Assembly (NCBI GenBank): GCA_019186985.1
Contig: JABARQ010000011.1
Coordinates: 124,001-188,000, forward strand
Reading direction: 5' to 3'
Length of the DNA: 64,000 nucleotides
Source of the DNA: Prosthecobacter sp.
Lineage (GTDB): Bacteria > Verrucomicrobiota > Verrucomicrobiia > Verrucomicrobiales > Verrucomicrobiaceae
In this document: positions 1 through 64,000 of the stretch, in pieces
How the letters are laid out: each line of letters opens with the position of its first letter
How positions within the stretch are numbered: the first letter of the stretch is position 1
Notes under the pieces: model-generated
Databases searched by the model: none
What the model saw: only the letters and a program-made list of their open reading frames with translations
Told to the model about the DNA's origin: nothing
Translations under genes and position numbers: made by a program

Positions 1-226
1 TTCCTATCGCCGCGCGATGAATGAGCCGCGCGTAGAGATGTGGATCGCTCAAACGTGCTGTCATACGCTCCCGCAGCTGCGCGGCGCCGCTGCACAGCAA
101 GATGTCGGGATGCTCAAACTGCTGCAGGTCCTCCGCATACGCCGCCATCAGCGCATCTACGTCGCGGGCGTTGTAGGCATCGAGCTGGCGCTGGACGACG
201 GCTTCTGGATCGAGCGGGGTATTCAT
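1..226 (-). CDS. NTF2-like (SnoaL/steroid isomerase-like) protein, 3' end off the window
   Basis: The reverse strand is open from an ATG at 226 to the window edge (75 codons; the C-terminus is outside). The protein opens MNTPLDPEAVVQRQLDAYNA, then RDVDALMAAYAED and the QFEHPDI and LRERM stretches. This pattern is typical of small NTF2-fold/SnoaL-like proteins, which form a cone-shaped ligand pocket. The gene starts 13 bp after the kinase stop codon on the same strand, so it is probably the third gene of the sigma factor-kinase operon. Ligand or reaction cannot be told. Family assignment is by motif resemblance only. Confidence 0.6.
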   Translation of the reverse strand, partial: MNTPLDPEAVVQRQLDAYNARDVDALMAAYAEDLQQFEHPDILLCSGAAQLRERMTARLSDPHLYARLIHRAAIG

Positions 227-239
227 GGAAATAAGTTGG

Positions 240-2018
240 CTAGTTCTTCAACGCAGGCGCGGACGGGGGCGGGCGAGCGAGGATTTGAAGATCATCGAGC
301 AGTGCCGCGCCTCCTGGACCGTGGGCACGAAGAGCCACCCACACGTCATGATCACTCAGGATTTCCCGCACGGGAAAGATGGGCTCTCCGAAATTGCGCG
401 GGAGGAAGAATCCTATCTTGGGCCCGGCGTTGCCATGGCGGTCCATTTCACACACATTACCGCTGAGGCGGATCGTCTGCTCATCCAGGCGGGTGAAGAT
501 GACGCTCAGACGATACCATTTGCCCTCCTCAGTGGTGAACTGGTTGGAAGACTCCCACGAACGTGGAGGGCCGAGGCTGGCCTGCTTGCTCTGAAACTCC
601 AATCGCAAGGAGTCGCCCACGACCTTGAGCCGAAGACCCATGAATGGTGATCCGGGAACACCGCTCAGGACACCGTCGAGGCTCCCTGTCAGTCCCAGCG
701 CGAGCGCCTGTGGGCCTGCGCCAATCTCGCTGCGCTGAAAACAACAGGATACTTCCAAAGAGGCGAGTTTGCTGAAGTCAAAGCTCTTCCTCCGATACAC
801 AAGAGTGGCTTCGCTGGTCATGTTTCCCGCGGTCACAACACCATGCGTGTCAGCCAGGCCCAGGGGAGTGAGGCCGTAAGGACTCCTCCCGAACTGAATG
901 TTCTCCTTGAAGGCGTCGGATAGATGGCCCAGGTCGAAGCTCACCCATTCCGCCCCAGGTGTGATCCTTTTGGGCTTACGCAAACCAAAGTGAGCGAGAA
1001 TTGCGACCGCGAGCGCGAGCAGAACCGCAAGCGACAGAAGGAGAGCCGTTTGCCGTCTCCGCCGTGAGGCTGTGCCGGTGGCTTTGACTGCAACGTCAGT
1101 GGCCAATGCCTCCACCGAATGACGCATGTCCGCTGCCGTGGCAAAACGCAGTTCGGGCATCTTTTCCAGTGCCCGCAGCACGATCTCATCAATGCGGATG
1201 TCCACCTGCACGCGCTTCGACGGCGGGGTGAAGTTCTCTTTGGGCCGCTCGCCGGTCAGCATCTCGTAGAGCACCACGCCGAGGCTGTAGATGTCGGCCC
1301 GGTGGTCGGCGGTGCCATTGACCTGCTCAGGAGCGGCGTAATCGGGAGTGCCTGGCTTCATGGCGCCATCCGTGCCGTCCGGCTCTCCCACGATCCTGGC
1401 GATGCCGAAGTCTGCGATCTTCACCGTGCCCGCCTTGTCGATGAGGAGGTTCTCCGGCTTGATGTCGCAGTGAACGATGTTGTTGTCGTGAGCGCATTGC
1501 AGCGCGTCACAGACCTGGGGCACGATGCCGAGGGCTTCTTTCGGCGTCAGCCGCTTGGTTTGAAGAAGCTGGCGGAGATTCACGCCATCGACGAACTCCA
1601 TGAGCAGGAAGTAAAAGCCACCCGCCTGCCCAAAGTCATAAACGCCGACGATATGCGAGTGATTCAGCGCCGCGAGCGCATGAGCCTCTTTTTCAAACCG
1701 TGCCGCGAACTGCGGATCATCCGCCCGCTCCGGGGCGAGCAGCTTCAACGCAACGAAGCGGTTCAGCGACTTCTGCCTAGCCCTGTAAACCACGCCCATG
1801 CCGCCGCGACCGAGGCATTCGAGGATTTCGAGCTGCGGAAAGTGCGGGGCGAGTTCCTCGGGGGTGAGGGTGGGGATGGGCGGTGCGGTTTCACCTGCTT
1901 GCGTGGGCTGCATGGCTCCCGCCATGAGGCAGCGTGGGCAGCAGCCATTCACGGCATCGACAGGCAGGGGCACACCGCAGAGCGGGCACTTGGAGTCGGC
2001 GGATAGGGTGGGGGCCAT
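240..2018 (-). CDS. Membrane-anchored Ser/Thr protein kinase with N-terminal zinc-ribbon-like motif
   Basis: 592 residues. The N-terminus has two CxxC pairs (CPLC at 11-14, CPRC at 27-30), a putative zinc ribbon. The kinase domain spans about 65-310: glycine loop LGRGGMG at 69-75, lysine K92 in VALK, catalytic loop HCDIKPEN (H184, D185, N190), DFG at 203-205 and APE at 229-231. The usual HRD arginine is cysteine, making this a non-RD kinase. A transmembrane helix at about 324-346 precedes an outer domain of about 240 residues that may be a jelly-roll (DUF1080-like) sensor; its fold is not certain. The gene lies 44 bp after the ECF sigma gene, the common sigma-kinase pairing of Planctomycetes and Verrucomicrobia. 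It probably regulates transcription in response to an envelope signal, but the target is unknown. Confidence 0.9.
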   Translation of the reverse strand: MAPTLSADSKCPLCGVPLPVDAVNGCCPRCLMAGAMQPTQAGETAPPIPTLTPEELAPHFPQLEILECLGRGGMGVVYRARQKSLNRFVALKLLAPERADDPQFAARFEKEAHALAALNHSHIVGVYDFGQAGGFYFLLMEFVDGVNLRQLLQTKRLTPKEALGIVPQVCDALQCAHDNNIVHCDIKPENLLIDKAGTVKIADFGIARIVGEPDGTDGAMKPGTPDYAAPEQVNGTADHRADIYSLGVVLYEMLTGERPKENFTPPSKRVQVDIRIDEIVLRALEKMPELRFATAADMRHSVEALATDVAVKATGTASRRRRQTALLLSLAVLLALAVAILAHFGLRKPKRITPGAEWVSFDLGHLSDAFKENIQFGRSPYGLTPLGLADTHGVVTAGNMTSEATLVYRRKSFDFSKLASLEVSCCFQRSEIGAGPQALALGLTGSLDGVLSGVPGSPFMGLRLKVVGDSLRLEFQSKQASLGPPRSWESSNQFTTEEGKWYRLSVIFTRLDEQTIRLSGNVCEMDRHGNAGPKIGFFLPRNFGEPIFPVREILSDHDVWVALRAHGPGGAALLDDLQILARPPPSAPALKN

Positions 2019-2062
2019 ATCTCACCATGCCGTGTCGCCAGACAATGGATGCAAACTTTTTT

Positions 2063-2803
2063 TCAGCCAGCCAGGGCGGCGAACAGGGAGCGCATCTCAT
2101 CCTCCACGGAGCCGTCTTGTCCGAGCGTGCCCGCGACCTCCGCCTTCACCATCTGGCGAAAGCGCGATCTCAGGCGATGGATGACTGCCTTCATGGCCGG
2201 AAGGCTGAGGCTCAAAGCGGCGGCAGCGGCGCTCTGGTCCCCGTAGCCGGACTCGCCCATCAGCCAGGGCCTCAAATGATTCACCAGCTCCGGCTTGCCC
2301 TGCGCCTGGCACTCCGCATCGAGCGCCTGCATGGCCCGCTCCAGCACCGTGACAGCCCACTGGCGGTCAAAGACAGCCTCTGGTGACAGGCGCGCATCTT
2401 CCGCCACAAGCAGGGCTGGCGACAGTTCCGAGTTCGCATCCAGCGAGAGCGGGGCAATGCCGCCGCCACGTTTCTGCCTCGACTCCGCCTCGCGATGACG
2501 GGCGGCGAAATGCTTCACCGCGCCAAGCAGATAGAAGCGAAATCTCCCGCGCTCCGGGTCCGCCGTGTGAATGGTGCCTCCAACCAGCATCTCCGCAAAG
2601 AACGCATGGCTCATCTCCCGCGCCGCATCCGCATCCCGAAACACGCTGCGAAGATAAGCGACGACCGGCTCATAATACGCATCGCAAAGGTCCGCCAGCG
2701 CCCTGCGCCCGTCCTCCGAGTCCGCCTTTGCCAGGCATACGCGAGTCCACCGCGTGGTGTGAAACGAAGCTGCATGGAGTTTCGGTTGAGGAGTGGAAGT
2801 CAT
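2063..2803 (-). CDS. ECF-type RNA polymerase sigma factor, kinase-associated
   Basis: 246 residues. An N-terminal TTRWTRV motif and a region 2-like stretch (ALADLCDAYYEPVVAYLRS, then DAAREMSHAFFAEML) match the sigma-70 ECF families seen beside Ser/Thr kinases. The C-terminal part (ALSLSLPAMKAVIHRLRSRF) is a region 4 helix-turn-helix. It is somewhat longer than standard ECF factors (about 180-200 residues), with a spacer between regions 2 and 4. It is first in an operon with the kinase and probably directs RNA polymerase to a small regulon controlled by that kinase. No anti-sigma factor is adjacent. Confidence 0.88.
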   Translation of the reverse strand: MTSTPQPKLHAASFHTTRWTRVCLAKADSEDGRRALADLCDAYYEPVVAYLRSVFRDADAAREMSHAFFAEMLVGGTIHTADPERGRFRFYLLGAVKHFAARHREAESRQKRGGGIAPLSLDANSELSPALLVAEDARLSPEAVFDRQWAVTVLERAMQALDAECQAQGKPELVNHLRPWLMGESGYGDQSAAAAALSLSLPAMKAVIHRLRSRFRQMVKAEVAGTLGQDGSVEDEMRSLFAALAG

Positions 2804-3133
2804 CGTCGCGGATTATGCTGTCACAGGTCCATGACGTTTTGGAGGGGAAAGGTGACATGGTGACTGAAATGTCGGGGGTGGTGCGGCGGGTGACGGGTGT
2901 CACGGTTGTTGGGTGGCCTTCAAAGAGAACTCGGCGGCGGTGGTGATGGGCGATCAACGTCCGGCGGAGTGCAAACAAGCCGAAAATGGCGGCGTTCTTT
3001 GCGTGGCGATGCACGCGCATCTGTTTTAGCGCGACCCCTGCCTGCCATGGGCTCTCAGCAGATGACAAAGTGCCTTTCCATTTCGGCCACCGAGGCGGGA
3101 TGAAAGAGTATGTCGAAAAGAAGAAGTGAAATA

Positions 3134-3188
3134 GGCAGTAGAATGAGGGCGGTAGAATCATCTGATTCTGTCTCTTCATTCCGCTGCC
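3134..3188. repeat. Imperfect long inverted repeat (hairpin)
   Basis: GAATCA (3155-3160) and TGATTC (3163-3168) are perfect arms around a 2-nt loop. The pairing continues outward imperfectly, with GGCAGTAGAATGA on the left matching the complement of TTCATTCCGCTGCC on the right. It could fold as a hairpin of about 27 bp. It could be an operator, a terminator-like structure or a mobile palindrome; no T-tract follows. Confidence 0.55.
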
Positions 3189-3194
3189 CCCATT

Positions 3195-3233
3195 GATGCG
3201 CTGCGCTTCCCTGCGGGATCGCTTCGGTCGTCT
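3195..3233. repeat. Intergenic copy of the CCCGCAGGG/GCGAAGCG palindromic element
   Basis: On the reverse strand the stretch reads GACCGAAGCGATCCCGCAGG followed by GAAGCGCAGCGC. It combines the CCCGCAGGG core with flanking AGCGNAGCG motifs, the same combination found inside the truncated hsdM gene at 17134-17193 and 17869-17946. This suggests a dispersed short element also present outside genes. Relatedness is judged by eye. Confidence 0.4.
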
Positions 3234-3289
3234 GTCTCACTTCGTCCGGCTCTCCTGCCTACTTCATTCCGTTCAACCGACCCAAACTC

Positions 3290-4504
3290 ATGACTCCCCC
3301 GGCCTCACGCACGCGACGCTCATTCATCACCACATCAGGCAGCACCCTGCTCGGCGGCCTGTGGAGCAGGTCCATCTTCGGCGCCAAGGAGAAAATGCCG
3401 CTGCCCGATCTGCCCAAGGGATGGCATCTGCGGATGGGGAATGCCCAAACACCAGAAGAGGCCATTGCGGAGCTGGAAGCGTTCAAAAAGGCCACGCCTG
3501 ATCTGGCAAGCTGGGAGAAGCGCAGGGCGACCATTCGACAAGGCATCCTCGAAGGCGCACGGCTGGCGAATCCACCCGAGAAGCCGCCGCTTGATCCGGT
3601 GTATTCCAACAAGCGGACCTATGAAGGCTACACGGCGGAGAGCGTGCATATCCGAAGCTGGCACGGATTCTATGTCACCGGCACCCTGTATCGGCCGCTC
3701 GACATGAAGCCGCCTTATGCAGGGATCGTGTCCGCGCATGGACATGGCGGGCGCTTCTTGCCATCGCGCCAGACTCGCTGCGCGGTGCTGGCACGGATGG
3801 GCGCGGTCGTTTTCCACTATGACATGGTGGGCTATGGCGACACGAAAAAGGCGGGCTGGGAACATGGCAAGGTGCCGGAGATCCAGCGCCTCATCATGTG
3901 GAACTGCATCCGTGCTCTCGACTTCGTTTCGTCCATCGAAGGCGTCGATCCCAGGCGCATCGGCATGACCGGCAACTCCGGCGGTGCCACGCAGACCTTT
4001 CTCACGTCCGCCCTGGATGAGCGCATCGCCGTTGCCGTGCCGAGCTGTCAGGTGTCTGCGCATTTCTTTGGCGGCTGTCCGTGTGAAAGCGGCATGCCCA
4101 TCCATTGGGGGCCGAATCACAAGACCAACAACGCCGAGATCGCGGCGATGACCGCGCCACGTCCGCTGCTGGTCATTTCCAATGGAGCTGACTACACGAA
4201 GAGCACACCGCAGGTTGAGTTCCCCTACATCCAGCACATCTACAGCCTCTATGGAGCTGCGGACAAGGTCGTGAACGCTCATTTCCCGCTGGAGGGGCAC
4301 GACTACGGACCCAGCAAGCGTCTGGCCGCCTATCCGTTCTTCATCCGCCACCTCGGACTCAACAGCCTGAGTGTCTGGGCCAAGGAAGAGCAAATTAATG
4401 AGACCTTCGCCAAGGTCGAAACCGAAGAGGAGATGCTCGTCTTCAATGCCAGCAACCCCTGGCCGAAAGATGCCGTGGCACCCAACACCCCGCTGCCTTT
4501 TTGA
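3290..4504 (+). CDS. Tat-exported alpha/beta hydrolase (acetyl xylan esterase/dienelactone hydrolase-like)
   Basis: 404 residues. The N-terminus has a twin-arginine signal ([15 protein letters not shown], 9-23), so the folded enzyme is probably exported. The alpha/beta hydrolase fold is shown by the nucleophile elbow GNSGG (S230), a strand-end GADYT (candidate acid D301) and EGHDYG (candidate H337). The HGHGG stretch at 150-154 may form the oxyanion hole. The family includes carbohydrate acetyl esterases and similar secreted hydrolases common in polysaccharide-degrading Verrucomicrobia. The substrate is not determinable. It stands alone, with about 490 bp upstream and about 700 bp downstream free of clear genes. 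Confidence 0.85.
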
Positions 4505-4651
4505 AGTGTTTGTTGACCTGGTTCAAGGTGGTTTGGGGGGCAGTGGCAAGCTGCAAAGCGCAGGAGGCCGCCGATGTGCCGGAGGCGGAGCGGCTGGGGT
4601 TTCATCATATGAATGAGTGCAGGGCGGTGGAGCACTTCAGTCCGTTTGCCG

Positions 4652-4664
4652 ACGGTAATACCGT
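4652..4664. promoter_or_regulatory. Perfect 13-bp palindrome ACGGTAATACCGT
   Basis: ACGGTA and TACCGT are exact inverted arms around one A. The shape suits an operator for a dimeric regulator, but no gene starts immediately downstream, so the function is unknown. Confidence 0.3.
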
Positions 4665-4695
4665 ACCCTCATGTTCATTCAACACGCCTAAAAAG

Positions 4696-4876
4696 GAAGA
4701 ACGAGGGAGTGATCTGGGCCTCAAACAAGGCGAATGAAAGGGGCGTGAAGGAGCGTAGCATTGCTGCTGCGAAGCGCAGCGAATGACCCGTCATTCAAGC
4801 TCAATGAGCAAAGCAAGGCTAAGGTGGAATGAGGGTTTCAATCGCCTTGTTTGAGGCATTTGGAGGATCGTTCTTC
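4696..4876. repeat. Inverted-repeat element of about 180 bp
   Basis: The 22-base arms 4718-4739 and 4836-4857 are inverted copies with one mismatch. GAAGAACGA (4696-4704) and its complement TCGTTCTTC (4868-4876) extend the pairing further out. The 96-bp centre contains smaller hairpins, for example GAATGACCCGTCATTC. The element has no open frame of its own and could be a non-autonomous palindromic mobile element. Confidence 0.6.
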
Positions 4877-5199
4877 GCGGGATGGCTGGAGCCAGCCAAG
4901 GAGACGGCTGCGGGTGAACATGCGTTGCACGCCAACAGCCGTCTTGGATCCATGCCTGGCCCCCGGCGTGTAGGGGCGCGGAGTGCTGGCGTGGGCGGAG
5001 CTGCACATGCCGTGAGTTCCAGATGATGCTGCGGTGCGTTTTCGCCAGGGGAATGAACAGTCCACTGCACCAAACATCCAAGCGCGCTGAGACATTGACA
5101 CTTTTAGGACGTTGGTTCATTTTCCTTGCCATTCACCTCCGCCCTCCGCTTGGACGTTGGTGAGTTTAAATGTTCGCCCAACCTACTGAGTCCACACCG

Positions 5200-5947
5200 A
5201 TGAGCAAATGCATCACAATCCTTGGAGCCCTCTTCTCCATAGTTCTAGTAGCCAGCGCATTGAGCGAGGAGAAGACCAAGCCGGAGTATTTTCCAGCAAA
5301 GCATGGTTACAATGGTGGGAGCGAGAATATGGTGGACCTCACCGAGTTGAAAGGTTTTGATCAAGTGCGAAATCTTGACGACATCGCTCGCTTTGCTCGA
5401 AGAGTTCCTGGCGCAATCGGATTCACCGCCCACCCGGATTTCGAAAGCGGCACCAGGTTGGCAAGTGCCGTGATTAGCTACACCTCGTTGTCGCCCACCA
5501 ACGAGTCTTGGAAAGCTGTATCTTTATGACCGCGCCGAGGCGATGAAACCGCCAGGAAGTGCACCGCGTCCGGGTGCCGAGCTTGCCTTCGAGGAGCGCA
5601 TTGAAGCCGCTATGGATCAGGCGAGGAAGCTCTTAGCCGCGAGTGGTGCCGACGGCGTGAACCTCCGCAGCAATAGTTCGGACATTGCCTTGGCTTATGC
5701 AGTCCTTAAGCTTGGCGGGACTTTTGCCCATACCGGGGAGTTTGGCGCTCGCTTTTGCACCGGATGTCGAAACATTGGGACGGGAGGGAATCCAGCTAAA
5801 TGCGCACTCGGTGTCTCGAAGGTTGCTCACTGGAGTTGTTGTGGCTCGACTGATGAGGATGGGCGCTGTGAATACTGGAAGATGCTGAAGGCCGAGGAAG
5901 ATCGCAAAATTACCGAGCGAAAGAAGAGCGAGAAGCAACTCCCATAA
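5200..5947 (+). pseudogene. Exported protein of unknown function, interrupted by a frameshift
   Basis: The first frame (ATG 5200) encodes a signal peptide (MSKCITILGALFSIVLVASA) and about 100 residues, ending at TGA 5527-5529. The +1 frame continues smoothly from about 5504 with LGKLYLYDRAEAMK and about 130 more residues to TAA at 5945-5947. The switch falls near 5500-5512, where NES of the first frame is followed by LGKLYLYDRAEA of the second. The C-terminal part is rich in cysteine (FCTGC, KCALG, HWSCC, RCEYW), suggesting a metal-binding or disulfide-rich end. No family is recognised. It may be a true pseudogene, a programmed shift or a sequencing error. Confidence 0.55.
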
Positions 5948-6543
5948 AGAACGATGGCGAACAAAACGGATGCAGGCAATGGCTCGAAGGCTGTCTGTCG
6001 TGTCAGCATCGTCTTGTGCTCGATGTCGTCTGATTCGATGCGTTAGGCGTTTCCAGCAGCATTTCACTTGGAAATGCATGCCAAAGGTTTCCCAGAATAC
6101 CCGGTGTGCTGCCGATGAATGCGTGGCCGCCAAATTTGACGGCCAATTATACTCCGCCAAGCGCTCGCGGTCTTTGAGATCACACGCGGGCCTATGTGGG
6201 ATGGGCGGCATGGATGTGGAAGCTGCAGTGCTTTCAGGAGAGGAGATCAGCGAGTTTCGCCTGACTGATGAGATTGGCGCAATGAAGGGCGTGGATGAGG
6301 CGGGCGCGGAAGAGTTCGGTGAACGGGGCGAGGTTCTCCCCTGGCATGCAGTGGAGGCGGCCCGCAAAACCCGCTTCTTAAAAAATCTTGGCATCGCGGT
6401 CAGGAAAGCTATGCTTATGAGCAACTGAAGCCGCACATGAATCCCGCCTGTGCGCTTCATCAGTGCCCTGAAAGAGGCTTCAAACGGCCTCCCGCAGTCT
6501 CCAGCCGAGATTCCACATTCGGATTTCGACATTCCTCCTCCAC
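5948..6543. other. Intergenic region, nothing recognisable
   Basis: About 600 bp without a supported gene. An open frame of 152 codons (5970-6428) has no recognisable domain, no clear ribosome binding site and atypical composition. A lone GCGTTAGGC-like string at about 6041 is not supported as an integron site. The segment may be decayed coding sequence. Confidence 0.45.
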
Positions 6544-9500
6544 ATGATATTAAAACTGTCCTCAGCCCTGCCGGTCTTCCTATCGCTGGTGGCAATCCCA
6601 GCCTTCGCCGCTCCGGGGGATCTGGACACTGGCTTTGGCACGAGCGGCTTCGTCCGCGTGGAAACGGGCAGCAGCATGGTCTACACCGGTCTTGAATCAT
6701 CCGCCGCCCTCCAAAGCGATGGCAAACTTGTCATCACCCGCACCGTCTCCAATGGCTCCAACAACGACTTCATCACCGTTCGGCTGAATGCGGATGGCAG
6801 CTTTGATGACACTTTTGGCACTGGCGGGAAAATCATCACCATTTTCGGCTCCGATCAAGATATCAGCGAAAGCGTCGTCATTCAGCCGGATGGCCGTATC
6901 ATCGTCGGCGGGAGTTCCAACGCCAGTGGCTGGCGTTTGGCGCTGATACGATTCCTCCCTGATGGAACCCCCGACCCCTCTTTCGGCACGGGGGGAAAGG
7001 TTCTCACCACCGCAGCCGAAGGCGCCTCCTCCGCCAAAGGCATGCTGCTCCAGGCGGATGGCAAAATCGTGACCGCAGGCTCGGTTTCCGGTGACTACAA
7101 CGACTTTGCTGTCGTTCGTTTCAACACCGACGGAAGCCTGGACTCCTCCTTCGGCACCAATGGCAGGGCCACCACCAGCATTGGCACCGGATTGAGCAAC
7201 GACTGGGCCACGTGCCTGGCTCTCCAGCCAGACGGCAAGATCGTGGCCGCCGGTTACTCGGACGGTGATTTTGCGGTTGTCAGGTACCTTGCCAATGGCG
7301 ACTTGGACACCAGTTTCGGCGGCAATGGCAAAGTCGTCACCGACGCGGGCGGCGGCGGCTTTCTCGAAAGCATCGCCGTCCAGGCGGATGGCAGGATCGT
7401 CGTTGCGGGGGGCGGGGGCGGGGATGATTTCGGCCTGGTCCGGTTCAATGCCAACGGCACTCTCGACACCTCGTTCAGTTCCGACGGCAAACTCGCCATC
7501 CCCGTGGGGGACGACTATTCTGCGGCCTACTCCCTCCGTGTTCAGGCTGACGGTAGGCTTCTCGTGGCAGGCATCGCCCAAAAGCTCATCTCCTATGGTC
7601 TCGGACTGGAGTTTCTGCGGGACGATTTCGCCCTCATTCGCCTGAATGCCAATGGCACTCCTGACACCTCCTTCGGTACGGGTGGACAGGTCATTGCCCC
7701 GGGCGGTGAAATCATTGCTGGGGATGGCGCCTGGGACATCCTTCCCTTGGGCGACGGTAAAATCTTCCTCGTTGGCAACACCTCGGCAGGTATCGCCGTG
7801 GCCCGCTTTTTCGGAGATCCCCCGCCGCCAGCCCTGGCGCCGCCGGCCCTCACCGCTCCTGGCACCAAAGCCGCGCCCGGTTTGGTGCTGACCACTCTCG
7901 CTCCCACCTTCGCTTGGAAGTCGGTCAAAAATGCCACCGGCTACACACTTGCGCTCATCGACGCCCGCACAGGCGAAGAAGTCTACGCCAACGCCGCCGC
8001 TGGCACCGCCACCACTCACGCCCTCCCGGAGAATGTCCTCCTGCCGGGCTTTCGTTATGCCTGGACCATGCGGACGAAGAACGGTGCAACCTTGGGCACG
8101 GCATCTGCGCCTCTTTACTTCACCGTGGCTGAAAATGTGCCGTTGCCAGTGAACCCGGTGCCTGCCAGCCCTGGTGCGGCCACCCGTCCTGGAAAGGAAG
8201 TCGCCTCTCCAGATCTGACCTTCACTTGGCGAGCTGCTGCTGGCGCCCAGGCCCACGGCCTCTATATCACGGACCGAGCATCTTCCCAGGTGGCCTATCA
8301 GGTGGAAACCCTCCCCGGAGACGCCATCAAGCACAGCCCCCCTCCTGGCACACTCGCGGTGGGGAAGGCCTACGAGTGGCGATTGCGCGCCCGGAACAGC
8401 GGAGGTTGGGGTGCCTACTCAGCGCCCTTTTATTTTTCCGTCAAGGCCGGCACTTTGCCCACGCCCCCTGTGCTCGTGGAACCCGGCGCCACCCAAGGTC
8501 CTGGTCCCATCTTGGTGGCAGGGCAACTAACGCCCACTTTCAAATGGAAAGCCGTGCCCGCCGCCACCGGTTACGGTCTTTACATCGCTGACGTGGGCAC
8601 GAACCAACTGATTTATGACGAGGAGGATATCCCGGCGGCCGCGATCAGTCATGTCCTGCCAAGCGGGGTCTTGCAGTCTGGACGCGCCTACCGCTGGAAC
8701 ATGCGGGCCAGATTCAGCGATGTGTGGAGCGGCTTTGCCCCAAGGCGGTTTTTCCAGACAGGCATCGATCTCGCCACGCCGGTGATTACGGGCTTTGACC
8801 GCAGCGTGCTGGTGGGCAGCAATACACAGCAGCCACTGATCATTGAAGGCAGTGGTTTCCTCGCCGGCGCGCAGGTGCTGTTGAGCTGGACGGGAAAGAA
8901 CGATTACGTGGTGCCGGCGGCGCAGACTTTTCTTGAGGACGACAGTCACATTCGCATTCTCATCACCACCACCATGACGGCGGACACCTGGACCGCGAAG
9001 GTGAGGAATAAGGATCGCAAGACCAGCAACTCCGCCGCTTTTCAGGTGGTAGCGCCAAGCGGCAGCGTGAATGTCCCGCTCCTCTCGCCGCCGGGCGGCA
9101 CTTACACTCAGCCCCGCTCAGTGACTTTGAGAACGTTTACCCCGCCTGGTTCAGGTGAGTTCTCAGAGGGAATTCAGCCACAGGCTTTCTCCCTCACCGC
9201 CTCCGCGGGCAGTTCCATCCGCTACACGCTGGACGGCCAGGAGCCGACCCTGCTCTCACCGCTTTATACGGGCGCCTTTCTGCTGGGGAGCAGTCCAACC
9301 ATCACCGTGAAGGCCAAGGCTTTTGACACCGGCGCCAGACCGCCCAGCGCCACAGCCACGGCCACCTTTAAGTTTAACCTTCCCACAGCGGTCATCCCCA
9401 GCACCAGCGCGCCTTTTGCCCTCGGGGTGGAAGAAAGGCGGTACTTTCGTGTCACGGTGCCCGCAGGGCTGGCCGTGCTGCAGGTGAATCTTTCCGCCGC

Positions 9501-11391
9501 GGGCGGCAACTGTGACCTTTATCTGGGCCATGATGGCGACCTTTCGCAACGCCGCACCGCAGGGCGGGATGGCCTTCCCACGATCACGGACTACGCCTTC
9601 AGCTCCCGTGCGGCGGGCGCAGCCGAGAGCCTAACTATCAGTCATCCAAAAGCGGGCGTCTGGCATGTGTTGGTGCATGGCGTGACGGCGTGCCAGGACG
9701 TGACACTGACGCTAGGCAGGACGCCTGCCACGGGCGCGGCGCCCGCGCCGGTCTTTAACCCACCTCCCCCGGCCAAGGGCAGCCACAGCGCTCCCATCGC
9801 CTCCCTCAAGATCATCAGCACCGATGCCACGGCCCAGATCTACTATACTCTCGACGGCTCGGAACCCTCCAGGCTCTCCGCCTCCTCCCGGCTCTACACC
9901 ACCCCGCTGTCTGTCGCCGCCACCACCACCTTGAAGGCGCGCGCTTTTGTCGATGGTAAAAACCCCAGCCCAGTCGCCACAGGCCTCTACACCATCGGCG
10001 AAGGTATCGTCCCCTTGGAATTCACAACGAGGACCGAGACGGTCGAAGACGAGCGGTTCCCCTATTCCTACGCCTACACTCGCGCCACCTTGGAGCTCGC
10101 GCCCTTGTGGGGAACTTCGGAATACATCGACGTGCCTTTCCACATCGACATTCCGGAAGACCCCCGTCCGGTCATGAGCACAAGTTCAGTGACATATCCC
10201 GTCGTACTTCTGGTTCAGCCCGTCCTGGGCGCAGCGTGGGCGGAATTCTTCCTGCGCCGTGACCAGCCTGTCTCCGGCTCCACCTATGACTACTCCTTCA
10301 AGAACCTGCCGGGCCACGCCGGCGCCATGTGGGACAAACATTATGTCCTGGGCACCCGTGTGGGCAAAAGCAGCAATATTGGCGACTGGTTGCAGCCTGG
10401 CCGTCGGTACTATGGCGTCATGCGCTGCTGGGGACAGGCGGTGCCTGCCGCCAGCCTTCTCAATATCACCGCCTACCAGACCCAGCGAGTCCAGCTGAGG
10501 TTCGAGATCCACTCCGCCACCTTGGACAAACCCGCAGGCGCCATCACCCCAAACCTCGCCAACACGTGGGTGCTCAGTCACGGAAAAAACAGCAGCCCGG
10601 GTCGCTTCAGTGAAATGGCGGACGCCCTGCTCGATCCCGCGCTCAGTGGCAAAGTCGGGCAGGTTCTGCGGCTGGATTGGAGCAGCCTGGCCCGCGGTGG
10701 CGGCGGATCCCTGGACGAAGCGATGTTTACCCCCGGTGTCGGCAAACGCACCCATGATGTCCTCAAGGCCTGGGGCATCAGCAAAGACAAGGTCAGCCTT
10801 GTCGGCCACAGCTGGGGCAGCTATGTCTCCTACCAGCTCGCCATGGAGACGTACACTTCCGATAGCGCCAGGGGAAAGGTAAAGCGCCTCATCGCCCTGG
10901 ATCCCGCCACCGCAGGTACCGGCGGCTACTGGGACTCCAAGGTCAGCTTCGCCACCTATGCGGACAGGTCCTGGGCCTTCGTCGCCGACGGCCCCTTCGG
11001 CAGTGAGACGTATGCCATCACCGCCGCCGAAGCCTTCCGCCTCGGCCACACCAGTTCCCTGAGTTGGCTGGATGCCCACTCGGCACCGGTCGAACTGTTT
11101 ACCCATTTCCTTCGCTGCAATTACTCATCCTTTTCATCCTACGCCTATGATGAGGACGAGATCAGCCCCTCGTTCAGCCTTGATGCGCTCGATTCGCAGC
11201 CCGGCACCCTCTGGAAAAAAAATCCCATGTGGATCTATGATACCGGCACCTCGGTCTATTATGATGTCGATGGCTTTGAGGCTCATCTCTTCGGCCAGTT
11301 GGACGATCACTCGTTCGACCCCTCGAAAGGGCTCCACATGACCTTCCAGGAGCGTGCCGGCAACGAACAGGTCACCATCCCCGAACCGTGA
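6544..11391 (+). CDS. Giant secreted modular protein: delta-60 repeats, Fn3-like, CHB_HEX, PPC and C-terminal lipase-like domain
   Basis: 1615 residues. A signal peptide (1-22, cut after AFA) precedes about eight delta-60-type repeats (about 24-425, units like DGKIVVAG..FNADGSLDTSFG) that probably form a propeller. Next come Fn3-like repeats (about 440-750), an IPT-like domain (about 760-850), a chitobiase C-terminal type domain (near 888, SSIRYTLDGQEPT), a pre-peptidase C-terminal domain (from 960, LGVEERRYF) and a second CHB_HEX unit (near 1095, IYYTLDGSEPS). The C-terminal 400 residues form an alpha/beta hydrolase with GHSWG (S1423), a candidate H1512 in DAHSAPVEL and the lipase-like strand VLSHGK. 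It is probably a secreted or surface esterase/lipase carried on adhesive modules. The next gene overlaps its stop codon. Confidence 0.8.
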   Translation: MILKLSSALPVFLSLVAIPAFAAPGDLDTGFGTSGFVRVETGSSMVYTGLESSAALQSDGKLVITRTVSNGSNNDFITVRLNADGSFDDTFGTGGKIITIFGSDQDISESVVIQPDGRIIVGGSSNASGWRLALIRFLPDGTPDPSFGTGGKVLTTAAEGASSAKGMLLQADGKIVTAGSVSGDYNDFAVVRFNTDGSLDSSFGTNGRATTSIGTGLSNDWATCLALQPDGKIVAAGYSDGDFAVVRYLANGDLDTSFGGNGKVVTDAGGGGFLESIAVQADGRIVVAGGGGGDDFGLVRFNANGTLDTSFSSDGKLAIPVGDDYSAAYSLRVQADGRLLVAGIAQKLISYGLGLEFLRDDFALIRLNANGTPDTSFGTGGQVIAPGGEIIAGDGAWDILPLGDGKIFLVGNTSAGIAVARFFGDPPPPALAPPALTAPGTKAAPGLVLTTLAPTFAWKSVKNATGYTLALIDARTGEEVYANAAAGTATTHALPENVLLPGFRYAWTMRTKNGATLGTASAPLYFTVAENVPLPVNPVPASPGAATRPGKEVASPDLTFTWRAAAGAQAHGLYITDRASSQVAYQVETLPGDAIKHSPPPGTLAVGKAYEWRLRARNSGGWGAYSAPFYFSVKAGTLPTPPVLVEPGATQGPGPILVAGQLTPTFKWKAVPAATGYGLYIADVGTNQLIYDEEDIPAAAISHVLPSGVLQSGRAYRWNMRARFSDVWSGFAPRRFFQTGIDLATPVITGFDRSVLVGSNTQQPLIIEGSGFLAGAQVLLSWTGKNDYVVPAAQTFLEDDSHIRILITTTMTADTWTAKVRNKDRKTSNSAAFQVVAPSGSVNVPLLSPPGGTYTQPRSVTLRTFTPPGSGEFSEGIQPQAFSLTASAGSSIRYTLDGQEPTLLSPLYTGAFLLGSSPTITVKAKAFDTGARPPSATATATFKFNLPTAVIPSTSAPFALGVEERRYFRVTVPAGLAVLQVNLSAAGGNCDLYLGHDGDLSQRRTAGRDGLPTITDYAFSSRAAGAAESLTISHPKAGVWHVLVHGVTACQDVTLTLGRTPATGAAPAPVFNPPPPAKGSHSAPIASLKIISTDATAQIYYTLDGSEPSRLSASSRLYTTPLSVAATTTLKARAFVDGKNPSPVATGLYTIGEGIVPLEFTTRTETVEDERFPYSYAYTRATLELAPLWGTSEYIDVPFHIDIPEDPRPVMSTSSVTYPVVLLVQPVLGAAWAEFFLRRDQPVSGSTYDYSFKNLPGHAGAMWDKHYVLGTRVGKSSNIGDWLQPGRRYYGVMRCWGQAVPAASLLNITAYQTQRVQLRFEIHSATLDKPAGAITPNLANTWVLSHGKNSSPGRFSEMADALLDPALSGKVGQVLRLDWSSLARGGGGSLDEAMFTPGVGKRTHDVLKAWGISKDKVSLVGHSWGSYVSYQLAMETYTSDSARGKVKRLIALDPATAGTGGYWDSKVSFATYADRSWAFVADGPFGSETYAITAAEAFRLGHTSSLSWLDAHSAPVELFTHFLRCNYSSFSSYAYDEDEISPSFSLDALDSQPGTLWKKNPMWIYDTGTSVYYDVDGFEAHLFGQLDDHSFDPSKGLHMTFQERAGNEQVTIPEP

Positions 11392-12308
11392 TCTCCCGTC
11401 CCACCGTTCTGGTCATTGGTGCCGCTGCCGCGCTGTTGCTTCCTTTAGGTTTCTGGCTTGCCAAGAGTTCGCCGACGCTCGCGCCAGACACGGCCTATAA
11501 GCCGGGGCCTTTCCGCCGCCTCGCAGCCCCTCCGGCCTCGCCCCCGCCTCGCGGCCCAACGGAATTCAATACGGAGACTTCTGCCTTGCTGGAACTCGCC
11601 CGGAGCGGCTCACCTGCGGAAATCGACATGCTGCTGGACCAGCTCCGGCAGGAAACGGATCCTCGGCGGCGGCAGACTCTGCGCACGGCTCTCTCTTCCA
11701 TCTCCAACCCCGCCGCTGCGCAGCATCTCATCACCAGGCTTGCGGAGGTTGATGATGAAGACGCCATCCTCGGACTCGAGCGCGCCCTCTCTGTCATGGC
11801 GGACGAAAGCGTGGTACGCTCGCTCGCCGCAGCCTATGAAACAGTGCCGGAAGCCAGAGCCCCACGCATAACAAGAGTTGTGGAGTCAGTCCTCCACGAC
11901 GCGGCTGTTCCCGCCCTGGCCGCGCTTGTGGCAGACCCGGCCATCCCCGCCACCGACGAGCTCTCCAAGGCCGCCCTCAAAGCCCTGGCCCGTTTGGGCA
12001 CGCCCTATGCCGCCGCGACATTGGCCCGCCGGCTGGACTCTGCCACCGCCCTAGAGGAGATCGAATTCCTGGGCCATCTCCTTGCCGCCGTCGACCGCGC
12101 CGGCACGCAATCGGAAATCACGGCGATAGCCCAGGGCAAACAGGATGCCACACAGACGCATACCCGCCTGGCGGCCATGCGCGCCTTGAGCCACTATCCT
12201 ACTGAGGAAACCGCGTCGGCGCTTCGTCATTTGGCATCAGATCCTGATCCGCAAGTCGGGTCTCTGGCGCAATCCCTCCAGGCTCAGATGCGGACCCCGG
12301 CTCAGTAG
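11388..12308 (+). CDS. Membrane-anchored HEAT-like repeat protein
   Basis: 306 residues from a GTG start that overlaps the upstream TGA (GTGA), implying translational coupling. An N-terminal hydrophobic segment (about 5-25, VIGAAAALLLPLGFWLA) is followed by a proline-rich linker. The rest is alpha-helical repeats resembling HEAT/PBS-lyase units (for example ELARSGSPAEIDMLLDQL and ALRHLASDPDPQVGSLA). Such proteins are scaffolds for protein contacts. The coupling suggests it helps secretion, anchoring or assembly of the giant upstream protein; this is inference. Confidence 0.7.
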   Translation: MISRPTVLVIGAAAALLLPLGFWLAKSSPTLAPDTAYKPGPFRRLAAPPASPPPRGPTEFNTETSALLELARSGSPAEIDMLLDQLRQETDPRRRQTLRTALSSISNPAAAQHLITRLAEVDDEDAILGLERALSVMADESVVRSLAAAYETVPEARAPRITRVVESVLHDAAVPALAALVADPAIPATDELSKAALKALARLGTPYAAATLARRLDSATALEEIEFLGHLLAAVDRAGTQSEITAIAQGKQDATQTHTRLAAMRALSHYPTEETASALRHLASDPDPQVGSLAQSLQAQMRTPAQ

Positions 12309-12463
12309 ATCCCTCATCCAAACACCGTCTCATCAATGCTCCGTTGCAGCGCGGCGATTCGGGTGCGGTCGTGCAGTGACCTTGCCTGACTGAAACTGAA
12401 ACGCGGAAATGGGAGTGGGCTCTCCAGTTGAAGCAGTCTTAAGCGCCACTGCCGTGCTTTTCA

Positions 12464-13750
12464 TCATGCCACGATCTCCTTCAGAACGCCCGAGCTGTCG
12501 CCATGGCGCTCGGCATTCACGCCGATGCCGTGGAGCAAGGTCAGCCACGCATTGCAAAGCGGCGTGTCCTTCGGCGCGACAATGTTGTGGCCGAGCTTGA
12601 TGCCCGCGCCGCCTCCAGTGAGCAGTGTGGGGCAGTTGTCGAGATTGTGCTCGGTGCGGATGTTGCTGCCGTAGGCGAGCGCGACGTGGTCGAAAAGACG
12701 GCTGCCATCGGCTTCCTTCGTCGCTTTGAGCTTGTCGATGAGTCCGGCGAGCAGTTCGCTCTGCACGAGGTCTCGCTGCTGCGAGGCGGCGAGCTTTTCT
12801 CCCATCGTGGAGTGATAGTGGCTCATGTCATGCGGCGCGACCTTGATGCCGATGCTCGTCAGCAGCGTGCTTACCGGCTGGCGATAGGTCAGTACGCGGG
12901 TGCTGTCCGTCTGCATCGCCGCGAGGATGATGTCATACATGATCTTGATCTCCTCCTTGCCCGCCAGGCCTTCCTGAGGCTGAGGAATCGGCGCCTTCGG
13001 CTGCGGCACGCCGATCCATTGCTCGTCCTTCGCGAGGCGCGTCTCGATGTCGCGGATGCCTTGGAAGTATTCGTCGAGCTTCGCCCGGTCGTTTTTGCCA
13101 AGGTCGCGCTGCATCGCCTTCGCGTTCTCCATCACCGTGTCGAGCACGCTGCGCTTCTGCGCGAGCATGGCCTTCTGCTGTTCGATGGGCGTCGTGTCCT
13201 TCGAAAACAGCCGATGAAACGCCTCAACCGGTCCTTTGTGCCCACCGATGGGCTTGCCGCTCACATCCCAAGCCATCGAAAGTCCCGGCCCATGCCCCGA
13301 AGCCTCCGCGTTCTCGCTGCCATTGAGCTGCAGCGACGCAAAGCGCGTGTCCATGCCCAGCTTCGCCGCCGCCACCTGGTCCGCCGAGATGCTGTTGTGA
13401 AACGTCTGCCCCGGCTCCGCGAAACGGTTCGCGCCCGTGAGCCACATCGTGCTGCCCCAGTGCCCTTCATTCGAGTATTTGTTCCAAAGCCCCTGCACCA
13501 CCGTGAAGTCCGCCTTGTGCCTCGCCAACGGCGTCAAACCCTCCGGCAGCGTGTAAGCCTTCCCCGTCTGCTTGATGTCGGGGAACCACGTCTCCGTCGT
13601 AATCCCCCAGCCAAACCCAAGAAACACCAAGCGCTTCGGCGGTGCCACCGGAGCCGCCGCCGAGGCAAATCGACGAAAGCCAAGTGACTCCAATGCTGGT
13701 AGAGCAATGAGCGAGGTGCTGGACTGAAGGAAGTGACGGCGGGTTTTCAT
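12464..13750 (-). CDS. DUF1552 domain protein, probably Tat-exported
   Basis: 428 residues. It starts MKTRRHFLQSSTSLIALPAL, a twin-arginine-like signal. The body matches the DUF1552 family (GFGWGITTETWFPD, TVVQGLWNKYSNEGHWGS, HDMSHYHST), found in Planctomycetes and Verrucomicrobia next to DUF1592 cytochrome-type genes. The family resembles DUF1501/sulfatase-like folds, but its biochemical role is not established. The gene follows the DUF1592 stop codon by 5 bp, so the two form one operon and probably act together in the periplasm. Confidence 0.85.
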   Translation of the reverse strand: MKTRRHFLQSSTSLIALPALESLGFRRFASAAAPVAPPKRLVFLGFGWGITTETWFPDIKQTGKAYTLPEGLTPLARHKADFTVVQGLWNKYSNEGHWGSTMWLTGANRFAEPGQTFHNSISADQVAAAKLGMDTRFASLQLNGSENAEASGHGPGLSMAWDVSGKPIGGHKGPVEAFHRLFSKDTTPIEQQKAMLAQKRSVLDTVMENAKAMQRDLGKNDRAKLDEYFQGIRDIETRLAKDEQWIGVPQPKAPIPQPQEGLAGKEEIKIMYDIILAAMQTDSTRVLTYRQPVSTLLTSIGIKVAPHDMSHYHSTMGEKLAASQQRDLVQSELLAGLIDKLKATKEADGSRLFDHVALAYGSNIRTEHNLDNCPTLLTGGGAGIKLGHNIVAPKDTPLCNAWLTLLHGIGVNAERHGDSSGVLKEIVA

Positions 13751-13755
13751 GAAAG

Positions 13756-16449
13756 CTACTTCGTGTGGAATACTTTGCTGCTGACCAAGGCGTGTATGAA
13801 CTCGCGCATCGCGAGGTCTTTCTTGCTTGCTTGGGTGATCATGTCGTCGATCAGCGGCTCGTCGCGGAAACCAATCGGGCGGCCGAGCGCAAACTCGATC
13901 AAGGCTTCGCTGAAGCTGCGGGCGAAGGCGTTGGACTTGTTGGCGATGAGGTCGCGGAGGGCGAAGAAGTCGGAGAAGGACGGGCCTTTGAAGAAGGCGG
14001 CGGCGGGGTCGATGGGCCAGGGCTTGGTGGTCTTGGGGTCGGGTTTGCCGTTGGCGTCGAGGGCGGTGTAACTGTCCTCAGTGCGCCATTGGCCGGCGGC
14101 GTCGAAGTTTTCCAAGCCGAAGCCAATGGGGTCGATCTTGCGATGGCAACTGGCGCACTGCGGGTCCTCTTGATGCGCGAGCAAGCGCTCGCGAGTGGTG
14201 AGCACCTTGCCGGCGAGTCGCGTGATGGCGGGGACGTTCGCGGGCGCGGGTGGTGGCGGATCGTGGAGGAGCTTGCGCAGCACCCAGGCGCCGCGCTCGA
14301 CAGGGCTGGTGCGCTCGCCATTGCCGCCCATGAAATGAATGGCCGCCATGCCGAGCAATCCACCGCGTGGCGAGTCCTTCGGCAGCGACACCTTTTCGTA
14401 GCCGTCGCCCTTCACGCCCGGGATGCCGTAGTAGTGGGCGAGCACGCGATTGATGACGACGTAGTCGGCTTTGAGCAGGTCACGCAGGCTGGCGTTGTGC
14501 TTCAGGATGTGCGCGATGGTCTCGTGGATTTCGCCTTTGGCGGCGACCTTCGTGCCGGTGTCAAAGCGCGGATACAGCGCCCGATTCACCTCAAAGAAAT
14601 CGATGCGGTCCAATCCGAGCCACTGATGCACAAAAGCCGTCAAAAAGCCCTCCGAGCGCGGATCATTGAGCAGGCGGTTGGTTTGCGCGGCGAGCACTTC
14701 CGGCTTCGAGAGGTCGCTTTTTCGCAACTCGGCATCCGGCGGGGCGCTCCAGAGGAAGTAGGAGAGCCGCGTGGCGAGTTCCGCATTGGAAAGTGGCTTG
14801 GGCTTCAGCCCAACCTCTGATTCCTGAGTTGAGCTAAAGCTCAAACCAATTTCCGCGAGGTAGAGAAACATCGGCGAGGCCAGCACGACGGACAGCGTCT
14901 CCTTCAGTGCGGCCACGGGCTTGTCACCGGCTTTGCGGCGCACGTCGTAGAGGCGCATCAGGCGATCCACATAGTCCGCAGGCGGCGCTGTGCCGCGAAA
15001 GGCCTCGGTGGCGAAGCGCTCGAAGGCTGCACGCAGTTCGGTGGCGGCAGGAGCAGGCGATTGGTCATCGAGCGGCAGCTTCAGCGCGGCAAAGCCGGGC
15101 GGCACGGGCTTCGCGGCATTCGGCACGCGTTCGATCTCGATCCAGTCCACCCACAGCACGAGTTCGGGGCCGATGCCATTGCGCTTCACGGCCTCGGCAC
15201 GTTTGCGATTGCCTTCTTCGTTCGTGTCCCAACTGCCTTTCTCACGGAAGAACAGCGAGCGGTTCTCGCGCGTTAGATTGCCTCGCGTGAGCGTGAGCGG
15301 GATCTCGATGGTCTGCGGGTTTTCCATCGTGCCGGTGATCTCGAAGGTGTTCAGCACCTTGCCCGTGCGGGCATGAATGCCGAAATCGAGGAAGCGACGC
15401 TCTGCGGGCGCGTCCTTCACCGCCGCGGCTCGCACGCGGACGATGTAATCGCCCACCGGCCAGTCAAAAGGCACGAGCAGTTCGATGTAGTTCACGTTCA
15501 GCTCCGCCGGATGCCGCGTTTGCACGCCCAGATAGGCCCCGCGATCCACGTCGGGCATGCCAATGTAGTATTCGTGATACTTCAGCCAGCCCGCACCGAG
15601 CGAATCGTTCGCGAGGTCGGCATCGTTCTCGCCTTTCTTATCAAAGCCAAAGGTGCGTGGATTCGGTGCCCCAGGGATGCGGGCCCACTCGCGACGGAAG
15701 CGCGACACATTCGGAAACTCCGTCCGCAGCTTCGCGACGATTTCCTTGTTCTCCGGCTTCGCGGCGGCGTCATCGACGGCCTTCACCCACTTCTGCGCAC
15801 GCTCGCGGGCATCGATTTGATACTTCACAAAGTCACGCACCTTTGGCGTGGTCGTCTCGCCCTCGTAATGGAGCTTCTTCGTCACGTTCGCCGCGTTTTG
15901 CCACGCAAACGCCTCCTCCAAGGCCTCGCGACCGAGCGCCTGATACTGCTCGATCTGGTTCGCCGACATGAAAAGGTTCGAGCCCACGGTATCAAAGGCC
16001 CCCGAGCCACCATCCGGCGGCAGCTCGGCCACATTGATCTCCACGCCGAGCAGTTCCCGCAGCGTGTTTTTGTATTCACGACGATTCAGCCGCCGCATCG
16101 TGATGACGCCTTTTTGATCGCCCAGAGCCCGTCGAGCCGCGACCATCACATTCGCCAGATCATCGAGGAAATCGGCCTTCGCGGCACTGGGAGGCTGTTT
16201 TTCGTCCTCGGGCGGCATGTCGCCCGAATTCATCGCATTCAGCACCTTCTGCCACTTCTCGGCGATTTCGACGTTCGTGATCGCCAGCGGCAGATCATCG
16301 ACCCGGAACTTGCCTTTCTGCTTTTCCGGCCCGTGGCAGCTCACGCAGTGCTCCTTGAAAAGAGCGCGATGTTTGTCCGGCATCACCGGATCGGCGGCGA
16401 GAAGAGCCCATGGCAAGGAAAGGAAGAGAACAGTATGAATGCGAGGCAT
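13756..16449 (-). CDS. DUF1592 multidomain planctomycete-type cytochrome protein
   Basis: 897 residues with a signal peptide (1-19). A haem c motif CVSCH (35-39) lies in a PSCyt1-like N-terminal domain. After it come DUF1587 ([19 protein letters not shown]), a long beta-rich middle region, DUF1592, DUF1588 (containing [19 protein letters not shown], a second CxxCH) and a terminal DUF1585-type helical domain ending in [10 protein letters not shown]. This order is standard for the family. It is probably a periplasmic redox protein; the substrate is unknown. It is the first gene of a two-gene operon with the DUF1552 partner. Confidence 0.88.
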
Positions 16450-17022
16450 TGAGAGAATGTGGATACGTCATCGGGCCGTCGCTTTGATCTCCGCCGCGAG
16501 AAGCACGCGTTTCCAGAGAGAAAATTTGCACATCTCCCACCTGCCGCCCTGAAACAGGAACGGCTTGAATCGGTGAAATTGGACACAAAACATCGGCTTT
16601 ACACTTTCAAGCCAACACATCACTGTGCACACGCTGCACGCGAAATTCGGCCCCAAGCCGTGAGAGCCCACAAGGCTCCTATACGTGCGGCTTTTTGTTT
16701 TCAGGGGTTTCGGCTCGAAGCGTGCCTCAAGGTTCAAGGGATTGGTGGGGGTGATGAAGGTGCCATGATTGTGCAGTTTTTTGAGATTTCGGGACCACCT
16801 CCCCCTGCAAATGTCCCACCCTAGGGCATAAGGTTAGACAGTTTGGGGTTCGTCCGCCCCAACCGCCCTCACCAAACCCGACTCAGCGGTTGCAGAAAAA
16901 ACCGGTCCGCAGCCTTGCGATCCTCTATTTTCTCAATTTCAATCCTTAGCGACCGTAGGACGCTCAAGACTCGCCATAGCCTCGATAGATTCAGCCTTTT
17001 TGCAATCATAACCTCTCCCTGA
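16450..17022. other. Intergenic region at the left edge of the restriction/defense locus
   Basis: About 570 bp with no supported gene. It is more AT-rich than the flanking genes. It holds one terminator-like hairpin (16654-16700) and the start region of hsdM. No clear direct repeat matching the right edge near the tRNA was found by eye. Confidence 0.5.
16654..16700 (+). terminator. Possible rho-independent terminator
   Basis: AAGCCG (16655-16660) pairs with CGGCTT (16688-16693). An inner AGCC..GGCT hairpin lies between them, and a T-rich run (CTTTTTGTTTT) follows. No plus-strand gene ends just upstream, so it may terminate a lost gene or an unseen small RNA. Confidence 0.4.
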
Positions 17023-18519
17023 ATGGCCCGCAAAGCATCCAGCAAACCTGCCGACTCCACCGCCAACCTCGGCTTCGAGGCCAAGCTCTGGCTCGCCGCG
17101 GATAAGCTCCGCAACAACATGGACGCGGCGGAACCGGAGCGAAGCGGAGATAGCCAGCCGCAGGCTGCCCGCAGGGCGAGCGAAGCGAGGCAATACAAGC
17201 ACGTCGTCCTCGGCCTCATCTTCCTCAAATACATCTCCGACAGCTTCGAGGCCCACCACGCCAAGCTCGTCGCCGGTGAAGGCGACTACGCCGGGGCCAA
17301 TCCCGAGGACCCGGACGAATACCGCGCCGAAAACATCTTCTGGGTTCCGCCCGCCGCCCGCTGGTCGCACCTTCAGGGCCGGGCGAAGCTCCCCAGCATC
17401 GGCAAGGACGTGGACGACGCCATGGACGCCCTCGAACGCGACACCCCCCGGCTCAAAGGCGCGCTCAACAAGAACTACGGCCGCGCCGACCTCGACAAGC
17501 ACCGCCTCGGCGAACTCATTGACCTCATCGGCTCCATTGACCTGAACAGGTCACCCTCACCCCAGCTCTCTCCCACTGGGAGAGGGACGAGCGAAGCAGA
17601 GGGTGAGGGTAAGATCCGTCGCGAGAAGGACATTTTGGGCCGCGTCTTCGAATACTTCCTCACGCAGTTTGCTTCGGCGGAAGGCAAGAACGGCGGGCAG
17701 TTCTACACCCCGTCCTGCGTCGTGCGCCTGCTCGTCGAGATGCTCGCCCCCTACAAGGGCCGCATCTACGACCCCGCCTGCGGCTCCGGCGGCATGTTCG
17801 TGCAGTCGGAAAAATTCGTCGAATCCCACGGCGGCAAATTGGGCGACATCTCCATCTACGGCCAGGAAAAACGGGCGTGGGGCGCCCGTTTTAGACGAGC
17901 GCAGCGAGCCCGCAGGGTGAGGCTGCGGCGGAAGCAGCCGAATCAAAGCAACCCCACTACCCGTCGCCTCGCCATCATGAACCTCGCCCTGCGCGGCATC
18001 GAGGCCGACTTCGGCAAGGAAAACGCCGACACCTTCCGCGCCGTCCAGCACCCCGACCTCCGCGCCGACACCGCGACGCGCGTGAGCGCGAAATCCAAAC
18101 CGCGAAGCCACTCTGCGGGTCTTTTGCGCAGCGAAAGACAACTCCTCGCCAACCCGCCCTTCAACGACAGCGACTGGCACCGCAAGGACGACGACGTGCG
18201 CTGGCGCTTCGGCGTCCCGCCGAAGGGGAATGCCAACTTCGCCTGGGTGCAGCACTTCATCCACCACCTCTCCCCGAAGGGCATGGCCGGCTTCGTCCTC
18301 GCCAACGGCAGCATGTCCTCCAACCAGTCCGGCGAAGGCGAAATCCGGAAAGCCATCATCGAGGCTGACCTCGTGGACACTGCCTTGCGCGATAGCGCAT
18401 TTCTCCAAAGCGAAGCCACTCCGCAGGTCCTGAGCAAAGCGAAGAACAACATGGTCGCCCTCCCCGGCCAACTCTTCTACAGCACGGAAGCGCAAGCTTC
18501 GTTTCAAATAGCCGCCTGA
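17023..18519 (+). CDS. hsdM: Truncated type I restriction-modification DNA methyltransferase subunit (HsdM) with in-frame insertions
   Basis: 498 residues. The N-terminal HsdM_N helices ([36 protein letters not shown]) and the N6-adenine methylase core are clear: SAM-binding [10 protein letters not shown] (250-259) and catalytic NPPF (377-380). Relative to the family, extra segments interrupt conserved blocks at residues 38-57, about 174-200, 283-308, 350-373 and 453-476, plus a six-residue EAQASF at 489-494. The protein then stops right after LFYST..QI, where HsdM normally continues QIPVCLWFL, so the last helical part is missing. hsdS is absent. Catalytic motifs survive, but modification activity is doubtful. 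The stop lies 3 bp before the GHKL ATPase gene. Confidence 0.85.
17134..17193 (+). repeat. In-frame palindromic insertion 1 in hsdM (60 bp)
   Basis: It adds 20 residues (PERSGD...SEARQ) between NNMDAAE and YKHVVLG, which are contiguous in typical HsdM. The DNA has GAGCGAAGCGGAG at one end and CCCGCAGGGCGAGCGAAGCG at the other. Boundaries are inferred from family knowledge. Confidence 0.65.
17542..17622 (+). repeat. In-frame palindromic insertion 2 in hsdM
   Basis: Between LIDLIGSI and [11 protein letters not shown] lies DNA with nested inverted repeats: CCCTCACCC (17554-17562) with GGGTGAGGG (17601-17609), and CTCTCCC (17568-17574) with GGGAGAG (17578-17584). It encodes [12 protein letters not shown]..., the translation of a palindromic repeat type found dispersed in many genomes. 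It shares GACGAGCGAAGC with insertion 3. Confidence 0.7.
17869..17946 (+). repeat. In-frame palindromic insertion 3 in hsdM (78 bp)
   Basis: It splits the conserved IYGQES-NPTTRR block, adding about 26 residues. A perfect 10-bp hairpin AAAACGGGCG (17868-17877) / CGCCCGTTTT (17883-17892) opens the element. GACGAGCGCAGCGAGCCCGC and a GGCTGC/GCAGCC hairpin follow. Confidence 0.7.
18070..18141 (+). repeat. In-frame palindromic insertion 4 in hsdM (72 bp)
   Basis: It adds 24 residues between HPDLRAD and LLANPPF, which typically are separated by one or two residues. The DNA contains CGCGCGTGAGCGCG and GCGAAGCCACTCTGCGGGTC. The latter nearly matches insertion 5 but is read in another frame. Confidence 0.7.
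18379..18450 (+). repeat. In-frame palindromic insertion 5 in hsdM (72 bp)
   Basis: It adds 24 residues between EADLVD and [12 protein letters not shown]. The DNA contains TTGCGCGATAGCGCA and GCGAAGCCACTCCGCAGGTC, 18 of 20 positions identical to insertion 4 but translated in a different frame. This shows both derive from one element. Confidence 0.7.
18487..18504 (+). repeat. Short hairpin insertion at the hsdM truncation point
   Basis: GAAGC-GCAA-GCTTC (18487-18500) encodes EAQASF between LFYST and QI. HsdM homology ends about two codons later, so this small hairpin marks the left breakpoint of the replaced region. Confidence 0.5.
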
Positions 18520-18522
18520 ACT

Positions 18523-20286
18523 ATGAGCGAGAAAGCCAACTTCAAAGTCGACCCACGGCTCGCCAGCTTACTCGGCGAAACCTACCGCTCGACAGAGCAC
18601 GCGGTGAAGGAACTCGTGGACAACGCGTGGGACGCCGACGCGACGACGATTTCCATAACGCTGCCAGACCCGATGACCGCCGATTCGATTGTCATCGAGG
18701 ACAACGGCAGCGGCATGACCGAGCAGGAGGTTCGCAACGAATACCTCGTGGTCGCAAATGACCGGCGCTCGCGGAAAGGCGACCGGACCAAGCAACTCAA
18801 GCGCCTTGTGAAGGGCCGGAAGGGAATCGGTAAGTTCGCAGGTTTGATGGTTGCGAATGTGATGGCCATCGAAACTACCGCGCGCGGGAAAACGACACGC
18901 GTTGTCATTTCAAAGGACGACCTCCTGAATGCATCCCGCGATTTGGAAAGAATCGACCTCCCGCTAACCATAACGGATGCAGCGGATGGAACATCAGGAA
19001 CCAAGGTCACCTTGTCCTCTCTGAGCGACCGATTCGAGTTTCCTCTTCCCGAGCGGCTCAAGCCTCTTCTGATGACCGAATATGGTCGCGAGGAAGACGT
19101 GCGAATCAGCGTGAATACCGTCCCGCTCGGAATCGACGACCTTCCGGGTGAGAAGTTCGAGAAAGACGAAACCATAGCTGAGGCTGGGACGGTCAAACTG
19201 AACTTCAAAGTCTCCGATGGCGGCAAATCACTCAAACAGGCTGGTATTGCCATTCGCGTAGGCGGCAAGATCGTCGGGAAACCCGGCTTCTTCGGACTGG
19301 AGGACGACCCAGAGATCCCCCCAAAACTACTCAAGAAGGTTTATGGTGAAGTCGAAGCTGACGGACTCGCTGACAGCGTCACTGCTGACTGGGGCGACAT
19401 CGTCGAGAACAGCAAAGCCTTCCACGCGCTGAAGCCCGTCGTCCAAGCGCACCTCAAAAACGCCGTCGAGGAAGTCTACAAGCGTGAGGTCAACCTTCAA
19501 CGCGCCCGCATCCAGCGCCAAATCAATCTCCGTCTGGCGGAGATGCCCGAGCATCGCCGACGCTTCGCCCAAGTCGCACTCGAAAAGGTGATGAAGCGCT
19601 TCTACGGCGAGAGTGAAGACAAGGTCGAAACCGTGGCCTCCGTCATTCTCGACGCATTCGAGAAAGATGAATACTGGCTGGTGTTGAAGCAAATCGACGA
19701 AAGCAAAGGCGGCGACGTTGAGACCTTCGCGTCAGCGCTGGAGGTGTTCGGGCTGCTCGACATGGCGCTCATGGCCAACCAAGCAAAGAGTCGGCTCAAG
19801 GTCTTGGACCACTTGGACGACCTCGTCCGCAACCCGGTCACGCTCGAAAAGAACGTCCACAGCGTCATTGAGCGAAATCTCTGGGTTCTGGGCTACGATC
19901 ATTCCCTCATCTCCTCCAACAAGACGCTCGCCCGCACCATCGAGGAATACACCTCGGTGAAGTTCACCGGCGACCGCGCCTCCAAGCGCCCCGACCTCTT
20001 CCTTGCACAGAATCTTCGTGGCGGCTTTCTCCTGATCGAGTTCAAACGCCCTTCCAAGGCTATCGACCGGCAGGACCAACAACAGGCGCAAGAATACCGC
20101 GACGACCTTGAACCCAAGTTCGGCCAAATCGAAATCCTCCTGCTCGGCAAAGAGCGCGACGTGACCGCGACTGCGAAGAACGATCCGCCCGGCCTTCAAG
20201 TATACGGTTACGAGGCGCTCATCAGCACAGCCCGCACGCAACTCGATTGGTTGCTCGCCGAGTTGAAGAGCGACGAACCCAACTGA
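18523..20286 (+). CDS. MORC-like GHKL ATPase fused to a C-terminal PD-(D/E)XK (Shedu/DUF4263-like) nuclease domain
   Basis: 587 residues. The N-terminal GHKL ATPase (as in Hsp90, MutL and MORC) has the N-box HAVKELVDNAWDADA (E30, N34), DNGSGM (60-65) and the lid loop GRKGIGKFAG (98-107). It resembles bacterial paraMORC proteins known from restriction systems. A transducer-like region (about 160-260) and a helical region with a coiled stretch (about 305-440) follow. The C-terminal 140 residues hold ERNLWVLGYDHSLI, RPD (D491) and LIEFKRP (E506, K508), the PD-(D/E)XK pattern seen in Shedu nucleases. The two parts suggest an ATP-gated DNA nuclease. The start lies 3 bp after the truncated hsdM stop, and the SIR2-STAND gene follows 7 bp downstream. 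Likely role: anti-phage defense (inference). Confidence 0.85.
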   Translation: MSEKANFKVDPRLASLLGETYRSTEHAVKELVDNAWDADATTISITLPDPMTADSIVIEDNGSGMTEQEVRNEYLVVANDRRSRKGDRTKQLKRLVKGRKGIGKFAGLMVANVMAIETTARGKTTRVVISKDDLLNASRDLERIDLPLTITDAADGTSGTKVTLSSLSDRFEFPLPERLKPLLMTEYGREEDVRISVNTVPLGIDDLPGEKFEKDETIAEAGTVKLNFKVSDGGKSLKQAGIAIRVGGKIVGKPGFFGLEDDPEIPPKLLKKVYGEVEADGLADSVTADWGDIVENSKAFHALKPVVQAHLKNAVEEVYKREVNLQRARIQRQINLRLAEMPEHRRRFAQVALEKVMKRFYGESEDKVETVASVILDAFEKDEYWLVLKQIDESKGGDVETFASALEVFGLLDMALMANQAKSRLKVLDHLDDLVRNPVTLEKNVHSVIERNLWVLGYDHSLISSNKTLARTIEEYTSVKFTGDRASKRPDLFLAQNLRGGFLLIEFKRPSKAIDRQDQQQAQEYRDDLEPKFGQIEILLLGKERDVTATAKNDPPGLQVYGYEALISTARTQLDWLLAELKSDEPN

Positions 20287-20293
20287 CACACCA

Positions 20294-23200
20294 GTGATTA
20301 AGCTTCTCGACAAAGCCGCGCTTATCTCAATCGCACGCTACTGCGACCACCCGGTTGCATTCCTTGTGGGCGCGCCCTTGTCGGGCGACGCAGGCGGCGG
20401 TGTCCCCGGCGTCACGCCGATGCTCGCGCTTGTCCGGGAAGAAGTAATCAACCGAGCCGCTCCCGAAGTCTCACGCTACGATGCAGCGGTGGCAGGAAAA
20501 TCCGGTGGCGACGCCTATCAGGCAGCGATGGAGTGGCTGCAAGGAAACGTCGGCCAGCCGGCCGTGAATCGCGTCATTGAGGCTGCCGTCTTGAAGGCCC
20601 GCAATGCTGGTGCGGCCCCGAACTTCGTCAAGAACGGCAAAGACTGTGATTGGTATATCCCGCCCGGCACGCAACAGCTTGCCCAACTTGTCTGCCGGGA
20701 CCTGTGCCAGCCGAAGCCTCATTTTCCTGGCCCCATCCTCACGACGAACTTCGACCCGCTGTTGTCTCTCGCAATCGAGTCGTGCAAGGCAAGGGCGCAC
20801 TGGCGAGTCGTCCAGTCTGACGGTAAACTGGCCGACGTTGGCGAAAATGAGGCCGTGGAAGTCATCCACCTTCATGGTTTTTGGCGCGGTTCCGACACGC
20901 TGCACACGTCGGCTCAACTGACTTCCCCACGCCCCGCCCTCAGGGATTCTCTTCGCAAAATTCTGAAACAGAAAACCCTCATCGTCGCAGCCTACGGCGG
21001 CTGGGATGACGTGTTCGCGCGGGCGCTGGCAGAAGTTGCCGCGGATGATGACGCCCAGTTGAATGTCATCTGGTGTTTCCGTGAAACCGACGAGGCTGCG
21101 GTAAACCTAAAATACAAAGAGCTGTTTGAACGAGTCGCGCCAGCCATCACTCGGGGTCGCTTCCTCTGCTACGGCGGCATAGACTGCCATTCCATCTTCG
21201 GTGAAATCGCGGGCGTTGCGCCAAGCACACCCGCAGCCGCGGCGGTCATCACGTCCCCGCTGGCTGGGTGGGAACTCATTGTCCCGGCTCACTTCGCCGG
21301 CCTGTCACCGCTCCGCCCCGAGGAAATCATCCGATACTTCGACGGCGCGACTCCCACTTGGCGGCACGCAATCAGCGCAGACATCCCGCGCCGTGCCGCC
21401 GTTGCGGAGATAGCCAGACGATTCGCTTCCGCCCGAACCGTCAAAGACGACGGCTCCCTACAACTCATCCGTGCCGCTGGTGGCGAAGGCAAGACGACGC
21501 TCCTCCTGCAAGCCGCCGCTGATGCCGTGAACAGTGGAAACTGGAATGTCCTCTGGCGCCCGACCTCTCGTGTCGGCCTGCCACCGGAGCACATCACTTC
21601 ACTGGACCCCACGAAGCACTGGCTCATCGTCGCCGACGACGCCGAGAATCTCACGAAAGACCTTCGCGAGGCGGCGCGTCTGCTTCACGACGCCGGGCAT
21701 TCACACGTTCACTTCCTGTTCGCCGCGCGAGACACGGACTGGCGCTACTTCAGGTGTGAACAGGACACGCGGGCGGCATCGTTGAAGCGGCATGACGACA
21801 TCACGCTGAGAGTCTTGCGACCGGAAGACGCCAAGATGCTCGTCGAAGCATGGCGGAAATGCGGCGCCGACGGCTTACGCGAGCTTGCCGCCTTAGGCAC
21901 GGCGGACAAGCAGGTGACTGCGCTCCTTCAAGCGGTGCAAGGCGATGCCGCGAAGGGTGACGAAGGCTCATTCTTTGGTGGATTGCTTGACGTGCGCTTC
22001 GGGCCGGAAGGACTGCGGAATCACATCGTCTCTTTGCTCACGCGGTTGAAGGAGGAGAAGATTCATAAAAGCGAGCGCACCCTTTTCGATGCGCTCGTTT
22101 TTGTCGCCGCGTGTCACGCCGTCGGCATTCGCGGACTCGATGAGAAAGTCCTCGCCGACTTGGTCGGCGTAGACCGCGAGTGGGTGCAAACGCTCGTCGT
22201 GGATTTGCTCGGTGAAGAAGCGGCAGCCGTCCGAAGCGCCGGGCATGTGTTCACTCGGCACCGCAATGTAGCCGCTGCAATCTTGGTTGCCGCCGAACAA
22301 GCTTTGGGAGCCAATATCGCGGAAGTGTGGAAAGCCATCGTTCGTCAGACTATCAGAACGAGCAGTGATGGGGGGGTGAGTCGGCAGACCCATGCGAAGA
22401 TCGTTCACGCGGCACCCAATCTGCAACGCAGCCTGCCTCCACAGTTCACGGAACAACGTCGAAAGGAGATTGCCGTCGCGGCTGCCGATGTAGCAATAGA
22501 GGCTGATGATGAAGGGCGGCTTTCGTATATCGTTGACCTCGGGAAGACCTACCGAAACGCGGGCGATTTCGCTGCCGCCGTCCAAGTGTTCCGGGACAAT
22601 TTGCCCACGGCGCCAAGCAAGGTCGATTTCGCTGAAGTCATCCGAGGCTATTGGTATGAGTGGGGAGGGTGCGAAGGTCGCCTCGGACAAGAGAGTCATC
22701 ACGCTCTCAGTAACGCGTGGGTATGCGGTTTATCGCTTTCCAACTTGGAAACGACCAACATCTCAGAGGAACAGGTCAAATTGAGTTGCGCGGGAACCGG
22801 CGTCGCACTCGGAAAGCTTGCAGCCACGCGACCCGACTGCCCTTTCGCACGCGGTCGCAGGGCGACAGCGTTTCTCGGGCTGCTCTCAAATCCTGACGAA
22901 AAGGGAAGGCGTTTTTTCGAATCGGATCACCGCGACGCCGACAAGATTCATACGCCTTATCCGAAGAGCATCGAAGAAGCGATTGCTTGGTTGACGACCG
23001 CCGTAGCCCAAGCGGGCCGCGAACTCCAAGACCCGTTTCTGAAGGCCCTGCTCAAGCCCGAGCATGTCTCCTTCAACATGCTCCGCGATTTCCTCAGTCC
23101 CGCCCCGCCTCCACGGCCACGCGCCAAACCATACAATCCTCCGCCTGCTCCGAAATCACCGCCTGTTGACGATACGAAGCCCATCCAGTGGCCAAGCCCG

Positions 23201-23416
23201 TTGGAAGCCAAAATTAAGACAGGCATCGAGAGAGTGTTGCGCGAGGCATGGGAAGCAGTCCCGGAGGACACAGGGCCCGAAGACCGGTTCAAAGTTGCCC
23301 GCCGCAAGGCCGACGATTCGATTAACCGACTATCCCCATACATAAAGCGCGATGTCCGCGCTCACTTTAATGCCGAAAACTGGGAATCCCTCAGAACCAG
23401 TGACCCCAAGCGCTGA
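20294..23416 (+). CDS. SIR2-STAND NTPase, probable anti-phage sensor/effector
   Basis: 1040 residues from GTG. The N-terminal SIR2-like domain (about 1-310) shows a FLVGAPLSGDAGGGVPG nucleotide loop, TTNFD (150-154, N152), VIHLHGFW (H194) and AAYGGWDD (232-239). Such domains usually hydrolyse NAD+ in defense proteins. A STAND-type P-loop NTPase follows: Walker A AAGGEGKTT (394-402), Walker B WLIVADD (443-449) and the FLFAARD strand (474-480). Winged-helix and helical/TPR-like regions come next, then a proline-rich linker (about 935-965) and a helical tail. The layout recalls Avs5-like SIR2-STAND proteins, in which target binding triggers NAD+ loss and abortive infection. It is coupled to the GHKL-nuclease gene. 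Its TGA is immediately followed, in the same frame, by hsdR remnant codons. Confidence 0.85.
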   Translation: MIKLLDKAALISIARYCDHPVAFLVGAPLSGDAGGGVPGVTPMLALVREEVINRAAPEVSRYDAAVAGKSGGDAYQAAMEWLQGNVGQPAVNRVIEAAVLKARNAGAAPNFVKNGKDCDWYIPPGTQQLAQLVCRDLCQPKPHFPGPILTTNFDPLLSLAIESCKARAHWRVVQSDGKLADVGENEAVEVIHLHGFWRGSDTLHTSAQLTSPRPALRDSLRKILKQKTLIVAAYGGWDDVFARALAEVAADDDAQLNVIWCFRETDEAAVNLKYKELFERVAPAITRGRFLCYGGIDCHSIFGEIAGVAPSTPAAAAVITSPLAGWELIVPAHFAGLSPLRPEEIIRYFDGATPTWRHAISADIPRRAAVAEIARRFASARTVKDDGSLQLIRAAGGEGKTTLLLQAAADAVNSGNWNVLWRPTSRVGLPPEHITSLDPTKHWLIVADDAENLTKDLREAARLLHDAGHSHVHFLFAARDTDWRYFRCEQDTRAASLKRHDDITLRVLRPEDAKMLVEAWRKCGADGLRELAALGTADKQVTALLQAVQGDAAKGDEGSFFGGLLDVRFGPEGLRNHIVSLLTRLKEEKIHKSERTLFDALVFVAACHAVGIRGLDEKVLADLVGVDREWVQTLVVDLLGEEAAAVRSAGHVFTRHRNVAAAILVAAEQALGANIAEVWKAIVRQTIRTSSDGGVSRQTHAKIVHAAPNLQRSLPPQFTEQRRKEIAVAAADVAIEADDEGRLSYIVDLGKTYRNAGDFAAAVQVFRDNLPTAPSKVDFAEVIRGYWYEWGGCEGRLGQESHHALSNAWVCGLSLSNLETTNISEEQVKLSCAGTGVALGKLAATRPDCPFARGRRATAFLGLLSNPDEKGRRFFESDHRDADKIHTPYPKSIEEAIAWLTTAVAQAGRELQDPFLKALLKPEHVSFNMLRDFLSPAPPPRPRAKPYNPPPAPKSPPVDDTKPIQWPSPLEAKIKTGIERVLREAWEAVPEDTGPEDRFKVARRKADDSINRLSPYIKRDVRAHFNAENWESLRTSDPKR

Positions 23417-24975
23417 TTCACCGGCACACCCAACGAGAGGACCGTCGCCAACACGCGGTCGGTCTTCGGCGATTGCATTTCCAACTACGACATCCAGCGC
23501 GCCGTCGCGGACAAAGCCACGGTGCCGATCTATTACGAGAGCCGCATCGCCAAGCTGGGTCTGAACGCCACCGAGCTGCCCACCCTCGACGCGGAGTTTG
23601 ACGAGATCACCGAAGGCGAGGAGCTGACGAAGAAGGAGAAGCTGAAAACGAAGTGGGCCGCGCTGGAAGCGATGGTGGGCCACCCGAAACGCGTCGCGCT
23701 CATCGCCGCCGACCTCGTGGCGCATTTCGAGAAGCGGATCGAAGCCATGAACGGCAAGGCAATGATCGTCTGCATGAGCCGCCGCATCTGCGTGGATCTT
23801 TACGACGCCCTCATCAAGCTGCGCCCCGAGTGGGCGGAGGACACGCTCAAGGTCGTCATGACCGGCAGCGCCGACGACGGCCCCGAGTGGCAGAAGCACA
23901 TCGGCAACAAGCAGCAGCGCCGCGAGCTGGCGAATCGCTTCAAAGACCCGAAGGACCCCTTCCGCATCGTGATCGTGCGCGACATGTGGCTGACCGGATT
24001 CGACGCGCCCTGCCTGCACACGATGTATGCCGACAAGCCGATGCAAGGCCACGGCCTCATGCAGGCCATCGCCCGCGTGAACCGCGTCTTCAAAGACAAG
24101 CCCGGCGGTCTGGTGGTCGATTACCTGGGACTGGCGGACCAGCTCAAGAAGGCGCTGGCGAACTACACCGAAAGCGGCGGCAAGGGCGATCCCACCTTTG
24201 ACACCAAACAGGCCATCGCGGTGATGCTGGAGAAACACGGCATCGCCAGCGCCATGATGCATGGCTTTGACTGGAGCCCGTGGACGACGGGCAAACCCAG
24301 CGAGCGTCTCGCGCTGATCCCCGCCGGGCAGGAGCACATCCTCCAGCAGGAGGACGGCAAGCCGCGCTTCGTGCAGGTGGTGACCGAGCTGTCGAGCGCC
24401 TTCGCGCTGTGCGCGGCGAGCGACGAGGCGGTGGCGGTGCGGGATGACGTTTCCTTCTTCCAAGCCATCCAGGCGGCGCTGAACAAGCAGACGACCAGCC
24501 GCAAGACGCCGGAACAGCTCGACGCCGCCGTGCGCCAACTGGTGAGCAAGGCCATCACCACCGAGGGCGAGGTGATCGACGTCTTCACCGCCGCCGGTTT
24601 GCCGAAGGCGGACATCAGCATCCTCGACGGACGCTTCCTCGCCGAGGTGCGCGGCCTGAAGCACAAGAACGTGGCCGCCGAGCTGCTGGAGAAGCTGCTG
24701 AAGGACGAACTCAAGGTGCGGTCGAAGCGGAACCTCGTGCAGAGCCAGCTGTTGGCTCCGGCATTCCCATGCCTGCGGGCTTCGCCCAGCGCTTCGCGCT
24801 GCCTGTCTCGCACGCTCCAGCGGCTCGGCTCAGCGAGAAGCTCAAGAAGACCCTTAACGCCTACCACATGGTGAAGCGCATCCTGAACAAATACGGCTAC
24901 CCGCCGGACCTCCAGGAAGAAGCGGTGAAGACGGTCCTCCAACAGGCGGAACTGCTGTGTGCGGATTGGATTTAA
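23417..24975 (+). pseudogene. hsdR: 3' remnant of type I restriction endonuclease subunit R (HsdR)
   Basis: The remnant begins directly after the SIR2-STAND stop codon with [19 protein letters not shown], the middle of the HsdR helicase. It continues through [53 protein letters not shown] and [24 protein letters not shown] (helicase motifs V-VI). The nuclease and first helicase half are absent. Near 24750-24830 a GC-rich palindromic segment intrudes after RNLVQSQ and shifts the frame. Homology resumes in another frame with [12 protein letters not shown], then jumps by deletion to [13 protein letters not shown]...ELLCADWI and stops at 24973-24975. An internal ATG (23522) could start a 450-codon frame, but no functional restriction subunit is possible. 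Confidence 0.85.
24750..24830. repeat. Palindromic insertion in the hsdR remnant
   Basis: Between RNLVQSQ and [12 protein letters not shown] of HsdR lies about 80 bp containing GCCTGCGGGCTTCGCCC and AGCGCTTCGCGCT. On the reverse strand this reads with GCGAAGCCCGCAGG, matching the core of the elements in hsdM. Here it breaks the frame. Edges are approximate. Confidence 0.5.
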
Positions 24976-25204
24976 TTTCCTAATTCAGCGGAGATGATTC
25001 TTTGACGGCAAAATCTTCTTCCTCGGCTCATAACAAGCGGCGCCTCCGGTCCCGACAACCTCCAAGCGTTCTGAGATCAGGCGCAAATCTCGCTTCCAAG
25101 TGGACTTGGCCAGGAGAGCAGCCAAATTGTGCTAAACCTTTCAGGGCTGCGAAAGCCGTTGATAGCTTTTTGCCTGCCAAACCCTCCGTTTGAGTGGTTT
25201 GTAG

Positions 25205-25281
<77 letters not shown>

Positions 25282-25423
25282 ACCTTTTGGCCGGTCAGCA
25301 GGACTGACCGGGTGGGACGCGGATGATGGCGGGATGAGGCTGGTTTGCAACTGACTTGTGCAATCACGCGACAAATTCTTTGCCCTTCGCCTCGCTCCCA
25401 GGGGCTGTTTTTTGGGCGCATGA

Positions 25424-25477
25424 GGCAGGCTGGACGCCTTTGCCACCCTGAATGCGGCAGGCTGGAAGCCTGGGCCA
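25424..25477. repeat. Two copies of a GGCAGGCTGGAAGCC-type palindromic repeat
   Basis: GGCAGGCTGGACGCCTTTGCCAC (25424-25446, interrupted here only for its imperfect second arm) and GGCAGGCTGGAAGCCTGGGC (25456-25475) are related. The second contains the palindrome CAGGCT-GGA-AGCCTG. They lie between tRNA-Pro and the lgt stop codon and resemble dispersed extragenic palindromes. Confidence 0.5.
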
Positions 25478-25482
25478 TGCTC

Positions 25483-26427
25483 TCAGGCTGCCGGGTTGCG
25501 GCGGCCGCGCAGGAAGCCGAAGGCGATGAAGGCGGCGCCGGTGAGGATCATGAAGAGCGAAAAGAACTGTCCGCGGGTCAGGCCGAGGATGGATTCCGCT
25601 CCGGAATCGGGCTGGCGCACGCACTCAAGGCTGATGCGCGCAACGGCGTACAGCAGGAAGAACAAGCCGGTCAGCACGCCATGCGGCAGGCGTGGATAAC
25701 GGACGCGCACCCAGAGCAGGATGGCGCTCAGCAGCAGGCCTTCGCCGAGGGCTTCATAAAGCTGGGACGGATGCCGGGGATGCAGGATGGTTTCGAGCTC
25801 GGCGCGACCTCCGCCGTTCTGCTCGAACCAGGCGATGATCTCCGGGCTGTGCTGGAGTGACAGGGGCAGGGAAGGTGCGGTGCCGCCCTGCCGGACGAAG
25901 TCCTCATGCAGCAGCTCGGTGGGGAACTTGACCGCCCAGGGGACCGAGGTCACCCGGCCAAAGAGTTCGCCGTTGATGAAGTTGGCGATTCTGCCGCAGA
26001 ACACCCCCAGGGGCGCACCGCAGACCAGGGTGTCGCCGATGCCCGTCCAGGAGATCTTGTGACGGCGGGCATACCAGAGGCAGAAGAGGGCGACGCCGGC
26101 GATGCCGCCATGGCTGGCCATGCCGCCCTTGTGGATCATGAAGATCATCCAGGGTTCCTGGACGAAATGATCCCAGTCGTAGAGGAGCATGTAGCCGATG
26201 CGGCCGCCCAGGACCACGCCGAACAGGGCGACCAGGGTGATGAAGTCCGCCACCTGGTTTTCCCTGATCTCGGAAAGGCCGCGCCGGGCCAGATGGACCA
26301 TGACGAGATAGGTCAGGTAGAAGCCGAGCACATAGGCGAGGCCATACCAATGAAGGGCAAAGCCACCCCCGAACTGCAGCATGTAGGGGCTCAGGTCATG
26401 CAGGTAAAAGGCGAGGGCGGAGGGCAT
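25483..26427 (-). CDS. lgt: Prolipoprotein diacylglyceryl transferase
   Basis: 314 residues from the chosen ATG (26427). This multi-pass inner-membrane enzyme transfers diacylglycerol from phosphatidylglycerol to the lipobox cysteine of prolipoproteins. Signatures: GGRIGYMLLYDW, HKGGMASHGGIAG and the Lgt hallmark GRIANFINGELFGR. The Lgt-typical C-terminal half (HPSQLYEALGEG, RISLECVRQPD) is also present. The open frame extends upstream to 26568, with another ATG at 26484 (MRILLLAVPGWLGH). The MPSALAFYLHDLSPYMLQ start fits the usual N-terminus best. The long N-terminal extension cannot be excluded. Confidence 0.95.
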   Translation of the reverse strand: MPSALAFYLHDLSPYMLQFGGGFALHWYGLAYVLGFYLTYLVMVHLARRGLSEIRENQVADFITLVALFGVVLGGRIGYMLLYDWDHFVQEPWMIFMIHKGGMASHGGIAGVALFCLWYARRHKISWTGIGDTLVCGAPLGVFCGRIANFINGELFGRVTSVPWAVKFPTELLHEDFVRQGGTAPSLPLSLQHSPEIIAWFEQNGGGRAELETILHPRHPSQLYEALGEGLLLSAILLWVRVRYPRLPHGVLTGLFFLLYAVARISLECVRQPDSGAESILGLTRGQFFSLFMILTGAAFIAFGFLRGRRNPAA

Positions 26428-26622
26428 GGCGGGGCGCCAGCCATGGCCGAGCCAGCCTGGGACGGCAAGCAAAAGGATGCGCATCGGCCGGCCCGGGCTG
26501 CCCGGCCTAACCGTCGCCCCCTGGCCACGCCTGCAGCTTGGGACTTGTCTGCCACAAATCACTGGCATAGATGGACGGACGGCGTTTGTTCAGCGCCCCG
26601 CCCGTCTCCCTGAACCCCACCC

Positions 26623-27621
26623 ATGTCCCAACCCTGCGTTTCTTCGATCCTAGGCACCGGCAGCTACATGCCTGAAAAAGTGCTGACGAACGATGATCTC
26701 TCCAAGATCGTCGACACTTCAGATGAATGGATCACCTCCCGTACGGGCATCCGGGAAAGGCGTATCGCCGCCGCCGACCAGGCCACCAGCGACCTCGCCA
26801 GCGAAGCTGCGCGTCGCGCCATGGAAAACGCCGGGGTGAAGCCGGAGGAGATCGATCTCATCGTCTGCGCCACGGTGACGCCGGACATGTTTTTCCCCAG
26901 CACCGCCTGCATCATCCAGAGGAAGATCGGCGCGGCCAATGCGGTGTGCTTTGACATCAGCGCGGCCTGTTCCGGCTTTGTCTACGCCCTGCAGGTGGCG
27001 CGTCACTTTCTGAATGCGGGCACCCGCCAGACGGCCCTGGTCATCGGCGCGGAAAAGCTCAGCAGCCTGGTCAACTGGAAGGACCGCAACACCTGCGTGC
27101 TGTTTGGCGACGGCGCCGGAGCCGTGGTCATCCGCGCCACGGAGGCCCCCGACGCCCCGGGACGTGTGCTGAGCACGGTCATGGGCAGCGACGGCAACCT
27201 GGTGGACCTGCTGAAGGTGCCCGGCGGCGGCAGCGCCTGCCCGGTGACCCCGGAAAACGTCGATCAGCGACTGAACACGGTGCATATGGAAGGCCGTGAG
27301 ACCTTCAAGCATGCGGTGACCCGCATGACCGCCGCCGCCGAGGAGGCCCTGCGTCTGGCCGGTCTGACCAAGGATGACATCAGCCTGGTCATCCCGCATC
27401 AGGCCAATGCGCGCATCATCAGCGCGATCGCCGACCGCCTGGGGCTTCCCGAGGAAAAGACCTTCATGAATGTCCACAAGTATGGCAACACCAGCGCCGC
27501 CACGATCCCCGTGGCCCTGGACGAGGCCAATCGTGAAGGGCGCCTGAAGCGTGGCGACGTGGTGCTGCTGGTGGCCTTTGGCGGTGGTTTCACCTGGGCG
27601 GCCTCCGTGCTGCGCTGGTAA
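26623..27621 (+). CDS. fabH: Beta-ketoacyl-ACP synthase III
   Basis: 332 residues, normal FabH length. FabH condenses acetyl-CoA (or a branched acyl-CoA) with malonyl-ACP to begin fatty acid synthesis. The catalytic triad is visible: C116 in DISAACSGF, H259 in IPHQANARI and N289 in YGNTSAA. The N-terminal ILGTGSYMPEKVLTNDDL and SDEWITSRTGIRERRI blocks are typical. It is a single gene divergent from lgt, followed directly by the tandem hairpin array. Confidence 0.97.
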   Translation: MSQPCVSSILGTGSYMPEKVLTNDDLSKIVDTSDEWITSRTGIRERRIAAADQATSDLASEAARRAMENAGVKPEEIDLIVCATVTPDMFFPSTACIIQRKIGAANAVCFDISAACSGFVYALQVARHFLNAGTRQTALVIGAEKLSSLVNWKDRNTCVLFGDGAGAVVIRATEAPDAPGRVLSTVMGSDGNLVDLLKVPGGGSACPVTPENVDQRLNTVHMEGRETFKHAVTRMTAAAEEALRLAGLTKDDISLVIPHQANARIISAIADRLGLPEEKTFMNVHKYGNTSAATIPVALDEANREGRLKRGDVVLLVAFGGGFTWAASVLRW

Positions 27622-27630
27622 AACGTCATC

Positions 27631-28184
27631 GGGGTAGGGACACGCCGCGTCGTGTCCGAAGGTTTTGCTGTAAACGCGTCCCCTCGGAGGAAAATGGGAC
27701 GACGCGCAGGTCGTCCCTACCATTGAGGCATGGACATGCTGCATCGTGTCCGAAGGTTTGCTGTAAACGCGTTCCCTCGGAGAAAAGGGGACGACGCGCA
27801 GGTCGTCCCTACCATTGAGGCATGGACATGCTGCATCGTGTCCGAAGGTTTGCTGTAAACGCGTCCCCTCGGAGGAAAATGGGACGACGCGCAGGTCGTC
27901 CCTACCATTGAGGCATGGACATGCTGCATCGTGTCCGAAGGTTTGCTGTAAACGCGTCCCCTCGGAGGAAAAGGGGACGACGCGCAGGTCGTCCCTACCA
28001 TTGAGGCATGGACATGCTGCATCGTGTCCGAAGGTTTGCTGTAAACGCGTTCCCTCGGAGAAAAGGGGACGACGCGTAGGTCGTCCCTACCATTGAGGCA
28101 TGGACATGCTGCATCGTGTCCGAAGGTTTGCTGTAAACGCGTCCCCTCGGAGGAAAAGGGGACGACGCGCAGGTCGCCCCTACC
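27631..28184. repeat. Tandem array, six copies of a ~93-bp hairpin-bearing unit
   Basis: TCCGAAGG recurs at 27655, 27749, 27841, 27934, 28027 and 28119, spacing 92-94 bp. Each unit has GGTTTGCTGTAAACGCGTYC, a CCTCGGAG block, an 8-bp hairpin GGGACGAC-GCGCAG-GTCGTCCC and CATTGAGGCATGGACATGCTG. Copies are nearly identical. The array fills the space between fabH and the DUF1501 stop codon. The first unit is preceded by another hairpin, GGACACG-CCGCGT-CGTGTCC (27638-27657). Frames across it are open on both strands because most units are about 31 codons, but they encode no plausible protein. Confidence 0.9.
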
Positions 28185-28205
28185 GGGTTTTGATGGGAAA
28201 ACCCA

Positions 28206-29519
28206 TCAGGCAAACAGCGGCGTCACCGGCTGCCCCTTGTCGGCGATCGTGAACGGACGCTTGCTCGGGCTGTAGATGATCTGGTCCAGCGGCAGCCCCA
28301 GGGCGTAGGCAATGGTGGCGTTCATGTCCTGGATCTTCACCGAGTCAGCGACGACCTCGCGGCCTTCCTTGTCGGTCTGCCCGTGAATGTAGCCGCCCTT
28401 CACGCCGCCGCCCCACATGGCGGCGGAGAAGGCCTTCGGGTAGTGGTCACGGCCGACGTTCTGGTTGATGTCGGGCGTGCGGCCGAACTCGGTGGTCAGC
28501 ACGACCATCGTGTCCTGGAGCAGGCCGCGGTTGTGCAGGTCGGCGAGCAGGCTGGAGAGGCCCTTGTCGAGGGTTTCGCAAAGCTCGGGCACACGGACGA
28601 AGTTGGCATTGTGGGTGTCCCAGCCGCCGAGGGAGACCTCGACGAAGCGGACGCCGCGCTCCACCAGGCGGCGGGCGAGCAGGCAGCCCTGGCCAAAGGC
28701 TTCACGGCCGTAGGAGGCGCGCAGGTCGGCGGCTTCCTCGGTGAGGTCAAAGGCCTTGAGGTCCTCGGACTTCATCATGGCGATGGCGTCGTCATACATG
28801 TCGGCGTAGGCCTTGACGTTGCGGTGCTTGAAGGTGGCGCGGAAGCCGGAGTCGAGCTCGTCGGCCAGCCTGAGGCGGGCGTTGAACTTCTCCTCGGTGA
28901 GGCCGGGCTGGATCTTGATGTTCTTCAGGCCGGACTCCGGGTTGTTGACGAACAGGGGGGCCTGGGCGGCCGGGAAGAATCCGGCGCCTGGGTGGCGGCT
29001 GTCGTTGCCGATGTAAACATAGTTAGGCAGGGTGCTGTTGCCGCCGCCCTGGAACACGTTCAGCCAGGCGCCCATGCCGGGGTGTCGGATGGTGCCGCGC
29101 AGCTCGTAGCTGGTGTGCATCATGTAGTTGCCCTGCTCATGAGCGCCCTGGGTGGAGGAGAGGGAGCGGATGACAGTGCCGTGATGCATCTGCTTCGCGG
29201 TGAGCGGCAGGTTTCCGGAAATCTGCACGCCGTCCGCGCTGGTCTTGATCGCCTGGGTGGGGCCGCCGGTCTCGGTGCCGGGCTTCGGATCCCAGGTGTC
29301 GAGATGGGTCTGGCCGCCGCTCATGTAGAGGTAGATGACGTTCTTGGCCGTGGCCACCTGCTTGAGCTTCGAGGAATGCTCGAAAGCGGCGAAGGAGCGG
29401 CTGGTCATGGACTGGCCGAGCAGGCCGACCCCGAGCAGGGAGGAGGCGGTCTTCGCGGCGAAGTCACGGCGGGTGATTTCGCCGGAACGGAGGAGCTTGG
29501 AGGCGAGTTCTTGTTTCAT
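28206..29519 (-). CDS. DUF1501 domain protein, Tat-exported
   Basis: 437 residues. The N-terminus contains TRRDFAAKTASSLLGVGLLG, a twin-arginine signal. DUF1501 features follow: KNVIYLYMSGGQTHLDTWDPKP, HHGTVIRSLSSTQGAHEQGN, GGWDTHNANF and VVLTTEFGRTPDIN. The family has a sulfatase/alkaline-phosphatase-like fold and in Planctomycetes and Verrucomicrobia is almost always paired with DUF1549/DUF1553 genes; its reaction is not established. Here it lies 62 bp downstream of that partner on the same strand. Confidence 0.9.
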   Translation of the reverse strand: MKQELASKLLRSGEITRRDFAAKTASSLLGVGLLGQSMTSRSFAAFEHSSKLKQVATAKNVIYLYMSGGQTHLDTWDPKPGTETGGPTQAIKTSADGVQISGNLPLTAKQMHHGTVIRSLSSTQGAHEQGNYMMHTSYELRGTIRHPGMGAWLNVFQGGGNSTLPNYVYIGNDSRHPGAGFFPAAQAPLFVNNPESGLKNIKIQPGLTEEKFNARLRLADELDSGFRATFKHRNVKAYADMYDDAIAMMKSEDLKAFDLTEEAADLRASYGREAFGQGCLLARRLVERGVRFVEVSLGGWDTHNANFVRVPELCETLDKGLSSLLADLHNRGLLQDTMVVLTTEFGRTPDINQNVGRDHYPKAFSAAMWGGGVKGGYIHGQTDKEGREVVADSVKIQDMNATIAYALGLPLDQIIYSPSKRPFTIADKGQPVTPLFA

Positions 29520-29581
29520 GGAGTGGCGTTGTTGAGGGTGCTGGAAGGAATTGGGTGCCGTGGTCGCTCAGGCGGGGTGGC

Positions 29582-32086
29582 TTACTGGATGAAGATGAAC
29601 TGCTGGGTGTTGAGCAGGGCGTAGATGAGGTCCTCGGTGGCGTTGAGGCCGGAATCCTGGGCCTTGAGCCAGGCTTCCTTTTCCTTCTGGGTGGGCTTGC
29701 GGGCGAGGATGGCCATGTAGGCGGTCTCGAGCTTGTCGTCGGGATACTGTGCCTTGCTGAGGGCGAGCATGAGCTGGCTGTACTTGCTCAGGATGTTGGG
29801 CATGAGGTTGCCGTTCATCATGAACAGGCTCTGCGGCACGCTGGCGTCGTAGTTGGCGTTTTCGATGGTCTCGCGGTCGCTCTGGCCGAAGTCGCGCAGG
29901 GGATGGCCACGGGGGGCGGGGCTTTCCAGCTCGGCGGAGCGCAGGTAGTCGCGGGACTGCTGGGCGCGGGCGCGGAAGTAGTCGCGATGCTGCTTCTCGG
30001 GGATGCCGTAGTATTCGGCCTCCTCACGATAGGCGGCCTGGCGTTTTTCCTCCTCGGCCTTGCGCTCCTCGGGGGTGAGTTCCCTGCGGTCAAAACCGGG
30101 GATGATGACGCGTTCGGCACGCACGCCATTGGCCATCATCATCATGCTGTCACCGGCCATCATGCTGGGCACCTCCGCCGTGCCCCCGGTGCTGTTTTTG
30201 GCCAGGGAGGCGTTCACATAGGGCTTCCCGGTGACCTTTTCGTAGAGCTTCTTGTGCCCGGGCACCATGACTTCGGACATGGTCAGGCGGCGGCCCTCGT
30301 TCTGGATGTCGTTCACCTCGCGGCGGAGTTCATCCACCTTCTTGCGGGCCTCGGCGACCTTCTTCTCCATGGCTTCACGCTCGGGGCCGGGCTTGATGGC
30401 TTCCAGCTTCTCCTGAAGCTCCTTCTGCGTGGCTCGGGCCTCGATGTAAACCTTCTGCTTCGTCTCGGTGCGCTCGCGGTTTCTGGCATAGACATCGGCC
30501 GCCATCTTGAGGCCGCGGTAGGCTTCCTCGACATCCAGGGATTCAATGCCCTCGGCGTTCTTCCTGGCCTGGAGGATGCGCTGCTCCATCTGTTCACGGG
30601 CGGCGCTGTTGATCATGTCCGGGTTGGGATTGATCAGCGTGACAAAGCTGTCCCACATCTGCTCGGCGCTCATGCGGCGGAGCACGGGGCCGGTGAAGTG
30701 ATAGACGACTCCGGGAGCGACTTCGTCACGGGTGACCTGGCGCTGGTAGGTGCGGGTGTTGAAGAGCACGCGCAGGTAGGCCTTCATGTCATAATTCAGC
30801 TCCTTGATGAGCCCTTCCAGATGCGTCTGAAGCTCGGGAATCATCGGGATGGTGCCGTCCATGAGCTCGTCCAGGGGTTCGATGAGGGCGAGGCCGAAGG
30901 CCTTTTTCCAAAGGCGGTTGGCGATGACGGTGGTAAAGCGCGGATTGTCCTTGGAGGTCATCCAGCGTGCATAGGCCTGGAGCGGGGTCTCTCCCGGCTG
31001 GGTGACACATTCATGCCCCATCATGGTGCCGAAGCTGACCACCGAACGCGGCTTGGCGTCGCTGTACTGATAATCGTGGGGCAGGGTGAGCTTGCGGTCG
31101 CGGGTGGACACGCTGGTGTAGCGCATGGTGTCGCGAATGTCGTTCATCGGCTCCTGGAAGCTGCGCTGCTCCTTGCGGATCTTCTGGCGCAGTTCCTCCT
31201 GCTTCTTCCGGTAGTCCTTCATCTGCTCGTTGTAGGCCTTTTCGGCGGAAGCATAGACCTGCATGGAGTCGGCGTATTTTTTCTCCAGCTTCTGGCGCTC
31301 CTCCTTGCTGATCTGGCCCTTGATCTTCGGGCGGTCCGGACGCTGCGGGCGCTTTGGTTCAGGAATGGCCTTCAGGGCGGCGCGTTCCTGGTCGCTGAGC
31401 ATTTCTCGCACCTCGCCGATGGTGCCGCCATAGTAGTCCTGGGTCTCCACGCCATAGGTGAAGGCGGCCATTTTGTAGAACTGCATCTGGCTCCACTTGT
31501 CGAAGGGGTGGTTGTGGCACTGGGCGCACTCGATGCGGGTGCCGAGGAAGATGCGCACGGTGTTGGCCATGTTGTCCAGCGGCATGCCGCGGTCGCGCAT
31601 GTAATAGCCGATGGCACCGCCCTCCCAGGCCTTGCCCTGGGCCGCCACCATGTCGCGCACAAACTGGTCGTAGGGCTTGTTGCTGCGCAGGCTCTCCTTG
31701 ACGAAGTTCATGTAGGCCGCGCCGGTGATGACACCGGTCTGGTTGCCGTTGGAGGTGACCCGCAGGACGTCGGCCCAGTAATTGTACATGTGCTGCACAT
31801 AGCCTTCGGAACCGAGCAGCCTGTCGATCAGGCGGGCGCGCTTGTCGGCTTCCTTGGAGTTCAGGAAGGTCTCGACCTCGCGGGTCGTCGGGATGCGCCC
31901 GATGATGTCGAGGTAGATCCTGCGGACGAAGGTGTTGTCATCGGCTTCGGGATTGCCCTGAAGCCCGGCTTTCTTCCAGTCAGCCTGAAGGATGGCGTCG
32001 ATTTTCTGAGCGGCGGCCTGGGGACTGGGAGTGGCCTTGGCCGTCAGGGCGAGGATCAGAAGGGAGAGCAGGGGGAGTGAGCGCAT
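29582..32086 (-). CDS. DUF1549/DUF1553 domain protein
   Basis: 834 residues from ATG 32086 (MRSLPLLSLLILALTAKA, signal peptide); a TTG at 32110 is an in-frame alternative. The N-terminal DUF1549 domain has FVRRIYLDIIGRIPTTREVETF and the near-invariant QCAQCHNHPFDKWSQ with one CxxCH. The C-terminal DUF1553 part includes YARWMTSKDNPRFTTVIANRLW and GTIMPELQTHLE-like blocks. Between them are lysine/glutamate-rich coiled coils (for example KGQISKEERQKLEKKYAD). The PSCyt1 domain that often comes first is absent, so this is the short 'PSD1-less' form. It is first in an operon with DUF1501. Confidence 0.88.
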   Translation of the reverse strand: MRSLPLLSLLILALTAKATPSPQAAAQKIDAILQADWKKAGLQGNPEADDNTFVRRIYLDIIGRIPTTREVETFLNSKEADKRARLIDRLLGSEGYVQHMYNYWADVLRVTSNGNQTGVITGAAYMNFVKESLRSNKPYDQFVRDMVAAQGKAWEGGAIGYYMRDRGMPLDNMANTVRIFLGTRIECAQCHNHPFDKWSQMQFYKMAAFTYGVETQDYYGGTIGEVREMLSDQERAALKAIPEPKRPQRPDRPKIKGQISKEERQKLEKKYADSMQVYASAEKAYNEQMKDYRKKQEELRQKIRKEQRSFQEPMNDIRDTMRYTSVSTRDRKLTLPHDYQYSDAKPRSVVSFGTMMGHECVTQPGETPLQAYARWMTSKDNPRFTTVIANRLWKKAFGLALIEPLDELMDGTIPMIPELQTHLEGLIKELNYDMKAYLRVLFNTRTYQRQVTRDEVAPGVVYHFTGPVLRRMSAEQMWDSFVTLINPNPDMINSAAREQMEQRILQARKNAEGIESLDVEEAYRGLKMAADVYARNRERTETKQKVYIEARATQKELQEKLEAIKPGPEREAMEKKVAEARKKVDELRREVNDIQNEGRRLTMSEVMVPGHKKLYEKVTGKPYVNASLAKNSTGGTAEVPSMMAGDSMMMMANGVRAERVIIPGFDRRELTPEERKAEEEKRQAAYREEAEYYGIPEKQHRDYFRARAQQSRDYLRSAELESPAPRGHPLRDFGQSDRETIENANYDASVPQSLFMMNGNLMPNILSKYSQLMLALSKAQYPDDKLETAYMAILARKPTQKEKEAWLKAQDSGLNATEDLIYALLNTQQFIFIQ

Positions 32087-32192
32087 GGCGGTTCGGCATA
32101 AAAACGCCAATCCCGGCCTACTTTTTCACAAACCGTAATAATAGCCACAGGTGAGGTTTCTGCGGCTTTTGTGCCCATGGGCTGGGCTATTT

Positions 32193-33626
32193 TTACAGAA
32201 TCGAACCTGGCTCGTAGCCCGCTGCTTCTGGGTGGGCGATCATAAAGGCAGAAACCACCTGGGTGAAATGATCCACCTGCTCGGCGGCATCGCCGGCGTT
32301 GGCGCGGCCCTGGGCCACCAGCTTTTCGAAGGCGTCGGATTTCAATCCCAGGCGGGAGTCGGCGGCCAGACGGGCGAAAAGATCATTCTGGGCGACTTTG
32401 CCGGTCCGCATGTCGCGGGCGACCTGAACGGCGTGCTCCTTGATGGCCTCGTGGGCGGCTTCGCGGCCGGCACCGGCTTTTACGGCTTCCATGAGCACGG
32501 TCGTGGTCAGGAGGAAGGGCAGGTAACGCATGAGTTCCTGTTCGACCACGGCTTCGAAGACCTCCATCTGGTTGAGGACAGTCAGGGTGGTTTCGAGCAG
32601 GCCGTCCATGGCGAGGAAGGCGTCCGGCAGCATCACTCGACGGACCACGGAGCAGGAGACGTCTCCCTCGTTCCACTGGTCGCCAGCCAGACCGGCGGCC
32701 ATGGCGAGGTAGCCCTTGAGGATGACATGGAAGCCGTTGATGCGCTCGCAGGAGCGGCTGTTCATCTTGTGGGGCATGGCGGAACTGCCGACCTGGCCCT
32801 TGGCGAATCCTTCGCTGGCGAGTTCATGGCCGGCCATCAGGCGCAGGGTCTTGGCAAAGCTGCCTGCGCCGCTGGCGACGTGGCAGAGGGTGGAGACGAC
32901 CTGCATGTCGAGGCTGCGGGGGTAGACCTGGCCCACGCAGTCGAGCTTGGCGTGAATGCCGAGGTGATGAAGCACGCGTTCCTCCAGGGCCCGGGCCTTG
33001 GAGGCGTCGCCATTAAAAAGGGTGATCTGGTCGAGGCGGGTGCCAACCGCCCCCTTCAGGCCGCGGGCGGGGTAGCTTTGGATCAGGTTTTCCAGGGCCT
33101 GCACGCCCAGGAGCATCTCCTCGCCAAACATGGCCAGACGTTTGCCCAGCGTGCTGACCTGGGCGGCGACGTTGTGGGTCCGGGCGGTGAAGGGGATGTT
33201 CTTGGTCTGCTGGGCGCGACGTGCGAAACCGGCCAGCACCGCGATGCTCTTCTTGCGCACCTCCAGCAGAGCCCGGAAGGTCTGAAGCTGTTCGACATTC
33301 TCCGTGAGGTCACGGCTGGTCATGCCCTTGTGGATGTGCTCATGCCCGGCCAGGTCGCAAAACTCCTCGATCCGGGCCTTCACGTCGTGACGGGTCACCC
33401 GCTCACGCTCCATGATGGAGGTCAGGTTGACCTGGTCCTTCACCTTTTCGTAGGCCTCGATGACGCCGTCCGGGACCGGGATGCCGAGATCACGCTGCCC
33501 CTTGAGCACAGCGATCCAGTAGTCGCGCTCCAGCCGGACCTTGCCTTCGCCGGACCAGAGGGCGCGCATGGCAGGGGTGGCGTAACGTTCGGCGAGGACA
33601 TTGGGGATGGAATCGGGCTGGGACAT
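32193..33626 (-). CDS. purB: Adenylosuccinate lyase
   Basis: 477 residues. PurB cleaves adenylosuccinate and SAICAR, two steps of purine synthesis. The fumarase-superfamily signature SSAMPHKMNSRSCERI (flexible loop with catalytic serine) is present, with the TSRDLTENVEQLQ and ARTHNVAAQVSTLGKR blocks. Its length is close to the eukaryote-type/long PurB group. It is a single gene, 34 bp from the queG stop codon on the same strand. Confidence 0.95.
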   Translation of the reverse strand: MSQPDSIPNVLAERYATPAMRALWSGEGKVRLERDYWIAVLKGQRDLGIPVPDGVIEAYEKVKDQVNLTSIMERERVTRHDVKARIEEFCDLAGHEHIHKGMTSRDLTENVEQLQTFRALLEVRKKSIAVLAGFARRAQQTKNIPFTARTHNVAAQVSTLGKRLAMFGEEMLLGVQALENLIQSYPARGLKGAVGTRLDQITLFNGDASKARALEERVLHHLGIHAKLDCVGQVYPRSLDMQVVSTLCHVASGAGSFAKTLRLMAGHELASEGFAKGQVGSSAMPHKMNSRSCERINGFHVILKGYLAMAAGLAGDQWNEGDVSCSVVRRVMLPDAFLAMDGLLETTLTVLNQMEVFEAVVEQELMRYLPFLLTTTVLMEAVKAGAGREAAHEAIKEHAVQVARDMRTGKVAQNDLFARLAADSRLGLKSDAFEKLVAQGRANAGDAAEQVDHFTQVVSAFMIAHPEAAGYEPGSIL

Positions 33627-33660
33627 GGGGCGGGCGATTTAGGAGCGGATTGAGGGGTGG

Positions 33661-34713
33661 TCAAGGTGGGGGTTGAGCCGTCTCGGAAGCGGACAGGCCA
33701 TACCGCTGGCGAATCTCGGCGACCGCCCACCGGGCGTGTTCGGCAATCAGAGGATGGGGATCTTCGCTCAAGGACTCCAGGGCAGGCAGGTCTTCCTGCG
33801 TGCCGACGTTGCCGAGGGCGACACAGACGTTCCGAATGAAGGCCGGGCGTTTGATGCGCTTGATGGGGTTCTTGGCAAAGACCTGGCGAAAGGTTTCATC
33901 GGTCAGGCTCAGGAAATCCCGCAGCGTGTGGCTGAAAATCGACTCCCGGGCCTGGAATGCCGCTTCCTGGGAAGCCTCGGCAAACTTGTTCCAGGGGCAG
34001 GCCACCAGGCAGTCGTCACAGCCATAGATATGGTTGCCGATGGCGCGGCGAAATTCCTCGGGGATCGGCCCCTTGTTTTCGATGGTCAGGTAGCTGACAC
34101 ACCTCCTCGCATCGAGGCGACGAGGTGCTGTGATGGCTTGTGTCGGACACGCAACGATGCAACGGTTACATTTTCCACAAGAATCTTTGGATGGACTATC
34201 CGGCTCAATTTCAAGAGTTGTAATCAATTCAGCAAGAAAGAACCAAGTGCCAAGTTTGCGGTGAACTTGCATGGTGCTTTTGCCACCCCATCCCAAGCCT
34301 GAAGCGCTTGCCCAGTCTCTTTCTAGCACAGGTCCTGTATCGACATAGTAACGCTGTATTCCGCCTTGTAGTGTTAACCACTGATCCAGTGCTTGTAACT
34401 TTGGTGTCACGATATCGTGGTAATCTATGTTCCAAGAGTATCGAGCTATGCGATACTCTGTCGTTACATTTGAATTACAAGGTAGGTAATTAAGAGCTAA
34501 AACAATCACGCTTTGGGCTCCTTCCTGGACAAGCCTTGGGTCGGCACGTCTCTCCACATTCCTCGCCATCCATGCCATGTCGCCATGCTTGCCCTCGGCG
34601 ACCCATTGCAGATAAAGATCCGCGTAAGACGCGGCTCCGGCCCTGGCGATCCGACACTCCGAAAACCCAAGTTCGCGGGTTTTGTCGAGAAGCTGGGTTT
34701 TGAGGTCGGACAT
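33661..34713 (-). CDS. queG: Epoxyqueuosine reductase
   Basis: 350 residues from ATG 34713 (MSDLKTQLLDKTRELGF). QueG reduces epoxyqueuosine to queuosine in tRNA using cobalamin and two [4Fe-4S] clusters. Visible features: YVDTGPVLERDWA (cobalamin/substrate site), CGKCNRCIVACP and CDDCLVACPW ferredoxin-type cysteines, and a C-terminal HEAT-like tail. An upstream extension of the open frame to 35316 overlaps the divergent NifU-like gene and is rejected. The middle of the gene (about 34130-34510) is markedly AT-richer than both ends, though the protein stays intact. Confidence 0.95.
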   Translation of the reverse strand: MSDLKTQLLDKTRELGFSECRIARAGAASYADLYLQWVAEGKHGDMAWMARNVERRADPRLVQEGAQSVIVLALNYLPCNSNVTTEYRIARYSWNIDYHDIVTPKLQALDQWLTLQGGIQRYYVDTGPVLERDWASASGLGWGGKSTMQVHRKLGTWFFLAELITTLEIEPDSPSKDSCGKCNRCIVACPTQAITAPRRLDARRCVSYLTIENKGPIPEEFRRAIGNHIYGCDDCLVACPWNKFAEASQEAAFQARESIFSHTLRDFLSLTDETFRQVFAKNPIKRIKRPAFIRNVCVALGNVGTQEDLPALESLSEDPHPLIAEHARWAVAEIRQRYGLSASETAQPPP

Positions 34714-34806
34714 GCAGGAACCCTGCCTTGAACCTGTCGGAAAGTCAAAACTCCGAGTCGGCCTTGCGCATTCAGACGTTTTCTTCCAAACGTGCCTTTG
34801 ACACTT

Positions 34807-35304
34807 ATGGACGAAGCAGCCCTCCAATCCGCCCTCAGCAATCCTCAAAACCTGGGGGAAATGCCAGATGCCGACGCCGTGGGTACGGTGGGGTCGCCGG
34901 ACTGCGGTGACATGGTGCGCATGTGGTTGAAATACAAGGAGAAGGACGGGCGCAGGGTGATCGACAAGGCGAGTTTTCAGTCCTTTGGCTGCCAGACAGC
35001 CATCGCCGTCGCCAGCCTGGCGACCGAGCTGATCCGGGGCAAGACCCGTGAAGAAGCCCTGGAGATGAGCGCCTCGGAACTCAGCGCACCGCTTGGTCCC
35101 CTGCCGCCGATGAAGATTCACTGCGGCCAAATGGTGGAGGGGGCGCTCAAGGCCGCCCTGGAGGCCGAGGCGGGCCAGGTTTCCTCCGCCACCCCGGCAG
35201 TGGCGCCGGTGCCGGTTGGTCCCACCCTGGCAGATGCCCTGAACGCCAGCGGCAAGACGGCGGGCAGGATCAGGATCGTCCTGGAGCCGCCAACGGGACA
35301 ATAA
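34807..35304 (+). CDS. NifU/IscU-like iron-sulfur cluster scaffold protein
   Basis: 165 residues from ATG 34807; a GTG at 34792 is possible. The three scaffold cysteines are in SPDCGDMV, SFGCQTAIA and HCGQMVEGA, the IscU/NifU N-terminal pattern for assembling Fe-S clusters before transfer to target proteins. The C-terminal 45 residues (after KAALEAEAGQ) are alanine/proline-rich and end in a short conserved-looking segment. Divergent from queG, an Fe-S enzyme, across about 90 bp. Confidence 0.88.
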   Translation: MDEAALQSALSNPQNLGEMPDADAVGTVGSPDCGDMVRMWLKYKEKDGRRVIDKASFQSFGCQTAIAVASLATELIRGKTREEALEMSASELSAPLGPLPPMKIHCGQMVEGALKAALEAEAGQVSSATPAVAPVPVGPTLADALNASGKTAGRIRIVLEPPTGQ

Positions 35305-35368
35305 AGGCGGAGTCATGCGCCCGAGGTGACAGGATGAATGGCACGGGAGACGCTATTCAAAGGTCGCC

Positions 35369-35746
35369 ATGACACAGGAATCCACCCCTTCCATTTACGA
35401 GCGCATCGGCGGCGCCCCGGTGATTGATGAACTCATCGAGGCCTTTTACGTCCGAGTGCTGGCCGACCCATTGCTCGCCCCCTTTTTCCATGACTCACCG
35501 CTCGACCGGCTGAGGTCGATGCAGAAGGAGTTTTTCTGCATGGCGCTGGGCGGGCCGGTTTCCTACTCCGGCAAGTCGCTGGCTCACGCGCACCATGGCC
35601 GGGGAGTCAAGCCGGAGCATTTCGCCCATTTTGTCCGGCACCTGGTGGAGACCCTGAAGGACATCGGAGTGAGTGACGAGGACGCGGACCACGTCATCGA
35701 GCACATCAACACCTTCGCCAATGAGATCACTGGCACGTCTTATTGA
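35369..35746 (+). CDS. Group I truncated haemoglobin
   Basis: 125 residues, the usual size. Truncated globins bind O2, NO or CO through a histidine-ligated haem. Features: YERIGGAPVIDELIEAFYVRV (helices A-B), DPLLAPFF, GGPVSYSGKSLAHAHHG (E-F region with the proximal histidine block) and a C-terminal DADHVIEHINTF helix. The GGP.SYSGKSLAHAH pattern fits group I. It may detoxify NO or store oxygen; which is unknown. Its 3' end overlaps the convergent permease gene by 7 bp. Confidence 0.92.
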   Translation: MTQESTPSIYERIGGAPVIDELIEAFYVRVLADPLLAPFFHDSPLDRLRSMQKEFFCMALGGPVSYSGKSLAHAHHGRGVKPEHFAHFVRHLVETLKDIGVSDEDADHVIEHINTFANEITGTSY

Positions 35747-36867
35747 CGGCCCAGGCGCATGTCCATCCAGACGGCGGCCAGCAGCACCGTGCCGCGGGCG
35801 ATCAGCTTGTATTCCGGCGAGACGGACATCAGCGTCATGCCATTGAGCAGCGTGGCCATCAGGAGGGCCCCTGCCAGCACCCCGAGCACCGTGCCGCGTC
35901 CTCCGCGCAGGCTGACGCCGCCGATGACGCAGGCCGCCACGGCATCCAGTTCCATCCATTCACCCAGGTCCGTCGTCGAATTGCCCGTGTAGGAGGTGAG
36001 CATGAAGCCCGTGACCGCCACGATGCCGCCCATCAGGGCAAAGGCGCTGATGACCACCCGGCGGACCGGGATGCCCGAAATGAAGGCCGCCTCGGCATTG
36101 CCGCCAATCGCGTAGAGGTGGCGGCCGAAGGCCGTGTGACGGGTGATGACGTACACCCCCAGGGCGACCGCGGCAAAGATCAGGGCGGGAAGGGGGATGC
36201 CGCGGAACTGGTTCGTGATGATGACAAAGAGCAGGACCGCCTGGGCCGCGATGAAGGTGCGCAGGAAGCTGGACTCGCCATCCTCCACCTCAAAGCCGTT
36301 GTTCCGTCGTTCAGCCCTGGTTTTCCCGGCCGCCCAGGCAAGGAAGACGATGACCAGACCGGCCAGAGAATAACCGGCGGAAGGAGGCAGATAGTAGGTG
36401 CTGAGGAGCGAGTAGAAGTTGGTCTTTCCTCCTGCCACCACGGGGACGGTTTGATTCTGGATGACGAGCCAGAACAAGCCCCGGAAGATCAGCAGCCCGG
36501 CCAGGGTCACGATGAAGGCGGGGATGCGTTCGCGGACGATAAGCAGTCCCTTGCCCCACCAAACCAGCAGCCCGGCGAGCAGGGCGATCAACAGGGCGAC
36601 AGGCGAAGGCAGGCCGGCCTTGCTGGTGAGCACTGTGGCGATGCCGCTGAGCAGGGCCAGGCCGCTGCCGACGGAAAGGTCGATGTGCCCCGGCAGGATC
36701 ACCAGCAGCATGCCCATCGCCAGGGTGGCGGTGATGGAGAGCTCCGTCATCAGCAGGGACAGGTTGCGGGAATCCAGGAACTTCGGCTCCATGATCCCGA
36801 AAAAGACGCAGATGCCCATCAGGGCCAGGGCGATGGAGGAGTCGCGAAAGGTAAACGTGCGGGACAT
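35740..36867 (-). CDS. Sugar-type ABC transporter permease (XylH/RbsC-like), orphan
   Basis: 375 residues from ATG 36867 (MSRTFTFRDSSIALALMG). The BPD_transp_2 family is shown by VILPGHIDLSVGSGLALL, RIPAFIVTLAGLLIFRGLFW, HLYAIGGNAEAAFISGIPVRRV and the AVAACVIGGVSLRGGRGTVLGVLAGALL loop that contacts the ATPase. Such permeases carry pentoses or similar sugars. No ATP-binding or substrate-binding gene is next to it: neighbours are a globin and a patatin. The partners may lie elsewhere. Confidence 0.9.
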   Translation of the reverse strand: MSRTFTFRDSSIALALMGICVFFGIMEPKFLDSRNLSLLMTELSITATLAMGMLLVILPGHIDLSVGSGLALLSGIATVLTSKAGLPSPVALLIALLAGLLVWWGKGLLIVRERIPAFIVTLAGLLIFRGLFWLVIQNQTVPVVAGGKTNFYSLLSTYYLPPSAGYSLAGLVIVFLAWAAGKTRAERRNNGFEVEDGESSFLRTFIAAQAVLLFVIITNQFRGIPLPALIFAAVALGVYVITRHTAFGRHLYAIGGNAEAAFISGIPVRRVVISAFALMGGIVAVTGFMLTSYTGNSTTDLGEWMELDAVAACVIGGVSLRGGRGTVLGVLAGALLMATLLNGMTLMSVSPEYKLIARGTVLLAAVWMDMRLGRQ

Positions 36868-36960
36868 GGATTCGGCGGAGGACGTTTTAGAGCCTGCGTA
36901 CAAGCCGAGGCAAGAAAAAGGCTTGGCCGCCATTGTTTCACCAACCTTTGCCGGGTCGTG

Positions 36961-37785
36961 TCAGGCGGACTGAAGATACTGCTCCGCCGTCCTGGCTCCG
37001 GCTTCGTAGAAGGCGTGCATCTGCTTTTCCGTGCCGGAAAGCAGGGCGGGGCGTTCATGCCGGGTTGTCAGGACCACGACCTTCTTCCCATGCATTTTTG
37101 CCAGCTTGAGCCGGTATTGCAGAAGCTGTTCGCTGGCGCAGGCATGGGCTTCGGCGGTGAGGCGGACGAGGTTGAAGGGCACGACCGTTGGAGCGTCATC
37201 CCTTGGATGCATCACCCGGTGAAGAATGAGGGTGTCGATTTCAGGATCCTCCAGCCAGGGGTCGATCGGCGTTTCGTGGGCGACTCCGCCGTCAAAGCAA
37301 TCCATGCCGGCGTGCTGGAGCGGCTGAAAAATGGTCGGCACGCAGCAGCTCGCCACCATGGCGCGGGCGAGGGAGCCCTGGGTGAGGAAATGGGTCTGGT
37401 GCGTGGTCAGGTCGCTGACCGCCGCCATGAACCGGGGGCTCAGGTCCTCGATCTTCAGGTCGCCAAAGATGGATTCGAGGAAGGTCACGGCCGCCTCAGG
37501 CTTGAAGAGTCCTGGTTTGCTCTCGGCAAAGGTGCAGCGGATGTACTGGGTCAGCCAGGGGGTCTGCTGGACGAAGGACTGGCGGAAGGCCCAGGAGGTC
37601 ACGATTTCGCGGGACTTTTCCGGCGGCAGGCCGGAAGCATGGAGTCCGGCGGCGATGGCGCCGGCGGAGGAGCCGCCGACCGCGACCGGGCGCAGCCCCA
37701 GTTCGTGCAGCTTTGCAAGGAAACCCGTGTGGGTGGCATAGCCGAGAAAGGAGGCTCCGAGGGAGATGGCGACACGGGAAGACAC
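36961..37785 (-). CDS. Patatin-like phospholipase
   Basis: 274 residues from a GTG at 37785, chosen because the ATG at 37854 would overlap the upstream gene by 56 bp. The catalytic dyad is visible: GGSSAG (S40 in GxSxG) and DCFDGG (aspartate). The usual glycine-rich oxyanion motif near the N-terminus is replaced by SLGASFLGYATHTG, a divergent form. Patatins hydrolyse phospholipids or acylglycerols. It follows the LPG-synthase-type membrane gene by 13 bp in a cluster with ACP and a ketoreductase, which points to lipid remodelling. Confidence 0.85.
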   Translation of the reverse strand: MSSRVAISLGASFLGYATHTGFLAKLHELGLRPVAVGGSSAGAIAAGLHASGLPPEKSREIVTSWAFRQSFVQQTPWLTQYIRCTFAESKPGLFKPEAAVTFLESIFGDLKIEDLSPRFMAAVSDLTTHQTHFLTQGSLARAMVASCCVPTIFQPLQHAGMDCFDGGVAHETPIDPWLEDPEIDTLILHRVMHPRDDAPTVVPFNLVRLTAEAHACASEQLLQYRLKLAKMHGKKVVVLTTRHERPALLSGTEKQMHAFYEAGARTAEQYLQSA

Positions 37786-37798
37786 GGGCGGATCGGAT

Positions 37799-38815
37799 TC
37801 AGGTGTCAGTGGCAAGGGGTTCCGGAGCGGAGGCCGGAGCCAGCAGCCGTGCATCGCCGCCTTTGAGGAAGAGCAGGCCGCCCAGCAGGCCCCAGACGAC
37901 GCCCATGAGCCAGCCGACCAGGGAGGCGGAGACGGCGGTGGCTCCCGGCAGGCCGGCGAGTCCCAGCATCAGCGTTTCAAAGGTTTTTTCCCGGACTCCC
38001 AGACCGGAAACGGAAATCGGCAGTCCTGACACGGTGTCAACGATGGGCATGGCGGTGACCAGGTCCATGACCGGCACGCTGCCACCGACGGCGAAAACGG
38101 CGCAGTAGAAGGAGAGGAAGTGAAATCCGAAGATCAGGACCGACAGCACGGTGGAATAGATCGAACCCCGCCAGTCGCGACGCAGGGCATCGCAGGCCGT
38201 GGCGAAGTTTTTCAGCGGTGCGTAGCCGAGCATCCAGGGCCACTGCTTCTCGCCCCAGTTGTAGAGACGTGGAGTGAAGGAGATGGCGGAGAGGATGACG
38301 AAGATGATGCTGCCGCCCATGAACATCTCAAAGCCCTTGAGGATGGCGCGCACCTCAGGCGTGAAGGTTTCCAGACGATCGGCCAGCATGAGGCGGCAGG
38401 TCAGGAAAAGCAGGCCCAGGCCGAGCATGCCAAGCAGGTGGTCGAGCATGACCGAGACCATGACGGGCAGGCGCCGGGCGCCGGGCTGGCGCATCATGGC
38501 CAGCACGCGGTAGGCGTCGCCGCCGACCACGCCGAGGGAGGTGATGTTGAAGAAGTTGCTGACCAGGGTCACCCGCAGGACCTCCGAGCCGGAAACGGCC
38601 TGCTCCTGGCCCCTGAGCAGCACTTCCCAGCGCAGAGCGGCGAACCAGTTGGAGATGCCCACGGCCGCCAGCCCTGCCAGGGTCCAGGCCCAGTGCTTCT
38701 GCAAGGATGCCAGGTGCGGCACGATGGTTTCGAGAAAGCGGTGCTCACGAAAGATCATCCACAGCAGCACGGTGGTGACTGCCAGCTTCAGCAGGATGGG
38801 CAGCACCTTCTTCAT
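37799..38815 (-). CDS. Lysylphosphatidylglycerol synthase TM-domain (UPF0104) membrane protein
   Basis: 338 residues from ATG 38815 (MKKVLPILLKLAVTT); TTG 38833 is an in-frame alternative. It has about eight hydrophobic helices. The motifs LRWEVLLRGQ, LVSNFFNITSLGVVGGDAYRVL and SGLPISVSGLGVREKTFETLML are hallmarks of the LPG_synthase_TM family (MprF N-terminal half, flippase-like). The soluble aminoacyl-transferase half of MprF is absent. It may move a lipid across the membrane. It lies 20 bp downstream of the ACP gene. Confidence 0.88.
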   Translation of the reverse strand: MKKVLPILLKLAVTTVLLWMIFREHRFLETIVPHLASLQKHWAWTLAGLAAVGISNWFAALRWEVLLRGQEQAVSGSEVLRVTLVSNFFNITSLGVVGGDAYRVLAMMRQPGARRLPVMVSVMLDHLLGMLGLGLLFLTCRLMLADRLETFTPEVRAILKGFEMFMGGSIIFVILSAISFTPRLYNWGEKQWPWMLGYAPLKNFATACDALRRDWRGSIYSTVLSVLIFGFHFLSFYCAVFAVGGSVPVMDLVTAMPIVDTVSGLPISVSGLGVREKTFETLMLGLAGLPGATAVSASLVGWLMGVVWGLLGGLLFLKGGDARLLAPASAPEPLATDT

Positions 38816-38835
38816 GGACGGCAAGACTGGCAAAA

Positions 38836-39090
38836 TCAGGCCAGCCCGGCCTCCTCGATGGCCTTGGCGATGGTGTCCACGCTCTGGAGGATCTCCCGGG
38901 CCCTGGCCTGGTCGCCAATCTTCAGCTTGAAGTGCTTTTCGATCGCCACCACGAGCTGCAGGGCGTCCACGCTGTCGAGCCCGATGCCGCTGGGGCCGAA
39001 GAGAGGGGAGTCGTCTGCGATCTCGTCCACACCCACCTCCAGCATCAGTTCGCTGGCCATCACTTCCTTGATACGCAGACGGAGGTTCAT
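38836..39090 (-). CDS. Acyl carrier protein
   Basis: 84 residues. The phosphopantetheine site is GLDSVDALQL (S40). An acidic helix II and an IL..VDTIAKAIEEAG end are typical. It is not the usual fabD-fabG-acpP-fabF context, so it may be a dedicated carrier for a special lipid. The SDR gene precedes it by 30 bp and the LPG-synthase-type gene follows by 20 bp. Confidence 0.93.
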   Translation of the reverse strand: MNLRLRIKEVMASELMLEVGVDEIADDSPLFGPSGIGLDSVDALQLVVAIEKHFKLKIGDQARAREILQSVDTIAKAIEEAGLA

Positions 39091-39120
39091 TCGATGATTT
39101 CGGGTGCTGAAAAGAGGAGG

Positions 39121-39861
39121 TTAAACGAGGCCCCCGTCGAGCTTGAGGGCCGAGCCAGTCATATAGCTCGCCTCCGGGCTCGCAAGGAAGAAAACCACGG
39201 CTGCGATCTCCTCCGGACGGGCAAAGCGCCGCATCGGGGTTTCACGTCTGACGGCCTTGACCTGCTCCTCGCTCCATCCGGCGGGCAGCGCGCCTTCGAT
39301 GTGCCCGGGGCAGATGGCGTTCACCGTGATGCCCAGGCGCGCCGTTTCCTTGGACAGGCTCTGGGTGAGGCCGAGCACGCCCGCCTTGGCCGCTGCATAG
39401 TTCGCCTGGCCGGCGGGCGAATGCAGGGCGCTGAGGGAGGCCACGTTGATGATGCGTCCCCAGCGCTGGCTCATCATCGGCTTGAGCACGGCCTGACAGC
39501 CATGGAAGACGGCGTTCAGGTTGGCGTCGAGCACTCCCTGCCATTGCTGGGCGGACATGTTCGCCAGCAGGGCGTCCTCGTGATAACCGGCGTTGTTGAC
39601 GAGCACGTTGACGGGGCCGCCCCGGGATTCGATGAGGGCCATGGCGTCCGCCCAGCCTTCGGGCCGGGTGATTTCAAGCGGGCAAAGGTGCGCCCGTCCT
39701 GGAAATGCCGCCACCAGGGCCTCGGCTCGGTCCCGACGCTCACGCACCCCCAGATGGACCTGGCATTCGGGATCCCTTTCCAGGAAATGACGGGCGGTGG
39801 CGTCACCAAGGACACCGTTGGCACCGGTGATGAGGATGCGTCGGCTGGGTGGAGAAGTCAT
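39121..39861 (-). CDS. SDR oxidoreductase, FabG-like 3-oxoacyl-ACP reductase
   Basis: 246 residues, classical short-chain dehydrogenase length. The Rossmann motif ITGANGVLGDATA (11-23), NNAGYHEDALL, the catalytic serine in ASLSALHS, YAAAKAG (Tyr-x3-Lys) and the INPGHIEGALP-like INA-CPGHIEG block are present. Beside an acyl carrier protein, the best guess is NADPH-dependent reduction of a 3-oxoacyl-ACP. It is the first gene of a four-gene minus-strand lipid-type cluster. It is probably not the housekeeping FabG. Confidence 0.88.
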   Translation of the reverse strand: MTSPPSRRILITGANGVLGDATARHFLERDPECQVHLGVRERRDRAEALVAAFPGRAHLCPLEITRPEGWADAMALIESRGGPVNVLVNNAGYHEDALLANMSAQQWQGVLDANLNAVFHGCQAVLKPMMSQRWGRIINVASLSALHSPAGQANYAAAKAGVLGLTQSLSKETARLGITVNAICPGHIEGALPAGWSEEQVKAVRRETPMRRFARPEEIAAVVFFLASPEASYMTGSALKLDGGLV

Positions 39862-39891
39862 GCCGCTGTCTGCTTCGGGTGATTTAAGATG

Positions 39892-41067
39892 TCAAAGGAT
39901 CACACGCAGCAACAGCCCGGCTAGCATTCTTCCAAGCCCGAAGTACCAGTCCATGATTTCGGGACCCCGAAACACCCACAGCAAAGCCCCGCCAGCGAGA
40001 TAAGGTCCAAAGGGAATCTTTTGTCCCCAGTCGCTGAGCTTGAGCAGGCGCAATGCTGTAGGAATCAGGACTCCAAGCACGGATGCTGCCAGAACGGTGA
40101 ACAGGACACATTTCCAGCCGGTGAACGAACCGATCATCATGAGCAGCAGCACGTCGCCAAAACCCATGGCTTCCCGGGGAATCACGATATGGGTAGTGGA
40201 TCCTTCGAGAAAGGTGACGCCTTCGAGCGCAAACTCCTCCAGCTTGCCGTCGCCATGACGGACCTTGAGCTTTTCCATCCACAGTTCGGCCACGACGTTG
40301 TCATAGCTGCGTTCATTGACCTTGAGGGCGGGGGCGGTGATGATCATGCGGTCGCTCGCGCGTGAGAAGATGTCGGCCCATCCGGTTTTTTCCTCACCCA
40401 GGGTCACCACGGGCGGCTGGGTGTCATCGGGCTGCGTCACGCTCCAGGCGGTGGGGAAGTCGAAGCGCAGGCGTTTTCTGCCAAAGGCGAGTTTGCCCAG
40501 CTCCACGACCAGCCAGAGGCCGCCGAGGCCGAGTGCGGCGCTGGCGAGAGAGATCATAAAACCGCGCAGGTGTGTCTCCTCTCCCATCAGGGAAGGCACC
40601 AGGGCAGCTCCCCCCAGGCCGACCACCGTGCCACCGATGGTGATTTCATGCGGCAGGATGAAATGCTCGATGTCGATGAAACTGCCGGCCACCAGCAGGC
40701 TGGCAAAAACCCAGAGCAGGAGCACCTGCGGGCCCCAGTCCTTGATGGCGGCCCAGTCGCCGCCGACCTTCCAGAAAATGCCGTAAAACAGCAGGCCGGT
40801 CAGCAGTTCGACTCCGAAATAGCGCGCCGAGATGCCGCCACCGCAGTTCGCGCAGCGGCCGCGAAGCAGCAGCCAGCTCACCAGCGGAATGTTCTGATAC
40901 CAAGGGATCTTGTACTGGCAGGAAGGACAGAAGGAGCGGCGCGGGTTGTTGACGGAGATGCCGCGCGGCAGGCGGTAGATGACGACGTTCAGGAAGGAGC
41001 CGATGCCCGCGCCCATGAAGAAGCAGAGGAAGTGCAGCAGGGCGTTGAGAAGTTCGTATCGGGACAT
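39892..41067 (-). CDS. Prepilin peptidase (A24 family) with long cytoplasmic insertion
   Basis: 391 residues from ATG 41067 (MSRYELLNALLHFLCFF). It cleaves leader peptides of type IV prepilins and pseudopilins, and may N-methylate them. The N-terminal domain has GSFLNVVIYRLPRG and the four-cysteine zinc site CPSC..CANC. Catalytic aspartates fit FIDIEHFILPHEIT and GFGDVLLLMMIG. Between the membrane helices about 110 extra residues (about 200-310) form a hydrophilic domain absent from standard PilD. No pilus genes are adjacent. Confidence 0.9.
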   Translation of the reverse strand: MSRYELLNALLHFLCFFMGAGIGSFLNVVIYRLPRGISVNNPRRSFCPSCQYKIPWYQNIPLVSWLLLRGRCANCGGGISARYFGVELLTGLLFYGIFWKVGGDWAAIKDWGPQVLLLWVFASLLVAGSFIDIEHFILPHEITIGGTVVGLGGAALVPSLMGEETHLRGFMISLASAALGLGGLWLVVELGKLAFGRKRLRFDFPTAWSVTQPDDTQPPVVTLGEEKTGWADIFSRASDRMIITAPALKVNERSYDNVVAELWMEKLKVRHGDGKLEEFALEGVTFLEGSTTHIVIPREAMGFGDVLLLMMIGSFTGWKCVLFTVLAASVLGVLIPTALRLLKLSDWGQKIPFGPYLAGGALLWVFRGPEIMDWYFGLGRMLAGLLLRVIL

Positions 41068-41134
41068 GCGTGACGATGGGGGGATGCCTGAAAACTTGCC
41101 TTGCGATGCCGGGGAACGGAAGCAAAAAAGTCGA

Positions 41135-41842
41135 ATGTTCGGAAGCAAATTGGGTCTTTGGGGGGCTCACCTGCGAAGGTGCATGCTGGCTTCAGGCATG
41201 GCACTGCTGGCCTCCTGTGCCGTCACGGAACGCCGCAGCGCCATCCAGCATGGCAAGATGGTCGAAAAGGCCTCGCAATATGACCTGGTCGATGTCCGGC
41301 AGGCGGTTCCAGACATTGGGGTCGACCTTCGTTACGCCACGGCGCAGAACGTCACGGGGCATCCGCTGTACCCCCGCCACATGCCCTGCCTGCTGCGCAG
41401 CATGACCGTCGAGCGGTTGAAGCAGGCCCAGGCCAGCCTCCGCGCCCAGGGGTACGGGCTGCGCATCTGGGATGCCTGGCGGCCGCCTGAGGCTCAGGAA
41501 AAGCTGCACGCGCATGGAGGCAGCACGGGCTTGTTTCTCGACCCCAGGACCGGCTGGTCCCGCCACTGTGGAGGAGTTTCCCTGGATGCAACCCTGGTGG
41601 ATGCCGCAGGGCGCGAGCTGAAGATGCCCACGTATTTCGATGAAAACCTGGAGCAGGCCGCCAGTGCACGGGTGGACCCGGACCCGGCGGTGCGTGAGCG
41701 TCTGAGGATTCTGCACGCGGCCATGCGCCGGGCGGGGCTCATCCCGTTGGAGGGCGAGTGGTGGCACTTTGACGACCAGGATCATCTGCATGACCCGGTG
41801 CCGGTGGTCTGGGGCAGGGAGGTGGGTGTTCAGATTGATTGA
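41135..41842 (+). CDS. VanX-like D-alanyl-D-alanine dipeptidase, lipoprotein
   Basis: 235 residues from ATG 41135. A signal with lipobox LLASC (about 24-28) suggests an outer- or inner-membrane lipoprotein. The M15D (VanX/DdpX) zinc peptidase pattern is present: IWDAWRPPEAQ, SRHCGGVSLD (zinc H and D) and EGEWWHFDD (catalytic E, zinc H). These enzymes cut D-Ala-D-Ala, usually for peptidoglycan recycling rather than resistance when no vanHA genes are present. It is divergent from the prepilin peptidase and first in a plus-strand run of four genes. Confidence 0.88.
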   Translation: MFGSKLGLWGAHLRRCMLASGMALLASCAVTERRSAIQHGKMVEKASQYDLVDVRQAVPDIGVDLRYATAQNVTGHPLYPRHMPCLLRSMTVERLKQAQASLRAQGYGLRIWDAWRPPEAQEKLHAHGGSTGLFLDPRTGWSRHCGGVSLDATLVDAAGRELKMPTYFDENLEQAASARVDPDPAVRERLRILHAAMRRAGLIPLEGEWWHFDDQDHLHDPVPVVWGREVGVQID

Positions 41843-41900
41843 AGAGCAGGGTTGCACCTCCGGCGGCGTCAACGTAAAGGCATCGCCGCCCGTCCCCTTC

Positions 41901-43622
41901 ATGACCTGGTTCCGCTCCATGCTCGCCAAACTGCACGCGCTTCAGCAGCGTTCGCGGACATGGCCGTATGCAGGCCGCATCACCTTTTCACTGGCGCTCA
42001 TCGCCATGCTGCTGCTGGTCACCCAGGGGCATCATCTGGACAATCCGGCGGACATCACCGGCTATGACACGCTGGGGGGCAGGCTGGTGGCGGAACAGGG
42101 GGCGGCTCCCGCAGGGCCGGCCCTGCGGTTTGTCTCGGTGGCGCTGCCCTACCTGGATCAATGGATGCTCGTGGGCGGCATCGTCTTCATCACCATCCTC
42201 CTGCGCCAGTGGGGGCATGTGCAGAAGCTGGTGACCCCTTCGTGGGTGGCGGGCGTTTCCGTGGCGCTGTGGGCGGTTTGCAAGGACATGGCCATCCATC
42301 TGGGCGTGGCCCAGGTGACGGAGCTGGGCGAGCCCTTTGCCGAGTTTGCCTACTGGGTGAAGCTGGTGCTGCTGGCCCTGGCCATCCTCAGCCTTCCCGG
42401 CCTGCTGCACTACTATCGGCGCTGCGGCGCGCTGGACCGCTACACGCTGCGCACCTTCCTGGCCCCGCTGGTCTTCTGCTTCATCGCCTTCACCTCGCTC
42501 TGGCTGATCATGGACCTTCTGGACAACATGAAGGACTTCCAGGAGGCCGGAACGCCCATGGGGCGGGTGGTGCTCTTCTACGCCGGCATGCTGCCCTTCA
42601 TCTATGTCTCGGTGATGCCGGCCTCGCTGCTCCTGTCGGTGCTTTACACACTGACCAAGATGTCACGCGCCAATGAAATCGTGGCCATGCTGGGCATTGG
42701 TCGCAGCGTCATCCAGGTGCTGACCCCGGTGCTGACGGCCGCCCTGGTCATCTCCATCACCAGCATGGCCGCCAACTATCACTGGGCTCCGCGCGCCGAA
42801 GGCAACAAGAAGGCGGTGATCCGCGGCTTCGACGCCCGCCAGAAGGACTCCATCCGTGAAGAGGCCCTGCTCTACAAGGACGCCGTCACCCGGCGGCTCT
42901 GGCATGTGGCCTATTTCCCGTTCTCCCTGCAAAGCGGCCGTCTGCGCGGACTCATGGTTCGTGAGCAGGATGCCACGGGCCAGGTCACCCGAGTCATCCA
43001 CGCCGATTCCGCCACCTGGTGGCCCGGCGGCCGCTGGAGTTTTTATGACGGCAAGGAGGTCGATTATGTGAACGGCCGTCCGGCGGTCATCCGTGACTTC
43101 CCCAAGGACGCCCAGGGGCGCTCGCAGCTCGACATCACCACCTTCGAGGAAACTCCCTGGAGCATGATCAGCGACGCCCTCAAGCCGGAGCATCTGGGCG
43201 TGCCGGAGATCATCTCCTACCTCAAGGCCCATCCCCGCGACCCCAGGGAGAAGCTCGCCCCCTTCCGCGCCCACTACCACCACCGGTTCGCCCTCGCCTG
43301 GCAGAGCTTCGCCCTGGCCCTGGTCGCGGCTCCTCTGGGCATCGCCTACTCCCGCCGGGGGGCCGTGGGCGGCATCGCAGGCTCCATCTTCATCTTCTTC
43401 GCCCTGCTGTTCCTGAACAACCTCTGCCTGAACCTCGCCAAGGGCTCCCATGTCGCCGCCTGGCTCAGCTCCTGGATTCCGCATCTTTTGTTCGGCACCC
43501 TGGGGCTGGTCCTGCTGCACTACCGTTCTCAAAACAAGGACCTGCCCCGTCTCTCCCCGGCCAGGCTGCTCGGCTCCGCCAAGGCCAGGGTTGCCCGTCC
43601 GCGCAACCGCCAGGCTGCCTGA
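41901..43622 (+). CDS. LptF/LptG family permease with extra N-terminal membrane domain
   Basis: 573 residues from ATG 41901, against about 360 for standard LptF/LptG. The YjgP/YjgQ domain begins near residue 180: LDRYTLRTFLAPLVFCFIAF, then MLPFIYVSVMPASLLLSVLYTLTKMSRANEIVAM-type helices, a periplasmic beta region and C-terminal helices with AAPLGIAYSRRGAVGGIAGS. These permeases pull lipopolysaccharide from the inner membrane with LptB. The first 175 residues add about four transmembrane helices of unknown role. It lies 58 bp after the VanX-like gene. Confidence 0.88.
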   Translation: MTWFRSMLAKLHALQQRSRTWPYAGRITFSLALIAMLLLVTQGHHLDNPADITGYDTLGGRLVAEQGAAPAGPALRFVSVALPYLDQWMLVGGIVFITILLRQWGHVQKLVTPSWVAGVSVALWAVCKDMAIHLGVAQVTELGEPFAEFAYWVKLVLLALAILSLPGLLHYYRRCGALDRYTLRTFLAPLVFCFIAFTSLWLIMDLLDNMKDFQEAGTPMGRVVLFYAGMLPFIYVSVMPASLLLSVLYTLTKMSRANEIVAMLGIGRSVIQVLTPVLTAALVISITSMAANYHWAPRAEGNKKAVIRGFDARQKDSIREEALLYKDAVTRRLWHVAYFPFSLQSGRLRGLMVREQDATGQVTRVIHADSATWWPGGRWSFYDGKEVDYVNGRPAVIRDFPKDAQGRSQLDITTFEETPWSMISDALKPEHLGVPEIISYLKAHPRDPREKLAPFRAHYHHRFALAWQSFALALVAAPLGIAYSRRGAVGGIAGSIFIFFALLFLNNLCLNLAKGSHVAAWLSSWIPHLLFGTLGLVLLHYRSQNKDLPRLSPARLLGSAKARVARPRNRQAA

Positions 43623-43648
43623 CTTTTCCTGACGTATCTCATCCATCC

Positions 43649-44575
43649 ATGATTCAAAACTGGTCCATCCGTTCCCGAGCCACCCACTGCGCGCTGTCCG
43701 AACGCCCTTTTGAAGAAGGCGAGGTCTTTCACACGGCCATCTACTTCGACCCGGAAGCCAACGGTTATGTGCGCCGCGACGTGGCGATCGATGTCTGGCC
43801 CCAGGAGATCGCCGAGCGCAGGCCCATCGCCTACTGGCGCACCACCTACACGCCGAACGTGGTCGAGGCGAAGCCGGAGGTGACCAGCAAGGAAAGCGCC
43901 ATGGCCCTGCTTCAGCGTTTCATCGAGGAGGATGATCCGATGACGGAGAATGCCCGTTATATCCTGGCCCTCATGCTGGAGCGGAAACGCATCCTCAGCC
44001 CCACCGCCACCAAGGAGGTGGACGGCAACAGGATGCTCTTCTACGAAAACAAAAAGACCGGCGAGGTCTTCATCGTCCGCGACCCCGAACTGCGTCTCGA
44101 TGAACTTGCCGCCGTGCAGGATGAGGTGGCCATGCTTCTCGGTTTCGGAGGGCCTGCGGCGGAGGCTGCCAAGGCCGCCGGCATGAAGTTCACCCCAGAT
44201 GGCAGGCTGGTGAAGGATGGGGAGCCTGAGCCGACGGGTGAAACCGCTCCCAATGAAACCGCCGCTGCAACGGGATCAACGGAACCCCTGCCACAGGAGC
44301 CAGCGTCGGAACCCAGCGCCGAGACGGTTGCGGCCCAAGCCGGCGAAGCACCGGAATCTGCACCGGATTCAGGAACTGAAGAAGCGCCCGTGATCGCTGA
44401 AGAAGTGGCCGCCGATGAATCGCTGTCCGAAGCTGGCGATTCTGCCGAGGTGAATGTCGAAGTGGAGTTCGAGGTCGAAATCCAGAATTCGGAAGAGCCG
44501 GCTCCGGCGGCTGAGGCCGAAACGGAAGCCGCACCTGAAACCGCAGAAACTTCCGGAAACGGTCATGCTGACTGA
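43649..44575 (+). CDS. Conserved protein of unknown function with acidic Ala/Glu-rich tail
   Basis: 308 residues. The first 170 residues are a compact domain (MIQNWSIRSRATHCALSERP, FEEGEVFHTAIYFD, EDDPMTENARYILALMLERKR, MLFYENKKTGEVFIVRDP). I recognise it as a recurring uncharacterised domain in Verrucomicrobia and Planctomycetes but cannot name a function. The remaining 130 residues are low-complexity, rich in Glu, Ala, Pro and Thr and probably disordered. No signal peptide. It overlaps the downstream PHP gene by 11 bp and follows LptG by 26 bp. Confidence 0.6.
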   Translation: MIQNWSIRSRATHCALSERPFEEGEVFHTAIYFDPEANGYVRRDVAIDVWPQEIAERRPIAYWRTTYTPNVVEAKPEVTSKESAMALLQRFIEEDDPMTENARYILALMLERKRILSPTATKEVDGNRMLFYENKKTGEVFIVRDPELRLDELAAVQDEVAMLLGFGGPAAEAAKAAGMKFTPDGRLVKDGEPEPTGETAPNETAAATGSTEPLPQEPASEPSAETVAAQAGEAPESAPDSGTEEAPVIAEEVAADESLSEAGDSAEVNVEVEFEVEIQNSEEPAPAAEAETEAAPETAETSGNGHAD

Positions 44576-45362
44576 TTATCACACGCACACGCCGCTTTGC
44601 CTGCACGCCGAAGGCAATCCGGTGGAGTATGCCCGTCATGCTCAAAAGGTCGGTCTGGCGGAAATCGGCCTCTCGGACCACAACCCGATGCCTGAGTACT
44701 ACGACAACTGGCGCATGGCCTTGTCGGACCTGCCCCGCTACTTTGAACTGGTGAACGAGGCCCGCGAGACGCTGCCGGATTTCCCCATCCGCCTGGCCCT
44801 GGAATGCGACCACCTGGAAGGCCGCGAATCCTGGATCGATCAGACGGCTGCGATGGCCGACTGGGATTACCTCATCGGCAGCGTGCATTACATTCATGAC
44901 GGCATCGCCGTGGATGATCCCAAGCACGTCTCACGCTGGCGTTCTGCCACGGACATCGAGCACATGTGGGGCATGTATTGGAAGTTGTACGAGCAGATGA
45001 TTCGCACGCGGCAGTTTGATTTCCATGCCCATCCCGACCTGGCGAAGCGCTTTGGTCTGCGGCCGGCTGGCGACCTCCGCCGTTATTATGAGCCGGTGAT
45101 TCAGGCGCTGGTGGACACGAACGGCATCCTGGAGGTCAGCACCGCCGGCCTGCGCAAGGACGTGCGCGAGATCTATCCGGCGCGCGAGATGCTGGAGATG
45201 GCCTTTTCCGCCCAGGTGCCGATCGTCATCAACTCCGACGCCCATGTGCCCACGGATGTCGGAGTCGACTTTGACAAGGCGCTGGAGCTGGTTCGCAGTG
45301 TCGGATACACGACCACGGTCCGCTTTGAAAAAAGGCGCCGCAGGATCGTGCCGTTGCCTTGA
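44565..45362 (+). CDS. PHP-family histidinol-phosphatase-like hydrolase
   Basis: 265 residues from ATG 44565, overlapping the preceding gene by 11 bp in another frame. The PHP metal site is visible: DYHTHTPLC (4-12), SDHNPMP, ECDH, GSVHYI, FDFHAHPDL and INSDAHVP. The HisK/HisJ-type histidinol-phosphatase group is closest, so removal of phosphate from L-histidinol phosphate is likely. No his genes are adjacent, so another phosphoester is possible. Confidence 0.85.
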   Translation: MLTDYHTHTPLCLHAEGNPVEYARHAQKVGLAEIGLSDHNPMPEYYDNWRMALSDLPRYFELVNEARETLPDFPIRLALECDHLEGRESWIDQTAAMADWDYLIGSVHYIHDGIAVDDPKHVSRWRSATDIEHMWGMYWKLYEQMIRTRQFDFHAHPDLAKRFGLRPAGDLRRYYEPVIQALVDTNGILEVSTAGLRKDVREIYPAREMLEMAFSAQVPIVINSDAHVPTDVGVDFDKALELVRSVGYTTTVRFEKRRRRIVPLP

Positions 45363-45383
45363 GGATGGCGGCGGCCTGGGGCG

Positions 45384-45415
45384 GCCTTGGGGCTCGTGCC
45401 AAGGCGCGGCTTTTT
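45384..45415 (+). terminator. Possible terminator between convergent genes
   Basis: GCCTTGG (45384-45390) and CCAAGGC (45399-45405) form a 7-bp stem with an 8-nt loop; GCGGC then TTTTT follow. The T-tract is displaced 5 nt from the stem, so strength is uncertain. Confidence 0.4.
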
Positions 45416-45427
45416 AAGTCAGCAGCT

Positions 45428-46891
45428 TCAGTTGTCAGCGGTCTTCGCGGCCTTGCCTTTTTTGCCGCCCCTGCCCTTGCCGGGCTTCTTGTCGCCGCCG
45501 TCTTCACTTCCGTTGCCACCTTTGCCGCCGGAGGTGGGTTTTGCCTCCTCCCTGGGGAACACGGCCGCCAGACGCGCCTTGATTTCGCTGGTGCCGACAT
45601 CGCCGGCGAGGTTTGTCCACTCGTTGGGGTCGTTGTCGTGGTCGTAGAGCTCCTCGCTGCCGTCGGCATAACGGATGTAGCGCCAGCGGGAGTCGCGGGC
45701 GGAGTGGTTGCCCTTGCCGTGGGTGCAGACGGCGACCTCGCTCCAGGTGGCCTTGGGATCCTCCAGCAGGGGCAGCAGGCTCGCCCCCTTGACGTGTGCG
45801 GGCAAGGGCAGGCCGGCGAGCTGGCAGAGCGTGGGATAGAGGTTCGTGTAGTCCACGGGCGCCGTGCAGATGCTTCCCGGCCGGGTGACGCCAGGTGCCA
45901 CGATTGCAAAGCTGGTTCGCGTGGTCTCCTCCCAGAGGGCGAACTTGCGCCAGTGCTGCTTTTCACCCAGGGCCCAGCCGTGGTCGGTCCACCAGATGAT
46001 GACGGTGTTGTCCTTGCGCGGGCTGGCGTCGAGACCATCGAGCAGGCGGCCCACCTGGTCATCGAGAAAGGAGATGGTGGCGAGGTAGGCCTGCACGGCC
46101 TTGTGCCATTGATTGCCCTGAAGGACCTTGGCATGGTCGCCCTCAGGCCTGGCCATCTTCACCCCGGCGGGAGGGATGTCGGCCAGGTCATCCTCCTTCA
46201 CGACGGGAAGTTTGATGCTGTCGAGCGGGAAGCGGTCGAAGTATTCCTTCGGCACATACCAGGGCAGGTGCGGCTTGACATAGCCGACACCCAGGAAGAG
46301 GGGCTTGTCTGCCGGGGCGGTCCTGAGGTGGTTGACGGCCCAGTCGGTGAGCTTGTAATCACCCATGTCCGATGGCTTCGCATCGACCGGCCCCCAGTCG
46401 AAGTGGCCGTTCTTCAGGCCGTTCATGTTGGCGTCGTGTTCGTTGATGCTTGGGAAAAGCCCGGACCACTCCGTCCAGCTGTCCGTGCGACCCTCGCTTC
46501 CATAGCCGTGGTAGATCTTGCCTCCGCCCCGGGTGTTGTAGCCCTGGGCGAGGAAGTGGCGGTTGATCGTCTGCACATCCTTCAGGACGCCCTGGGCGGG
46601 GTCGCCATTGGTGTAGATGCCGGTGGTCCAGGGGCGCAGTCCGCTCATGAGGGCGGCGCGAGAAGGGTTGCAGGCCGGCGCTGCGCAGTGGGCGTTGGTG
46701 AAGGCCATGCCGCGCGCCACGAGCCTGTCGATGTTGGGCGTCCTGGCCTGTGGGTGGCCGCCGAGGTAGGTGGTCCAGTCGTTCAGGTCATCGACTGCAA
46801 TGAAAAGCACGTCGGGTTTGTCGGCCGCCTGAAGCGGCAGGACCAGCAGGACCAGCAGGGCCAGCAGGGCGGGGAGAAGGCGTTTGATCAT
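45428..46891 (-). CDS. Secreted sulfatase (iduronate-2-sulfatase-like)
   Basis: 487 residues from ATG 46891; signal peptide MIKRLLPALLALLVLLVLPL. The formylglycine site is CNPSR (C74-R78) inside AACNPSRAALMSG-like sequence. Metal-binding VDDLNDW, the GGHP block and WTDHGWALGEKQHW are typical of the S1 sulfatase family. The C-terminus is a Gly/Lys-rich tail ending KGKAAKTADN. It removes sulfate from a glycan, substrate unknown. It needs a formylglycine-generating enzyme not seen here. It lies 76 bp after a second sulfatase gene. Confidence 0.9.
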   Translation of the reverse strand: MIKRLLPALLALLVLLVLPLQAADKPDVLFIAVDDLNDWTTYLGGHPQARTPNIDRLVARGMAFTNAHCAAPACNPSRAALMSGLRPWTTGIYTNGDPAQGVLKDVQTINRHFLAQGYNTRGGGKIYHGYGSEGRTDSWTEWSGLFPSINEHDANMNGLKNGHFDWGPVDAKPSDMGDYKLTDWAVNHLRTAPADKPLFLGVGYVKPHLPWYVPKEYFDRFPLDSIKLPVVKEDDLADIPPAGVKMARPEGDHAKVLQGNQWHKAVQAYLATISFLDDQVGRLLDGLDASPRKDNTVIIWWTDHGWALGEKQHWRKFALWEETTRTSFAIVAPGVTRPGSICTAPVDYTNLYPTLCQLAGLPLPAHVKGASLLPLLEDPKATWSEVAVCTHGKGNHSARDSRWRYIRYADGSEELYDHDNDPNEWTNLAGDVGTSEIKARLAAVFPREEAKPTSGGKGGNGSEDGGDKKPGKGRGGKKGKAAKTADN

Positions 46892-46967
46892 GGCGGGCGC
46901 TGGGAACGATTGGCGCCGAAGACTCTTGCAGTGGTTTGCCCTTGCCTGCCACAGCGCAGCCATCAGC

Positions 46968-48401
46968 CTACTCCTTCATGCGTCCGGGCTCCCGGGTGCC
47001 CTTGCCCCTGGGCTGTTTCTTCAGGCTGTCGCCAAGTTCGACGCGGATGGCTTCGGCGTATCCTTCTAGCCTGGTGACTTCCTCCGGGAACTGGGCGGCG
47101 ATGTTTTTGGATTCGCTGATGTCGGAGTAAAGGTCGTAAAGTTCCGGGCTGTCGATGGCCTGCTGCTTGTAGAGCACGGGGATGCCGTTCACGGCCTTGT
47201 CGGTGACGCCCTGCATGCTGCGGTACTTGTGAGGAAGCTGGAGCTTCCAGCGCCCGTCCCCGCTGGTGATGGCCTGCAGCTGGTTCTGCTCATAATAAAA
47301 GGCGTAGAATTCATGCGGGTTGCGGGCGTCCGGGGCGCCGCTGACGATGGGCCAGCAGTTGAGGCCGTCGATCGGATGCTCCGGCAGGCTCGCGCCGATG
47401 ACGTGGGCGACCGTGGGCAGGATGTCGATGGTCATCATCATGGTGTCGGTGGTGGTGCCTGCGGGGATCCTGCCGGGCCACTTCATCAGGCCGCTCACCC
47501 GGGTTCCGCCCTCCCAGCAGGTGCCCTTGCCCTCGCGCAGCGGACCGGCGCTGCCTGCGTGGTCGCCATAGCTGAGCCAGGGTCCGTTGTCGGAGGTGAA
47601 GATGACCCAGGTGTTTTCCTCCAGGCCGTTTTCCTTCAGGGTGTCGAGGACCTGGCCGACGGACCAGTCCACCTCCAGCATGACATCGGCGAAGAGACCC
47701 TTGCCTGACCTGCCCTTGAACTTGTCGCTCACAAAAAGCGGCACATGCACCATGCTGTGCGCCAGGTAGAGGAAGAAGGGCCGGTCCTTGTTCTTCTCGA
47801 TGAAGCGCACGCTGCGCTCCGTGTAGTCGGTGGTGAGGTGCGTCTGGTCCTCCGGCGTCACCTCCTCGTCCACCACCCGGTCATTCTCCACCATCGGCAA
47901 TTTTGGATAGGCGCCCTTCCTGGCCTGGGGATGGAAGGGCCACATGTCGTTGGAGTAGGGCAGGCCGTAGTATTCGTCAAAACCATGCCGTGTTGGCAGA
48001 AAGGCCGGAAGCGAGCCCAGGTGCCATTTGCCGACGGCGGCGGTGGCGTAGCCCTTCTGCTTCACCAGCTCGGCAAGGGTCATTTCATCGGAGTGAATGC
48101 CATGCATGGCCGAGGGGCCGAGCGCGCCGTGCATGCCGATCCGGTTCGGGTAGCAGCCGGTGAGAAGGGCGGTGCGGGAGGCCGAGCAGACGGGCTGGGC
48201 GACGTGGAAGTTGGTGAACTTGCGGCCCTCCTTGGCGAGGCGGTCGATGTTGGGTGTTTCGTAGCCCTGCGCACCAAAGCAGCTCACGTCGGCATAGCCC
48301 ATGTCGTCCATGAAGATGACGACAAGGTTGGGTGTCGACGGGACGGCGAAGGCTCCGGAGGCGATGGCAAGGCAGGCGAGCAGGGGACGGAGGCTGGACA
48401 T
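46968..48401 (-). CDS. Secreted sulfatase (arylsulfatase A-like)
   Basis: 477 residues from ATG 48401 with a signal peptide (1-19). The active site CSASR (C72-R76) is a cysteine-type formylglycine motif. MDDMGYADVSCFGAQGYETPNIDRL, VGKWHLGS and TSDNGPWLSYGDHAGS are classical arylsulfatase A/GALNS features. It is likely to release sulfate from polysaccharide or glycolipid. The paired sulfatase follows on the same strand, so both probably act on one sulfated glycan. Confidence 0.92.
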   Translation of the reverse strand: MSSLRPLLACLAIASGAFAVPSTPNLVVIFMDDMGYADVSCFGAQGYETPNIDRLAKEGRKFTNFHVAQPVCSASRTALLTGCYPNRIGMHGALGPSAMHGIHSDEMTLAELVKQKGYATAAVGKWHLGSLPAFLPTRHGFDEYYGLPYSNDMWPFHPQARKGAYPKLPMVENDRVVDEEVTPEDQTHLTTDYTERSVRFIEKNKDRPFFLYLAHSMVHVPLFVSDKFKGRSGKGLFADVMLEVDWSVGQVLDTLKENGLEENTWVIFTSDNGPWLSYGDHAGSAGPLREGKGTCWEGGTRVSGLMKWPGRIPAGTTTDTMMMTIDILPTVAHVIGASLPEHPIDGLNCWPIVSGAPDARNPHEFYAFYYEQNQLQAITSGDGRWKLQLPHKYRSMQGVTDKAVNGIPVLYKQQAIDSPELYDLYSDISESKNIAAQFPEEVTRLEGYAEAIRVELGDSLKKQPRGKGTREPGRMKE

Positions 48402-48454
48402 GGTGATTGTCAGCAAACGCGGCCCGCTCCTGCTTTTGTCAGCCTTCCGAGCAA

Positions 48455-49780
48455 TCAGGCCGCGAGCTCACGCAGCAGGGCCTGGTTCAGGCGGATGCCC
48501 GCCTCAAGGTTGGCGACGGGGAAGTTTTCGTTGGGCGCATGGGCCTGACAGTCCGGCAGGGCGAGGCCGAGGAGCAGGGTGTCGGCCTTCAGCACATCCT
48601 TGAAAGCCTGCACGATGGGGATGCTGCCCCCTTCGCGGATGAGCGCAATGTTGCCGCCGAAGGTTTCCTGCAGCGCCCGCTGAGCTGCCTGTCCGAGCGG
48701 TGAGTGCGGGTCCATCAGATAGGCCATGCCGGTGTGGCCGCGCTTGATCTCGAGCCTGACGGAGGGCGGTGCCTTGGCGCGCAGATGAGTCTCGGCCAGG
48801 TCGAGGACCCGTTCCGGATCCTGGTCGGGAACGAGCCTGAAGCTGAGCTTGAAGAAGGCTTCGCGGGCGATCACGGTCTTCGAGCCTTCACCCTGGTAGC
48901 CACCGCCGATGCCGTTGACCTCGGCGGTCGGACGCGCCCAGCGGCGCTCTCGCTCGGTATAACCAGGTTCGCCGAAAAGGGCGGGGGAGCCGGTGAGCGA
49001 GAGCGTCTCCGCGTCTCCGTCACCAAGCGAGCTCCAGGCGCTGCGCTCCCAGTCCTGAAGGTCGCGAACGCCGTCGTAGAAGCCGGGGATGAGCACGCGG
49101 CCCTCGTCATCGTGCAGGCTGGAGACGAGTCTTGCCGCCATGGTGGCCGGATTGGCCACCGCGCCGCCGAAGATGCCGGAGTGCAGGTCGATGGACGGAC
49201 CATGGACCTTCACCTCCATGCAGGCGATGCCGCGCAGGCCGTAGGTGAAGGTGCCGACGCCCTCGCCGACCATGCCGGTGTCCGAGATGGCCACGACATC
49301 GCAGGCAAGCTCATCGCGGTGGGCTTCGAGGAAGGGCTTGAGGTTCGGGCTGCCGATCTCCTCCTCGCCTTCAAAAAGGATGGTCAGGTTCACCGGCAGG
49401 TCGCCTTCCCGGGCCAGGGTTTCGGCAATGCCGGACACATGGGCGATGAGCTGGCCCTTGTTGTCGGTGGAGCCACGGCAGAAAATGCGGCCGCCGCGGA
49501 GGGTCGGCTCAAAGGCGGGGCTCTTCCACTCGTTCAGAGGTTCGGCGGGCTGCACGTCATAGTGGCCGTAGAGCAGGACGGTGCGGCGTCCGGGCAGGTG
49601 CCTGTTTTTCGCGACCAGGATCGGATGACCTGGAGTTTCATGGAGCGCGGCGGTGAGGCCCATGCCTGAAAGCTTGTTCATCAGCCACTCCGCGCAGGCC
49701 CGCACGTCGGGCCGGTGCTTGGAATCCGTGGAGACGCTGGGAAAACGCAGGCAGGTGAGGAGGTCTTCGAGGGCTGACAT
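48455..49780 (-). CDS. M20 family metallopeptidase (dipeptidase/CNDP-like)
   Basis: 441 residues. M20 zinc-site features: LLYGHYDVQPAEP (H73, D75), GSTDNKGQ, FEGEEEIGS (E139-E141) and DTGMVGEG; a lid domain lies in the middle (about 190-330). Members with this start and the GHYDVQP motif cleave dipeptides or N-acyl amino acids. No signal peptide, so cytoplasmic. It may process peptides or cell-wall fragments. Confidence 0.9.
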   Translation of the reverse strand: MSALEDLLTCLRFPSVSTDSKHRPDVRACAEWLMNKLSGMGLTAALHETPGHPILVAKNRHLPGRRTVLLYGHYDVQPAEPLNEWKSPAFEPTLRGGRIFCRGSTDNKGQLIAHVSGIAETLAREGDLPVNLTILFEGEEEIGSPNLKPFLEAHRDELACDVVAISDTGMVGEGVGTFTYGLRGIACMEVKVHGPSIDLHSGIFGGAVANPATMAARLVSSLHDDEGRVLIPGFYDGVRDLQDWERSAWSSLGDGDAETLSLTGSPALFGEPGYTERERRWARPTAEVNGIGGGYQGEGSKTVIAREAFFKLSFRLVPDQDPERVLDLAETHLRAKAPPSVRLEIKRGHTGMAYLMDPHSPLGQAAQRALQETFGGNIALIREGGSIPIVQAFKDVLKADTLLLGLALPDCQAHAPNENFPVANLEAGIRLNQALLRELAA

Positions 49781-49825
49781 GGGTGAGGTTGGGATGTTCG
49801 CGAGAGCCTGCGCGTGCGCAAGTGA

Positions 49826-52150
49826 TCACACCAGCCTGGCGAAGCCCTGCTGGGCCCCCTGGACGGCCTCCAGGGGAGTCGTGGCAACGATGGCGAGTGT
49901 TTCATCCAGGGCGGCCAGCATGGCGGCGACGTTCTCCTCGTTGTGCGCCCAGGTCACGTAGAGCTGGCTGGACATGAGAAAGCCGCGCTCAAGCATGAGG
50001 CGGATCATCAGCGGCTTGGCCGCCGGATTGCCGAACAACAAGGAGGGCGCGCAGGGCATGCCGCCGGACTTGAGGCCTAACGAAGGATGTCGTGCCGCCA
50101 CCTCTCGCAGGCCGGCCTGGAGGCTTTCACCCAGCGCCCAGACATGCCTTTGCACGCCTTCACGCCGCATCTTGCCAATGCAGGCCAGGGAGGCGGCCGT
50201 GCCGACGCCGTCGGTCCAGTAGCTGCTGGAGATGAAGCTCGGGTTGGCGGCGTCCATGACCTCGTCACGGCCGATGACGGCGCCGGCGGGATAGCCGTTG
50301 CTCATGGCCTTGGCATAGACGGCGATGTCCGGCTCGATGCCCAGGACGGAGGCCGCGCCAGGAAAGCCGAAGCGCCAGCCGCTGGTCACTTCGTCGAGCA
50401 CAAAAAACGCGCCGGCTGCATGGCAGGAACGGATGACCTCGTGCAGGAAGTTGTCGCGGGGAAGTTCGCTGCGCATCGGCTCCATCACCACGGCGGCGAG
50501 CCTGCCGTCGAGCTTCTGAAGCGCGGTGCGGAAGGATTCGGGATCGTTGTAACGGAAGGGCGCCGCCGTGCCGGCGAGTTCACGCGGCACGCCCAGGGGC
50601 TGGAGGCCGGGCAGCAGGTGGCCGTCGAGGGCTGCATCATCACCGAGGTTGGCCGCGAGATACCAGTCGTTCCAGCCATGGTAGCCGCAGAAGGCCACGC
50701 CGCTTCTGCCCGTGGCGGCGCGGGCGATGCGCACCGCCAGGCCGAGCGCCTCGCCGCCTCCGCGGGCGTAACGAACTTTGCCAGCCCAGGGATGCAGGTC
50801 GAGCAGCAGCTCGGCCAGGGCGACCTCGTCCGGCGAGGCCAGGGTGGCGTAGCTGCCGAGGTTCACCCGGCGTTTGACGGCGGCGTTCACCTCTTCGTCG
50901 GCGTGGCCGAGAAGGATGGCGCCGACCCCGCCGGTGAAGTCGGTGTAACGTCGGCCGTCGAGGTCCCAGATCCAGGCGCCCTTGGCGCGTGAAAAATAGG
51001 AGGGCCAGGTCTGGGGATCGAAGAGATGGGCCCGTTTGGAAAGCAGGCCGGTGCCGCAGGAGATCTTGGTTTTCGCCTCCTCCCAGAGCCTTGGGCCGGA
51101 AAGGGGGCTGGGATCCGCCTTTCCCGTTTCGTCCGTTGTTCCAGGGGCCGGACGGGCGCCACTGACCAGGCGCAGGGCGTTTTCACGGAAGATGTCCTCA
51201 AGATCTCCCTGGGTCATGCCGGTGTCCTCGCAGGCTTCGCGGAGGCATAGGAGGGATTCGATGCCGACCGTCGTGTACTGGCCGAAGACGGTCAGCTTGT
51301 CCATGCCGAGATCCGGGTGGATCCAGGTGAAGCCGTCACCCTGGGTGATGCAGGAGCCGCGCAGCTCGCTCACCATGTAATCGCTGCCCCAGAGCACGCG
51401 GCGCGGGCCTAGGATCTCGATCGCGGCGCGGAAGGCTCCGGCCTGGGTCACTGCGGAGGTGTCGACAACGGCGTTGTCGAGATCGATGAGGTGATGCAGG
51501 CCCTCACGGGCATGGCGGTAGTTGAAGGAGCGGGCCACATGCGCCAGCACCAGCCGGCAGCGCGGGTAGCGGCGGCAGAGCCGGCGCAGGGACTCGATGT
51601 TGCGAGGGTCGGTGATGCCGCCGGCCAGCATGATGTGCAGCATCATGATGCCGTTGTGATCATGACAGGCCTCCCACATCCACTCCGGGGCAAAGGACTC
51701 AACCTCGGCCTCGCGAGTGTCCGGCACGTCGGCATAGAGCCGATAGGGCTTGATGCCCACGAACACTCCCGAGCCGAGCAGCCTGCGAACCTCGGCCGGG
51801 TCATCCGAGGGGGCCGCAAGTACGAGGGCGCGGGAGCTTGTGGACGTGTTGACCTGCGACTGCACCCAGGCGTTTTCCCCGGCCCGGTCGTTGCCAGCGC
51901 TGGGATAACCAAAAAAGAGACCATCGACCTCGCGGCCCGGCATCCACAGGCGCATCGCCTCATGGAAATCCGCGAGGCCGTAGCCGCGATTTTCATCGAG
52001 GAACGCCGGCCTTTTTCCTTCGGCAAAGTGCCGGCTGTGAAACAGGTGAGTGTGGGCGTCGAAAACCCGGGCGGGCACGAAGCCGTCGAGGGCGCGGCTC
52101 AGCAGCCTGCGGTCGGTGTCGTTGAGTTCGGTGACAAGCTTCAGGGACAT
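49826..52150 (-). CDS. Fusion of amidohydrolase and class III (glutamate-1-semialdehyde-type) aminotransferase
   Basis: 774 residues. Residues 1-330 form an amidohydrolase_2/TIM-barrel metal hydrolase: FDAHTHLF (D31, H33, H35), GIKPYRLYADV, MLHIMLAGG, LVLAHVARSF and VLWGSDYM. After a linker, about 375-774 is a PLP class III aminotransferase: DLDGRRYTDFTGGVGAILLGH, FCGYHGWNDWYLA, FVLDEVTSGWRFGFPGA and YAKAMSNGYPAGAV with PLP lysine K614. Both halves look intact. Amidohydrolase plus aminotransferase could release an amine or acid and then transaminate it, perhaps in an amino-sugar or secondary-metabolite pathway. The substrate is not evident. No pathway neighbours. Confidence 0.88.
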   Translation of the reverse strand: MSLKLVTELNDTDRRLLSRALDGFVPARVFDAHTHLFHSRHFAEGKRPAFLDENRGYGLADFHEAMRLWMPGREVDGLFFGYPSAGNDRAGENAWVQSQVNTSTSSRALVLAAPSDDPAEVRRLLGSGVFVGIKPYRLYADVPDTREAEVESFAPEWMWEACHDHNGIMMLHIMLAGGITDPRNIESLRRLCRRYPRCRLVLAHVARSFNYRHAREGLHHLIDLDNAVVDTSAVTQAGAFRAAIEILGPRRVLWGSDYMVSELRGSCITQGDGFTWIHPDLGMDKLTVFGQYTTVGIESLLCLREACEDTGMTQGDLEDIFRENALRLVSGARPAPGTTDETGKADPSPLSGPRLWEEAKTKISCGTGLLSKRAHLFDPQTWPSYFSRAKGAWIWDLDGRRYTDFTGGVGAILLGHADEEVNAAVKRRVNLGSYATLASPDEVALAELLLDLHPWAGKVRYARGGGEALGLAVRIARAATGRSGVAFCGYHGWNDWYLAANLGDDAALDGHLLPGLQPLGVPRELAGTAAPFRYNDPESFRTALQKLDGRLAAVVMEPMRSELPRDNFLHEVIRSCHAAGAFFVLDEVTSGWRFGFPGAASVLGIEPDIAVYAKAMSNGYPAGAVIGRDEVMDAANPSFISSSYWTDGVGTAASLACIGKMRREGVQRHVWALGESLQAGLREVAARHPSLGLKSGGMPCAPSLLFGNPAAKPLMIRLMLERGFLMSSQLYVTWAHNEENVAAMLAALDETLAIVATTPLEAVQGAQQGFARLV

Positions 52151-52237
52151 GAAAGGGAACCTTCATGCCCCTGCGGCGGGACGCCAGGATTTGCTCCTGG
52201 TTCAACCGGCATACCAGACGGAGGCATCATGGGGCGG

Positions 52238-53320
52238 TCAGGCGCCAAACACCTTGTAGAACAGGAAGCCGAGGAGCGCCGTGGCAGGAATGGTGAGCAC
52301 CCAGGCCCAGATGATGCGCTCGACCACGCTCCACTGGATGGCGTTCCAGCGCTTCGCGGCGCCGACGCCCATGATGCTGGTGGTGATGGCGTGGGTGGTG
52401 GAGACCGGCATGCCGAGCTTGGCAGCGACAAACAGCACGGTGGCGGCGGTGGTTTCAGCCGCAAAGCCGTGCACCGGCTGCAGCTTCACCATCTTGTGGC
52501 CGAGGGTCTTGATGATGCGCCAGCCGCCTGCGGCGGTTCCTGCGGCCATGGTCAGGGCGCAGACCACCTTGATCCAGACGGGGATGTGGTCGCTTTTCTC
52601 ACCCAGGGATTCGATGCGCAGGAAGCCCAGCCAGCCGGGGATGTCATTGAGGTCGCCCGCCTTGGTGCCTGCGAGCAGGGCGAGGGCGATGATGCCCATG
52701 GTCTTCTGGGCGTCGTTCTGGCCATGGCTGAAGCCCATGAAGCCGGCGCTGAAGATCTGCAGCTTGCCGAAGGTTCTGCTGACGATCAGCGGGCGCATGG
52801 AATAACAAAGGGTTTGCAGCAGCCCCATGACCAGCAGGCCGATGACGAAGCCGGCGACGGGGGAGCTGAACATCGGAAGCACGACCTTGTAGAGGATGCC
52901 GCCGCCCTCATACCAGTGCTTGCCGGCCTCGGGTGCCTTGGACCAGATCAGGGCGTCCCAGTTGCCGCCGGCTGTGGCCAGGGTGGAGCCGACAAGCCCG
53001 CCGACGAGGGCATGGCTGGAGCTGGAAGGCATTCCGAACCACCAGGTGATCAGGTTCCAGACGATGCCGCCGGACAGCGCGCAGATGATGGTGGTGGTGT
53101 TGACAAACTGGCTGTCCACAAGGCCGGAGGAGATGGTCTTGGCGACAGCCGTGCCAAAAAGGGCGCCGACGAGGTTGGTCACCGCCGCCAGCACGATGGC
53201 CTGGCGCGGGGTCAGCACCTTCGTGGAGACCACGGTGGCGATGGAGTTCGCGGTGTCGTGGAAGCCGTTGATGTACTCAAAGATCAACGCGACCAGGACG
53301 ACGGTCAGGACAAGGGTCAT
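52238..53320 (-). CDS. Inorganic phosphate transporter (Pit family)
   Basis: 360 residues, about ten membrane helices. PHO4/Pit signatures are duplicated: NGFHDTANSIATVVSTKVL near the start and FMGFSHGQNDAQKTMGIIAL in the second half. GKVTTHAITTSIMGVGAA-type and WFGMPSSSSHALVGGLVGS loops are also present. Low-affinity proton- or metal-coupled phosphate uptake is expected. It lies 12 bp after the DUF47 gene, the standard regulatory partner. Confidence 0.94.
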   Translation of the reverse strand: MTLVLTVVLVALIFEYINGFHDTANSIATVVSTKVLTPRQAIVLAAVTNLVGALFGTAVAKTISSGLVDSQFVNTTTIICALSGGIVWNLITWWFGMPSSSSHALVGGLVGSTLATAGGNWDALIWSKAPEAGKHWYEGGGILYKVVLPMFSSPVAGFVIGLLVMGLLQTLCYSMRPLIVSRTFGKLQIFSAGFMGFSHGQNDAQKTMGIIALALLAGTKAGDLNDIPGWLGFLRIESLGEKSDHIPVWIKVVCALTMAAGTAAGGWRIIKTLGHKMVKLQPVHGFAAETTAATVLFVAAKLGMPVSTTHAITTSIMGVGAAKRWNAIQWSVVERIIWAWVLTIPATALLGFLFYKVFGA

Positions 53321-53332
53321 GAGCGTGCTGGA

Positions 53333-53962
53333 TCAGGAGTTTTTGAGGACGATGTGGGCGACGACGTTCCCGGCGTCGCGGCAGCGGTCCACGACCTTCT
53401 CGATGAGGTCGTAGAGGTCCTTCAGGATCACCACGGTCACGGGGTCCGTGGAGCCTGCATAGAGGTCGCGCAGGCATTCCAGGATCAGCTTGTCGGCGTC
53501 CCCCTCGACCTTCTGGAGCTGGTCGTTCAGCACTTTCACCCGCTCCAGGTGCAGCTTCCTAAGCTCGGAGATCATGGTGACGACGATGTCGGAGGCGGCG
53601 TCCATCAGCCTGATCTGGCGGCTGAAGTCCACGTCCTTGATGCGGTCGCGGGCGATCATGATGCGCTCGGCGATCTTCTCGGCGGTCTTGGGGATCTTGT
53701 AGAGGGAGTTGGCGAGGGACTCGATGTCCTCGCGCTCCAGCTCGGTGACGAAGGTCTTGCAGAGAGCCTCGTCGATCTGCTGGGTGACCTTCTTGTCCTC
53801 GCGGCGGGAGGCGGAGAAGGCGTCGAGGTTGTGGGCGGCGTCGGCGGGCGCGGAAAGCAGCTTGTGGAGGGCCTGGACGCTGGCACGAGCCTGGGTGGCG
53901 CTGGCGGCGAGCAGTTCAAAGAACACGTCTTTTTTGCCGAAGAGCTTCTGAAGGGAGATCAT
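53333..53962 (-). CDS. DUF47 (PhoU-like) Pit accessory protein
   Basis: 209 residues, all-helical. TIGR00153/DUF47 features: MISLQKLFGKKDVFFELLAASA, SRREDKKVTQQIDEALCKTFVTELEREDIESLANSL (split by helices) and ILKDLYDLIEKVVDRCRDAGNVVAHIVLKNS at the end. DUF47 proteins are PhoU-related regulators encoded next to Pit transporters and probably gate phosphate uptake. It is first in the two-gene operon. Confidence 0.93.
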   Translation of the reverse strand: MISLQKLFGKKDVFFELLAASATQARASVQALHKLLSAPADAAHNLDAFSASRREDKKVTQQIDEALCKTFVTELEREDIESLANSLYKIPKTAEKIAERIMIARDRIKDVDFSRQIRLMDAASDIVVTMISELRKLHLERVKVLNDQLQKVEGDADKLILECLRDLYAGSTDPVTVVILKDLYDLIEKVVDRCRDAGNVVAHIVLKNS

Positions 53963-54102
53963 GGGAGCTGGGTTGGGAGCCCGAAGTCAGACGGCAGGGG
54001 GCGCTAGGTGTCAAGTGACGATCCTTGGGGCCTTGCGGCTTCAATTGTGCCTCGAAACATCTCGACAGGCCTTTGCGTTACCAGTTTCTTCGTCATTCCT
54101 TC

Positions 54103-55446
54103 ATGAAACTCCGTCTTACCTCCGCACTTCTCGTCCTCGCCGCCTCCCTGGCCCATGCTGAAAACTGGCCTAACTGGAGGGGGCCGGGCCAGGACGGATC
54201 CAGTCCGGAAAAGAACCTGCCGGTGAAGTTCAGCCGCACGGAGGGCGTGAAGTGGTCGGTGGACGTGCCCTCGATCTCCGCCTCCGTGCCCGTCGTCTGG
54301 GGTGACAAGGTCTTCCTGACCGCGCCCATCATGGACAAGCAGCAGCTCGTCGGCCTGTGCTACGATGCAAAAACCGGCAGGGAGCTGTGGCGCAAGGTGG
54401 TCTCCGAGGGCGGGCTCCAGTGGGACAACAAAAGCAACCTCGCCAGCCCCTCGCCCGTCACGGACGGTGAGCGAGTCGTCTTTCTGTTCGCCGATGCAGT
54501 GGCGGCCAGCTTTGACCTCGGCGGCAACCTGCAGTGGCGGCGTGACTTCAAGGAGACGCACGGTGCCTTCGCGACTCAATGGACCTATGGCAGCAGCCCG
54601 GTCCTGGACGGCGGCAAGCTCTACATCCAGGTGCTTCAGCGCAACGAAACCTTTGTCTTCCAGGGCTTCGACAAGGGCACTCCGGGCAAGGACATGAGCA
54701 GCTACATCCTCGCGGTTGATCCTGCGACCGGCAAGGACCTGTGGAAGCACATCCGCCCGACACATTCCCAGGTGGAGTCGCTGGAATCCTTCTCCACGCC
54801 CGTCTTCTGCGACCATGCCGGCAAGCGCGTCATGCTGATCTCCGGCGGTGACACCCTCACCCTGCACGATGCTGCGACCGGGGCCGAACATGCGCGGCTG
54901 GTGACCTGGAACCCGCTGGGGGAGGGGTATAACAAGTTCTTCCGCCTTGTGCCCTCACCGGTGGTTGGCGATGGCGTAGCGCTTGTTTGCGCCCCGAAGA
55001 ACTCGCCGGTCTTTGCGATGTCCCTGGATGCCAGCGGCAAGGATGTGAAGCCGCTTTGGACCAGCGAGCCAAAGGAGGTCACCACCGACGTCTCCACGCC
55101 GGCCTTCTACGAGGGCAGCTTCTACGTGCTCGACAGCAACCGCCGCACCGTGAGCCGCGTGGAGCCGAAGACAGGCAGGGTGATCTGGACGGGCGAGACC
55201 GGCAGCAAGGCCAAGTTTGAGAGCAGCCCGACGGTGGCCGATGGCAAGATCTACATGACCAACTTCTGGGGGGACGTCTATGTCGTAAAGGCGGGCGGTG
55301 ACAGTTTTGAACTTCTGGCGACGAACCCGATGGGCAACGGCAGCAAGCCTAACGGAGACGCTGCGAGCTGCCGAAGCAGCATCGCCGTGGCCGGAGGATG
55401 CCTCTTCATCCGCTCCCAGGACAAGCTGTTCTGCGTGGGGCAGTAA
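54103..55446 (+). CDS. Secreted PQQ-like beta-propeller protein
   Basis: 447 residues from ATG 54103 with signal peptide MKLRLTSALLVLAASLAHA. ENWPNWRGPGQDG is a classic start of these proteins. Repeats such as YDAKTGRELWRKVV, VDPATGKDLWKH and VEPKTGRVIWTGETGSKAKFESSP form an eight-bladed PQQ/BamB-type propeller. No dehydrogenase residues are evident, so it is probably a periplasmic binding protein. It ends at a strong terminator. Confidence 0.9.
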   Translation: MKLRLTSALLVLAASLAHAENWPNWRGPGQDGSSPEKNLPVKFSRTEGVKWSVDVPSISASVPVVWGDKVFLTAPIMDKQQLVGLCYDAKTGRELWRKVVSEGGLQWDNKSNLASPSPVTDGERVVFLFADAVAASFDLGGNLQWRRDFKETHGAFATQWTYGSSPVLDGGKLYIQVLQRNETFVFQGFDKGTPGKDMSSYILAVDPATGKDLWKHIRPTHSQVESLESFSTPVFCDHAGKRVMLISGGDTLTLHDAATGAEHARLVTWNPLGEGYNKFFRLVPSPVVGDGVALVCAPKNSPVFAMSLDASGKDVKPLWTSEPKEVTTDVSTPAFYEGSFYVLDSNRRTVSRVEPKTGRVIWTGETGSKAKFESSPTVADGKIYMTNFWGDVYVVKAGGDSFELLATNPMGNGSKPNGDAASCRSSIAVAGGCLFIRSQDKLFCVGQ

Positions 55447-55477
55447 GGCCGGCAGGTTCTTGACAACTCCCCAGAAA

Positions 55478-55514
55478 ACAGCCGCCCTGGAATCATTTCC
55501 GGGGCGGCTTTTTG
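55478..55514 (+). terminator. Rho-independent terminator
   Basis: AGCCGCCC (55480-55487) pairs with GGGCGGCT (55502-55509) and is followed by TTTTTG. It lies 33 bp after the stop codon of the PQQ-propeller gene. Confidence 0.85.
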
Positions 55515-55533
55515 TGGAGACTTCACTGACGGC

Positions 55534-56613
55534 TCACTTCCGCAGCACTCGGACCTTGTGTGACTCGCTGTCGCCGATGTAAATGCCGCCGTCAGCATCG
55601 ACGTAAACACCGTGCGGGCGGGCCATCTCGCACTTCAGCGGGTCGCCATCGCCACCATTGCCCTTCTGGCCGTTGCCGGCGATGAGGTGGATTTTGCCGG
55701 TCGCAGCCTCGACCATGCGGATGGTGTGGCTTTCACAGTCGGCGAGCCAGGCGTTGCCTTCACCGTCGATGGCGATGCCCTTGGGGCCGCTCAGGGTTGC
55801 ATCCCTGGCTGGGCCGCCGTTGCCGGTCAGGCCCTTTTTGCCGGTGCCGGCGATGTGATGAATCTTTCCGGCGGCAAGGTCGAACTTGAAGACCTGGTTG
55901 CCTTCACGGGTGCAGAGCCAGAGGTTGCCCGCCTTGTCAAAATCGAGGGATCGGGGGCCGTTCAGCGGCGTGCCTGAGATGGGGGAGCCGTCCGGCGTGG
56001 GGCCGGGTTTGCCGACCCCGGCAAAGGTGCTGATGACGCCTGACTTCATGTCAATGCGGCGGATGACATGATTGCCGATGTCGCAGATGTAAAGCGAGCC
56101 GTCCGGGCCGAACTGGATGCTGTGCGGCTGCTTGAGCAGGGAGTCGCGGGCGGGTCCGCCGTCACCTGAATAACCAGGCTTGCCGTTGCCCGCGATGGTC
56201 GTGATGACGCCTGACTTCATGTCGATTTTGCGGACGGCGTGGTTGGTCATGTCCACGACGTAAAGGTCGCCCGCCGCATCGAAGCGCAGCTCGTGAGGCA
56301 GGTTGAAGGCGGCCTGCAGGGCGGGGCCGCCGTCGCCTTCATAGCCTTTCTGCCCCGTGCCGGCGACCGTGTGGATGATGCCGTCGGGCGTGACCTTGCG
56401 GATGCGCTGGCCGGTGTATTCGCAGAAGTAGAGTGCTCCGTCGGGGCCGCGGACCAGGCCGAAGGGGTTGTCGATCCGGGCCTTGGTGGCCGGGCCGCCA
56501 TCACCTGCGCCGCCTTTTTCACCGGTGCCGGCGAAGGTGCTGATCCTCCAGCCGGCGGCGGAGGCTGAAAGGGTGAGGGCGGCGAAGGATGCGGCGGCGA
56601 GGATGCGGAGCAT
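55534..56613 (-). CDS. Secreted NHL-repeat beta-propeller protein
   Basis: 359 residues from ATG 56613, signal peptide MLRILAAASFAALTLSASA. At least six NHL repeats follow the pattern GDGGPA....N.P.GL...DGALYFCDYTGQRIRKV. Examples are GKPGYSGDGGPARDSLLKQP and GLTGNGGPARDATLSGPKG. NHL propellers bind proteins, RNA or glycans; here an envelope binding role is likely. It converges with the PQQ-propeller gene across the terminator. Confidence 0.9.
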   Translation of the reverse strand: MLRILAAASFAALTLSASAAGWRISTFAGTGEKGGAGDGGPATKARIDNPFGLVRGPDGALYFCEYTGQRIRKVTPDGIIHTVAGTGQKGYEGDGGPALQAAFNLPHELRFDAAGDLYVVDMTNHAVRKIDMKSGVITTIAGNGKPGYSGDGGPARDSLLKQPHSIQFGPDGSLYICDIGNHVIRRIDMKSGVISTFAGVGKPGPTPDGSPISGTPLNGPRSLDFDKAGNLWLCTREGNQVFKFDLAAGKIHHIAGTGKKGLTGNGGPARDATLSGPKGIAIDGEGNAWLADCESHTIRMVEAATGKIHLIAGNGQKGNGGDGDPLKCEMARPHGVYVDADGGIYIGDSESHKVRVLRK

Positions 56614-56678
56614 GGAGGATGGTTGTATTGTTGGTTGACGGATCATAAGCGAAGGCGCCGCTGCGGCTCTTTCGGACA

Positions 56679-57947
56679 TCAATTCGAATCCGTGCCGGTG
56701 GACTCGATGACACGCCTGACCACCTCGACGCCGTCCTTGACGTTGTCCGGGGGGTGCATGAGCACGGTGTCGCCTGCCTTCAGCCCTCCGAGCACCTGGC
56801 TCTGCCGGCCGTCGCTGCGGCCCACCTGGACCCTTGTCTTGACCGCCCTGCCTTCGCGCAGGAGGAAGGCCAGCCAGTCGCCGCCCTCGCGGAAAAGCGC
56901 GCCGCCGGGGACCAGCAGGACATCCTTGTCCTGCCAGACGGCGATCCTGACCTCGACACGGAAGCGGTCGCCCAGGGGCGAGGCGGCCTCGGTCCGGTCC
57001 AGGTCACAAAGCACGATGACACGCTGCTCCTCGACGCCGAGGGCGGAGACCTTGGTGAACGCGGCGGGCTCGATCCTGCGAACCCTGGCCTTCAGGGATT
57101 CGTCGCCTCCCCACTGCTCGACCTGAACCTCGGCGCCGGGGCGGATGCTGACGGCGTCGCGGGAGAGGATTTCGGCTTCGATCTCCAGGTCCGCCGGGTC
57201 ACCGATTTCGACAAGGGGCGTGCCGGCCGTCACCATCATGGCGCTTTCCTGCATCACCTTCAGCACGCGGCCGTTGACCGGGGACCTGACATCGACGGCG
57301 GCCGCGCCTTCCGCCGGGCTGGTCAGGGACAGCAGGGCGGCCCGGGCCTGGGCGAGCTCATATTCAGCGACCTTGAGGGCGAACTCATTTGCCCGCACTT
57401 CTTGTTCGCGCATCCGGGACTCCCTTTCGATGTTGTCGCGGTCGTTGACGGAGATGCTGCCGGCTTCGCTGGTCTTGTTCACGCGGTCCCAGTTGGCCAT
57501 GGCAAAGCGGGCGTTTGTGCGTGCCATCTCCAGGCTTTCCTGGGCGCGCAGTCTTCCGGCCTCCGCCGCCTGCACCCGGGCCTCCGCCTGGGCCTGGGAA
57601 CGTGCGTCGAGCAGGGGGGGGAGGGCGGGTTCGATCACGGTAAGGATGGTTTCACCGGCCTTCACTTCGTCCCCCGCCTTCAGGCTGACCCGGCGCATGT
57701 TGCCCACCACCGGCGCGGCGACGATGTACCGGTTGCGGATCCGGGTCCTGCCTTCCTCCACGACATGGACGGTGAGCGGTCCTCGGCTGATTTCTGCCGT
57801 CTCCACGGGAATGGGCTTGGGCTGCATGCCGGAGATGACCAGGGCGAGAACGCCCAGGCCCAGGCTCCAGAGCACCATCTTTCGCAGCAGGCCGCGTGAC
57901 GCTTTTTTCTTCTTCGCCTCCCAGGGCGGGGTCGCTGTGCTTTCCAT
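56679..57947 (-). CDS. Periplasmic adaptor (membrane fusion protein) of an efflux system, orphan
   Basis: 422 residues. An N-terminal cytoplasmic basic stretch and one TM helix (about 24-42, KMVLWSLGLGVLALVIS) precede a barrel/lipoyl domain (VVEEGRTRIRNRYIVAAPVVG, VSLKAGDEVKAGETIL), a long alpha-helical hairpin (about 110-215) and the returning lipoyl half (VRSPVNGRVLKVMQES). Beta-barrel and membrane-proximal regions follow. HlyD/RND adaptors link an inner-membrane pump to an outer-membrane channel. No pump gene lies beside it. Confidence 0.87.
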   Translation of the reverse strand: MESTATPPWEAKKKKASRGLLRKMVLWSLGLGVLALVISGMQPKPIPVETAEISRGPLTVHVVEEGRTRIRNRYIVAAPVVGNMRRVSLKAGDEVKAGETILTVIEPALPPLLDARSQAQAEARVQAAEAGRLRAQESLEMARTNARFAMANWDRVNKTSEAGSISVNDRDNIERESRMREQEVRANEFALKVAEYELAQARAALLSLTSPAEGAAAVDVRSPVNGRVLKVMQESAMMVTAGTPLVEIGDPADLEIEAEILSRDAVSIRPGAEVQVEQWGGDESLKARVRRIEPAAFTKVSALGVEEQRVIVLCDLDRTEAASPLGDRFRVEVRIAVWQDKDVLLVPGGALFREGGDWLAFLLREGRAVKTRVQVGRSDGRQSQVLGGLKAGDTVLMHPPDNVKDGVEVVRRVIESTGTDSN

Positions 57948-58104
57948 GAGGCCCTTCTGCTAAGCCAGTCCCCGGAGGTTCTCAACCGTGGGAATGCAGT
58001 CAGGTGCTGGGTGCAGGGCGAAACGTCGCGGTGGACGGCAGGAGCAAAGCCCTTGAGAACATTCTTCCTTGCGGCGCGTTTCCTGCGTATTCTTGCCAGT
58101 CATC

Positions 58105-60336
58105 ATGCGTGCGTTTCAGATCCTCCTTCCTGTGCTGGCGGCTGCTTTTTCAGCGCTGGGAAAATCTCCCGAACCATCCCCCGGGTCCGCCGTTTCCAGG
58201 CAGTCGGCCAAGAGCGTTGAAAACATCGCCCGCGAGGTGAAGCCGTCGGTCGTGAAGGTGCTTCAGGCGGGCAGGGAGGGGCTGGACGGCCTCGGCACGG
58301 GCTTTGTGGTTGCCGAGGACGGGCTGATCGCCACCAACCTGCATGTCATCGGAGAGGCCCGGCGGCTGGAGGTTGAGATGAGCGACGGCTCGAAGCATGA
58401 GGTCACGGAGATCACCGCCACCGACTCCCACTGGGACCTGGCCCTGCTGCGGGTGGACGCCAGAGGGCTTAAGCCGCTGGTGCTGGCTGACAGCGACAAG
58501 ATTCAGCAGGGTCAGCCTGTTTCCGCCATGGGCAATCCCGAGGGGCTGGCCTTCAGCATCGTGGACGGCGTGGTTTCGGCCTTTCCGGATGTCGTCAATG
58601 AAATCCCGATGATCCGTCTCGCCATGCCCATTGAACGTGGCAACAGCGGCGGGCCGCTTCTTGACCGCCAGGGGCATGTCCTGGGCCTGCTCACCATGAA
58701 GTCCGCCGTCACTGACAACCTTGGCTTCGCCATGCCGGTGAACGAGCTCAAGCGCCTCATGCAGACGCCCAACCCGGTGCCGATGTCACGCTGGCTCACC
58801 ATCGGCGTCCTCAATCCACGCCTCTGGCAGCCCGCACTGGATGGCCGCTGGACTCAGCGCTCCGGCGTCGTCAAGTCCGAGGGCGCGGGTGGAGGATTTG
58901 GCGGGCGCACCCTCTGCCTGGCAAGGGCATCCGTTCCTGAACCGGCCTTCGAGGTGGCGGTGAGCGTCAGGCTGGAGGACGAGAGCGGCGCCGCCGGGCT
59001 GCTGTTCTGCGCCCGGGATGAAAACCACCATTACGGATTCTATCCTTCCAACGGCAGGCTGCGCCTGACCCGCTTTGAAGGCCCGGACGTCTACTCCTGG
59101 ACGGTGCTCAGCGAGTTCGACACCGATGCGTATCGGCCGGGCGCCTGGAACCATCTGAGGATCCGCGTCGAGGGCGACAAAATCACTGCCTGGGTGAATG
59201 CCAGGCAGGTGCTGGTTCATGAGGACACCGGCCTGCGCGGCGGGCAGGCGGGGCTCTGCCGATTCCGCAGCCCCGCAGCCGAGTTTCGCGGCTTCCGCAT
59301 CGGTGCCGACCTGCAGGAAAAGCCGCTGCCGCCTGAGCTGGCGGCGGCGATTCAGTCCACCCTTGACGGTTTTGCCACGGAGAAGATGAGCCGGGAGGAA
59401 TCGCTCGGCAGGCTGCTCGACGATCCCGCCGCCTCACGCAGGCTTCTGATCGAGCGCCGACGGGAGCTGGAGAGGCAGGGGGCTGCGCTCAAGGAGCTGG
59501 AACGTGACCTGCACCGGCGTGCCGTCACACGCGATCTCATCGCCGAGCTCGCCCGGCCGGACGACAAGGCCGACCTGATCCGTGCCACGCTTTTGGTTGC
59601 GCGGCATGACAACCCCGAGGTGGACGTGGCGCATTACCTGCAGCAGTTCCAGCGCATGGTGGACGAGCTGAAGGCGGATCCTGAGCTGAAAAAGGGCACG
59701 GAGGCGGCGGTGAGGCGGATCAACAGCTACCTTTTTGAGGAGTCCGGCTTCCACGGCAGCAGGCATGACTATGCGAACAAGTCGAACAGCTACATGAGCG
59801 CCCTGCTCGACGACCGTGAAGGCCTGCCCATCACCCTGTCGGCGCTCTATGTGGAGCTGGCGCACCGGCTGGGCGTTGCTGATGTCTACGGCGTGCCTCT
59901 GCCCGGACGCTTCATGGTGGGATGGAAGGACGGGCCGGAGGGCGAGCTGCAACTGATCGACGTCTTCAACCAGGGCCGGGAGCTGACCATCACCGAGGCG
60001 GCCCTGGACCTTTCCGACGCAGGCCACATCAGCGAGGAGCAGCTTCAGCCTGCCCAAAAGCGTGACATCATCCTGCGCATGCTGCGCAACCTGCTGGGGA
60101 TCACGCTGGATGAAAAGGACTCGTCCGAGACCTCCCTGGCCTACCTTGACCTCACCGTGGCGATCGATCCGGAAGCAAATGTCGAACGGCTGACCCGCGC
60201 GCAGATTCATCAGCGCCAGGGCGACAAGGCCTCCGCGCGTGAGGACGTCCAGTGGCTGATCGACCACTTTCCCGAGTCCGGCCCCGAGGAGTTTCGCAGC
60301 CGCCTGGATGAATGGCTTCAGAGCCTCAGGGACTAG
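58105..60336 (+). CDS. Secreted fusion: trypsin-like protease, jelly-roll domain, SirB1 transglutaminase-like/TPR
   Basis: 743 residues from ATG 58105, signal peptide MRAFQILLPVLAAAFSA. Residues about 35-235 form an S1C/HtrA-like serine protease with triad H80 (ATNLHVIG), D111 (HWDLALLRV) and S181 (GNSGGPL); no PDZ follows. Residues about 240-410 look like a LamG/DUF1080-type jelly roll (VSVRLEDESGAAGLLFCARDENHHYGFYP). Residues about 440-743 match SirB1/transglutaminase-like proteins (YLFEESGFHGSRHDY, GLPITLSALYVELAHRLGV, VPLPGRFMVGW) with a C-terminal TPR pair. The usual SirB1 core is kept but here it is exported. Role unknown. Confidence 0.85.
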   Translation: MRAFQILLPVLAAAFSALGKSPEPSPGSAVSRQSAKSVENIAREVKPSVVKVLQAGREGLDGLGTGFVVAEDGLIATNLHVIGEARRLEVEMSDGSKHEVTEITATDSHWDLALLRVDARGLKPLVLADSDKIQQGQPVSAMGNPEGLAFSIVDGVVSAFPDVVNEIPMIRLAMPIERGNSGGPLLDRQGHVLGLLTMKSAVTDNLGFAMPVNELKRLMQTPNPVPMSRWLTIGVLNPRLWQPALDGRWTQRSGVVKSEGAGGGFGGRTLCLARASVPEPAFEVAVSVRLEDESGAAGLLFCARDENHHYGFYPSNGRLRLTRFEGPDVYSWTVLSEFDTDAYRPGAWNHLRIRVEGDKITAWVNARQVLVHEDTGLRGGQAGLCRFRSPAAEFRGFRIGADLQEKPLPPELAAAIQSTLDGFATEKMSREESLGRLLDDPAASRRLLIERRRELERQGAALKELERDLHRRAVTRDLIAELARPDDKADLIRATLLVARHDNPEVDVAHYLQQFQRMVDELKADPELKKGTEAAVRRINSYLFEESGFHGSRHDYANKSNSYMSALLDDREGLPITLSALYVELAHRLGVADVYGVPLPGRFMVGWKDGPEGELQLIDVFNQGRELTITEAALDLSDAGHISEEQLQPAQKRDIILRMLRNLLGITLDEKDSSETSLAYLDLTVAIDPEANVERLTRAQIHQRQGDKASAREDVQWLIDHFPESGPEEFRSRLDEWLQSLRD

Positions 60337-60342
60337 GAAAGA

Positions 60343-60585
60343 TCAGGCCAGCCCCTTGTGCGAGCCGTCGCAGAAGGGCGGATTTTTGCTGTGCTTGCAG
60401 TTGCAGAGCCAGACTTTCTTTTTCTCGGTCAGGGTGAACTTCTTCGGGCCGAGGCCGCTGCCCTTGTGGGAGCCGTCACACATCGGCTGGTGGCCGCTGA
60501 GGCCGCAGGAGCACCACCAGTGGTCGCCGGCTTCAAGTTCGAGGGCGCAGGGCTGTTTGTCGTAAATCTTGGGAAGGGAGTCCAT
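60343..60585 (-). CDS. CDGSH iron-sulfur domain protein (two motifs)
   Basis: 80 residues. Two CDGSH motifs are present: CSCGLSGHQPMCDGSHKG and CNCKHSKNPPFCDGSHKG. Each can bind a [2Fe-2S] cluster by three Cys and one His (mitoNEET type). Duplicated CDGSH proteins of this size are common in bacteria, with suspected redox or cluster-transfer roles. It converges with the protease fusion gene across 6 bp. Confidence 0.95.
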   Translation of the reverse strand: MDSLPKIYDKQPCALELEAGDHWWCSCGLSGHQPMCDGSHKGSGLGPKKFTLTEKKKVWLCNCKHSKNPPFCDGSHKGLA

Positions 60586-60897
60586 GGCGGTGAGTTTCGA
60601 GGGGATGTTAGACGGGCAGAGGGGGGCTGGTCAAAGCAAAGTGCGAAAGGGGGTGAACCTGTCAGGAGTCCCATGCGAACATGTCGCCTTGCCGGGACTC
60701 GGGCCGGGTGGGCTGGACGATGAAATTCAAAAGGCAGCCCCCGAGCCTGAACATCCGGATTGCAGGAGAGGCTTTGTCGGCGAGCTGTCGGATCACCAGG
60801 GCGGGGGCTTCAGGAAGCACCCGGGATTCCAGTTCTTCCCAGGGCTATCACAGGAATGTTTACAAACCCGGCGCTTCCCGTTAATTTCGCGCCCCCC
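60586..60897. other. Intergenic region upstream of the TPR gene
   Basis: About 310 bp between divergent CDGSH and TPR genes. No gene is supported. It contains one sigma-70-like promoter (60859-60887). Confidence 0.5.
60859..60887 (+). promoter_or_regulatory. Putative sigma-70-like promoter of the TPR gene
   Basis: TTTACA (60859-60864) and TAATTT (60882-60887) are separated by 17 bp. The expected start point is only about 4 nt before the ATG at 60898, so transcripts would be nearly leaderless; no Shine-Dalgarno is seen. Confidence 0.4.
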
Positions 60898-63081
60898 ATG
60901 AAATTCCTCCCCCCCGTCCTCCTGGCAGCCGCTGCGTTCATGCAGGCGGTCGTCGCGCCCGCGCAGGTCATCGGCACCGATGACGCCGCCGACCAGTTTT
61001 TTCGTGGCTTCGTCCTGAAGAAGGATGCGGAGACCATGGAGCAGGAGGGCAATTTCCAGGGTGCTTTGTCGATCTACCAGCAGATGAGGCAGATCTTTGA
61101 GAACCTGGCGAAAAGCAACCCTGAGTGGCAGCCGGGCATGCTCGGCAACCGCCGGGCGCTGACGGATCAGGCGATCGCCCGGGTGCAGGCGAAGCTTGCC
61201 CAGCCGGCCCAGGTTGCGGCAGCTGCTCCCGCATCCGCACAGCCTGCTTCAGGCGCATCGCTGCCAGGTGTGTTTGGGCTGACGATGCCCGGGGCGCCGA
61301 CGCCTGTGCCTGCTCCCGGTCAGACAGCGCAGCCTGGGACTGCCGCGAATCCATCCTCGCCCGCGGCCGTGGGTTCCATGCCCAGCCTGGCCGACGTCCT
61401 GAGCCAGTGGGAATCCGCCTATCGTCAGCGGATGACCGCGCTGGAAAGCCAGAACAGCATCATGCAGGGCGACCTGGTGAAGTGGCAGCAGTGGTATCAG
61501 TGGGCCTCGGGCGAGATCACCACCTCGCGTGAAAAGCAGCAGAAGCTTGAGTCCGACATCCAGACCAAGAGCGAGGCAATCGCAGCGATGAAGATGGAGG
61601 TGGCGGCCGGCCGTGCGACGCAGAAGCAGCTTGACGAGCTGACCAGGGAAAAGATCTCCATTGAGGTTGAATACAAGAAGGCCGTGCAGAGGCAGTCGGC
61701 CGCTGAGACCGCTGCTAAAGAAGCCTCGCAGAAGCTGGCCGAGGCGGCGGAACGCATCAACACCGTGGAGATGGAGCGCAACAAGGTCCTGGCGGAGCGC
61801 GATGCGGCGATCAAGGACCGCGACGCGAAGGCGGCCGAGCTTGCGGAAAGCAGCAAGAAGGCGGCGACGACCGTCAGGGAACGCGACGCGCTCAGCGCCC
61901 AGGTGCTTGGCATGAAGACCGAACTTGAGGCGCTGCGCACCAGGGCGCAGCCTCCCAAGGCCGAGGAGATGAAGAAGCTGCTCGCCGAAAACGAACGTCT
62001 GAAGAAGGACCTGGACAGTGCGCAGCAGCAGATTGTGACCCTGAAGTCGGATGCCGTCCGCAAGGACCAGGAGATCGCCACGCTGCGTGCCCAGGTCACC
62101 TCGTTGCAGGGCGAGATCGCCACCCTTCGCCAGCAGAGCAGCGCCTACCAGACCCAGGTGGCCGACCTGACCCTGCAGCTGAAGCAGCTCCAGGAGGCAA
62201 AGCCCGGTGTCTTGACACCTGAGATGGCCAGGGAAAACACCATGCTGCGCGAGATCATCATGCGTCAGCTGCGCAGCCAGTACCGCCAGCAGCAGGCCAA
62301 GGACCTGGTCATCGCCGAGTTGAAGAAGATGGAGGGCGTTTCCAGCAAGCTGCTCGAGCAAGTGGAGGAGCTGAAGAAGGGAAGGCTGAGCCTGACCCCC
62401 GAGGAGGAGAAGCTGTTCACCGATCCATCCGTGCGTGAGCTTCTGGGCTCCAACGGCATCCAGGGCACGTTGATCGCCCGCGTCTCCAAGCCTGCCGATA
62501 ACACGATGAACCCGGTGACGGCCCTGCTGGAAAAGGCCAGCGAGGCCTTCGCCGCACGCAGGTTTGGTGATGCCGCCGCCTTCTATGAAGATGCGCTGCG
62601 TGCCGAGCCGAAAAACACAACGGCCCTCGTCGGCCTGGGCTATGCCCGTGAGCGTGAACAGAAGTACGCCGAGGCCGAGGCGGCCCTGAAGAAGTGCCTT
62701 GCCTTTGAGCCGGAGAACGAAACCGCCGCCTTCCATCTCGGCGTCACCTTCTTCAAGCAGGAGTTCTGGACTGACGCCATGTCCTCGTTTGAGAAATGCC
62801 TGACGATCAATCCCAAGAACGCCCGCGGCCGGCATTACCTCGGCATCATCGCCACCAAGCAGGGCAACATGGAGAGGGCAGAGCGTGAATTCAAGACGGC
62901 GCTTGCCATCGACCCCGCCTATGGCGAGGCGCACTTCAACCTGGCCGTGCTCTACGCCACCTGGGATCCGCCCCAGTGGGACAAGGCCCGCGCCGAGTAT
63001 GAGGAGGCGATCAAGAAGGGTGTGACGCCCGACGAAAACCTCGAAAAGCTGCTGAAGGGCAGCGCCGTTTCAGCCCGCTGA
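60898..63081 (+). CDS. Exported coiled-coil and TPR protein
   Basis: 727 residues from ATG 60898; signal peptide MKFLPPVLLAAAAFMQAVVA. An N-terminal helical repeat (FVLKKDAETMEQEGNFQGAL) is followed by an Ala/Pro linker (about 100-165). A long coiled coil runs from about 175 to 470 (SREKQQKLESDIQTKSEAI, ERDAAIKDRDAKAAEL). C-terminal TPRs (about 545-710) include AAFYEDALRAEPKNTTALVGLGYA and YAEAEAALKKCLAFEPENETA. It is probably an envelope scaffold. It is followed closely by mutY. Confidence 0.88.
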   Translation: MKFLPPVLLAAAAFMQAVVAPAQVIGTDDAADQFFRGFVLKKDAETMEQEGNFQGALSIYQQMRQIFENLAKSNPEWQPGMLGNRRALTDQAIARVQAKLAQPAQVAAAAPASAQPASGASLPGVFGLTMPGAPTPVPAPGQTAQPGTAANPSSPAAVGSMPSLADVLSQWESAYRQRMTALESQNSIMQGDLVKWQQWYQWASGEITTSREKQQKLESDIQTKSEAIAAMKMEVAAGRATQKQLDELTREKISIEVEYKKAVQRQSAAETAAKEASQKLAEAAERINTVEMERNKVLAERDAAIKDRDAKAAELAESSKKAATTVRERDALSAQVLGMKTELEALRTRAQPPKAEEMKKLLAENERLKKDLDSAQQQIVTLKSDAVRKDQEIATLRAQVTSLQGEIATLRQQSSAYQTQVADLTLQLKQLQEAKPGVLTPEMARENTMLREIIMRQLRSQYRQQQAKDLVIAELKKMEGVSSKLLEQVEELKKGRLSLTPEEEKLFTDPSVRELLGSNGIQGTLIARVSKPADNTMNPVTALLEKASEAFAARRFGDAAAFYEDALRAEPKNTTALVGLGYAREREQKYAEAEAALKKCLAFEPENETAAFHLGVTFFKQEFWTDAMSSFEKCLTINPKNARGRHYLGIIATKQGNMERAEREFKTALAIDPAYGEAHFNLAVLYATWDPPQWDKARAEYEEAIKKGVTPDENLEKLLKGSAVSAR

Positions 63082-63097
63082 GCCGATTCTCCGGACC

Positions 63098-64000
63098 GTG
63101 GCACCGATTGTCCGTGATCTCGTGACCTGGTTTCAATCCCAGGGACGTGATTACCCATGGCGCCGGACCCGGGATCCTTACGCAATCCTGGTCTCGGAGG
63201 TCATGCTGCAGCAGACACAGATCGCGACCGTGCTGGAACGCGGCTTCTACAGCCGCTGGATGGAAAGGTTTCCCGGCTTTGCCGAACTCGCCCGGGCTAC
63301 GGAGGCCGAAGTGCTGGGCGCCTGGCAGGGGCTTGGTTATTACCGCCGGGCCCGCAACTTGCAGCGTCTGGCGCAGGTCGTCATGAGCGAACACGCGGGA
63401 GTCTTCCCACGCGACCCCGCGTTGATCCGGGAACTGCCCGGCATCGGCCCTTACACGGCCGGCGCGGTCGCCAGCTTCGCCTTCGGCCTGGCGGAGCCCG
63501 TCGTGGACGGCAATGTCGCCCGTGTGCTGGCACGGCTGGATGATGACTCCACGCCGGTGGACGGAACGGCGGGCGGCCGCCGCCTATGGGCGCGGGCTGC
63601 GGAGCTTGTTCGCGCCAGCGATGATCCGCGTTCCTTCAACTCGGCCCTCATGGAGCTGGGTCAGACGGTCTGCCGCCCGGCGCGTCCGGCCTGCGGTGAA
63701 TGTCCGGTGCGCAGGCACTGCCGAACCAAAAGTCCGGAAAAACTGCCGGTGAAGTCCGCGCGTCCCGGAGTGACTGCCGTCACCGAGCGGGTGTTTTTCC
63801 TGCGTTCCGCCGAAGGCGTGCTGCTTGAGAAGGAGACGGGAAGCCGCCGCACGGGACTGTGGAGGCTGCCGGCGCTGCCGGATGCCTGGCTCGACCGGCC
63901 GCCCCCGGTGCTGCTGAAGACGAGCTATGCCATCACCCGCTACAAGGTGACGCTCTGGGTGCATGAGACGCCCGCCGGGCTGCGGCCGCAGCCCGTGCAG
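63098..64000 (+). CDS. mutY: A/G-specific adenine glycosylase, 3' end off the window
   Basis: 301 codons to the window edge from a GTG at 63098 (MAPIVRDLVTWFQSQG); GTG 63122 is an alternative. MutY removes adenine opposite 8-oxoguanine. DYPWRRTRDPYAILVSEVMLQQTQ contains catalytic E34 (split here as WRRTRDPY and SEVMLQQTQ). The HhH motif ELPGIGPYTAGAV and catalytic D137 (VVDGNVARV) follow. The four cluster cysteines C192, C199, C202 and C208 have C-x6-C-x2-C-x5-C spacing. The C-terminal NUDIX-like 8-oxoG recognition domain has begun (VTERVFFLRSAEGVLLEK). The gene starts 16 bp after the TPR gene. Confidence 0.93.
   Translation, partial: MAPIVRDLVTWFQSQGRDYPWRRTRDPYAILVSEVMLQQTQIATVLERGFYSRWMERFPGFAELARATEAEVLGAWQGLGYYRRARNLQRLAQVVMSEHAGVFPRDPALIRELPGIGPYTAGAVASFAFGLAEPVVDGNVARVLARLDDDSTPVDGTAGGRRLWARAAELVRASDDPRSFNSALMELGQTVCRPARPACGECPVRRHCRTKSPEKLPVKSARPGVTAVTERVFFLRSAEGVLLEKETGSRRTGLWRLPALPDAWLDRPPPVLLKTSYAITRYKVTLWVHETPAGLRPQPVQ

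Follow-up and report, generated by a model that had tools for sequence, protein, structure and literature searches.

How does an hsdM gene come to carry five extra segments without losing its reading frame, and is it still kept as a methyltransferase gene? The window analysed here, a 64,000-nucleotide stretch of Prosthecobacter sp. DNA, raises both questions. An earlier note had read the gene as the host of a family of palindromic elements of about 60-80 bp, similar to the Rickettsia palindromic elements (RPEs), which insert into coding DNA and are tolerated as peptide. The following analysis retains the insertions and their frame and leads to another view of what the frame is for: hsdM as a putative translated leader in front of defence genes.

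Compared with the hsdM genes of four genomes of the same genus (G030, G007, G013 and G028), which are without them, the window gene contains five extra segments of 60-78 bp, each adding a multiple of three bases, at residues ~38-57, 176-198, 283-308, 350-374 and 453-475 (I1 to I5, Table 1). The number, size, frame and positions in the earlier note are thereby borne out; the chance that all five would be in frame is about (1/3)^5, or 0.4%. A general feature of HsdM they are not, an idea ruled out by homologues from many phyla: inserts of at least 10 residues occur in 0/80 of them at each of the I1, I3 and I4 sites and in 0/79 at the I5 site. The I2 site is variable in length, with at least 10 extra residues in 5 of 80 homologues. 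We take I3, I4 and I5 to lie adjacent to the Glu of the SAM site, at the strand preceding NPPF and in the following strand, respectively. Folded as DNA, only I2 (z -3.7) and I3 (z -2.3), which contain the two hairpins named in the note, do better than shuffled sequences, with no gain for I1 (z +1.1), I4 (z -0.9) or I5 (z +0.5), so that 'palindromic' is strictly true for two of the five. The small hairpin reported at residues 489-494 is located in the new tail past the point where hsdM is cut. I4 and I5 resemble each other (70% across 76 nt, 78% in the best 41), and the reading frames through I1 and I5 are open in 5/6 and 4/6 cases, respectively.

Table 1. Features of the hsdM locus in the window (positions are those of the window).
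Feature	Position	Strand	Basis or remark
hsdM remnant ORF, 498 codons (proposed translated leader)	17023..18519	+	Pfam HsdM_N and N6_Mtase; alignment to intact same-genus hsdM
Insert I1, 60 bp, I1-family element, 20 residues encoded	17134..17193	+	Absent in relatives
Insert I2, ~60 bp, hairpin CCCTCACCC.../...GGGTGAGGG, naturally variable linker	17551..17610	+	
Insert I3, 78 bp, flanked by GQE and SNPTT; composite that includes the AAACGGGCG/CGCCCGTTT hairpin	17869..17946	+	
Insert I4, 73 bp in place of 4 bp (net 69 bp), directly before LLANPPF (motif IV)	18070..18142	+	
Insert I5, 69 bp, 23 residues encoded	18379..18447	+	
Junction: hsdM cut after FYST, 10-codon new tail, stop TGA 18517-18519, next ATG 18523	18487..18525	+	
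Cargo gene 1, HATPase_c_3 ATPase	18523..20286	+	Pfam; C-terminal region is Shedu-like, under the Pfam cut-off
Cargo gene 2, SIR2_2 domain and nSTAND NTPase	20294..23416	+	
hsdR remnant, 3' part	23522..24874	+	REase_I model matched up to residue 411

What became of the rest of the gene and its operon? In the alignment, the window hsdM ends after LFYST, which is residue 378 of 549 in G030, leaving ~170 C-terminal residues gone, and the stop of the new tail precedes the first cargo ATG by 3 nt. Two defence-type genes (18523-23416) sit on one strand between the remnants of hsdM and hsdR; the 5' half of hsdR is missing, and its remainder shows no frameshift across the 390 residues compared. ORFs and Pfam matches revealed no hsdS beside the window hsdM or between the two remnants. 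A complete type I restriction-modification (R-M) set of HsdM_N, N6_Mtase, C-terminal region, hsdS and hsdR is thus absent at this locus, since the hsdM C-terminus is gone, hsdR is incomplete and hsdS does not adjoin. With its defence genes placed inside a type I R-M locus, the window resembles G009:C68, G016:C6 and G213:C33. The own genome, G000, in which the window lies on contig C7, holds a second hsdM 5' remnant (contig C3, L241, ~1470-1682), which ends shortly past MDAAE; its stop lies 16 nt ahead of an hsdR start (REase_I).

Structure prediction and codon substitution were used to ask what the remaining protein could do. The AlphaFold model of the window protein has a good N-terminal domain, and from residue 176 onwards pLDDT falls below 50 except at 388-401 and 408. 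Its TM-score to the HsdM structure 3khk is 0.28, versus 0.73 for L069, a control without inserts that is 90% identical, has the same C-terminal limit and was modelled with the same homologues as alignment; both models are rough (mean pLDDT 48 and 67). In these predictions, the methylase domain is lost in the inserted protein and kept in the uninserted homologue. Together with the missing C-terminus, the halved hsdR and the lack of an adjoining hsdS, this speaks against the claim that the inserts are simply tolerated as peptide in HsdM. For the non-insert codons of the window, dN/dS against intact genes is 0.12-0.30, similar to that among intact genes with their median of 0.147 (only the window rows were used, as several pairs, G010, G016:C2 and G009:C68, are inflated by misaligned tails). 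Private N/S counts are 17/17 for the window versus 5/21 to 17/19 in one set, and 20/14 for the intact G028a in another. These patterns are therefore compatible with recent decay and with residual selection on the protein alike.

And what about hsdM elsewhere in the order? The first 37 HsdM residues were matched in 50 of 386 Verrucomicrobiales genomes, and the hsdM 5' remnants found in the order range from 32 to 498 codons. Spacing between the hsdM stop and the next start was counted at 28 loci, namely seven earlier ones and 21 of 30 that were fetched, chosen mainly for short open frames. Of the other nine, six have an ORF still open at the contig end (G151, G172, G279, G206, G119 and G184), G349 is near-intact, in G099 hsdM is interrupted by a nonsense codon, and G160 retains the natural end. 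Among the 28, which are not independent of one another given shared inserts and two G016 copies, 20 have their hsdM-frame stop within -30 to +20 nt of a start that opens an ORF of at least 250 aa, versus 12/56 for the other two frames (Fisher 1.3e-5). With ORFs of at least 130 aa the figures are 22/28 versus 19/56 (1.6e-4), the control frames matching so often because long ORFs abound in this GC-rich DNA, spurious ones being plentiful in the window too. Eight of the 28 loci show a -4 ATGA/GTGA overlap, and six are uncoupled even at 130 aa (G124, G166:C54, G029, G057, G087 and G016:C2). If G349, G099 and G160 are kept, 30 of 31 loci have a next ORF, 23 of them within -30 to +20 nt, the one at G099 being a false next gene. 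The G053 remnant, like G099, carries a stop.

The locus histories have to be inferred from fragmented assemblies, in which deletions, too, respect the frame: by eye, internal deletions are in frame in G009, G029, G150, G154, G160, G166:C132 and G180:C599. Also by eye, hsdM is joined in frame to an HsdS-like C-terminus in G143 and G180:C509, and in G029 the leader is joined in frame to hsdM's own end. The hsdR remnants, which come last in such loci, are frameshifted or stopped in 6/9 (G009:C68, G016:C6, G016:C2, G213:C33, G009:C10 and G180:C599) and unbroken in the window, G099 and G010. A separate arrangement is seen in G010:C18 (L251, complement of 1-1175). There an ORF of 391 codons or more, open up to the contig end, combines hsdM residues 1-121, in frame, with the C-terminal portion of HsdR.

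The genes behind the leader were compared with PADLOC models at 25 of the 28 loci (all but G124, G166:C54 and G087), of which 23 gave a match and two, G143 and G323, none. The matches comprise SIR2-STAND, PsyrTA, Hachiman (2), DRT3, RT-UG5/nitrilase, GmrSD (2), MmeI type IIG (2), RhuM/PDC-S05 (2), PD-Lambda-5, MTases, hsdR (3) and others; defence matches in this position are partly expected within a defence island. One genome has its hsdM-HamA locus, with hsdR remnant, in two almost identical versions (G016:C6 and C2; L301 and L359). The leader ends caught our attention as possible degrons, as ssrA-type tags end in [LIV][AV]A-like residues and four of the first eight leader ORFs do so as well, versus 3/237 long ORFs (-IAA in the window at 18487-18519, -LAA in L299, -LAA in L289 and -LVA in L360). 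We do not claim such a role: the pattern was not repeated in the loci added later, among which only G009:C10 has this ending, and that leader was already one of the first eight.

Where do the inserted elements come from? I1 belongs to a dispersed REP-like family of ~60-62 nt, whose copies differ in length by a few nt, with matches in 28 of 34 genomes of the genus, five in the own genome and up to 26 in other species; I2, I3 and I5 have one own-genome match each. A search of 395,761 bases sampled from the own genome, the window among them, yielded 15 match rows, six of which are self-hits. At the same hsdM site in G124, a member of another genus, the I1 copy is identical over 60/60 bases, so decorated hsdM alleles probably move between genera. 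I1 copies mostly have GATAG or GGTAG ahead of AGCCGCAGGCT or a variant of it (by eye). In L158, L195, L199 and others, I1 is often enclosed by longer palindromes whose outer arms read, for example, TGCGGA.../...TCCGC, or is followed by a CTCCAG/CTGGAG hairpin and Ts, which looks terminator-like. An Rfam scan of nine loci gave a single match, far under the gathering score.

The surroundings of I1 were classified with a codon model at strict settings for 107 matches (105 distinct) in the fetched loci. No coding flank was called for 81 and a single one for 15, five lie between genes on opposite strands, two have too short a flank, and four have same-strand coding sequence on both sides, all four in frame; the model is of limited sensitivity, calling the window's own I1 copy coding on one side only. 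Pfam supports in-frame copies inside or at the edge of the domains PSD1 (L150), APH (L156), GCV_T (L151) and, in the own genome, an FAD oxidoreductase (L004). It likewise supports in-frame I1-type elements in two DDE transposases (DDE_Tnp_1; L003 1218-2603 on the minus strand, own genome, and L234 413-1279 on the minus strand) and in a protein-kinase linker (L208). One copy is out of frame, in an IS630-like transposase that was named by eye and has no Pfam match (L170). Two APH-type kinase genes (L156 33-2195 and L176 945-2129) carry differing repeat material at what appears to be the same spot, after ...WSA. As a candidate mover of the repeats we considered a RAYT and set it aside, as Y1_Tnp genes are present but not clearly flanked by the repeats: the own genome has nine Y1_Tnp matches, five above cut-off and two strong, and around the two strong genes there are just 10-16 bp matches to I1-I5, four of 13-15 bp at the C8 gene.

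The other elements are distributed differently from I1. I5-type copies are rarer, occurring in 18/239 genomes of the order, and among the best nine matches eight lie in hsdM or its remains (G000, G154, G166, G193, G047, G009, G213 and G026, with G154 assigned to hsdM by eye only) and one, in G082, outside hsdM. These eight strong copies, found by a DNA search that is blind to frame, occupy five different sites in a common orientation and frame; G154 (96%) and G166 (91%) have theirs at the site of I5 in the window. I3 matches occur in 4/34 genomes of the genus, the I3 site of the window being used in G009, G047 and G193 too, and I2 matches in 5/34, one of these being an opposite-strand match in the linker of the intact hsdM of G007. 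Since, within the genus, the I3- and I5-type copies that match strongly sit in hsdM, the 'one element family' of the earlier note is too simple, even though its claim of elements inserting into coding DNA holds for the dispersed I1. In G067, an hsdM fragment (L295, ~2956-3306, minus strand) is interrupted twice more in frame, by inserts at GKNGG^QFYT and GSGG^; the latter is weakly I5-like in opposite orientation, at a site that it shares with G016 and G193.

The hsdM genes that bear these elements are mostly remnants. Counting both strands, I1, I3, I4 or I5 matches are found in 12/32 complete remnant ORFs versus 0/9 intact hsdM genes (Fisher 0.04); with contig-end ORFs included, decorated alleles amount to 14/39, and to 16/39 if a single strand is searched and I2 and contig-end ORFs are counted. 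G009 has two remnants, one without residues ~41 to 232 and the other without 39-170. Most of the N-terminal half is gone from hsdM in G047:C74 and G193. The G193 ORF lacks its first 205 residues, has its HsdM C-terminus in full and five inserts that are all in frame, and overlaps with the ORF that follows. At the extreme, G154, G166:C132 and G213:C33 are mini-ORFs in which a start and a handful of hsdM residues persist beside an I5-type element.

From this anatomy we suggest that hsdM persists not as a methyltransferase gene but as a leader whose translation is coupled to that of exchanged defence cargo, a reading that we favour with some reserve. The 5' end of the type I R-M operon would stay, while the 3' part of hsdM, hsdS and the 5' part of hsdR would be replaced by defence genes. 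The remaining hsdM ORF would still be translated from the old start, and its stop, so close to the cargo ATG, may couple translation to the cargo or prevent polarity. Translation would then run through to a cargo that depends on its leader, and selection for leader translation, not for HsdM activity, would explain the frame: as selection would act on the open frame and not on the protein, stop-poor REP-like elements and deletions would be retained where they preserve it. For the insertion itself, a RAYT-type single-strand route is our guess only.

A gene dead only recently would look much the same as such a leader. Ordinary recent decay, in which a dead gene gained repeats and owes its open frame and stop position to luck and to the low stop density of GC-rich DNA, would be in line with the many spurious long ORFs, the incomplete hsdM and hsdR, the stops in G099 and G053 and the open window hsdR remnant. 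It sits uneasily, however, with five of five window inserts in frame, with the single frame and orientation of the eight I5-type copies, with a stop-to-start spacing that differs from the other frames at p ~1e-5 and with the hsdR remnants that lose frame at other such loci, and we consider it unlikely. Might the inserts instead be selfish elements carried as extra peptide by a still-working HsdM, as claimed for Rickettsia proteins? The frame of the window inserts, non-insert codons that are not clearly relaxed, the in-frame I1 copies in other genes, the I2-type hairpin of the intact G007 gene and the G193 ORF with its complete C-terminus would all suit this view. Yet that same ORF has lost its N-terminal part, the window HsdM has neither its C-terminus nor an adjoining hsdS, its predicted structure collapses and I1, I3, I4 and I5 are absent from the nine intact alleles, making a working HsdM rather improbable.

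The frame could also be kept by the elements themselves, if their units were 3n long and stop-poor, so that any insertion would be in frame. I1 adds exactly 60 bp, and I1 and I5 are open in most frames; on the other side, the lengths within the I1 family vary, I4 swaps out 4 bp with a net length that is still 3n, element-free deletions are in frame too (G029 and G160) and the IS630-like gene (by eye) was put out of frame by its I1 copy. We give this explanation little credence. Least credible of all is an assembly artefact in metagenome bins: the genomes are in several to hundreds of contigs, but sites and elements are shared between genomes, also of different genera (G000, G009, G047, G124, G154, G166 and G193), and misassembly would not respect the frame.

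We would like to place the translated-leader reading into the context of known systems, as the cited sources describe them. RPEs are short repeats that occupy numerous unrelated protein genes without breaking the frame, the first ones being ~150 bp long (PMC10969869, PMC3733652). By these features the window inserts are alike in sitting in frame in protein genes and different in being 60-78 bp long, in being hairpin-like beyond shuffles only for I2 and I3, and in piling up in one decaying R-M gene ahead of defence cargo. GTAG/CGTC-tagged REPs are described as mostly intergenic, with intragenic copies in Opitutus terrae, a verrucomicrobium, where some genes are hit twice with 20-30 residues per insert (PMC3733652). 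Both cases concern REP-like repeats within coding genes of Verrucomicrobia; here, however, one gene has five inserts, and I1 has only a GRTAG-like tag before an AGCC-GCA-GGCT hairpin (by eye). In the RptR/DarTG2 island, defence genes are flanked by hsdS and hsdR of a type I R-M system, and the authors suggest a recombination hotspot there (PMC12255303). In both cases a type I R-M operon hosts other defence genes, but the published one, as far as described, has complete hsdM, hsdS and hsdR, whereas the loci studied here combine a leader-like, shrinking hsdM with a remnant of hsdR and with cargo that differs from one locus to the next. The titles and abstracts listed, a scope that leaves most subscription papers outside, mentioned neither hsdM remnants acting as leaders nor repeats lying in frame within hsdM. 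In-frame repeats, intragenic REPs and defence genes in type I R-M loci are thus each known; their combination with hsdM as a coupled leader was not seen in the literature searched.

Tentatively, the locus may exemplify an expression slot used across Verrucomicrobiales, in which hsdM is eroded to a leader of as few as 30-100 codons that has to stay open up to an ATGA-type junction, with exchanged anti-phage systems behind it. Repeats and deletions would build in-frame leaders in this slot, and repeat decoration would be a by-product of frame-locked decay. In-frame repeats inside non-functional genes become explicable if the constraint is translation to the next gene and not the peptide, and the same question applies to the intragenic repeats in Rickettsia and Opitutus. 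An hsdM N-terminus, a short ORF, an ATGA and cargo together form a signature by which defence systems can be searched, and a position downstream of a translated R-M leader could give newly arrived defence genes immediate expression.
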